DNA from: an uncultured Mediterranea sp.
Lineage (GTDB): Bacteria; Bacteroidota; Bacteroidia; Bacteroidales; Bacteroidaceae
Reading direction: 5' to 3'
Assembly (NCBI GenBank): GCA_945836915.1
Contig: CAMAMO010000003.1
Coordinates: 1 to 37,448 of the forward strand
Length of the DNA: 37,448 nt
In this document: piece by piece, positions 1 to 37,448 of the stretch
How positions within the stretch are numbered: the stretch's first letter is position 1
How the letters are laid out: every line of letters starts with the position of its first letter
Made by a program: the position numbers and the translations under genes
Notes under the pieces: model-generated
Database searches by the model: none
Told to the model about the DNA's origin: nothing
Seen by the model: the letters and a program-made list of their open reading frames with translations, nothing else

Positions 1-258
1 ATCGCCGGGTGTGATGTCTGTCGAGGTGATTGCGCGTAGTCCGCGGAGGATGCGTTCGATATCAAAATCTTGGGCAAAGAGCAGGCGGGCATACTCATTC
101 TTTCGGCAAATGACGTAGGCTTCTTTGGCGTATTCCTGACGGGCGAATTCGCGTAGTATCCAGGTTTTTCCTACCTGACGTGCACCATTAAGAATCAGAG
201 GTTTTCTGTCTGACCCATTCTTCCACTCTGTAAGTTGTTGTAATATAGACCTATACAT
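1..258 (-). CDS. AAA ATPase (DUF4143-type ATP-binding protein), N-terminal part only, truncated by window edge
   Basis: Reverse-strand translation MYRSILQQLTEWKNGSDRKPLILNGARQVGKTWILREFARQEYAKEAYVICRKNEYARLLFAQDFDIERILRGL...; Walker A-like GARQVGKTW. Start codon at 256-258. Confidence 0.8.
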   Translation of the reverse strand, partial: MYRSILQQLTEWKNGSDRKPLILNGARQVGKTWILREFARQEYAKEAYVICRKNEYARLLFAQDFDIERILRGLRAITSTDITPGD

Positions 259-293
259 ATATACTAATACATTTTTCTGCACTTATTTCTGAT

Positions 294-353
294 GCAAAGA
301 TACACTTTTCCGCAGATATTTCATGCCTGAACATACATTTTTCTGCACTTCGG
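294..353. repeat. 60-bp direct repeat, copy A (58/60 identical to 1751-1810)
   Basis: gcaaagatacacttttccgcagatatttcatgcctgaacatacatttttctgcacttcgg, compared by eye with 1751-1810; two mismatches. Confidence 0.95.
295..302 (-). promoter_or_regulatory. Bacteroidetes -7 box TATCTTTG upstream of the ATPase gene
   Basis: plus-strand caaagata = minus TATCTTTG (TAnnTTTG), 37 nt upstream of the ATG at 258; no clear -33 TTTG. Confidence 0.55.
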
Positions 354-552
354 TGGAGCAGCGCCTCTAAAACAGATTTACTACGCGAATTGGAAGTCTC
401 TCTTACATGCTTATTTTGAAAATTGTATGTAACACAAAGATTATCAGTATGATATAACTGTAAAATAAAAGGGCATAGTTGAAAATTAAGCCGATTAGTC
501 TCTTATTTTGCAATTTAGAAACGTGTATTCCAGTCGATACCCGTTCGCTAAA

Positions 553-569
553 AACGGAGCATATCCGTT
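553..569. repeat. perfect short inverted repeat AACGGA-gcata-TCCGTT
   Basis: Seen directly; lies downstream of the acyltransferase gene and could act in its 3' end. Confidence 0.5.
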
Positions 570-649
570 CACTCTCCCCGCAAGAATGTAACAGATAACA
601 GATAACAGTTTTTCCCGCACGGGGGTACGCATGATTGGTGGTACATTTC

Positions 650-1720
650 TTATCCGACAATGTACTTGCCAAACGGTAGCTTGCTAATAGTCCAGGATAT
701 GACGAAGCTGCAAATGTATGTTGAGATGGCGGTGGCTGGGATGGTGAGCCAGGCGGGGAGCAACGTGTTGTACAGACCAAACCAATGCGGCAGTATCAAC
801 ATGTGCATCAGATACATGCCATAACTGGCTGTTGAGATAGGTAGTATCACCTTGTGATATAACCAGCTGTCAGTACCGCCCTTGATGGTGGTGAATAGCA
901 TAAACAGGGCGAAACTCATGCTGATGGCTATGGGAGTGAGGTTCTGCCAATCTTGCTCGAGGACGGCTGGGGCGGTGGCTCGTGTGCTGTAGTAGTTGGC
1001 ACTAAAGAAACATACGGCATACAGCAGAGCCAGCAAAGGCAGGCAGCTGGATACTATTTTTTTCTTGCTCCACTTGACGTGTACGCGGATGTAATGGGCC
1101 AGTAGCAGGTACCCCGCAAAGCCTGATACATAATAGAATGTGGCGTTAGGATTCCACCAGCATTCGCCAAAAATGTTGTCGCCAATCAGCTGACGCAATC
1201 GGTAGAATGTGCAGGTAAACAACCAGATTCCCAGATAGATGAGCTCTTCCTTGCGGCTCAGCTTATCGAGCCAGGGCGAGATGACTGGCATGATGAGGTA
1301 CAAGCCTAACAGCATGTAAACGAACCATAGATGTGAGCCTGATACGGGGAAGTTGATGTAGCAATGCAGCAGCTCCTGTACGGCATCGGCCCATGTCTGA
1401 GCACCCCACAACGTGGGGAGTACGGCATAGAGGGGCAGGAAGACGAGCAGGGGTATCAATACCCTGGTGAATCGTTTCTTGAAGAACTGTATGGTGTCTG
1501 TCTTGACTGGTATGAGTAGGAATGCCGATGCCATGAGGAACAGTGGAACGGCCGTTGGCCTTACGAACGATTGATAGAAGAATATGGCATTCTTTGCACT
1601 CTCTGATGGGAAAGAGAAGGTGTAATCGTTTGAATAAATACACTCACAAGCATGTACGATCATCACCATCAGACAGGCAATGACGCGTAACCAGTCAAGA
1701 AAAACTATTCTTTGTTTCAT
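650..1720 (-). CDS. acyltransferase family 3 (OafA/WecH-like) integral membrane protein
   Basis: 356 aa, N-terminal FLDWLRVIACLMVMIVHA typical of Acyl_transf_3, ~10 hydrophobic segments. Confidence 0.85.
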   Translation of the reverse strand: MKQRIVFLDWLRVIACLMVMIVHACECIYSNDYTFSFPSESAKNAIFFYQSFVRPTAVPLFLMASAFLLIPVKTDTIQFFKKRFTRVLIPLLVFLPLYAVLPTLWGAQTWADAVQELLHCYINFPVSGSHLWFVYMLLGLYLIMPVISPWLDKLSRKEELIYLGIWLFTCTFYRLRQLIGDNIFGECWWNPNATFYYVSGFAGYLLLAHYIRVHVKWSKKKIVSSCLPLLALLYAVCFFSANYYSTRATAPAVLEQDWQNLTPIAISMSFALFMLFTTIKGGTDSWLYHKVILPISTASYGMYLMHMLILPHWFGLYNTLLPAWLTIPATAISTYICSFVISWTISKLPFGKYIVG

Positions 1721-1750
1721 TATTTTTTTATTCTTATATGATAAGGCACG

Positions 1751-1810
1751 GCAAAGTTACACTTTTCCGCAGATATTTCATGCCTGAAGATACATTTTTC
1801 TGCACTTCGG
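1751..1810. repeat. 60-bp direct repeat, copy B (58/60 identical to 294-353)
   Basis: gcaaagttacacttttccgcagatatttcatgcctgaagatacatttttctgcacttcgg. Confidence 0.95.
1752..1759 (-). promoter_or_regulatory. Bacteroidetes -7 box TAACTTTG upstream of the acyltransferase
   Basis: plus-strand caaagtta within repeat copy B, 31 nt upstream of the ATG at 1720. Confidence 0.5.
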
Positions 1811-1835
1811 GTGTGTGAGTTTGCAGCGAGGTTTC

Positions 1836-1866
1836 TTGGTGGTTCGGGATTTATCGCTTATTTTTG
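1836..1866 (+). promoter_or_regulatory. Bacteroidetes-type promoter TTG-N20-TATTTTTG for the HAD gene
   Basis: TTG 1836-1838, TATTTTTG 1859-1866, spacer 20 nt, ATG at 1895. Confidence 0.6.
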
Positions 1867-1894
1867 CGCCTTGAACTCTTTATCCTATTTAATA

Positions 1895-2605
1895 ATGACA
1901 CCATATACTGACCTGTTTTGCGATTTTGACGATACGCTGTATGATACGCGAGGGAATGCGATTTTGGCCCTGGCGGAGTTATATGACTTCTTCCACCTGG
2001 AGAATCACTTTGAACGACCGGATCTGTTTTACGACGCTTACTGGAAGACGAACGTGGAGCTGTGGGGCCTCTATGCGAAGGGAGAGATTGAACGGCACTA
2101 CCTGATTGTGGAGCGCTTTCGGCGGCCGCTGAGCTTGGGTCGAGGCCTGGAGGAGGTGTCGGAGGAGCGTTGCTTGGAGATTAGTGATAAGTTTTTGGCG
2201 CTCTGTGCCGTGAAGCCGGGCTTGGTAGAGGGGGCGAAGGAGTTGGTGGATTACCTGAGGGCGAAGGGGTACCGGTTGCATATCTGTAGCAACGGGTTCC
2301 ACGAGGTGCAGTATAAGAAGCTGCGGGCTTGCGGCTTGCTGGAGTGTTTTGAGACGATTGTGCTGAGCGAGGATGCGGGGGCGAACAAGCCTTCGAAGCA
2401 GTTCTTTGACTATGCGTTGGAGGTGACGAAGGCGGACCCGAAGCGGACGCTGATGATTGGGGATAACTTCTCAACCGATATACAGGGGGCGATGGGGGCT
2501 GGCATCGATACGCTCTTCTTTAACCGCTGGCAGGCCGATTTTGTCCCTCCGCAGCAGCCTACCTTTATGGTGAATAGGCTAAAGGAGATTGAGGGGATTT
2601 TATGA
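1895..2605 (+). CDS. HAD family hydrolase (YjjG/noncanonical pyrimidine nucleotidase-like)
   Basis: DFDDTLYDT motif I; KPSKQFFDYAL; MIGDNFSTDIQGAMGAG motif IV. ORF-track start at 1811 is upstream of the promoter; start at 1895 preferred. Confidence 0.85.
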   Translation: MTPYTDLFCDFDDTLYDTRGNAILALAELYDFFHLENHFERPDLFYDAYWKTNVELWGLYAKGEIERHYLIVERFRRPLSLGRGLEEVSEERCLEISDKFLALCAVKPGLVEGAKELVDYLRAKGYRLHICSNGFHEVQYKKLRACGLLECFETIVLSEDAGANKPSKQFFDYALEVTKADPKRTLMIGDNFSTDIQGAMGAGIDTLFFNRWQADFVPPQQPTFMVNRLKEIEGIL

Positions 2606-3199
2606 CCCGCCGAGGAGCCACTTGTTGAGCCAGCGGTTGACGTAGATGTTGAGGACGGCACAGCCGGCGCCAATGGCGGCTCCGGCAAGGACGTCGGTGG
2701 GGTAGTGGACACCCTCGTTCATGCGCGAGACGCCTACCGAGCAGGCCCACACGGCTGAAGGGGCGATGACGTACCACTTGGGGTACTTGATGCTGAGCGA
2801 CGTGGCCAAGGCGAAGGCGGTGGCAGTATGGCCCGAAGGGAACGAGGGGGAGCTCTCGGTGCTGAAGGGGTGGACACGATGGGGGTATCGCTCATAGGGA
2901 CGCTGACGGTCGAAGAGGTACTTCATGCCGTAGGTCAGAACAAAGGTGCCGGCTACGCTAGTGCCTACATAGACGGCGTCCTTGAAGAGCTGTTTGTCGT
3001 GGTTGATCCATGAGGCGACGGCCATGGCTACGGGGACTCCGACGGCGATGTAGGGCTCAGTTCGCGAGATGACCTTATTATATTGGCGGATAAACCCGCT
3101 ATCCCAGCTGTTGATGCGGTGTACGGTATTGATTTCCCAGTTCTGGGCTTGGATGGTTGCGGTGCACAGTAGCGCTAAGAGGAGGAGCATCTTTTTCAT
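2600..3199 (-). CDS. phosphatase PAP2 family protein, with signal peptide
   Basis: KYLFDRQRPYERYP...SSPSFPSGHTATAFA...SRMNEGVHYPTDVLAGAAIG: the three PAP2 motifs. Overlaps the convergent HAD gene by 6 bp. Confidence 0.9.
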   Translation of the reverse strand: MKKMLLLLALLCTATIQAQNWEINTVHRINSWDSGFIRQYNKVISRTEPYIAVGVPVAMAVASWINHDKQLFKDAVYVGTSVAGTFVLTYGMKYLFDRQRPYERYPHRVHPFSTESSPSFPSGHTATAFALATSLSIKYPKWYVIAPSAVWACSVGVSRMNEGVHYPTDVLAGAAIGAGCAVLNIYVNRWLNKWLLGGS

Positions 3200-3325
3200 A
3201 TCTGCTTGCTTGTTTTGGAATGATAATAGGCGACTTTCGTTGGCAAAGTTAGCTATCCTTCACCAAAAAGAGTGCTTCTGAGACAAAAAGAGTGCAAAAA
3301 TGGACGATATTTCACATATATTCGT

Positions 3326-3333
3326 TATCTTTG
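3326..3333 (+). promoter_or_regulatory. Bacteroidetes -7 box TATCTTTG for the AraC regulator
   Basis: 33 nt upstream of the ATG at 3366. Confidence 0.5.
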
Positions 3334-3365
3334 TTGCGAAAACAATCAATAAAACCGCTGAACCT

Positions 3366-4292
3366 ATGCATAATTGTCCTCAAAATGGAGTTGATTGCTC
3401 GCAATGTACCTTGTCTAAATCAGAGGGTACGTTGATGCTTCACCATTTTGCTCAATGTACTCACTTCTCAGCGGAGAAACAATCGACCAATTTTATTCTG
3501 TTTATACTGGAGGGGGAGATGCTGATTAACAGCGAGGAGTACCCTGGCATGGTGTTGCATCGGGATGAAGCGGTGCTGCAGGCTATCGGCTCGAAGGTGG
3601 AGCTGCTGGCTATTACTGACGTGGTTTGCCTGATGTGCCGCTTTAACGAGGTACCTACGCTCTGCCGGACGAAGTTCTATGAAACAATCAAACTGAATGA
3701 TGCGCCTACAATCTATACCCCTTTGAAAGCAAACCGTAAACTGAAGGGATTACTGGATGATATCACGCACTATTTTGTGGATGAGGTGCCCCTCTGCCAG
3801 GCACTGGTGGAGTTGAAGTTCAAGGAGATTATACACGTGCTGATAAACTACTATCCTCAGCCTGTTATCGGTACTTTCTTCTTCCCAATCAGCACCTATA
3901 CGGAGTCATTCCATTACTTTGTGATGAAGAACTATACCAAGATTCGAAATACGGAGGAGTTTGCCCATTTGGGGGGCTATACGATGACGACCTTTAGGCG
4001 GATGTTCAAGAACCTCTATGGTGTACCTGTCTATGTCTGGGTTCTGCAAAAGCGACGAGAGGGTATTCTGAATGACTTGCTGACGACAAAAGACCGCATC
4101 GGAGTTATCAGCGGGAGGTATGGGTTTGACAGCCTCTCTCATTTCGCTCACTTTTGTAAGGATTCGTTTGGTGATACGCCTCGCAATGTCAGAAAACGGG
4201 CTGCTGCTGGTGAGACGATTGAAATCCTGCCGCGCAATCGCGACGCTGACCAAGAGGAGGAGGATGAGGAGATGCATGATGGCTTGAGTTAA
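3366..4292 (+). CDS. AraC family transcriptional regulator
   Basis: C-terminal HTH: YTMTTFRRMFKNLYGVPVYVWVLQKRREGILNDLLTTKDRIGVISGRYGFDSLSHFAHFCKDSFGDTPRNVRK. Start moved from 3300 to MHNCPQNGVD because the -7 box is at 3326. Confidence 0.85.
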   Translation: MHNCPQNGVDCSQCTLSKSEGTLMLHHFAQCTHFSAEKQSTNFILFILEGEMLINSEEYPGMVLHRDEAVLQAIGSKVELLAITDVVCLMCRFNEVPTLCRTKFYETIKLNDAPTIYTPLKANRKLKGLLDDITHYFVDEVPLCQALVELKFKEIIHVLINYYPQPVIGTFFFPISTYTESFHYFVMKNYTKIRNTEEFAHLGGYTMTTFRRMFKNLYGVPVYVWVLQKRREGILNDLLTTKDRIGVISGRYGFDSLSHFAHFCKDSFGDTPRNVRKRAAAGETIEILPRNRDADQEEEDEEMHDGLS

Positions 4293-4337
4293 ACTTTGGT
4301 TTTAAAGCCTTATTTATGGAAATATTTCTGTAATCAC

Positions 4338-4368
4338 TTGTTTTATCACACTTTTTCTCTTATTTTTG
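4338..4368 (+). promoter_or_regulatory. Bacteroidetes promoter TTG-N20-TATTTTTG for the frd operon
   Basis: TTG 4338-4340, TATTTTTG 4361-4368, spacer 20 nt; ATG at 4439. Confidence 0.7.
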
Positions 4369-4438
4369 CATGGAATTCTATTCTCTTTAATTGTCGAACT
4401 TATTTTCTAACTATTAAATAACTTAAATTCAATCATTT

Positions 4439-5146
4439 ATGTGGTTAACTAATTCATCTGTAGGAAGGAAAGTGGTGATGAGCGTTACGGGCATCGCACT
4501 TGTCCTGTTTCTGACGTTTCACATGGCGATGAATCTTGTTGCTCTCATCTCAGCCGATGGGTACAACATGATTTGTGAGTTCCTGGGAGCTAATTGGTAT
4601 GCACTGGTCGCTACGGTGGGACTGGCTGCGCTGTTTGTGATTCACATCATCTATGCCTTCTGGCTGACGATGCAAAACCGCAAGGCTCGCGGTAGCGAAC
4701 GCTATGCGGTGACTGAGAGACCGAAGAAGGTGGAATGGGCCTCGCAGAACATGTTGGTACTGGGTATCATCGTGATTGTTGGTCTGGGTCTGCACCTGGT
4801 AAATTTCTGGGCTAAGATGCAGCTGCCTGAACTGATTCATCAGATGGGTGGACATGCTGACACCTTGACACTGGCTTATGCCGCTAACGGTGCGCATCAC
4901 ATTCAGCAGACCTTCAGCAACCCTGTGTTCAGCGTGCTTTACCTGATTTGGCTCGCTGCCCTCTGGTTCCACCTGACTCACGGATTCTGGAGCGCTATGC
5001 AGACGCTGGGCTGGAACAACCAGACCTGGATTAGCCGCTGGGAGTGCATCTCTAAGATCTACTCAACCATCATCGTTATTGGCTTCGCACTGGTTGTAGT
5101 GGCTTTCTTTATTAAAGGTATGATGGGCTGCGGCGCTTGCTGCTAA
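4439..5146 (+). CDS. frdC: fumarate reductase/succinate dehydrogenase cytochrome b subunit
   Basis: 235 aa membrane protein starting MWLTNSSVGRKVVMSVTGIALVLFLTFHMAMN; immediately precedes frdA and frdB. Confidence 0.92.
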   Translation: MWLTNSSVGRKVVMSVTGIALVLFLTFHMAMNLVALISADGYNMICEFLGANWYALVATVGLAALFVIHIIYAFWLTMQNRKARGSERYAVTERPKKVEWASQNMLVLGIIVIVGLGLHLVNFWAKMQLPELIHQMGGHADTLTLAYAANGAHHIQQTFSNPVFSVLYLIWLAALWFHLTHGFWSAMQTLGWNNQTWISRWECISKIYSTIIVIGFALVVVAFFIKGMMGCGACC

Positions 5147-5199
5147 GACGCCACGCCGCTATAAGTAGTCGATTTAACATTTTAATATAGACATTGATT

Positions 5200-7146
5200 A
5201 TGACTAAGATAGATTCAAGAATACCGGAAGGACCGGTTGCTGAGAAATGGACCAACTATAAGGCGCACCAGAAACTGGTGAACCCCGCTAACAAGCGTCG
5301 TCTGGATATCATCGTGGTAGGTACGGGTCTGGCTGGTGCCAGCGCTGCCGCTTCACTTGGTGAAATGGGTTTCAGAGTGTTCAACTTTTGTATCTCTGAC
5401 TCACCCCGTCGCGCTCACTCTATCGCCGCTCAAGGTGGTATCAACGCGGCAAAGAATTACCAGAATGACGGTGACTCGGTTTATCGCCTCTTCTACGATA
5501 CGGTAAAGGGTGGTGACTATCGCGCTCGTGAAGCTAACGTTTATCGTCTGGCTGAGGTTTCTAACAATATCATTGACCAGTGCGTGGCTCAAGGTGTTCC
5601 CTTCGCTCGCGAATATGGTGGTACGCTGGCTAACCGCTCATTCGGTGGTGCACAGGTATCTCGTACTTTCTATGCTAAGGGTCAGACGGGTCAGCAGCTG
5701 CTGCTGGGTGCCTACTCTGCGCTGAGCTGCCAGGTAGCTGCCGGTACGGTGAAACTCTATACGCGCTATGAGATGGAGGATGTGGTGCTGGTTGACGGTC
5801 GTGCTCGCGGTATCATCGCTAAGAACCTGGTAACGGGTAAGCTGGAGCGCTTTGCCGCTCATGCTGTGGTTATCGCTACCGGTGGTTATGGTAACGCTTA
5901 CTTCCTCTCTACTAACGCTATGGCTTGTAACTGCTCGGCCGCTATGGCTTGCTACCGTAAGGGTGCTTGGTTCGCTAACCCGGCTTATGTGCAGATTCAC
6001 CCCACTTGTATCCCCGTTCACGGCGACAAGCAGTCTAAGCTGACGCTGATGTCTGAGTCTCTGCGTAACGACGGTCGTATCTGGGTGCCTAAGAAACTGG
6101 AGGATGCCAAAAAGTTGCAAGAGGGTACGCTGCAGGGTAAGGATATCCCCGAAGAGGATCGCGACTACTACTTGGAGCGTCGTTATCCCGCCTTCGGTAA
6201 CCTGGTGCCTCGCGACGTGGCCAGCCGTGCCGCTAAGGAGCGTTGCGACAAGGGCTTCGGCGTAAACAACACCGGTCTGGCTGTGTTCCTCGATTTCTCT
6301 GAGGCTATCAACCGTCTGGGTAAGGATGTGGTTGCTCAGCGCTATGGTAACCTGTTTGATATGTATGAGGAGATTACCGACGTAAGCCCCTATGAGAATC
6401 CGATGATGATCTATCCCGCCATCCACTACACGATGGGTGGTATCTGGGTGGACTACGAACTGATGACCTCTATCAAGGGTCTGTTCGCTATCGGTGAGTG
6501 TAACTTCTCTGACCACGGTGCTAACCGCCTGGGTGCTTCTGCATTGATGCAGGGCTTGGCTGACGGTTACTTCGTATTGCCTTACACCATCCAGAACTAC
6601 CTGGCTGACCAAATCACTGTTCCTCGTTTCTCTACCGATTTGCCTGAGTTCGCTGAGGCTGAAAAGGCTATCCAGGATAAGATTGACCGCTTGATGAACA
6701 TCAAGGGTAAGGAGTCTGTAGATTCTATCCACAAGAAACTGGGTCACGTGATGTGGGAATACATGGGTATGGGTCGTACCGAAGAGGGTCTGAAGACTGG
6801 TCTGGCCAAGTTGAAGGAAATCCGCAAAGAGTTCGAAACCAACCTGTTTATCCCTGGCTCGAAGGAGGGTATGAACGTCGAACTGGATAAGGCTATCCGT
6901 CTGCAGGACTTCATCACCATGGGAGAGCTGATTGCTTACGATGCGTTGAACCGTAACGAGTCTTGCGGTGGTCACTTCCGTGAAGAGTATCAGACTGAAG
7001 AGGGTGAAGCTAAGCGCGATGATGAGAACTTCTTCTACGTAGCTTGCTGGGAATACCAAGGCAGCGACGAAAAGGCTCCCGTATTGCTTAAGGAACCCCT
7101 GGTTTACGAAGCTATCAAGGTTCAGACTCGTAACTACAAGAGCTAA
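5200..7146 (+). CDS. frdA: fumarate reductase/succinate dehydrogenase flavoprotein subunit
   Basis: [22 protein letters not shown] motif; [35 protein letters not shown] start at 5200 preferred over 5194. Confidence 0.95.
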
Positions 7147-7184
7147 CCATTTACCTTATTAATGAATTAAGAAATACTATACGT

Positions 7185-7940
7185 ATGGACAAAAATATAT
7201 CTTTCACACTGAAAGTGTGGCGTCAAGCTGGTCCGAAGGCTAAGGGCGCTTTTGAAACTTACCAAATGAAGGATATCCCCGGTGATACCTCTTTCCTGGA
7301 AATGCTGGATATCTTGAACGAGCAACTGATCAGCGAGGGCAAGGAGCCTGTAGTGTTCGATCATGACTGCCGCGAGGGTATCTGCGGTATGTGCTCTCTC
7401 TATATCAACGGTCACCCCCACGGACCTGCTACGGGTGCTACCACTTGTCAGATCTATATGCGTCGATTCAAGGATGGCGATACCATCACGGTTGAGCCTT
7501 GGCGTTCGGCTGGTTTCCCCGTTATCAAGGACTTGATGGTGGACCGTACGGCTTATGATAAGATTATGCAGGCTGGTGGTTACATCTCCGTTCGTACCGG
7601 TGCTCCTCAGGATGCGAACGCTATCCTTATTCCGAAGCCTATCGCTGATGAGGCTATGGACGCTGCCAGCTGTATTGGTTGCGGTGCTTGTGTAGCGGCT
7701 TGTAAGAACGGTTCGGCTATGCTGTTCGTTTCGGCTAAAGTGAGCCAGTTGAATCTGTTGCCTCAGGGTAAGCCTGAAGCGCTGCGTCGCGCGAAGGCTA
7801 TGTTGGCTAAGATGGATGAGCTGGGTTTTGGTAACTGTACTAACACTCGCGCTTGCGAAGCTGAATGCCCCAAGAATGTTTCGATTAGCAATATCGCTCG
7901 CCTGAATCGTGACTTTATCAAGGCTAAGCTGGCTGACTAA
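7185..7940 (+). CDS. frdB: fumarate reductase/succinate dehydrogenase iron-sulfur subunit
   Basis: [21 protein letters not shown] [2Fe-2S]; [19 protein letters not shown] and [11 protein letters not shown] cluster motifs. Confidence 0.95.
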
Positions 7941-7972
7941 GCATCCTTTCTACATTTGATTAATATCACAAG

Positions 7973-8007
7973 AAACTCCCCTCAACGGCAAACCGTGAGG
8001 GGAGTTT
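7973..8007 (+). terminator. rho-independent-like terminator of the frd operon
   Basis: aaactcccctca...tgaggggagttt, 12-bp perfect stem, 33 nt after the frdB stop. Confidence 0.8.
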
Positions 8008-8059
8008 ATGGTTTTATACGGGTGTTAGTATGGAACGAGGTATTTAATCGGGTGAACCT

Positions 8060-8884
8060 TTAATCGGTGACTGGCTGCAGAGGGTAGCGGTTGCCGTGGA
8101 CCTTCTTAAAGAAGGCTTTGGCACAGCCGAAGTTGAGGTAGAGGTCGAGACGGATGGGGAGGTGGTTGCGGTCATCGCTGATGTAGAAGGTGATGACCTC
8201 GTGCTCTTTGTTTTTCTTGTCATACTCTACAAACGAGAAAACCAGGCAATCGTAATTGTTATCATCGTCGGCTTTGACCCTCTTCTTGCCTCGGTAAATC
8301 AAGGTTTGTGGATCGACACGACGGCCTGTGGCCATAGGGAAATGGATTCTATCGCCTACTTGATAATCTTCGGCCCGATAGGAACGGGCTTGTGCCAGAA
8401 TGCTGAGCATGTCGAAGATGCAACGTTCGTCGCTGTAGTCCATCTCATAAGGTTCTCGTTCGGGCTTGATCCACGTGCGGCGTTGATGCACGTTGGAGCG
8501 ACCGTCTGCATACGAGAACCAGGCTTCGTCGATGGTGAAGCGTTTGCCCTCTTCGGCCGCTTTGCGGAAGTAGAGAGGTTCGAGGAGCTGACTGGTCATG
8601 CAGGTTAACGTGTCGCGCATCTTGAAGAAGAAGTCGCACTGCTTGCTGCTGACGCTGGTCAAGGTAAAGCGATAGGCGGGTTTGTGCTGATAGGTGGTTT
8701 CATTGGTGGTCAAGCTGGCAATGCCCACCTTTTTCCAGATGAACTTCCAGTTGAAGTAGAGGTTGTAAACCACCTGCTCTCCGCTCTGAAAGGCCTCATT
8801 AATAGCTTGGCACTGCGCCAAAGCGACCTGAGGAACCCCCATGGCAAAGCAGAGTAATAACGATATAGCGATTTTACGTATCAT
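8060..8884 (-). CDS. DUF3108 domain-containing exported protein
   Basis: Signal peptide MIRKIAISLLLCFAMGVPQVALAQ; GEQVVYNLYFNWKFIWKKVGIASLTT. ORF track start is 8908; internal MIRK preferred. Confidence 0.75.
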   Translation of the reverse strand: MIRKIAISLLLCFAMGVPQVALAQCQAINEAFQSGEQVVYNLYFNWKFIWKKVGIASLTTNETTYQHKPAYRFTLTSVSSKQCDFFFKMRDTLTCMTSQLLEPLYFRKAAEEGKRFTIDEAWFSYADGRSNVHQRRTWIKPEREPYEMDYSDERCIFDMLSILAQARSYRAEDYQVGDRIHFPMATGRRVDPQTLIYRGKKRVKADDDNNYDCLVFSFVEYDKKNKEHEVITFYISDDRNHLPIRLDLYLNFGCAKAFFKKVHGNRYPLQPVTD

Positions 8885-8949
8885 TTGAAACATGAATGAA
8901 TAGAACAAATAGTGGTCAACTTGTCAGCTTGACACAACTCGTCAACTGG

Positions 8950-10938
8950 TCAATAGCTATAGCTTCGACCGCTGTTGCGTGATGAGTTGCTGGAACCGTT
9001 GCGTTGGCGATTGCGCTCTTCGCGTTGTTTCTTCTTGCGGTCTTCATCGGGCTTCTGTTTCTTCATCTCATCAGGCTTTTGACGGTCGGGGGTGCGTTCG
9101 TTGACAAACCAATCTTGCGTGAGGTCGAAGTTGGCCTTCAGTTCGAGTATCTGGTGATAGTAGCACACCTTCTCAGGTTGTAGATGCTGGCTGTAGTTGC
9201 CAGTGTCCCATACGCCGTTGCCATTGGTGTCGTTAATCAGACGGGCTCCATACTTGCCTGGAGCGAGGTAGTAGAAGTCGGCACGACCGTTGGTTACTGG
9301 CACCGTACGCACCACCTTGTCTGAGGTATCGAGCAGTTCGACAAAGGCGATGGAGTCGGCTCCGATGACGTTGAAGAAAATCTGACCATACTCTTCAAGG
9401 GTTTTGGCTTTAAATTCGCGTTTGATTTTATCCGTAAAAAGGCCGTAGATGCCAGTTATGGCCATACTATCTACCTCAATGCTGTAACTCTCACCTGCTG
9501 ACCAGTCGGCATAGAGGTTGTATCGCATGATGTCTGTGGAGTCATGCTCGAATTCGTAAGGCATATCGTACCATAGCGTATCGACCTTATGGCGGAGGTG
9601 GACGGCTGCTGTATCAAAACGGGCTACGGGCTCCTTGAAGGTGAAAGTGAGGTAGTCGTAGATGTCGATAGATGAAGGGGCAAAGAGGTCCACCTCAAGG
9701 AATTTGGTCTTCTCCTCTTCGGGTTCACCCCGCTTTTTGCGGCGTTCACGCTCTTTTTCCTTCTCCTTACGCTCCTTTTCCAGCTCTTTCTCGCTCTTGG
9801 GACGCTGTTTGGAGACGAGCTGCAGGGTATCTATCCGATTAACCAGCTGTTGCAGGGTATCGGTATAGAAATAGGTGAGCTCCATCTTCAGGGTATCTAT
9901 CTTGTAGATGAGTGAGTCGCGAATCCAGTAGTGAAGGGTATCACGCTTGCCCGTTGGCATCTCGACGATAAAGGCGTCAGTGGCATCGAAGTTGAGGCCA
10001 CGAAGGCGCGGAAGGGTATCGGCCACGGCATTGAAGTAGAGGTTGAAATCCTTCGGGGTAGGGCGTTCGCTCTTCATCAAACGGCGGTTGTAGGGAGGAA
10101 TCTCCTTGAAGCTACGCAGTAGGATGTCGTCGGGCAGATAATAGATGTAGCGGCGATGTACAATAGTGTCGATAGTGAGCGAATCGACCCAAGTGGTGTC
10201 TTCACGTTCACGCCACTCCATCGAGGGGATGATGAGGGAGTCTTGGAAGGCGATGGCCTCAGCAGGCTGTGAGAAATAGACATTCTGATCGGCATCTTGC
10301 AGGGCATAGATGCGATAACTGCCAGGGGCCACACCACGAATGGAGAAGTGGCCGCGGCTGTCAGTACGCCCTACACGGTCGAAGGGGGTGGTGGTGAAGG
10401 CGGAATCGGCCAGATTGCTGTGGAGGCCTACCAACATGCCCTTGATGGGTTCGAGGTTCATGGCGTTGAGTACGGTGCCGGCTACGGCCATGGTATCGAG
10501 ACGCTCGCCTGTGGAGAAGGTGTAGAAGAAGTTCTCCAAGGGGTTGCCTTCGTTATTGTCTTGGATAGCGTCGCCAAAGTCAATGGTGTAGGTCGTATTA
10601 GCCTTCAGAGTATCCTGAAGGGTGATGACTACCTTCTTGCCATTGCTTTTTACCTCGGGTTGCTGAATCTGAGGTGGCGAGATAATGACCTTTTCACTGG
10701 GTTTGTCGAGCTTGATAAATTCGTCAAACTCAAGTACAATCTTTTTTTTCGAGGTTTGTAAGGCTCCAGGTGCTGGAGAACCTTTGAGGAAGACGGGAGG
10801 GGTTTCGTCATACGGACCACCCTCAATGCGTCCTACACTGGCGCATGAGTAGAGTATGAGGCCGATGAATGAGAGCCCCGCCAACCGACGGAGCAGCTTG
10901 GATGGATGATGCTTCTGATGTAATTTGTTCATTCTCAT
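8950..10938 (-). CDS. Ig-like (SbsA-type Ig) domain lipoprotein
   Basis: Lipobox-like GLILYSCAS; IEGGPYDETPPVFLKGSPAPGALQTSKKKIVLEFDEFIKLDKPSEKVIISPP...LKANTTYTIDFGDAIQDNNEGNPL. Start MRMNK (10938) or MNK (10932). Confidence 0.75.
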   Translation of the reverse strand: MRMNKLHQKHHPSKLLRRLAGLSFIGLILYSCASVGRIEGGPYDETPPVFLKGSPAPGALQTSKKKIVLEFDEFIKLDKPSEKVIISPPQIQQPEVKSNGKKVVITLQDTLKANTTYTIDFGDAIQDNNEGNPLENFFYTFSTGERLDTMAVAGTVLNAMNLEPIKGMLVGLHSNLADSAFTTTPFDRVGRTDSRGHFSIRGVAPGSYRIYALQDADQNVYFSQPAEAIAFQDSLIIPSMEWREREDTTWVDSLTIDTIVHRRYIYYLPDDILLRSFKEIPPYNRRLMKSERPTPKDFNLYFNAVADTLPRLRGLNFDATDAFIVEMPTGKRDTLHYWIRDSLIYKIDTLKMELTYFYTDTLQQLVNRIDTLQLVSKQRPKSEKELEKERKEKEKERERRKKRGEPEEEKTKFLEVDLFAPSSIDIYDYLTFTFKEPVARFDTAAVHLRHKVDTLWYDMPYEFEHDSTDIMRYNLYADWSAGESYSIEVDSMAITGIYGLFTDKIKREFKAKTLEEYGQIFFNVIGADSIAFVELLDTSDKVVRTVPVTNGRADFYYLAPGKYGARLINDTNGNGVWDTGNYSQHLQPEKVCYYHQILELKANFDLTQDWFVNERTPDRQKPDEMKKQKPDEDRKKKQREERNRQRNGSSNSSRNSGRSYSY

Positions 10939-11191
10939 GCCGCAAAAATAGTACTTTTCTCCGTAACAAAGTGCAAGTGAGGCGCTATTTTTGTGCGAAT
11001 TATCCTTAAGCTGATTAACAGACGCTTTTTGGAACATTTTTTTCTCTCTTTTCTTGCAACAAACGCGGATTATCTCTATCTTGCAACCGGTTTTGCGACA
11101 GCTTGGGGACTTTCAAGTACTTGTTGGTTGTTCTGAAAGCTTTTAAGATGTTGATAATCAGTTTGTTATACTTTATTATACTCTATTTATC

Positions 11192-12718
11192 GTGGATACA
11201 GGACTACTGTTTTGTGGATTGAACTGGCAGGCATGGATAACTATTGTGCTGGTGGTGGGTATGTTTATCACCTTGATGAAGACGCGTTTGCCGGCGGATA
11301 TGGTCTTTCTTGCGGTGATGGCGCTACTGGTGATTTGTGGTTGCTTGCCTGCCACCGAAGCGCTCAAAGGGTTTTCATCGAGCTCAGTGGTGGTTGTAGG
11401 TGCGCTCTATATTGTGGTGGCTGGTTTGGAGGCCTCGGGTGTGCTGCATTGGATTGTGAAACACCTGCTGGGTACACCCGGCTCTTACTGGAAGGCCATC
11501 GTGCGACTGATGTTGCCTGTGGCTGCTCTCTCGGCTTTTCTGACTAACGCCACGGTGGCGGCTCTTTTTATCAATGTGGTGAAGATGTGGGCTAAGAAGC
11601 TGGGTATTGCTCCCTCGAAACTTCTAATCCCCTTGAGTTATGCTGCTGGTATGGGTGGGGTCTGTACGCTGATTGGTACGGCTCCTAACTTGATTATCTC
11701 TGGATTCTACGCTGAGACTTCAGGCCATGTGTTAGGTCTCTTTTCCACCACTCTACCGGGTCTGTTCTGCCTCTTGGTGGGCGTAGGGAGCGTCATCGCG
11801 ATGCAGAAGCTGCTGCCTGTGCGTAAGTCGCCAGAAGAGGAGCTCAACGCACTGCATACCGCGACGACTGAACTGCATGTTCTGCCTGATTCGCCTCTGC
11901 CCGGACAAACCTTGGCGGACATCCACCTCTTGGAGGATAGTAAGGGGTGTGAGCTGATTGGTATCGTTCGCTTTGATGGCGAGGTGGTGAACCGCATAGA
12001 GCCCGACGAGTTCTTGATGGGTGGCGACACCTTGATCTTTACAGGGCAGCGTGAAAAGGTGCTGATGCTGGGCCGACGCTACGGCATGGCTTGCGATAAA
12101 CTGGATGAGGAGCAGGCTGCGCATAGCGGCTTCCGTACGCTGGGCTCGGCGCTCATTATGCTGGGTATGGTTCTGCTCTCTGCCTTTAATGTGATGCCTT
12201 TGCTTACCAGTTGCTTTGTCGCTGCGCTGCTGATGCTACTGACCCGCTGCTGTGGGGTGAAGCAGGCGAAAAAGGCGATTAATTGGGATGTTTTGATGGT
12301 TTTTGCCTGCTCCGTCACGTTGGGTAAAGCGATTGATGCCACCGGACTGGCGCAGCTGTTGGCCAACCAGACCAGTGAAATCTGTGGGTCGAATGCGCTG
12401 CTGGCCTTTATCCTTATTTGTACGTTGGGCACGTTTCTCACCGAATTTATCTCGAATACGGCCTGTGGTGCGATTATGGCTCCAGTGGCCATCAAGATTG
12501 CCCTCTCGATGGGGGCTAATCCGCTGACCTTCTGCATGGGACTGATGATTGCTTGTTCCAGCAGCTTTGCTACACCCATCGGTTCGCCCACTCATCTCAT
12601 GGTCTATGTGCCTGGCGGCTATCGGTTTACAGACTTCCTGCGCATCGGTTTGCCAATGAACTGCATCATTTTGGCGGCCAACGTACTGATTTGTTGTATT
12701 CTCTACCCCTTATACTAA
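11192..12718 (+). CDS. SLC13 family permease / citrate-transporter-like with internal RCK_C (TrkA-C)-like segment
   Basis: 508 aa, many TMs; FLTNATVAALFINVVKMWAKKLGIAPSKLLIPLSYAAGMGGVCTLIGTAPNLIISG; cytosolic segment LPDSPLPGQTLADIHLLEDSKGCELIGIVRFDGEV...GGDTLIFTGQREKV. Apparent GTG start. Confidence 0.8.
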   Translation: MDTGLLFCGLNWQAWITIVLVVGMFITLMKTRLPADMVFLAVMALLVICGCLPATEALKGFSSSSVVVVGALYIVVAGLEASGVLHWIVKHLLGTPGSYWKAIVRLMLPVAALSAFLTNATVAALFINVVKMWAKKLGIAPSKLLIPLSYAAGMGGVCTLIGTAPNLIISGFYAETSGHVLGLFSTTLPGLFCLLVGVGSVIAMQKLLPVRKSPEEELNALHTATTELHVLPDSPLPGQTLADIHLLEDSKGCELIGIVRFDGEVVNRIEPDEFLMGGDTLIFTGQREKVLMLGRRYGMACDKLDEEQAAHSGFRTLGSALIMLGMVLLSAFNVMPLLTSCFVAALLMLLTRCCGVKQAKKAINWDVLMVFACSVTLGKAIDATGLAQLLANQTSEICGSNALLAFILICTLGTFLTEFISNTACGAIMAPVAIKIALSMGANPLTFCMGLMIACSSSFATPIGSPTHLMVYVPGGYRFTDFLRIGLPMNCIILAANVLICCILYPLY

Positions 12719-12725
12719 TCTGTTT

Positions 12726-14558
12726 ATGCGTGCTATAAGTCACTTAAAACTCCTGCATGACCCCATCTTGCGTGTTTGCCTCTTGGTGATGGGGGCCAGC
12801 ATCGTGGTGCTGGGTCTGATTTTTGCCATCTCTAACCAGAGTGCCAGCAAGCAGATTCTTGAAAGCTCTATCCGTTTGGCTCAACTGAATGTGGAGAAGG
12901 CGAAGGGTGTCGTGGAACGTCAGCTCACGGCCATTGAGACGACGGCGTTTAACCTGAGTTCTACCCGTATTCGCCGCTATCGCGAAGCGAATCAGATTTA
13001 TGACCTGCTGGAGCGTTTTGTCAACTCGAACCCTGTAATCTGGGGTATTGCTATCGGTTATGAACCTGGCGTCATTCCGGGCCATGAGGAGGGATTCGCC
13101 CCCTACGTTCGGCGTGTGGAGGGTGTGACTGAACGGCTTAACCTGCTTGAGATGGGGCGTACCTACCTGCAGTCTGAATGGTACGTCACGCCTATGCGCC
13201 AAAAGGAGCCCTTCTGGTGCAAACCGTTTCGCGATGTCAAGAATGCGCTTATCGCTTGCTTCTGCATCCCGCTGACCGACGAGCAAGAGCGGCCTATCGG
13301 CGTCATCGCGGTGGATATGCTACTGGACCAATTCACGGAGCAGTTGGTCAAGGAGATTCAGCCCTACGAGCACTCAGACTGTATGGTGCTCGACAAAGAT
13401 TTGGACTTTATCGCTCATCCCGACCATAGCCTCATCATGACCTCGCTGGCCGATGCGGTATCCAAAATTACGCAAGAGAATGGTTGCCAAGAGAACGAAA
13501 GTATCGCTATCCGGATGAGAAACAGGGATCAAGGGTACGATACCTATTCAGAGCATACTCGCTTTGAGGGGATGATGTTCTACGCGCCCATTCGGCAGAC
13601 TGAATGGACGGTGGCCCTCTCTATCCTGAAGTCGGACATCTTTAAAGAGAGCCGCAAATTAGCCCGTTCGATGTTCTACCTTTGCCTGGCGGGGGTTTTC
13701 CTGATGGTCTGTGCTTCGGGCTTTCTCTTTAACAAGATACGGAAGGTTGTGGAACATAAGGCTGGCATTGAGCGCGAGCTTTCTATGGCCCACAACATCC
13801 AGATGGCTATGGTGAAGAAGGTATTCCCTGCCTATCCCGATCGAGACGACATCGACGTCTATGCGACGCTGATACCCGCTAAGGATGTGGGTGGCGACCT
13901 CTTCGATTTTGCGCTAAAGGGGGAGGTGCTCCATTTCTGCATCGGCGACGTGAGTGGAAAGGGGGTGCCCGCCAGTCTCTTCATGGCCATTACGCGTACC
14001 CTCTATCGAAGCATCATCGCTCGCGAAGAGGCACCAGCACGGATTGCCGAAGCACTTAACCAATCCATCGCCGTAGATAACAAAGAGAATATGTTTGTTA
14101 CCATGTACATCGGTACGCTCGATTTGAAGAGCGGCAAACTGAGACTCTGCAACTGCGGCCATAACGTCCCCTTGTCGAACGGCATACCCGCCAACAGCCA
14201 GCGGAAGGGGGAAGAGGAGATAGAGCAGATGACCCTGACTAACCACATGGAGTTCATGACGTTGCCTCCCACCAACATCCCTATCGGGGTGATGGAGGAG
14301 TTTCCATACGAAGAGATGACCCTGCAGATAGAACCAGGCTTCAGACTCCTCCTCTATACCGATGGGATTACCGAGGCGGAGAATATGGACCACCAACTCT
14401 ATGGCGAAGAGCGGTTGCGGGTGGAGCTAAGGGAGGTTAGCTGCAAGAAGCAGAGTGCGCAGCTTGACGTAGAGCATATTCTGAACAGCGTACACCGGCA
14501 TGCCAATGGCTATACCCAGTCGGATGACATCACGATGCTCTCTATCCATTATAAATAG
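12726..14558 (+). CDS. SpoIIE/PP2C-type serine phosphatase with extracytoplasmic Cache-like sensor between two TM helices
   Basis: N-terminal TM, Cache-like WYVTPMRQKEPFWCKPFRDVKNALIACFCIPL...GVIAVDMLL, second TM, then ERELSMAHNIQMAMVKKVFP...DVGGDLFDF...FCIGDVSGKGVPASLFMA...LLLYTDGITEAEN...SDDITMLSI. Confidence 0.88.
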   Translation: MRAISHLKLLHDPILRVCLLVMGASIVVLGLIFAISNQSASKQILESSIRLAQLNVEKAKGVVERQLTAIETTAFNLSSTRIRRYREANQIYDLLERFVNSNPVIWGIAIGYEPGVIPGHEEGFAPYVRRVEGVTERLNLLEMGRTYLQSEWYVTPMRQKEPFWCKPFRDVKNALIACFCIPLTDEQERPIGVIAVDMLLDQFTEQLVKEIQPYEHSDCMVLDKDLDFIAHPDHSLIMTSLADAVSKITQENGCQENESIAIRMRNRDQGYDTYSEHTRFEGMMFYAPIRQTEWTVALSILKSDIFKESRKLARSMFYLCLAGVFLMVCASGFLFNKIRKVVEHKAGIERELSMAHNIQMAMVKKVFPAYPDRDDIDVYATLIPAKDVGGDLFDFALKGEVLHFCIGDVSGKGVPASLFMAITRTLYRSIIAREEAPARIAEALNQSIAVDNKENMFVTMYIGTLDLKSGKLRLCNCGHNVPLSNGIPANSQRKGEEEIEQMTLTNHMEFMTLPPTNIPIGVMEEFPYEEMTLQIEPGFRLLLYTDGITEAENMDHQLYGEERLRVELREVSCKKQSAQLDVEHILNSVHRHANGYTQSDDITMLSIHYK

Positions 14559-14614
14559 ATGATACGCGCTATCTCTTAATAAAGATTATTCATTCAACAT
14601 ATTCCTTCTTATAT

Positions 14615-14917
14615 ATGAAACTTGAAATCATAGACCAAGGTGCCGAAGTAAAAGGCATTTTGATAGGCCGCTTAGATACAGCTGCCTCTGCACAGTTTGC
14701 TACCGATATGCAACCCTTAATGGATCGGGCCGATAAGCATATTCTGTTAGATTGTAGCCAGCTGGAGTTTATCTCTTCATCGGGTTTGCGCCTCTTTCTT
14801 ACCCTGCGTAAAGCCACCATCGCCGCACATGGCGACGTAACCATTACGGGTATGAACCATGAAGTGAAACAGGTTTTCGCCCTGACGGGCTTCCTCAGCC
14901 TCTTTAAGTTTGCATAA
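14615..14917 (+). CDS. STAS domain anti-sigma factor antagonist-like protein (SpoIIAA/RsbV type)
   Basis: 100 aa; ILLDCSQLEFISSSGLRLFLTLRKA with phosphorylatable Ser in the ISSSGLR motif. Confidence 0.88.
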   Translation: MKLEIIDQGAEVKGILIGRLDTAASAQFATDMQPLMDRADKHILLDCSQLEFISSSGLRLFLTLRKATIAAHGDVTITGMNHEVKQVFALTGFLSLFKFA

Positions 14918-14999
14918 CCTGCGGTAGGTATAGGATGATCAGCCATGCGATAGGAACACGATTTTCATAACTTGAGACAGTCATACGAATATCATAAAG

Positions 15000-15410
15000 A
15001 TGAAAAAGCAAATCATCTTGGAGAACCGGATAGATGAACTCGTCAGGCTCAGCGCTTTCATCGACGCGCTTGGCGAGGAGTGGAGTATCGCGCCAGAGGT
15101 GGTCTTCAACCTACAGCTGGCTCTGGAGGAGTGTGCCACCAACGTAATCATGTATGCCTATCCCCCCGAGGAGAAGCAGACGCTCTTGGTGACTGCAGAG
15201 CTGGTGGAGCATGACTTGGTGCTGACTATTGAGGATGGCGGTTTGCCTTTTGACCCCACGCAGGTAGCCGAAGCCGATACGACCCTCTCGGCAGAAGAGC
15301 GCCCCATTGGCGGACTGGGTATCTTCCTTGTTCGGCAGTTGATGGATACCGTAGCTTACCAACGCGTTGAGGGGAAGAATCGATTGACGCTGATGAAGCG
15401 AATTAACTAA
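15000..15410 (+). CDS. RsbW/SpoIIAB-like ATP-binding serine kinase (HATPase_c_2)
   Basis: 136 aa; N-box LALEECATNVIMYAYP; G1 EDGGLPFDP; G2 GGLGIFLVRQLMD. Confidence 0.88.
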   Translation: MKKQIILENRIDELVRLSAFIDALGEEWSIAPEVVFNLQLALEECATNVIMYAYPPEEKQTLLVTAELVEHDLVLTIEDGGLPFDPTQVAEADTTLSAEERPIGGLGIFLVRQLMDTVAYQRVEGKNRLTLMKRIN

Positions 15411-15420
15411 TTTGAAACGT

Positions 15421-16200
15421 ATGACAGAAACAGAATGGATACAACGGCGTGACGGAGTGGTTGCTCACCTCGGCCTACTGAGGGAGATGAAGGCAAGGGG
15501 CGTAGATGCCGAAGAGGCACGGCTTGCCTGCGATGCTGCCATGGAGCAATGGGGCCCCATGGCCGAACAACTGGGCATGAGCCTTGAACAGCATGAAATG
15601 CTTGACTTGGCTGTGGAGTTGGGCTACCCTGACGACTACAAGGAATTGAAATGCCTGCTGAGGGAATCGGAGGCGATGTGCCAGAATGTGTTCGAGGCTT
15701 TTGCCCTCCCTATCCACTCTCTCCTTGAGGATTTAGGCATCGAATATAGTTTCAAGTATCGCATGAAATCTATTTACAGCATTTGGCGGAAGATGCGGGT
15801 AGCTCATAGGGAGTTTGATGATGTTTACGACCTCTTCGCTACACGCATCGTCTATAAAACGGGTGAGCAGATAGCTCCCTTGGCCCCGCCTAATGTTGTG
15901 GATACGCTTCCGGGCGTCTCTGAGGTGAAAGAACAGACGCTCAGTCAGATGGATACCGAGAAACTCTATTGCTGGCGCATCTATACGGTGATTAGCTCGC
16001 TCTACCGTATCCACCCCGACCGCATCCGCGATTGGATTACTCATCCAAAGCCTTCAGGTTATCAAGCGCTACAACTTACGGTCATGGGACCCGATTGTAA
16101 CTGGATTGAGATACAGATTCGCTCTGAGCGTATGGACTACGAGGCGGAACATGGTTCAGCCAGCCATTTTCTCTACAAGCAAGAGACTCAGGTGAAGTAA
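15421..16200 (+). CDS. RelA/SpoT nucleotidyltransferase-domain protein lacking HD hydrolase and C-terminal regulatory domains
   Basis: YRMKSIYSIWRKM (cf. RxKSxxSIxRKM), FDDVYDLFATRIVY, HPKPSGYQALQLTVMGPDCNWIEIQIRSERMDYEAEHGSASHFLYK. Preceding AMEQWGPMAEQLGM...LEQHEMLDLAVELGYPDDYKEL resembles the long-RSH linker (YAPLAxRLGI...LEDLAFxxLxPxxYxxL). MTETEW start at 15421. Confidence 0.85.
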   Translation: MTETEWIQRRDGVVAHLGLLREMKARGVDAEEARLACDAAMEQWGPMAEQLGMSLEQHEMLDLAVELGYPDDYKELKCLLRESEAMCQNVFEAFALPIHSLLEDLGIEYSFKYRMKSIYSIWRKMRVAHREFDDVYDLFATRIVYKTGEQIAPLAPPNVVDTLPGVSEVKEQTLSQMDTEKLYCWRIYTVISSLYRIHPDRIRDWITHPKPSGYQALQLTVMGPDCNWIEIQIRSERMDYEAEHGSASHFLYKQETQVK

Positions 16201-16234
16201 CTCTCCTGCATGTGGTGGTGTTGCTCGTAACCGT

Positions 16235-17488
16235 TCACTCCTCGGGTGAGGCGTAGATTAGCGTGGAGAGGTGCTCGCGATGGAACATCTCGTTGGCTAC
16301 TTCAAAGAGCTCGTCGGTGGTCAGGGCATCTATTCGGCGACAGACGGCCTGCGGCAATTCGTAGCGGTTGTAGTGCAAGAAGGCTTTGGCCATGGAGAGA
16401 GCCATGCTTTCGTTGTTGTCTGAGGCGACGCCAATCTGTCCGATGAGTTGCTTCTTGGCGGCGGTGAGCTGGGCCGTGGTGAGGGGTCGCTGACAGAGGA
16501 GGTCGAGTTCTTTGGTCACCAGCTGAATGCAACGGCGACGGTCTGCGTCATCACACCCCAGGTAGATGCAGAAGGTTCCCGTATCAGTATAGGCCGTAAG
16601 GTTCGACTCCACGGTATAGACCAATCCACGTCGTTCGCGTAAGGAGAGGTTGAGACGGCTGTTCATACCAGGGCCTCCTAACATGTTGTTGAGTAAATAG
16701 AGCGCTGTGCGCTTGGGGTTGTAGGCATCGTAGCCTCTGGCTCCTATCATGATGTGGTTCTGATGTGTATCCTTCTCTACCAGCAGTTGGCGAGGCTCAT
16801 AGGGTGATGGCTTCTGGCGTTCGTTACACGAGGGGCGAGGAGGTTCTGCGCCAGCCAGCCGTTCCATCATCTTAACGATACGCATGAAGGGGTAGTTACC
16901 CAAGACGAAGAAGACCATATTGCCTGGATGGTAGTAGCGCTCCACAAAGGCCTTCACCTTCTCTGTAGTGAAGGTCTTGAGCTGATTGGGGGTACCAAGG
17001 ATGTTGTGTCCCAAAGGGTGACCTTGAAAGATGAGGTCTTCAAAGTCATCGAAAATCAGTTCTGAGGGAGTATCTTCATAGCTCTGTATCTCATCGATAA
17101 CCACCTCGGTCTCCTTGACCAGTTCTTGCGAGGGGAAGGTGGAGTGAAATACGATGTCGGTCAGTAGTTCGGTAGCTCGCACCAAGTGCTCGTTGAGAAA
17201 AGCGGCATAGACCACGGTCTCCTCTTTGTTAGTATAGGCGTTGAGGTCGCCTCCTACATGCTCCATTCGGTTAAGGATATGCCAGGCTTTGCGGCGTTGG
17301 GTTCCCTTGAAGAGGGTATGCTCTACGAAATGAGCCATACCCTGCTCGTCAGGCCGCTCATCGCGTGTACCAGCATCGATAGCATAGCCGCAGTAGGTAA
17401 CTGGCGAGCTGGAAAGAAGGTGTATGATGCGTAAGCCATTGGCCAGCGTATGGGTATTGTAAGTGGTAAAAATTGGTTGGTTCGACAT
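16235..17488 (-). CDS. M16 family metallopeptidase (insulinase-like)
   Basis: HFVEHTLFKGT (HxxEH zinc motif); MVFFVLGNYPF; NNMLGGPGMNSRLNLSLRERRGLVYTVES. Start at MSNQPIFTTYN (17488). Confidence 0.9.
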   Translation of the reverse strand: MSNQPIFTTYNTHTLANGLRIIHLLSSSPVTYCGYAIDAGTRDERPDEQGMAHFVEHTLFKGTQRRKAWHILNRMEHVGGDLNAYTNKEETVVYAAFLNEHLVRATELLTDIVFHSTFPSQELVKETEVVIDEIQSYEDTPSELIFDDFEDLIFQGHPLGHNILGTPNQLKTFTTEKVKAFVERYYHPGNMVFFVLGNYPFMRIVKMMERLAGAEPPRPSCNERQKPSPYEPRQLLVEKDTHQNHIMIGARGYDAYNPKRTALYLLNNMLGGPGMNSRLNLSLRERRGLVYTVESNLTAYTDTGTFCIYLGCDDADRRRCIQLVTKELDLLCQRPLTTAQLTAAKKQLIGQIGVASDNNESMALSMAKAFLHYNRYELPQAVCRRIDALTTDELFEVANEMFHREHLSTLIYASPEE

Positions 17489-17519
17489 AGTTGAAAAACG
17501 ATGTTTGTTAATTCGGCCA

Positions 17520-17527
17520 CAAAAATA
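17520..17527 (-). promoter_or_regulatory. -7 box TATTTTTG for the M16 peptidase
   Basis: plus-strand caaaaata, 32 nt upstream of the ATG at 17488. Confidence 0.45.
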
Positions 17528-17632
17528 CAACAAAAGTTATTGCCGTTTGTGAAAAATTGCAGATATTTGCAGATGAGAATGGAGGAATGCTGTTTGGCAT
17601 CCCTATCATAAACCTTTAAAACAAAAGAAACA

Positions 17633-18238
17633 ATGATTGAATCGATTGTAGAACTTCTGAGAAAAGAGGCTGAAGCTGTGGCTCATATCCCCGTGAGTGA
17701 TGCCTATGAAAAGGCTGTGAATCTGATTGTTGACCAGGTACATTGCAAAAAAGGTAAACTGGTTACTTCGGGTATGGGTAAAGCTGGACAGATAGCTATG
17801 AATATTGCGACCACCTTCTGCTCTACCGGTATTCCTTCCGTTTTTTTGCACCCCAGCGAGGCGCAACATGGCGATTTGGGCATTCTGCAAGAGAATGACT
17901 TGCTGCTTTTGATTTCTAACTCAGGAAAAACACGCGAGATTGTGGAACTGACCCATCTGGCACATAATCTCAATCCCAGTTTGAAATTCATTGTTATCAC
18001 TGGCAATCCCGATAGCCCTCTGGCTCAACAGGCTACTGTCTGCCTGCCTACCGGTCATCCTGATGAGGTGTGTGCATTGGGCATGACACCTACGACCTCG
18101 ACTACGGTGATGACCGTAATTGGTGATATCCTCGTAGTTCAGACCATGAAGCAGACCGGTTTCACCATCGAGGAGTATTCAAAACGCCATCATGGTGGCT
18201 ATTTAGGCGAGAAATCAAGAGAATTATGCGAAAAGTAA
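17633..18238 (+). CDS. SIS-domain sugar-phosphate isomerase, KpsF/GutQ type without CBS domains (candidate arabinose-5-phosphate isomerase)
   Basis: GKLVTSGMGKAGQIAMNIATTFCSTGIPSVFLHPSEAQHGDLGILQENDLLLLISNSGKTREI; 201 aa, SIS only. Confidence 0.85.
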   Translation: MIESIVELLRKEAEAVAHIPVSDAYEKAVNLIVDQVHCKKGKLVTSGMGKAGQIAMNIATTFCSTGIPSVFLHPSEAQHGDLGILQENDLLLLISNSGKTREIVELTHLAHNLNPSLKFIVITGNPDSPLAQQATVCLPTGHPDEVCALGMTPTTSTTVMTVIGDILVVQTMKQTGFTIEEYSKRHHGGYLGEKSRELCEK

Positions 18239-19179
18239 TTGGCATAGGGGAAACCATCCTCGATATTATCTTCCGAAACCAACAACCAACGGCTGCCGTT
18301 CCGGGAGGTTCGGTGTTTAACGGCATCATCTCATTGGCTCGTGTGGGTATTCCTATCTGCTTTATCAGCGAGACGGGCAATGATCATGTGGGGCGTATCA
18401 TTTTGAACTTCATGCGCGAGAACGGCCTCTCTACCGACCACGTCAATGTCTTTCCTGATGGGAAATCACCTGTCTCTTTGGCCTTTCTGAACGACCGGAG
18501 TGATGCTGAATACATCTTCTATAAGGATTACCCCAAGCAACGATTGGATGTGGCCTTTCCTGATATTCAAGCTGATGATATTCTAATCATTGGCTCCTAT
18601 TACGCTTTGAATCCGGTGCTTCGTGATAAGGTGACAGAACTACTTGAATTGGCTCGCAGCAAGCGTGCGATTATCTATTACGATCCAAACTTCCGCTCGT
18701 CGCATAAGGAGGAGGCTATTAAATTGGCCCCTACTATCATTGAGAACTTGGAATATGCTGACATAGTTCGTGGTTCTATAGACGACTTCTATTACATGTA
18801 TGGCACTCAGGATGCGGAGAAGGTTTATCGTGACAAAATCAAATTCTACTGTTCTAACTTCCTCTGCACAGCAGGTAGTGAGGAGATTATCCTACGAACT
18901 CAGGCGATAGCGAAATCTTACCCCATTCCACCGATTCAAGCCGTAAGTACGATCGGTGCAGGTGATAACTTCAATGCCGGTATCATCTATGGTTTGCTGA
19001 AGTACCGAATCGGTTACGATGATTTGCCTCATCTGACGGAAGAGCAATGGAATCAGGTTGTAGCCTGCGGCATACGGTTTGCTGCCAATGCCTGCCAGAA
19101 TGTTGGTAACTCCATTAGTCATGAACTGGCTGCCCAACTGAAGGAAGAATTAGCGCAAGAGTGGACAAAGGAAGAATAA
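18226..19179 (+). CDS. PfkB family carbohydrate kinase
   Basis: GIGETILDIIF...AVPGGSVFNGIISLARVGIPICFISETGNDHVG...; VSTIGAGDNFNAGIIYGLL (PfkB signature 2). Overlaps the SIS gene by 13 bp. Confidence 0.9.
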   Translation: MRKVIGIGETILDIIFRNQQPTAAVPGGSVFNGIISLARVGIPICFISETGNDHVGRIILNFMRENGLSTDHVNVFPDGKSPVSLAFLNDRSDAEYIFYKDYPKQRLDVAFPDIQADDILIIGSYYALNPVLRDKVTELLELARSKRAIIYYDPNFRSSHKEEAIKLAPTIIENLEYADIVRGSIDDFYYMYGTQDAEKVYRDKIKFYCSNFLCTAGSEEIILRTQAIAKSYPIPPIQAVSTIGAGDNFNAGIIYGLLKYRIGYDDLPHLTEEQWNQVVACGIRFAANACQNVGNSISHELAAQLKEELAQEWTKEE

Positions 19180-19211
19180 GAGATACCCATAAAACCTTTA
19201 CCCCAAAAGAG

Positions 19212-19646
19212 ATGATTACATACCAGTGTGAAGAGATTGCTATGCCTCATATCAAGAGGCGTGAAGTGAGCGAATGGATTAAGCAGGTTGCCGCCCTATA
19301 TAAGAAGAGGGTAGGCGAGGTGGCCTACATCTTCTGTAACGATGAGAAGATTCTGGAGGTGAACCGCCAGTATCTGAAGCACGATTACTACACGGATATC
19401 ATCACCTTTGACTATACTGAGGGGAGTCGCATCAGCGGTGACCTTTTCATCAGTCTCGACACGGTGAGAACTAATGCTGAACAGTATGCTGACAATAACT
19501 ACATGCGTGAACTCTATCGCGTAATCATCCATGGCATCCTCCACCTCTGTGGTATCAACGATAAAGGACCTGGTGAACGCGAGCAGATGGAGGCGGCAGA
19601 AGAGCAGGCCTTGAAGCTCCTTGATAAGATAATGACCAAGGCTTAA
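19212..19646 (+). CDS. ybeY: rRNA maturation RNase YbeY
   Basis: HDYYTDIITFDYTEGSRISGDLFISLDTVRTNA...ELYRVIIHGILHLCGINDKGPGEREQME. Start MITYQCEEI at 19212 preferred. Confidence 0.88.
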   Translation: MITYQCEEIAMPHIKRREVSEWIKQVAALYKKRVGEVAYIFCNDEKILEVNRQYLKHDYYTDIITFDYTEGSRISGDLFISLDTVRTNAEQYADNNYMRELYRVIIHGILHLCGINDKGPGEREQMEAAEEQALKLLDKIMTKA

Positions 19647-20879
19647 TCAGAAAAAGAAGAGATAACTGACCACAATGGCTGCAATGATACCAGCTAAATC
19701 GGCAATCAACCCGCATGTGACAGCATTGCGGGTTTTTGTTATACCTACACTGCCGAAATAGACGGCCAAAATATAAAAGGTGGTATCAGATGCGCCACGT
19801 GCTATACAGCTCATACGGCCCACGAAAGAGTCCGCTCCATACTGGTTCATGGCGTCAATCATCAAACCATTGGCTCCGCTGCCGCTGAGTGACTTCATCA
19901 AGGCTGTGGGCAGAGCACCAACGAAACTGGTGTCTAAGCCAAAGAGTCCAACCACCCAGCCAATGCCTCCAACAAGCAGATCCATCGCTCCAGAGGTACG
20001 GAACACCGCAATACCTACCAGGAAGGCTACCAGATAGGGAATGATACGAACGGCTGTAGTAAAGCCCTCTTTGGCCCCCTCGATAAAGGCATCATAGACG
20101 TTGATGCGCTTCCATACGCCCCAAAGGATGAAGGTCAGTATGATGGAGAAGAGCAAGATATTAGCAATGAGGGTAGAATAGACGCCCATCTCATCCCGTC
20201 CCAGACTGCCCAAAAGCCAGATGAGTGTAGCAAAGAAGAGGCTGATACCACCAATCAAAAGCAGAACAGGGCGATTGACCAGATTGATATGTTGTGCCAC
20301 ACTGACCGCAATGACTCCCACTACCGTAGAGATAGCTGTTGTAATCAGGGTTGGAATGAAGATGTCAGTAGGCTGTACGGCACCCATTTGCGAACGGTAC
20401 ATCATGATGCTGACAGGAATCAGAATCAAGCCCGAGGTATTAAGCACCAAGAACATCACCATGGGATTGGTGGCGGTATTCTTTTGGGGATTCAGCTCTT
20501 GCAGCTCTTTCATGGCCTTCAAACCCATGGGGGTAGCTGCATTGTCAAGTCCCAGCATATTGGCCGAGAGGTTCATAAAGATACTACCCATGGCTGGATG
20601 TCCCTTTGGAATCTCGGGGAAGAGTTTGCAGAACACTGGACTCAGCCAGTGTGAGAGGGCGTTAATCATGCCACTTTTCTCGCCTATTTTCATCACTCCA
20701 AGCCAAAGTGAGAGAATCCCTGTCAATCCAAGGGAGATATCAAAAGCGGTCTTTGAAGAGTCGAATGTACTGTTCACCAGTTCGGTGAAGATATCGGTGT
20801 TACCCATGAAAAGACATTTCCAAAGCGCTACAATAAAGGCTATTACGAAAAAAGCGACCCAAATATAATTTAATACCAT
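19647..20879 (-). CDS. nucleoside-recognition (Gate) domain membrane protein, SpmA/SpmB fusion-like
   Basis: GLTGILSLWLGVMKIGEKSGMINALSHWLSPVFCKLFPEIPKGHPAMGSIFMNLSANMLGLDNAATPMGLKAMKELQELN (SpmA-like), then SpmB-like half VGALPTALMKSLSGSGANGLMIDAM. Start moved to MVLNYIW (20879) because the promoter overlaps the track start. Confidence 0.85.
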   Translation of the reverse strand: MVLNYIWVAFFVIAFIVALWKCLFMGNTDIFTELVNSTFDSSKTAFDISLGLTGILSLWLGVMKIGEKSGMINALSHWLSPVFCKLFPEIPKGHPAMGSIFMNLSANMLGLDNAATPMGLKAMKELQELNPQKNTATNPMVMFLVLNTSGLILIPVSIMMYRSQMGAVQPTDIFIPTLITTAISTVVGVIAVSVAQHINLVNRPVLLLIGGISLFFATLIWLLGSLGRDEMGVYSTLIANILLFSIILTFILWGVWKRINVYDAFIEGAKEGFTTAVRIIPYLVAFLVGIAVFRTSGAMDLLVGGIGWVVGLFGLDTSFVGALPTALMKSLSGSGANGLMIDAMNQYGADSFVGRMSCIARGASDTTFYILAVYFGSVGITKTRNAVTCGLIADLAGIIAAIVVSYLFFF

Positions 20880-20906
20880 GAGAATAACATATCGGTTTTG
20901 AGTGGG

Positions 20907-20938
20907 CAAAGATAGTGCAAGCCGAGCGAAAATGCAAA
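20907..20938 (-). promoter_or_regulatory. Bacteroidetes promoter TTTG-N20-TATCTTTG formed by the gene-proximal 81-bp repeat copy
   Basis: Minus strand: TTTTTG ending at 20935, 20-nt spacer (20934-20915), TATCTTTG (20914-20907); ATG at 20879. Confidence 0.65.
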
Positions 20939-21117
20939 AAGAAGCTTGCTTATTTTTGCTTTACCGAGGCGCCGCCTATCTTGGCGCAGCAAAGAGTGCA
21001 AGCCGAGCGAAAATGCAAAAAGAAGCTTGCTTATTTTTGCTTTACCGAGGCGCCGCCTATCTTGGCGCAGCAAAGAGTGCAAGCCGAGCGAAAATGCAAA
21101 AAGAAGCTTGCTTATTT
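20915..21117. repeat. 81-bp tandem repeat array, about 2.5 copies; unit is an imperfect palindrome
   Basis: gtgcaagccgagcgaaaatgcaaaaagaagcttgcttatttttgctttaccgaggcgccgcctatcttggcgcagcaaaga starts at 20915, 20996 and 21077; third copy stops at 21117. Confidence 0.97.
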
Positions 21118-21186
21118 CACACAATGACCTCTCCAAGCGTTACTTGAAGAGGTCATATGGGTGTGTGATGAATTTACTCAGAAGTA

Positions 21187-22425
21187 TTATTCAATGGTTA
21201 CCTGTAAAGGATGGTTTATCTTCTGAACAAATTGTTTCATGTAGCTATTCCAAGCCTCGCTATCCTTTATATCGGCGCGATTCCAACCAAAGCCCCAGTA
21301 ATAGACGAACGGAGTGCCTGGTACATATTGTCCTTCACCTAAGATGTGGCCAAATGCATGACTATGCTGCTTACGCTCCTGCTCAGTAAAGAGGCGTGTT
21401 CCAGCCTTGTCAAGACGTGCAGTGAAGGCTGCACCGACGTAGATTTCACCTTGGTCAGGACCTGTTGTGGGGTCCACATAGGTGATGTACCCCTCTTTGG
21501 CATCAGCTACAACGACCGGTTCGCTGTTGTGGAGGGCAAAGCCAGCCACGATAGGATGAGGTTGTGTCAGCCCTTCATAGCTCACAGCCGTTCGGTTGAG
21601 GTGACTGCGGGCATCCAATGAGATGAGGCGCTTCTCCACAACAGCCGTGTCTGCACCCACCTGCATGGGGTTGAAAGTGAGGCTCACGGTGAAGCGATAA
21701 GGGCCGTTGTCCAGCAGTTCGTAGTGTGCATAACACCAAGGATAGACAATGGTGTCACTCTCCAGCAGAGCTGCTACACCGCCGCCCAAAGTAGCACCTA
21801 CAGCGTAGCAATCCATACCATGACCATGATCCTTGTGATAAGAATAGGTAGTAAGGAACGCTTTTGCTTCGGCTGGGTTCTTCGCTTCCAGTTCACGGTA
21901 CTTCACCCAGTTAAGTGAATCAAGCTCCATGGCATAGAGCTCTTCAAGCACAGGATCAGAGGTGCCGCGTTTAGTAAAGAGGTCATAGCCAAAGCCACGC
22001 TCGCCGCGGGCTTGCAAGGCAGGACCATAGGCACGGAAGCCTACTTTGTCATTTTCCCAAGCCATATCATCCATTCGCTCTGGATATTGGCGGCCACAGG
22101 CGATGGTTGTCTGCTGTACCGTAGGGTTACCAGCACGAAGAGAGTAAACGGCTTCAGCCTGTGCAGGCACTTCAGCAAGGAAGATCAATTTGCCATCGTG
22201 GGTCAGCTGATAGGCCAGTTCTTGCCCGTCGCCATCAGTAAGCACCAGTTCGTCGGTCTCCTTCAAGGCCAACTTCTCCTCAATCTGAGCCATCTCTACC
22301 TCAACCACTTCTTCTGAGCGGTCAAAGGCCAGAGGATTGTTTACCGTCAAGGTGAGTGTCTCCTTAGGTTGTTGGCATGAAGCAAGCAGAAGTGCTGCAA
22401 GTAGGGGAAGTGTAGTCTTCTTCAT
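21187..22425 (-). CDS. DUF4861 domain-containing lipoprotein
   Basis: Lipoprotein signal LLAALLLASCQQP; GRQYPERMDDMAWENDKVGFRAYGPALQARGERGFGYDLFTKRG; adjacent to kduD/kduI. Confidence 0.75.
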   Translation of the reverse strand: MKKTTLPLLAALLLASCQQPKETLTLTVNNPLAFDRSEEVVEVEMAQIEEKLALKETDELVLTDGDGQELAYQLTHDGKLIFLAEVPAQAEAVYSLRAGNPTVQQTTIACGRQYPERMDDMAWENDKVGFRAYGPALQARGERGFGYDLFTKRGTSDPVLEELYAMELDSLNWVKYRELEAKNPAEAKAFLTTYSYHKDHGHGMDCYAVGATLGGGVAALLESDTIVYPWCYAHYELLDNGPYRFTVSLTFNPMQVGADTAVVEKRLISLDARSHLNRTAVSYEGLTQPHPIVAGFALHNSEPVVVADAKEGYITYVDPTTGPDQGEIYVGAAFTARLDKAGTRLFTEQERKQHSHAFGHILGEGQYVPGTPFVYYWGFGWNRADIKDSEAWNSYMKQFVQKINHPLQVTIE

Positions 22426-22436
22426 TACTTGTTGAC

Positions 22437-23240
22437 TTATTTGGGCTGTTTACCGATATAGGCCAGAATACCACCATCTACATAGAGGATGTGGCCATTG
22501 ACAGCATTCGAAGCGTCAGAAGCGAGGAATACAGCAGGGCCTTTCAGCTCTTCAGGTAGCAACCAGCGGCCAGCAGGAGTCTTTGCGCAGATGAATGTGT
22601 CGAAGGGGTGACGGCTACCATCAGCCTGAGGCTCACGCAACGGAGCGGTTTGAGGCGTAGCAATGTAACCGGGGCCTATACCGTTACACTGGATGTTATA
22701 TTCACCGTACTCAGAGCAGATGTTGCGAGTTAGCATCTTCAAGCCACCCTTAGCAGCTGCATAGGCTGATACGGTTTCACGACCCAGTTCACTCATCATC
22801 GAGCAGATGTTGATAATCTTACCATGACCCTTTTTGATCATGCCGGGGATAACGGCCTTAGAGACGATGAAGGGAGCAACCAAGTCGATATCGATGACCT
22901 GCTGGAACTCTTCCAGAGCCATTTCGTGCATGGGGATGCGCTTGATAATACCGGCGTTGTTAACCAAGATATCAATGGTGCCGAGATTCTGCTCGATATC
23001 AGCCACCATAGCCTTTACTTGGTCCTCTTTAGTTACGTCGCAGATGTAACCACGAGCCTCAATGCCTTTCGCTTTATAGTCTGCCAAAGCTTGCTCCAGG
23101 TGATGCTCACCGCGGCAGTTGAAAGCAATTTTAGCACCAGCTTCAGCAAGCGCTTCAGCCATAGCAAATCCAATACCATAAGCAGCACCAGTAACCAGAG
23201 CTACTTTTCCTTCTAATGAGAAATTCAAATACTTATCCAT
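22437..23240 (-). CDS. kduD: 2-dehydro-3-deoxy-D-gluconate 5-dehydrogenase / gluconate 5-dehydrogenase-like SDR
   Basis: SDR: VALVTGAAYGIGFAMAEALAEAG, NNAGIIKR, SAYAAAKGGLKMLTRN; FLASDASNAVNGHILYVDGGILAYIGKQP; adjacent to kduI. Confidence 0.85.
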   Translation of the reverse strand: MDKYLNFSLEGKVALVTGAAYGIGFAMAEALAEAGAKIAFNCRGEHHLEQALADYKAKGIEARGYICDVTKEDQVKAMVADIEQNLGTIDILVNNAGIIKRIPMHEMALEEFQQVIDIDLVAPFIVSKAVIPGMIKKGHGKIINICSMMSELGRETVSAYAAAKGGLKMLTRNICSEYGEYNIQCNGIGPGYIATPQTAPLREPQADGSRHPFDTFICAKTPAGRWLLPEELKGPAVFLASDASNAVNGHILYVDGGILAYIGKQPK

Positions 23241-23312
23241 ATTCTTTATAGTTTATATGTTGTTTTTTAGTTGACGAGTTGACATGCAGAACATTTTAAC
23301 GAGTTGAGGACT

Positions 23313-24155
23313 TTATTTCAAGTCTGTTATGAGTGCGAAGTCTTGGTCTCCGTAGTCCAGGTTTTCGCCTCCCATACCCCAGATGAAGGTATAGGCTGAG
23401 GTACCGGCAGCCGAGTGTATGCTCCACTCGGGTGAGAGCACAGCTTGATGGCCTTGCATCCAGAGGTGACGGGTCTCTTCTATCTCGCCCATGAAGTGGC
23501 AGACAGCCTGCTTGGCAGGTAGTTCAAAATAGAAGTAGGCCTCCATCCGGCGGCTGTGAACATGGGCTGGCATGGTGTTCCAAACGCTGCCGGCAGCTAA
23601 CTCTGTCATGCCCATTTGTAGCTGGCAGGTGGGTAGCACTTGGTTCACAATCATCTTGTTGATGCATCGATGATTGCTCTCTTCTGTACTGCCCATTTCG
23701 GCTACGATGGCATCAGCCTTGGTGATTTTGCGGTCAGGATAGGTGCAATGGGCTGGAAGGGAGTTGAAATAGAGCAAGGCAGGGTTGGCTGGGTCGAGAC
23801 TGCGGAAGGTGACTTTACGGTCGCCACGGCCCAGATAGAGAGCCTCTTTATAGTCTAAGTTGAACGAGGTATCGCCTATCTCTACTACGGCAGGACCTCC
23901 AACGCTGAATATACCCATCTCTCGTCGGCTAAGGAAGAAGGTGGATTTCAGGGGGTCAATGGCCTCCAATTCTAATGCTTCAGCCAATGGCATGGCTCCA
24001 CCAACGACCATACGGTCATACATCGAATAGACCATGTGCACTTCGTCGGGAACAAAGAGTGTTTCAATCAGGAAATCTCGGCGCAGACGCTTTGTATCAT
24101 AATGGCGTGCGTCGTCGGGGTGAGCTGCGTAGCGTACTTCGTAAATGGTCTTCAT
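23313..24155 (-). CDS. kduI: 5-dehydro-4-deoxy-D-glucuronate isomerase
   Basis: KTIYEVRYAAHPDDARHYDTKRLRRDFLIE...MVYSMYDRMVVGGAMPL...WNTMPAHVHSRRMEAYFYFELP...PEWSIHSAAGTSAYTFIWGMGGENLDYGDQD. MKTIYE start at 24155 preferred. Confidence 0.92.
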   Translation of the reverse strand: MKTIYEVRYAAHPDDARHYDTKRLRRDFLIETLFVPDEVHMVYSMYDRMVVGGAMPLAEALELEAIDPLKSTFFLSRREMGIFSVGGPAVVEIGDTSFNLDYKEALYLGRGDRKVTFRSLDPANPALLYFNSLPAHCTYPDRKITKADAIVAEMGSTEESNHRCINKMIVNQVLPTCQLQMGMTELAAGSVWNTMPAHVHSRRMEAYFYFELPAKQAVCHFMGEIEETRHLWMQGHQAVLSPEWSIHSAAGTSAYTFIWGMGGENLDYGDQDFALITDLK

Positions 24156-24236
24156 GCGGTATTTCAAAGTGAGTTTTTTCAGTTGTTAGTTCATAAATAG
24201 GTTCGTTCCGTTAGCGTACACGACCTGTTCACGACG

Positions 24237-24244
24237 CAAAGGTA
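24237..24244 (-). promoter_or_regulatory. -7 box TACCTTTG upstream of kduI
   Basis: plus-strand caaaggta; matches TAnnTTTG, no clear -33 seen. Confidence 0.4.
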
Positions 24245-24361
24245 GGAAAAGTTTTAAGTAAATAGGTATAGAAATGTTCTAAATATGTTCACTATCATCC
24301 AATTTCTGCTCTCTTGGGGTGAAGAGGTAACCACCAGAGTGGTGTAGAAGGTGGAGAGACT

Positions 24362-24395
24362 AAAAAAACGCCTCCGGCTTTTGGCCGAAGGCGTT
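24362..24395 (-). terminator. rho-independent terminator of metK
   Basis: Minus strand: aacgccttcggccaaaagccggaggcgttttttta; 12-bp stem with one mismatch plus T-run, ~20 nt after the metK stop. Confidence 0.85.
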
Positions 24396-24415
24396 GCGAT
24401 ATGGTGCCTATGGTT

Positions 24416-25708
24416 TTAGAGGCCGAAAGCCTGCTTAACCTGATCAACGTAGTCCAGTTTCTCCCAAGTGAAGAGTTCCACCGTTACCTCTTTATTACCC
24501 TCGTAGCGGCTGACGAACTTCTTCGTCACGGTGCGTGGTTCGCGGCCCATGTGGCCGTAAGCGGCAGTCTCTTGATAGATAGGGTTGCGCAACTTCAGAC
24601 GATCTTCGATAGCCTTTGGACGGAGGTCGAAGAGTTGGTCAATCTTCTGGGCAATTTCGCCATCGGTCAACTTCACATGGCTACGCCCATAGGTGTTGAC
24701 GTAGATGCTGATGGGGCGAGCCACGCCGATAGCGTAACTCAGCTGCACCAACATCTCATCGGCTACACCGGCTGCTACCAGGTTTTTGGCGATGTGACGG
24801 GCGGCATAGGCGGCCGAACGGTCCACCTTCGAAGGGTCTTTACCCGAGAAGGCACCACCACCGTGAGCACCCTTACCACCATAGGTATCAACGATAATCT
24901 TACGACCCGTCAATCCGGTATCGCCATGAGGGCCACCGATGACAAACTTGCCAGTGGGGTTAACGAAGTACTTAATCCGGTCGTTGAAGAGGGCCAGTAC
25001 CTTCTCCGCATGGATTGAAGCGATAACACGCGGCATCAGTATGTTGATAACGTCATGGCGGATGATGGCCAGCATCTCTTCGTCAGCCTTCAGTTGAGCT
25101 GCCTCGCTGTTGTCAGCGGGGGCGATGAAGTCATCGTGCTGGGTAGAGACTACAATGGTGTCGATACGCACGGGGTTACCATTGTCATCATATTCAATGG
25201 TCACTTGGCTTTTGGCATCGGGGCGAAGGTAGGTCATCTCCTTGCCTTCACGACGGATATCGGCCAGCACCTGGAGGATGCGATGAGAAAGGTCGAGCGA
25301 CAACGGCATGTAGTTTTCCGTCTCGTTCGTGGCATACCCAAACATCATACCTTGGTCGCCGGCGCCCTGATTCATGGGGTCTTCACGCTCTACACCGCGG
25401 TTGATGTCAGGGCTTTGTTCATGAATGGCACTCAATACGCCGCATGAGTTGCTCTCAAACATATACTCTCCCTTGGTATAACCAATTTTTTTGATTACTT
25501 CGCGTGCGATGAGCTGGAGGTCAACGTAAGCCTTAGTTTTCACTTCACCGGCCAGCACTACCTGTCCGGTAGTGACCAGCGTTTCGCAAGCTACTTTCGA
25601 ACTGGGGTCATAAGCCAGCAGTTTGTCAAGCACAGCGTCGGAAATCTGATCCGCCACTTTGTCGGGGTGTCCTTCTGACACCGATTCGGATGTGAATAAG
25701 TATCCCAT
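24416..25708 (-). CDS. metK: S-adenosylmethionine synthetase
   Basis: [89 protein letters not shown]. Confidence 0.97.
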
Positions 25709-25865
25709 AACTATTCTTTAGTTTTAATTTATTTAGTTGACGAGCTGATGAGTTGACAAGTTGCCTTGTGAACTCTTGGTCTCGTGTCTCTTTTCAGTTA
25801 TGTGAAACTTGGGTGTGGAAGTGATGCAAGTTGGAAACACCTGCTCTTTCTTGGGAAGAGGGAAT

Positions 25866-25916
25866 GTGTTTTAGCATTTTTTTCGGTGGTTGCAAGCTAC
25901 TCAAATCTTTCCACCC
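25866..25916 (-). ncRNA. candidate SAM-II-like (SAM_alpha-like) riboswitch aptamer in the metK leader
   Basis: Minus strand GGGTGG-AAAGATTTGAGTAGCTTGCAA-CCACC-GAAAAAAATGCTAAAACAC: P1 GGTGG/CCACC, loop with GATTT and TTGCA, 3' GCTAAA able to pair with TTGC/TAGC; same order of elements as SAM-II. Starts just after the TATCTTTG box. Confidence 0.55.
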
Positions 25917-25931
25917 TTCGTTTCGTGGGCA

Positions 25932-25939
25932 CAAAGATA
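25932..25939 (-). promoter_or_regulatory. -7 box TATCTTTG giving a ~215-nt metK leader
   Basis: plus-strand caaagata; metK ATG is at 25708. Confidence 0.5.
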
Positions 25940-26012
25940 CGGCGTTTTTTCTTCACGCTCGCTCTTTGCGCCCACTTTTTATAGGATATAGCCTTATTTT
26001 TAACAGATATTG

Positions 26013-26963
26013 TCAAGAGATGTAGCCTACATAGCGGCTGATAAAGTGCCGGAATGGGGCGATGCGCATCAATCCTTGCTCGAAAGCCAGGATTCCCAGC
26101 AGGGCACAGAGGATACCTAACGAGACGTCTATCAGGTAGTGATGACCGCTGTAAACCGCTGTCCACCAGATACCCACCATGATGAAGCTGAAGAGCAGAA
26201 TCAGCCCCTTGCGGCAGCTGCCCATCAGGGCGTAGGCTGTAGCTACCACCATATAGGCGGCATGGAGCGATGGTACCGCAGCAAAGACATTGGCGTTTCG
26301 GCCATAGATTCCTTCAAAGATGGTGCAACCCAGCATCTCGTCGAAGCGACCCAGTCCGGCCACATTGCCCGGTGTACCCAGTTGCGCCTCGAAGCCGTAG
26401 TTCATGGCATACCAAGGTGGAGCCGCCGGATGGATGTAGTAACCGGCAAAGCCCAGCAGATTGACTAAGAGAAACACCAGAGCAAAGCGCAGATAGAGCT
26501 CTCTACGGCCGCTGAAGTAGAGCCACACCCCGAAGGCGATGGGCACAGGTACCCAGCAGAGGTAGAAGATGCCAGCCATGAAATCGGCCACAGCCGCATG
26601 GTAGCGGGCAAAATACTCGCAAGGAATCAGCAGTTCGCCATCTGCGTAGAAGCCGAATAGTGACTTTTCCGCCTCATAGAGCCCTTGAACATCGATAGGG
26701 TTGACCATGTAGTTGGGATAGACACGCATCCAGTCGTATGAGATGGCAAAGACGATGAAGGGCAGCAGAGCCACCCCCAACTTGCGAGTGACCACTGACG
26801 CGAAAAAGAGAGTCAGGAAGAGCCCTGCCATCAGCAGATGCTCGTTGCGTAGTCCCACGTAGAGGGCGGTGAGAAGCAGAAAGAGGGCGGTCAGCCCTAC
26901 AGCTAACAGCGCTTCGCGCCATGAGGGGCCTTGCTTGTAGAGAGAGCGATTCATCGTTGTCAT
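26013..26963 (-). CDS. PAP2/Aur1-like membrane phosphatase or phosphotransferase (candidate inositol-phosphoceramide synthase)
   Basis: YYIHPAAPPWYAMNYGF..., AAVPSLHAAYMVVATAYA, WTAVYSGHHYLIDVSLGI; multi-TM; next to a CDP-alcohol phosphatidyltransferase and PgpA. Confidence 0.8.
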   Translation of the reverse strand: MTTMNRSLYKQGPSWREALLAVGLTALFLLLTALYVGLRNEHLLMAGLFLTLFFASVVTRKLGVALLPFIVFAISYDWMRVYPNYMVNPIDVQGLYEAEKSLFGFYADGELLIPCEYFARYHAAVADFMAGIFYLCWVPVPIAFGVWLYFSGRRELYLRFALVFLLVNLLGFAGYYIHPAAPPWYAMNYGFEAQLGTPGNVAGLGRFDEMLGCTIFEGIYGRNANVFAAVPSLHAAYMVVATAYALMGSCRKGLILLFSFIMVGIWWTAVYSGHHYLIDVSLGILCALLGILAFEQGLMRIAPFRHFISRYVGYIS

Positions 26964-26966
26964 GGA

Positions 26967-27608
26967 TTAGAGCTGTTTACGCACATGGGCCATACGGTAG
27001 AAAGCGGTGGCGTTAGCCAGAACAGCAATGACGCCCATGGGCACAATCAGAATAAGCATTGGGTCAAAGAGGGTGACGTCGCTAAACAGACCTGTAAAGA
27101 TGGCACCCAGCGCAGTCAGCACCACGCGTTCCGGACGCTGCATCAGTCCCACCTTGCACTCCAGGTCCAATCCTTCGGCACGTGCACGGATATAACTGAC
27201 CATCAACGAACCTACCAGGGCTACGCTTGTCAAGATAGAACCCCATAGATAGCCGCTGATAATCAGATAATAAGAGATACCCAAAAGGGTAACCAGCTCG
27301 CTGTAGCGATCGAGGACTGAGTCGTAGAATGCGCCAAACGTAGAGGTCATGTTGCCCAGCCTGGCCAAACGGCCATCCATCATGTCAAACAGTCCGGCGA
27401 AGAGAATAATAGCACCTCCCCAGCCTACCCAGGCCAGGTTATCCGGTTCGTTAACGGCAGCGTAAATAAAGAGTGCAGCGGCCACTATATTGAGAACAAG
27501 TCCTGTCGTGGTCACAAAATTGGGCGTGATGCCCACCTTGATCATACCATGCACCAGCGGATTGATGACTTTATAGACCAGCTGTTGCAAAAAATCTCTG
27601 TAATTCAT
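26967..27608 (-). CDS. CDP-alcohol phosphatidyltransferase (candidate phosphatidylinositol-phosphate synthase)
   Basis: [31 protein letters not shown] matches DGx2ARx8Gx3Dx3D. Confidence 0.88.
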
Positions 27609-27620
27609 TCTATTCTGAGT

Positions 27621-28121
27621 TTAAATATCGTTTGTTCTATTTCCAAAGAGGTTGCGATAGACAAAAAGGCGCTGCATCTGGTAGTTCCAGAAGAGGGCCA
27701 CCAAGACGGCCACTATCACCTTACAGAGGATGAAGAGGTCATCTACATAGGTAGAGAGCAGTCGGTTGAGCCAGGGCATCTGGGTGAGCCATTCTGTCAG
27801 GAAGTAGGTGCCCCAGGTGTTGAGTGCGATGCTGACAATCCAGACGAAGAGGTATTTCATCATGATAAAACTCTTCTTGCAGCTGCTACCTTGGAATACC
27901 CAGCGGTAGTTGATGACGCAGTTCACCATTCCGCCCACCACCGACCCAATCAACGTAGCGTAGAGGTAAAAGAGGAGAAAGCATTTAGCCAAGACAACCG
28001 TCACGGCAAAGTCCACCAAACTGGCAAACTGAGCCGAGAGTTGAGCCTTCAGGAAGGTGACCATGGCGTGGTACCATCTTTTATCAGCCACTTTCTGATG
28101 TTGTTTTATCCTATGACCCAT
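27621..28121 (-). CDS. GtrA family membrane protein
   Basis: FLKAQLSAQFASLVDFAVTVVLAKCF...LIGSVVGGMVNCVINYRWVFQ...; four TM helices. Confidence 0.82.
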   Translation of the reverse strand: MGHRIKQHQKVADKRWYHAMVTFLKAQLSAQFASLVDFAVTVVLAKCFLLFYLYATLIGSVVGGMVNCVINYRWVFQGSSCKKSFIMMKYLFVWIVSIALNTWGTYFLTEWLTQMPWLNRLLSTYVDDLFILCKVIVAVLVALFWNYQMQRLFVYRNLFGNRTNDI

Positions 28122-28579
28122 CGAGTTAGAATCAAAAGGATGAAGGCATAGATGCCGGCTAAGATATCATCCATCATTACCCCGATGCCACCGGGTAGAT
28201 TTTCCATTTTACGGATGCCAAGCGGCTTGAAGATATCCAGCAGGCGGAAGAGCGCAAAGGCTGCCAAGGCATAACCCCAGCTACCCGATGGAGCGGCCAG
28301 CAGCGGCAGCCAGACGCCCACCATCTCATCCACCACCACGCGTGAAGGGTCTTCACCCCAGTAGGGTTCCAGCCGGTTGGTGGCCCATACACCAGCTGCG
28401 GTAAAGAGTAAGATAGCTCCTACCGTCAGCCTGAGTTGGCAGGCCGGCGTAACAGCCAGACCCACCAGCCACCACATCAGCGTAGCGAGCAGGGCCCCGG
28501 CTGTACCAGGCGCCACGGGCGAAAAGCCGCTGCCAAATCCGGTACCGATCAGTACCGGCCAAAAGGGAGGTCTCTTCAT
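28106..28579 (-). CDS. pgpA: phosphatidylglycerophosphatase A family protein
   Basis: GTGFGSGFSPVAPGTAGALLA; VVVDEMVGVWLPLLA; FRLLDIFKPLGIRKMENLPGGIGVMMDDILAGIYA. Confidence 0.88.
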   Translation of the reverse strand: MKRPPFWPVLIGTGFGSGFSPVAPGTAGALLATLMWWLVGLAVTPACQLRLTVGAILLFTAAGVWATNRLEPYWGEDPSRVVVDEMVGVWLPLLAAPSGSWGYALAAFALFRLLDIFKPLGIRKMENLPGGIGVMMDDILAGIYAFILLILTRWVIG

Positions 28580-28599
28580 GGTCTTATCTTGATGGTTGT

Positions 28600-29037
28600 T
28601 TATCTGTTGCGTAGTTCGTTTAGCGGTATCATTACGAAGTCTCGCTGTTGCATCAGGGGGTGAGGTAAGGTGAGGCGTGCGTCGCTGAATACGCTTTCAT
28701 GGCCCATGTCGTCGAGAGCGATTAAGATGTCCAGGTCGATGATGCGGTCCTCGTAGCGCCCCTCCACCGATTTGCGGGTTCGGCCCATGTCGCGTTCGAT
28801 ACGTTGCAGGGCGTTTAGCAAATCCAATGGCTCCAGCTCGCTCTGCAGCAGGCAGACGGCATTGGTAAATTGATGCGTCGATGTAAAGCCCCAAGGTTCC
28901 GTCTCATAAAACGACGATAGGGCGCTGACGCACCCTACCCGTTCATTCATCAGCGCAACCGCCTTGAGGAGATGCTCTTTCGTCTCCCCCAGGTTACTGC
29001 CTAATCCAATGTAGTAGCTTTTCATCGCCATATCCAT
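28600..29037 (-). CDS. folK: 2-amino-4-hydroxy-6-hydroxymethyldihydropteridine diphosphokinase
   Basis: YYIGLGSNLGETKEHLLKAV; SSFYETEPWGFTSTHQFTNAV; RYEDRIIDLDILI; LTLPHPLMQQRDFVMIPL. Confidence 0.93.
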   Translation of the reverse strand: MDMAMKSYYIGLGSNLGETKEHLLKAVALMNERVGCVSALSSFYETEPWGFTSTHQFTNAVCLLQSELEPLDLLNALQRIERDMGRTRKSVEGRYEDRIIDLDILIALDDMGHESVFSDARLTLPHPLMQQRDFVMIPLNELRNR

Positions 29038-29054
29038 GGGCTTCGTAATGGTAC

Positions 29055-30113
29055 TTATTTATCTGTTATCAGCATGGCGTCGCCGTAGGTGCCGAAGCGG
29101 TAACCCTCTTTGAGTGCTACGTCGTAGGCATTCATCACCTGTTCGTAGCCTCCGAAGGCGGCAACAATCATCAGCAGCGTAGAGAGCGGCATGTGGAAGT
29201 TAGAGACCATAGAGGTGGCTACGGTGAAGTCGTACGGGGGGAAGATGAACTTGTTGGTCCATCCAGAGTACTCTTTCAGGTGGCCGTCGGTGCTGGTGGT
29301 GCTCTCAATGGCGCGCATGGCGGTGGTGCCTACTACGCAGACCTGGCTGTTTCTATCCTTGGCGCGGTTCACAATCTTGACGGCTTCGGCGTTAACCTCC
29401 ATCTGCTCAGAGTCGGTTTTGTGCTTGGTCAGGTCCTCCACGTCGATTTCACGGAAGTTGCCCAGTCCGGCATGCAGGGTGATGAATGCGAAGTCTATAC
29501 CCTTGATTTCCATGCGTTTCATCAGCTCGCGGCTAAAGTGCAGATTGGCTGTAGGAGCCGTTACGGCGCCCTCGTTGCGGGCAAAGATAGACTGGAAGCG
29601 TTCGGCATCCTCAGGCTCTACGGGGCGGTTAATCATGCTGTGAGGCAGCGGAGTCTCGCCCAGCGCATAGAGGGCACGCTTAAACTCGTCATGCGGACCG
29701 TCGTAGAGGAAGCGCAGCGTACGGCCGCGTGAGGTGGTGTTATCAATCACCTCGGCTACCATCGAATCATCTTCACCGAAATAGAGCTTGTTGCCAATAC
29801 GGATTTTGCGTGCCGGGTCAACCAGCACATCCCACAGGCGGAACTCCTCGTTGAGTTCGCGCAGCAGGAACACCTCGATGCGTGCTCCGGTCTTCTCCTT
29901 ATTGCCATAGAGTCGGGCAGGGAACACCTTGGTGTCGTTGAAGATGAAGACATCGTGTTCATCGAAATATTCCAGGATGTCCTTGAAGATACGATGTTCA
30001 ATCTCGCCCGTCTTGCGGTGTAGCACCATCAGGCGCGACTCGTCACGGTACTGCACTGGGTGCTGTGCAATCCTGTCATCGGGTAATTTAAACTTGAACT
30101 GTGAAAGCTTCAT
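29055..30113 (-). CDS. queA: tRNA preQ1(34) S-adenosylmethionine ribosyltransferase-isomerase
   Basis: [87 protein letters not shown]. Confidence 0.95.
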
Positions 30114-30127
30114 TATTGTTTATAAGT

Positions 30128-30901
30128 TTATGAGTTTTTATTTTCCTTGTCAGTTAGTTCTTCAGGCGGTGCGGGTAGGGCCTCTACCCACTCTTTGAAC
30201 TTCAGGGGTTCAAGGCAATGCTCTACCCTGACGTTGCCTACGCGTGTGCGGCGCAGGGCGGTGAGATGAGCTCCGCTGTTCAGTGCCTCGCCGATGTCGC
30301 GAGCCAAGGCGCGGATGTAGGTACCCTTGCTGCAGACCACGCGGATGGTGATGCTGGGCAGCTGGCAGTCAAGCAACTCAATCTCGTCAATCACCAGCCG
30401 TTTAGCTTTCAGCTCCACCTCCTTGCCCTTCCGGGCCAGGTCGTAGGCCCTTTTGCCATTCACCATACAGGCCGAGAAGGCGGGTGGCACCTGCTCTATC
30501 TCGCCCACGAAGCGCTTTAGCGTCTCCTCCACCAGCTCAGGGGTGATGTGCTCCGTGGGGTACTCGGCATCGATGGGGTGTTCCAGGTCGTAGCTGGGCG
30601 TAGTGGCACCCAGTTGCAGCGTGGCCACATACTCCTTGGTATGGGCCTGCAACTCCTCGATGCGTCGGGTCGCCTTGCCGGTGCAGACCACCACCACCCC
30701 CGTAGCCAGCGGGTCGAGCGTACCTGCATGGCCTACTTTGAGCTTCTTCACGCCCAGGTAGCGGCAGAGGTGATAGCGCGCATGGCCCACCACCTTGAAC
30801 GAAGTCCACCCTAAGGGCTTGTCAAAGCAGAGAATCTCCCCCTCCTTGAAATCCAGAGGTCGGTCTCCATCCCTCATCACACCATTCGTCAGCTGCTCCA
30901 T
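30128..30901 (-). CDS. truB: tRNA pseudouridine(55) synthase
   Basis: CFDKPLGWTSFKVVGHARY...KVGHAGTLDPLATGVVVVCTGKATR; CSKGTYIRALARDIGEALNSGAHLTALRRTRVG. Start MEQLTNG at 30901. Confidence 0.95.
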   Translation of the reverse strand: MEQLTNGVMRDGDRPLDFKEGEILCFDKPLGWTSFKVVGHARYHLCRYLGVKKLKVGHAGTLDPLATGVVVVCTGKATRRIEELQAHTKEYVATLQLGATTPSYDLEHPIDAEYPTEHITPELVEETLKRFVGEIEQVPPAFSACMVNGKRAYDLARKGKEVELKAKRLVIDEIELLDCQLPSITIRVVCSKGTYIRALARDIGEALNSGAHLTALRRTRVGNVRVEHCLEPLKFKEWVEALPAPPEELTDKENKNS

Positions 30902-30906
30902 GCCGT

Positions 30907-31698
30907 TCAACCTAAAATCAGAGCCAGCATACCGGCGATGGCACAATAGATGGCAAAGCCAATCAGCTTACCGCGTTTCACCAGGTTAATCATCCAGCGG
31001 CAAGCCACGCAACCCGCCACGAAGGCGGCTACAAAGCCTACAGCCAATGACAGCAGGGGTATATCTCCCATTACATCTTCACCCTTTATCATCTTGAGCG
31101 TATCGAGCAGCGCCTCGCCCAAGATAGGCGGAATGACCATCAGGAAGGAGAATTGCGCCAGGCGAGCCTTGTCAATACCCAGCAGCAGACCGGTAGCAAT
31201 CGTACTGCCCGAGCGTGAGAGGCCAGGCAATACGGCGCAAGCCTGAGCCAGACCGATAACCAGCGCGGCCCCCGGCGTAATCGTCTCCTTAGGCCGCGGC
31301 TTGGCGTAGTAGGAGAAGGCCAGCAGGGCCGCTGTAAGCAGCAGGCAGCAGCCCACCACCATCAGACCCGAGCCGAAAACCGCCTCCACCTCATCTTTGA
31401 AGAAGAGGCCCACGATGCCGATAGGAATCATCGACACCACGATATTGGCCACGTAGCGCTTCTCTTCATTCATCTTAGGTTCACACACTCCCTTGAGCAG
31501 CCAAGCCACCTCTTTCCAGAGGATGACCAGGGTGCTGAGTACCGTAGCCACATGCACGGCAATGGTGAAAGCCAGGTTCTCCTCGCCCTCGATGCCAAAC
31601 AGATTAGCGCCGATAGCCAGATGGCCACTGCTGCTCACCGGCAGATATTCTGTCAATCCTTGGATTAAGCCAAGAATCAATGCTTCAAATACATCCAT
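30907..31698 (-). CDS. uppP: undecaprenyl-diphosphate phosphatase
   Basis: [51 protein letters not shown]. Confidence 0.95.
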
Positions 31699-31735
31699 AC
31701 AAAAAAATCCAATTATCAATTCAGGTTTATGAAAA

Positions 31736-31981
31736 TCAATCCTTCGGCTTACGCACTACGGCGTAGATGATGGAGACAAAGCCCGCCAGGCAAATCAGGG
31801 GAGCCACTTTGATACGCCGCACGCTAAAGATGTCCGGCTCAAAATGGTCGGGCGTAGAGGAGGGACCCGTCATCAGCAGGAAGCCGATGATGACCACCGC
31901 CATGCCTGCGGCCAGCCAGATGAAGTTCATCTTATCAAAAGCAAATTTTTTTCTATCCATAGTTTGAGTTATTGCATACAT
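31736..31981 (-). CDS. DUF3098 small membrane protein
   Basis: [64 protein letters not shown]; stop-start overlap with ftsX. Confidence 0.85.
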
Positions 31982-32868
31982 TATATATAATACATCTCAC
32001 ACGCCTTCATGCGCAGGTAGCGGCCTACGGAGAGGTAGGCGCAGAACCAGGTGAGCAGCAGGCCCGAGAGGAGTACCGCCAGCGAGACCGCTCCCAGCAC
32101 CTCTACGGTGATAACCGACGACAGTTCCGGTTCCCACTCCACTAACTTGCTGGCGCCAAGCCAAAGCAATCCGTCGGCCACCAGGGCCGAGATCGCACCC
32201 ATGGCCATGCTACGTCTGACGAACGGGCCGCGGATAAAGCCCCAGCTGGCCCCCGTCAGCTTCATGGTGTGGATAAGGAAACGCTTGCTATAGACCGTCA
32301 GGCGGATGATGTTGTTAATCAAGGCGAAACTGATAAAGGTGAGCACCACGGCCAGACCTAACAGGAAGATGCTGATGCCGCGGATATTCTTGTTGACCGC
32401 ATCCATCAGGTCCTTGGGATAGGTTACCTCCTGTACATACTTATTCTTCTTGAGCTGCTTCACAATCACCTCGATGCTGTCCGAGTTGGCGTAATCGCTG
32501 TTCAGCTTCACCTCGATGCTCGGCTTGAAGGGGTTGTAGCCTAAGAATTCAGCCGGGTCGGTGCCCATCGCCTCGGTCTGCTCCTTCAGCGCCTGTTTCT
32601 TTGAGATGTACTCACTCTGCTTGACGTAGGGCGCCTTGTCCAGCTGGCGCTTCATCTTGGTGATGTCTCCCTCGCGCATCTCGTCGCTCAGCAGGATAGA
32701 GAATCCGATATTCTCGCGCACATAGACCGAGAGGTTGCGGGCCGTCAGGCCGAAGAAGACCACCAGCCCCAGCACTAACAGCACCATCAGGATACTCATT
32801 CCTGCGGTGAAGTTCTGCATGCCGCTGCCCGAAGGGCGGTGTTCACGTACGCGTCTCTGTTTGCTCAT
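31981..32868 (-). CDS. ftsX: cell division permease FtsX
   Basis: 295 aa, four TMs, ENIGFSILLSDEMREGDITKMKRQLDKAPYVKQSEYISKKQAL...; FALINNIIRLTVYSKRFLIHTMKLTGASWGFIRGPFVRRSM. Confidence 0.92.
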   Translation of the reverse strand: MSKQRRVREHRPSGSGMQNFTAGMSILMVLLVLGLVVFFGLTARNLSVYVRENIGFSILLSDEMREGDITKMKRQLDKAPYVKQSEYISKKQALKEQTEAMGTDPAEFLGYNPFKPSIEVKLNSDYANSDSIEVIVKQLKKNKYVQEVTYPKDLMDAVNKNIRGISIFLLGLAVVLTFISFALINNIIRLTVYSKRFLIHTMKLTGASWGFIRGPFVRRSMAMGAISALVADGLLWLGASKLVEWEPELSSVITVEVLGAVSLAVLLSGLLLTWFCAYLSVGRYLRMKACEMYYI

Positions 32869-33776
32869 AGCTGACCTCCTCTTTTCTTTCTGAAAACATA
32901 AATCATCGAGCTGCTACGCTCCTTCTTGATAGCCGACGCCCAGAGGGCCGGCAGCCCCATCAGCAGTCCGCGGAGAAAGGCTCCCCGGTGGTGCATGTGC
33001 TTCTCGCTCAGCATCGACACGTAGAAGGCGTCGAGCGGCATGGGGTAGCGCTCCACCAGCCTGAAGCCCTGCTTCGAGCCCATCTGCTGTATGGTGTTGG
33101 GGGTGAAGTGCCACAGATGCCGCGGCACGTCGTAGGCGGCCCAGTAGGCCCCGTACTTGCGGGCGTCCCAGGAGGAGCAGTTGGGCACCGCCACAATCAG
33201 CACCCCCTTCTCGTCAAGCAGCTGGTAGAGCTGTTGCCAGGTCTCCTCCAGGTTGTAGAGATGCTCCATCACGTGCCACAGGGTGATGACCTGATAGGCC
33301 CCCTGAGGCAGGGTGTGCAGCGTGTGGTCTGGTTTCACCTCCAGGTTGAAATGGGTTTTGGCAAACTGCCGCGCCTCGGCGCTCTTCTCTACCGCCTCTA
33401 CCTGCCACCCCCGGCGCTGCATCTCAGCGGGGAAGTAGCCCGTGCCGGTGCCGATATCCAGCAAGCGGCCGGTGGTAAGGTGCGCCTCGCGCTCTACCAG
33501 CAGCGCCTTGCGTCGCAGCATGTAGCGTCGGGCCCAGTGATAGACGCGGTTCATCGCCCCCTGGCGGGTGTCGGTATGGCTGATATAGTCCGCCACCGCA
33601 TAGTAGCGGCCAATCTCCTCCTCGGCTGGCGCATCCTGGGTCATCAGAAAGCCGCAATGGGCACAACGATACAGCTTGAACATCTCTCCCGATGCGTAGC
33701 TATCTACGCAAGTCAGGGTCGGTTCAAGCTGTTCACTGCCGCACAGCGGACATCTTGTCAAGGTAAATCTCTTCAT
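32865..33776 (-). CDS. class I SAM-dependent methyltransferase with N-terminal zinc ribbon
   Basis: CPLCGS...CAHCGF zinc-binding pairs; GRLLDIGTGTGYFPAEMQRRGWQVEAVEKS. Start MKRFTLTRC at 33776. Confidence 0.85.
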   Translation of the reverse strand: MKRFTLTRCPLCGSEQLEPTLTCVDSYASGEMFKLYRCAHCGFLMTQDAPAEEEIGRYYAVADYISHTDTRQGAMNRVYHWARRYMLRRKALLVEREAHLTTGRLLDIGTGTGYFPAEMQRRGWQVEAVEKSAEARQFAKTHFNLEVKPDHTLHTLPQGAYQVITLWHVMEHLYNLEETWQQLYQLLDEKGVLIVAVPNCSSWDARKYGAYWAAYDVPRHLWHFTPNTIQQMGSKQGFRLVERYPMPLDAFYVSMLSEKHMHHRGAFLRGLLMGLPALWASAIKKERSSSMIYVFRKKRGGQL

Positions 33777-33823
33777 ACAGCCAACATCTGAGGGAGGGGG
33801 ACACACCACACCCAAATTTGGTG

Positions 33824-33831
33824 CAAAAGTA
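33824..33831 (-). promoter_or_regulatory. -7 box TACTTTTG upstream of the methyltransferase-ftsX run
   Basis: plus-strand caaaagta, 47 nt upstream of the ATG at 33776. Confidence 0.45.
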
Positions 33832-33886
33832 GCAAATATCCCCGACAAACGTACGCGCCGTTAAGTAGTTTTAAGATATAAACCCC

Positions 33887-35263
33887 TTAATCGAGCGGTT
33901 CGCCCAGCAGGGTAGCCGAGCTGGAGGCGGTGATGCGCACCATCACACGGTCGCCGATGCGGTGTCCACGGCGGTCGAACACCACCACGCGGTTCTGCTC
34001 CGTGCGTCCGAAGAGCTGCTCCTTGCTGCGCTTGCTCACCCCCTCGACCAGCACCTCATACTCGTGGCCCACGCAGCGGGCGTTGGCCTCGGCCGAGAGG
34101 CGGTTTTGCAGGGCGATAATCTCGTTCAGCCGGCGAATCTTCACCTCCTCGGGCACGTTGTCGGGCAGGTGCTTCGAGGCGTAGGTGCCGGGTCGTTCAG
34201 AGTATTTGAACATAAAGGCGGCGTCGTAGCCGCAGGCCTCCATGAGGCTGAGCGAGAGCTGGTGATCCTCTTCCGTCTCGCTGTGGAAACCGGAGAAAAT
34301 ATCGGTGGAAAGGCCGCAATCGGGTATGATGCGACGGATAGCCGCCACCCGCTCCAGGTACCATTCGCGGTCGTACTTGCGGTTCATCAGCTTCAGTATG
34401 CGGCTGCTTCCGCTCTGTACCGGCAGGTGGATGTGGCGGCAGACGTTAGGCTCCTGGGCAATGACGTGCAGCGTCTCGTCGCTCATGTCCTTGGGGTGCG
34501 AGGTGGTAAAGCGGATGCGCAGTTGGGGCACTTCGCGGGCTACGGTACGCAGTAGCATGGGGAAGGTCACCACCTCCCCGTCAGGGCGCGTAAAGCGGTA
34601 TGAGTTGACGTTCTGCCCCAGCAGGGTCACCTCCTTGTAGCCCTTGTCGCGCAGGTCGCGCACCTCGTTGAGTATGCTCTCCACGTCGCGGCTCCGTTCG
34701 CGTCCGCGGGTGTAGGGCACGATGCAGTAGTGGCAGAAGTTGTTGCAGCCACGCATAATCGATACGAAGCCCGAGATGTGGTTGCCGCAGATGCGCGATG
34801 GAATCACGTCGCGATAGGTTTCGGTGGTAGAAAGCTCTACGTTGATGGCCTTCTGTCCAGCCTCTACCGCCGCAATCAGGTCGGGCAGTGAGAGGTAAGC
34901 GTCTGGTCCGGCCACCAAATCGACGTGGTGCTGCTCTATCAGCTCATTCTTTACCCGTTCGGCCATGCAGCCCAGCACACCCACGATGAGACCTCTTGGC
35001 CGGCGTTTCATCCGTACCGACTGGAAGAACTCCAGCCGTCCCAGAATCTTTTGCTCCGCGTTGTCGCGGATGGAGCAGGTATTCAGGAAGACCGCATCCG
35101 CCTCATCCAGGCTATCGGTCACCTCGTATCCAGCCATTTTCATTACCGAGGCAATCACCTCACTGTCAGCCACGTTCATCTGGCATCCATAAGTTTCGAT
35201 GAGCAGCTTCTTCTCCTCACCGTTAGTTGCAGATTTAAAGTCTGCTTCCAAGTTCTCTTTCAT
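33887..35263 (-). CDS. miaB: tRNA (N6-isopentenyl adenosine(37)-C2)-methylthiotransferase
   Basis: LLIETYGCQMNVADSEVIASVM; MRGCNNFCHYCIVPYTRGRERSR; LPVQSGSSRILKLMNRKYDREWYLE; TRAM-like C-terminus. Confidence 0.95.
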   Translation of the reverse strand: MKENLEADFKSATNGEEKKLLIETYGCQMNVADSEVIASVMKMAGYEVTDSLDEADAVFLNTCSIRDNAEQKILGRLEFFQSVRMKRRPRGLIVGVLGCMAERVKNELIEQHHVDLVAGPDAYLSLPDLIAAVEAGQKAINVELSTTETYRDVIPSRICGNHISGFVSIMRGCNNFCHYCIVPYTRGRERSRDVESILNEVRDLRDKGYKEVTLLGQNVNSYRFTRPDGEVVTFPMLLRTVAREVPQLRIRFTTSHPKDMSDETLHVIAQEPNVCRHIHLPVQSGSSRILKLMNRKYDREWYLERVAAIRRIIPDCGLSTDIFSGFHSETEEDHQLSLSLMEACGYDAAFMFKYSERPGTYASKHLPDNVPEEVKIRRLNEIIALQNRLSAEANARCVGHEYEVLVEGVSKRSKEQLFGRTEQNRVVVFDRRGHRIGDRVMVRITASSSATLLGEPLD

Positions 35264-35297
35264 AAACAATCTATTAAAAAATGAAGGGCAGAGCCCA

Positions 35298-36446
35298 TTA
35301 TGATTTCTTTGTGACCGCGTTTGCCAGCTGCCGCTCCTCATACACCGAGGGCGTGCAGCCTACGATGGCGGTAAAGTTTCGCCAAGCCGTTCCGCGCGAC
35401 CGGTAGCCCGCGTCGAAGAAGAGGTCTTGCAGCCGCTCATGCCCGGGTTGCTGCAGCTGTGTGCGGATATACTCCACCCGCAGGTGGTTGATGTAATCCT
35501 TGAATCCGTTGTAGCCCATGCGGTGAATGCTGTTGTTTACGTAGGTGCGGTTGCTGCCCACCCGTTGCACCAGGTCATCCAGCATCAGCTCAGGCTCTCG
35601 CCACAGCTCCTGCTCCTCCATCACCTCTTGGATGATTAGCTCCAGGGGTTTGAGTCGTTCGGCTCTCGCCTCGGCTTCGGCTTTAGCGGCCTTTGCCGCT
35701 GCTGAGGTCGGTGTAGCCGGGTGCTCCTCGGCCTTGGGTTGCGGCTCGTGGGCAGGGTGCACCGGCACCGGCAGGCGCACAAACAGCTCGATGTACATCA
35801 CGTAGAGGATGTAGGCCATGTAGATGCAGGCATGGCATGCGCGCCAAGCCACATGGCGTGTCAGTGTATTGCCGATAAAGGCTAAGGCGATGAGGCTTAC
35901 CATCAGCGTCATCCGCCTCAGCCAGCGGCGTCCGGCACTGCTCTGGTGTGTGTCATAAGAGAGCGTCCACAGAAACTCTATGGGGAACATAAAGAGCAGC
36001 AAGCCGAGGCGCATCACCACGTCTGGCTGGCCGATGTGTAGTGTCAGGTCGTGAAACGAGTGGAGCGGCGTTTGCTGGAAGCCCATGAAGAGGCCGTAGC
36101 CAGCCAGCACCGCGAGCCAGGGTGCGCCAAAGCCCATCCAGCGCTTCAGGCTGAGCCATCGCGGACGAGCCACCTCCAGTGGATAGAGTGCGAAGAGGTA
36201 ACGGCAGATTTGCCCCAGAAAGAGCTCGCGCAAGGGGAGGATGTAGAGGGGGGTGCCTATCTCCTCCTGATTTAGCGTGAGGCACATTTTCAGCAGCACC
36301 ACCGCCGAGCTGGCCAGCGTAAAGAGCGCAAAGAAGAGGCGCGACCGGTCATCGTGCACCCGTCGAGTAGCCAGCATATAGAGTCCACAGACCAGTAGGA
36401 AGAACCAGAGGATACCTACGGCTATGAGTAACAGATGATTTGCCAT
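35298..36446 (-). CDS. membrane-anchored AraC-family (HTH_18) regulator
   Basis: About six hydrophobic segments at the N-terminus, Ala/Glu/Lys-rich linker, then ELMLDDLVQRVGSNRTYVNNSIHRMGYNGFKDYINHLRVEYIRTQLQQPGHERLQDLFFDAGYRSRGTAWRNFTAIVGCTPSVYEE. Confidence 0.85.
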   Translation of the reverse strand: MANHLLLIAVGILWFFLLVCGLYMLATRRVHDDRSRLFFALFTLASSAVVLLKMCLTLNQEEIGTPLYILPLRELFLGQICRYLFALYPLEVARPRWLSLKRWMGFGAPWLAVLAGYGLFMGFQQTPLHSFHDLTLHIGQPDVVMRLGLLLFMFPIEFLWTLSYDTHQSSAGRRWLRRMTLMVSLIALAFIGNTLTRHVAWRACHACIYMAYILYVMYIELFVRLPVPVHPAHEPQPKAEEHPATPTSAAAKAAKAEAEARAERLKPLELIIQEVMEEQELWREPELMLDDLVQRVGSNRTYVNNSIHRMGYNGFKDYINHLRVEYIRTQLQQPGHERLQDLFFDAGYRSRGTAWRNFTAIVGCTPSVYEERQLANAVTKKS

Positions 36447-36462
36447 ACCCAGATCATGATTA

Positions 36463-36487
36463 CCTCTCCCCCGCGGAGGGGGAGAGG
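36463..36487. repeat. perfect GC-rich hairpin cctctccccc-gcgga-gggggagagg
   Basis: 10-bp perfect stem between the -7 box at 36501 and the ATG at 36446. Confidence 0.8.
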
Positions 36488-36500
36488 CCTAATTTGGGTG

Positions 36501-36508
36501 CAAATGTA
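36501..36508 (-). promoter_or_regulatory. -7 box TACATTTG for the membrane AraC gene
   Basis: plus-strand caaatgta, 54 nt upstream of the ATG. Confidence 0.45.
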
Positions 36509-36595
36509 GCTAAAAATCTGGATTCTTGAAACTTGCTGACGATTATTTTCGTCGCCCTTCGTGGTTGTTCAGCGCTTCTTAGCCTTTCTTTTGGC

Positions 36596-37090
36596 CTATT
36601 TGTCTTTCTTTTTGAACAGGTTTTTGCCCTTGTTCAGCAGCTTCTTGGCGCCATTCGTCACCGAATTGCCGCCACCTTGACCGATGCCGGGCTCGTCGTT
36701 GCCCTGCAATCTGCTCATCTCTTTATTATTCTCGCAGATGTAAAAAACCTCCTTCGGGCTCTTGTTTTCCACGTGGATTACGGTGATTTTGCCATGGGTT
36801 GGGGTGGAGTCCATCGCCAGCGTCACGCGTGCAAACAGCTTTTTGGGCTCCTCTTTGTAATAGCAGTCGAAAGTTTCGGTATTGCCATTCTTTTTATAGT
36901 TCTTGATGATCATTTCGTTATCACCATCCCAGTCGAAGTGGAACTCCATGTTTTTTCGGTCCATGATGTAGTGGGTGTAATAATTCTTGTGCTCTTTATC
37001 CTGATAGGCGTCATACCAAACGCGTTTTTGCGCTACGGCTGTGAGCGCCATACCCAGCAGGAAGAGGGTAGTGAAGAGATACTTTTTCAT
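36596..37090 (-). CDS. small secreted protein of unknown function
   Basis: Signal peptide MKKYLFTTLFLLGMALTAVAQ; basic tail NKGKNLFKKKDK; no family recognised. Confidence 0.65.
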   Translation of the reverse strand: MKKYLFTTLFLLGMALTAVAQKRVWYDAYQDKEHKNYYTHYIMDRKNMEFHFDWDGDNEMIIKNYKKNGNTETFDCYYKEEPKKLFARVTLAMDSTPTHGKITVIHVENKSPKEVFYICENNKEMSRLQGNDEPGIGQGGGNSVTNGAKKLLNKGKNLFKKKDK

Positions 37091-37222
37091 ACGTTGCAAA
37101 TCTGTTTTTTAGGGTTAATACGTTACTGCCTACAAATATGCAGCAAATCTGAAAAGAAAGCGTTTTAGAACTGCAAAAAGCATGTTTCAAAACTGCAAAG
37201 CAGTGATTGACAGCGAATATAA

Positions 37223-37332
37223 GGAGACCCTCCCGGCCCCAAAAGAAGAGACCCTCCCGGCCCCCCTTAAAGGGGGGAGACATACCGGAAGGGGAGAAGG
37301 TCACCCCCCTTTAAGGGGGGATGGAGGGGTCT
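37223..37332. repeat. repeat cluster: direct repeat gagaccctcccggcccc x2 and large imperfect inverted repeat with ccccccttaaagggggg / acccccctttaagggggg
   Basis: Direct copies at ~37224-37240 and ~37248-37264; inverted arms ~37248-37277 and ~37302-37331. Confidence 0.85.
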
Positions 37333-37443
37333 TTAGGCCACTACGGGTACCATACATGAGGTTACACCCAGCGTAGTGCTGATGGCCGTCAAAATGCTGA
37401 TGAGGGTTTGGATAAGGAATTTCCAAGTTTCTTTTTTAGTCAT
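37333..37443 (-). CDS. smalltalk protein (36 aa small membrane/lipoprotein-like)
   Basis: Reverse translation from 37443: MTKKETWKFLIQTLISILTAISTTLGVTSCMVPVVA*, typical of the Bacteroides smalltalk family; absent from the ORF track because of length. Confidence 0.85.
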   Translation of the reverse strand: MTKKETWKFLIQTLISILTAISTTLGVTSCMVPVVA

Positions 37444-37448
37444 AGTTT

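Follow-up and report, generated by a model that had tools for sequence, protein, structure and literature searches.

Partner-switching modules of the RsbU/RsbV/RsbW type normally control an alternative sigma factor (SigB/SigF), and the known targets of partner switches are sigma factors and, in a few cases, diguanylate cyclases. What, then, does such a switch regulate when its genes are followed by a RelA/SpoT-type gene? This question is raised by contig C3 of a 79%-complete MAG from an uncultured Mediterranea sp., the whole 37,448 nucleotides of which we analysed and refer to as the window. From the sequence comparisons described below, we consider that the operon is probably a partner-switching module having a RelA/SpoT-type nucleotide synthetase, and not a sigma factor, as its output. 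We found no paper on a partner switch driving a RelA/SpoT-type synthetase in the open-access full text.

Gene content of the operon

An earlier sequence-only reading had described four consecutive genes on the plus strand (12726–16200). Pfam/NCBIfam profile searches recovered all of them: a Cache/PDC-SpoIIE phosphatase, a STAS protein, an RsbW-like kinase and a RelA_SpoT-domain protein, hereafter REL. The first gene (12726–14558, plus strand; 610 aa) encodes the membrane sensor phosphatase that had been claimed. Its N-terminus is a PDC/dCache sensor (PF22673, E 1e-12; PF02743, E 8e-12), its SpoIIE (PP2C) domain matches PF07228 with an E value of 2e-44, and the metal-binding motifs GGDLFD, GDVSGKG, YTDGI and DDIT are all intact.

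The next gene (14615–14917, plus strand; 100 aa) encodes an RsbV/SpoIIAA-like STAS antagonist (PF01740, E 3e-15; TIGR00377 above cut-off). The ISSSGLR phospho-site ascribed to it is present as FISSSGLRLF, and the FISSSGLR region is invariant or nearly so. In the STAS tree the window copy belongs to the REL-linked clade. The RsbW/SpoIIAB-like serine kinase (15000–15410, plus strand; 136 aa) is the sole HATPase_c_2 match above the Pfam cut-off in the genome (PF13581, E 6e-24), and its N, G1 and G2 boxes, reported earlier as intact, were all found in the alignment (EECATN, DGGLPFDP and GGLGIFL, respectively).

REL (15421–16200, plus strand; 259 aa) starts at TTG 15412 in the list of open reading frames. 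ATG 15421 is the likelier start, and with it the described gap of 10 bp behind the kinase gene holds. Upstream, a gene for an SLC13/DASS-family anion transporter with a TrkA_C domain (11192–12718, plus strand; Pfam CitMHS, E 1.8e-67, Na_sulph_symp and TrkA_C) ends 7 bp before the phosphatase start, so that the operon probably comprises five genes, the transporter gene being the first. A Bacteroides-type promoter motif (TTTG-N17-23-TAnnTTTG) was not found upstream of the operon; two matches occur elsewhere, which is near chance level.

The observation that the window lacks a sigma factor gene also holds, as the contig has 0 Sigma70_r2 or Sigma70_r3 matches; the nine Sigma70_r2 matches and the one Sigma70_r3 match of this 79%-complete MAG all lie elsewhere. 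We also looked for a co-conserved sigma factor that could account for the kinase output, and found none in the REL genomes. Thirteen of the 26, including this one, have a single region-3 sigma match of RpoD size, and no group-3 sigma was found on the REL contigs of the 26 genomes. As no REL contig carries a region-3 sigma, we rejected a sigma factor as the hidden output of this locus.

REL is a truncated Rel

The assignment of REL to the RelA/SpoT nucleotidyltransferases was borne out by PF04607 (E 2.5e-27; score 95.8 bits, cut-off 27). The protein matched no further domain; the HD hydrolase domain and the regulatory C-terminal domains are lacking. In the tree, REL descends from the housekeeping Rel of Bacteroidales and not from RelP/RelQ. 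Its AlphaFold2 model has a pLDDT of 84.8, and its fold is matched best by the catalytic domains of Rel proteins. R114/K116/K124, D137, Y214 and E230, equivalent to R241, K243, K251, D264, Y308 and E323 of RelSeq, are invariant in 22/22 REL sequences; ATP/Mg residues and the guanine-stacking Tyr are among these positions.

Two other positions differ from RelSeq in all 22 sequences: Asn306 is replaced by Ser and His312 by Gln, with Q218 of REL standing at the GDP-phosphate-contacting His312. Both of these RelSeq residues contact GDP (PMC9143738), and their replacement may alter the substrate. The changes would suit an enzyme that pyrophosphorylates an acceptor outside (p)ppGpp synthesis, be it GMP (yielding pGpp), a tRNA end or an adenosine nucleotide, and that might act as an effector of growth arrest or against phages. 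We regard this as very improbable, because REL is derived from a housekeeping Rel, one long Rel (L039) has the same Ser/Gln pair, and a general survey of the genes flanking REL in the 27 loci, which are those for STAS, kinase, phosphatase and SLC13 proteins, showed no recurrent antitoxin-like one. The toxSAS enzymes are an example of synthetases that pyrophosphorylate tRNA ends.

REL stays with the STAS gene

The RelA-like gene and the switch genes are conserved together: of the 27 REL copies, 26 lie ≤5 kb from a STAS gene, and the remaining one is located where its contig ends. Both STAS and kinase genes were present in 24 of the 27 loci, in about eight gene orders. This REL-tied switch occurs in about 25 species related to the gut bacterium studied here, as well as in that bacterium itself. 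The kinase is found in every one of the 26 REL genomes, whereas in the family it occurs in 92/299 (31%). REL itself was found in only 3 of the 299 Bacteroidaceae genomes sampled, and thus it is not a Bacteroidales-wide system; the top three STAS matches among the 299 come from these same three genomes. STAS relatives of the REL clade also occur in five genomes having no REL (G564, G425, G432, G314 and G294). The phosphatase was absent from the stretch read in 17/27 REL loci, some of which end early, and SpoIIE phosphatases are present in all 26 REL genomes.

The sequence-only reading had left it open whether the kinase or the STAS protein contacts REL. Under the classical RsbW logic, the kinase would sequester REL like a sigma factor, and unphosphorylated STAS would free it. 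This agrees with the classical order of partner switching and with the position of REL next to the kinase gene in the window and in four other loci (L001–L003 and L007). Nevertheless, STAS is the immediate neighbour of REL in 15/27 loci, it is more conserved than the kinase (61–94% versus 36–83% identity between the window copy and those of the other REL loci), and the kinase is frequently fused to the phosphatase. In two genomes, G318 and G381, REL still adjoins STAS while the kinase gene is located elsewhere. We therefore think it quite unlikely that the kinase holds REL, and favour STAS as the likely contact predicted from gene order, a preference strengthened by the second synthetase described below.

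A second synthetase on related switches

We surveyed STAS/kinase loci that were picked without regard to synthetases. A second, RelP/RelQ-like synthetase subfamily, SAS2, was found in 37/299 family genomes, all of which have STAS and kinase. Its C-terminus has an additional helical region, about 150 aa long. Twenty-four of the 38 SAS2 copies are in STAS loci and 14 are outside. In 20/38 loci SAS2 lies directly behind the STAS gene, often overlapping it by 1–4 bp; several of the overlaps measure 1 or 4 bp, which suggests that precisely these two genes are translated in a coupled manner. We rejected chance adjacency, for which a rough calculation assuming independence, and two STAS genes among 2,700, gives a log10 P of about −52, a value overstated owing to relatedness; the many gene orders agree with this rejection.

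A small HD_4 alarmone-type hydrolase gene accompanies SAS2 in 17/38 loci against 0/116 other loci, and in one case (L204, 562 aa) the two are fused. A match of SAS2 to the candidate defence family PDC-S33 (E 2.4e-15) would favour a different acceptor. Against this, SAS2 keeps the His at the position where REL has Gln, and its companion is a hydrolase of the alarmone type.

No natural fusion of STAS with a synthetase was found in any of the surveyed loci. The long L204 frame is the hydrolase-synthetase fusion mentioned above, and among the STAS proteins of about 400 aa, L153 combines STAS with an APH-type phosphotransferase (Pfam) and L132 resembles it by sequence. A long RSH near the STAS locus L185 was not counted, as about one such case is expected by chance.

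The linkage does not appear to be ancestral. Those long Rels that are closest to REL have no STAS or kinase gene in their vicinity, and the SAS2 relatives elsewhere in the phylum (L224–L253) have neither within about 1.5 kb; hence the association of synthetase and switch arose later.

The module is not specific for alarmones and other outputs must exist, as 74 surveyed STAS+kinase loci have no synthetase nearby. Could REL be merely co-transcribed with a switch that acts on a target encoded in trans, such as a transporter or an unknown effector? Those 74 loci would fit, as would the recurrence of SLC13 homologues in 30/124 STAS+kinase loci (6/27 among the REL loci) and of NMT1-type binding proteins in Bacteroides-type modules. 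However, two different synthetase subfamilies are linked to the switch, REL remains with STAS where the kinase is distant, and the STAS–SAS2 overlaps point to coupling of the two products at translation. We consider this alternative unlikely, though the least so of those weighed here.

Proposed mechanism

Alarmone synthesis had been suggested as the switch output. The conserved linkage of REL and the lack of a co-conserved sigma factor argue for it, and it is strengthened by the independent linkage of SAS2 to related switches. The accompanying proposal of kinase or STAS as partner is narrowed by gene order towards STAS.

We propose that the kinase would phosphorylate the STAS serine, and that an extracytoplasmic signal, perhaps tied to the SLC13 substrate, would cause the phosphatase to dephosphorylate it. 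One phospho-form of STAS may then bind the synthetase and switch on (p)ppGpp-type synthesis; by analogy with SiaC–SiaD, this is most likely the form without phosphate. STAS would take over from the regulatory domains that Rel has lost, and alarmone signalling would be entered independently of the ribosome. On balance we lean towards this full circuit, in which sensor phosphatase and RsbW-type kinase set the phospho-state of STAS and STAS directly toggles a RelA/SpoT-type synthetase. It would have two or more origins in Bacteroidaceae and their relatives, one with the truncated Rel and a separate one with the RelP/RelQ-like SAS2, which often has a small hydrolase of its own.

Alarmones are important to gut Bacteroidaceae in colonisation and in surviving starvation. 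If the proposal is true, the switch may let an external signal set alarmone levels directly, giving these bacteria a direct path from such a signal to the stringent response. It would also show what use bacteria without SigB/SigF make of a partner switch, and by what means a truncated Rel that lacks its regulatory domains is controlled. The STAS–SAS2 pairs offer simple two-gene test cases.

Relation to characterised switches and synthetases

The locus shares with the RsbU/RsbV/RsbW–SigB and SpoIIAA/SpoIIAB–SigF systems the SpoIIE-type phosphatase, the STAS antagonist with its Ser site and the HATPase_c_2 kinase, but has a synthetase gene in place of a cognate sigma factor, none having been found. 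Like the small alarmone synthetases RelP and RelQ, REL is a single RelA_SpoT domain without HD, TGS or ACT; it differs in its derivation from the Bacteroidales Rel, whereas SAS2 resembles them apart from its C-terminal extension. For Bacteroidia, the 2011 RSH census names no typical members other than Rel and RshB (PMC3153485).

The closest likeness in layout is to SiaABCD of Pseudomonas aeruginosa, which responds to carbon availability (PMC8457831, PMC7647112) and likewise unites a membrane PP2C phosphatase, a kinase, a phospho-switch protein and a synthetase of a nucleotide second messenger in one operon without a sigma factor. However, SiaC is a DUF1987 protein and not a true STAS (PF01740), SiaABCD drives a GGDEF diguanylate cyclase, which makes c-di-GMP, where the window has a RelA_SpoT enzyme, and the match of the window phosphatase to SiaA is weak, its 46 bits lying below the cut-off of 700. 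According to PMC8457831, a STAS or STAS-like protein controls a diguanylate cyclase in SiaC–SiaD, HsbA–HsbD (P. aeruginosa) and BgrV–BgrR (Sinorhizobium meliloti). The latter two resemble the circuit proposed here in that the phospho-state of STAS controls a second-messenger enzyme, and differ in that this enzyme, as described there, is a diguanylate cyclase and not of the RelA/SpoT type.

Operon organization in the window

The four plus-strand genes at 12726–16200, which the sequence-only reading had described as a partner switch linked to a RelA/SpoT-like gene, all matched Pfam families well over the cut-offs. They encode a PDC/dCache-SpoIIE phosphatase of 610 aa, a 100-aa STAS protein, a 136-aa RsbW/SpoIIAB-like kinase and REL, a protein with a RelA_SpoT domain (259 aa, from ATG 15421). 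The phosphatase metal motifs, the STAS phospho-site and the kinase N, G1 and G2 boxes are intact. An SLC13 transporter gene (11192–12718) stops 7 bp upstream of the phosphatase gene, and therefore the operon probably comprises five genes.

Contig C3, which the window covers in full, belongs to a Bacteroidaceae MAG of 2.05 Mb (79% complete), in which this kinase is the sole HATPase_c_2 match over the cut-off. The earlier remark that no sigma factor is visible here held, as the sigma-factor matches of this MAG all lie off this contig. We also observed an M16 peptidase gene beside REL (16235–17533) and a perfect 81-bp tandem repeat (20914–21117; 2.5 copies, 100% identity) between two minus-strand genes with ends near 20909 and 21187.

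Linkage of REL with the switch

Scanning 84,980 species yielded 23 REL loci and genome searches added more, so that 27 copies were counted. The conservation of the neighbourhood was evident: 26 of the 27 copies lie within 5 kb of a STAS gene, the remaining one (L004) being at a contig end, and 24 of the 27 loci have both STAS and kinase. The gene order is SLC13-PP2C-STAS-kinase-REL in the window and L001, kinase-STAS-REL in L010 and others, kinase-PP2C-STAS-REL in L006, REL-kinase-STAS in L007, REL-[PP2C::kinase fusion]-STAS in L017 and L023, REL-PP2C-kinase-STAS-SLC13 in L021 and kinase-PP2C-REL-STAS2-SLC13-STAS in L011, while REL-STAS stands alone in the genomes G318 and G381. This shuffled order with constant content argues that selection holds the gene set together. 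The separate kinase of G318 and G381 (L093:7736–8152, L094:2911–3327) also adjoins an M16 peptidase gene.

The kinase was present in 26/26 REL genomes, compared with 92/299 genomes of the family. REL itself is rare (3/299; within the window's genus in that sample, its own genome alone), and these three genomes gave the top three STAS scores among the 299, a ranking partly built in, as the profile was made from REL-linked STAS proteins, among them the copies from the window, G318 and G381. In the STAS tree, one clade (100/95) has 26 of its 32 members linked to REL; five genomes carry a STAS of this clade without REL. The phosphatase was not seen in the stretch read for 17/27 loci, and SpoIIE phosphatases occur in 26/26 REL genomes. 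A functional linkage of synthetase and switch is thus well supported, and we regard it as highly probable.

Other synthetases and genes near related switches

A further set of STAS/kinase loci from the family was chosen on how STAS and kinase scored, blind to any synthetase. Twenty-four of them hold SAS2, a RelA_SpoT protein unlike REL (~355 aa; RelP/RelQ-like synthetase domain and a helical C-terminus assigned to no family), lying directly behind STAS in 20, with gene overlaps of 1 bp in five loci and 4 bp in four. SAS2 occurs in 37/299 family genomes, all 37 having STAS and kinase; 14/38 copies lie away from STAS. The SAS2-linked STAS proteins fall outside the REL clade, which suggests that synthetases joined these switches at least twice. 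One SAS2 (L106:7229–8287) matched the PADLOC candidate defence family PDC-S33 (E 2.4e-15).

Three more loci hold a third type, SAS3, lacking the G-loop GYxxLH motif (L112:10759–11664, L123:8870–9754, L197:14357–15241). In 74 STAS+kinase loci no synthetase lies close by, so that most related switches have another role.

Fusions of STAS to an APH/choline-kinase-like phosphotransferase (~400 aa; L153:4307–5500 by Pfam, L132:10603–11880 by sequence) sit beside PP2C::kinase fusion and STAS genes, and STAS frames of like length occur in ~10 more family genomes; these are possibly another output or input. Four synthetase-free modules of the window's genus (L096, L097, L104, L105) combine an NMT1/THI5-like binding protein (assigned by Pfam in L096), sensor phosphatase, kinase and a natural STAS::kinase fusion. 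In L005, L116 and L119, two genes recur between the kinase and STAS/synthetase genes: one for a ~960–990-aa ABC_tran + ABC2_membrane protein (a Pfam assignment made in L119), the other lipoprotein-like and coding for ~270 aa.

Catalytic potential of the synthetases

REL lacks the HD hydrolase and C-terminal regulatory domains. It forms a single clade (100/100), sister to the long Rel L039, and both group, with good support, with additional long Rels from this order (100/99); REL is hence best read as a truncated Rel. A 2011 RSH census found typically only Rel and RshB in Bacteroidia (PMC3153485). The AlphaFold2 model of REL (pLDDT 84.8) gave Rel catalytic domains as top matches.

Equivalents of R241, K243, K251, D264, Y308 and E323 of RelSeq are kept in 22/22 REL proteins, whereas N306 is replaced by Ser and H312 by Gln in all 22. 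In RelSeq, Y308 forms a stack with guanine, while GDP is contacted by N306 and its beta-phosphate by H312 (PMC9143738); the catalytic residues include D264 and E323 (PMC7983052). Catalysis therefore looks possible, and the two replacements may alter the acceptor. The long Rel L039 has the same Ser/Gln pair, which argues against loss of function through it.

Of the SAS2 loci, 17/38 encode a small HD_4 protein similar to the hydrolase portion of Rel, compared with 0/116 other loci, and L204 has it joined to SAS2 in one 562-aa fusion; this supports an alarmone-type product of SAS2. No such protein was found in REL loci, where long Rels would need to act as the hydrolase.

Proposed mechanism and comparison with known systems

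We propose that the kinase would phosphorylate the STAS serine and that the sensor phosphatase would undo this upon an outside signal, a cycle that is established in the RsbUVW and SpoIIAA/AB systems. What would be new is binding of STAS to the synthetase. STAS is the immediate neighbour of the synthetase in 15/27 REL and 20/38 SAS2 loci, is better conserved than the kinase, and accompanies REL in G318 and G381; these observations favour STAS, not the kinase, as the contact. The earlier suggestion that the output is alarmone synthesis is supported in part, through the linkage, with SAS2 extending the case, and direct control by STAS stays the best explanation, one we hold to be reasonably probable.

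A search of open-access full text, judged by titles and the starts of abstracts, found no paper joining partner switching to an alarmone synthetase. Judged by its genes, the operon is a new form of partner switching with a proposed nucleotide second-messenger output. As precedents, STAS or STAS-like proteins (SiaC, HsbA, BgrV) govern diguanylate cyclases through their phospho-state; SiaD is activated by unphosphorylated SiaC (PMC8457831). Purely by this analogy, unphosphorylated STAS would activate the synthetase. The SiaC–SiaD system responds to carbon supply (PMC7647112).
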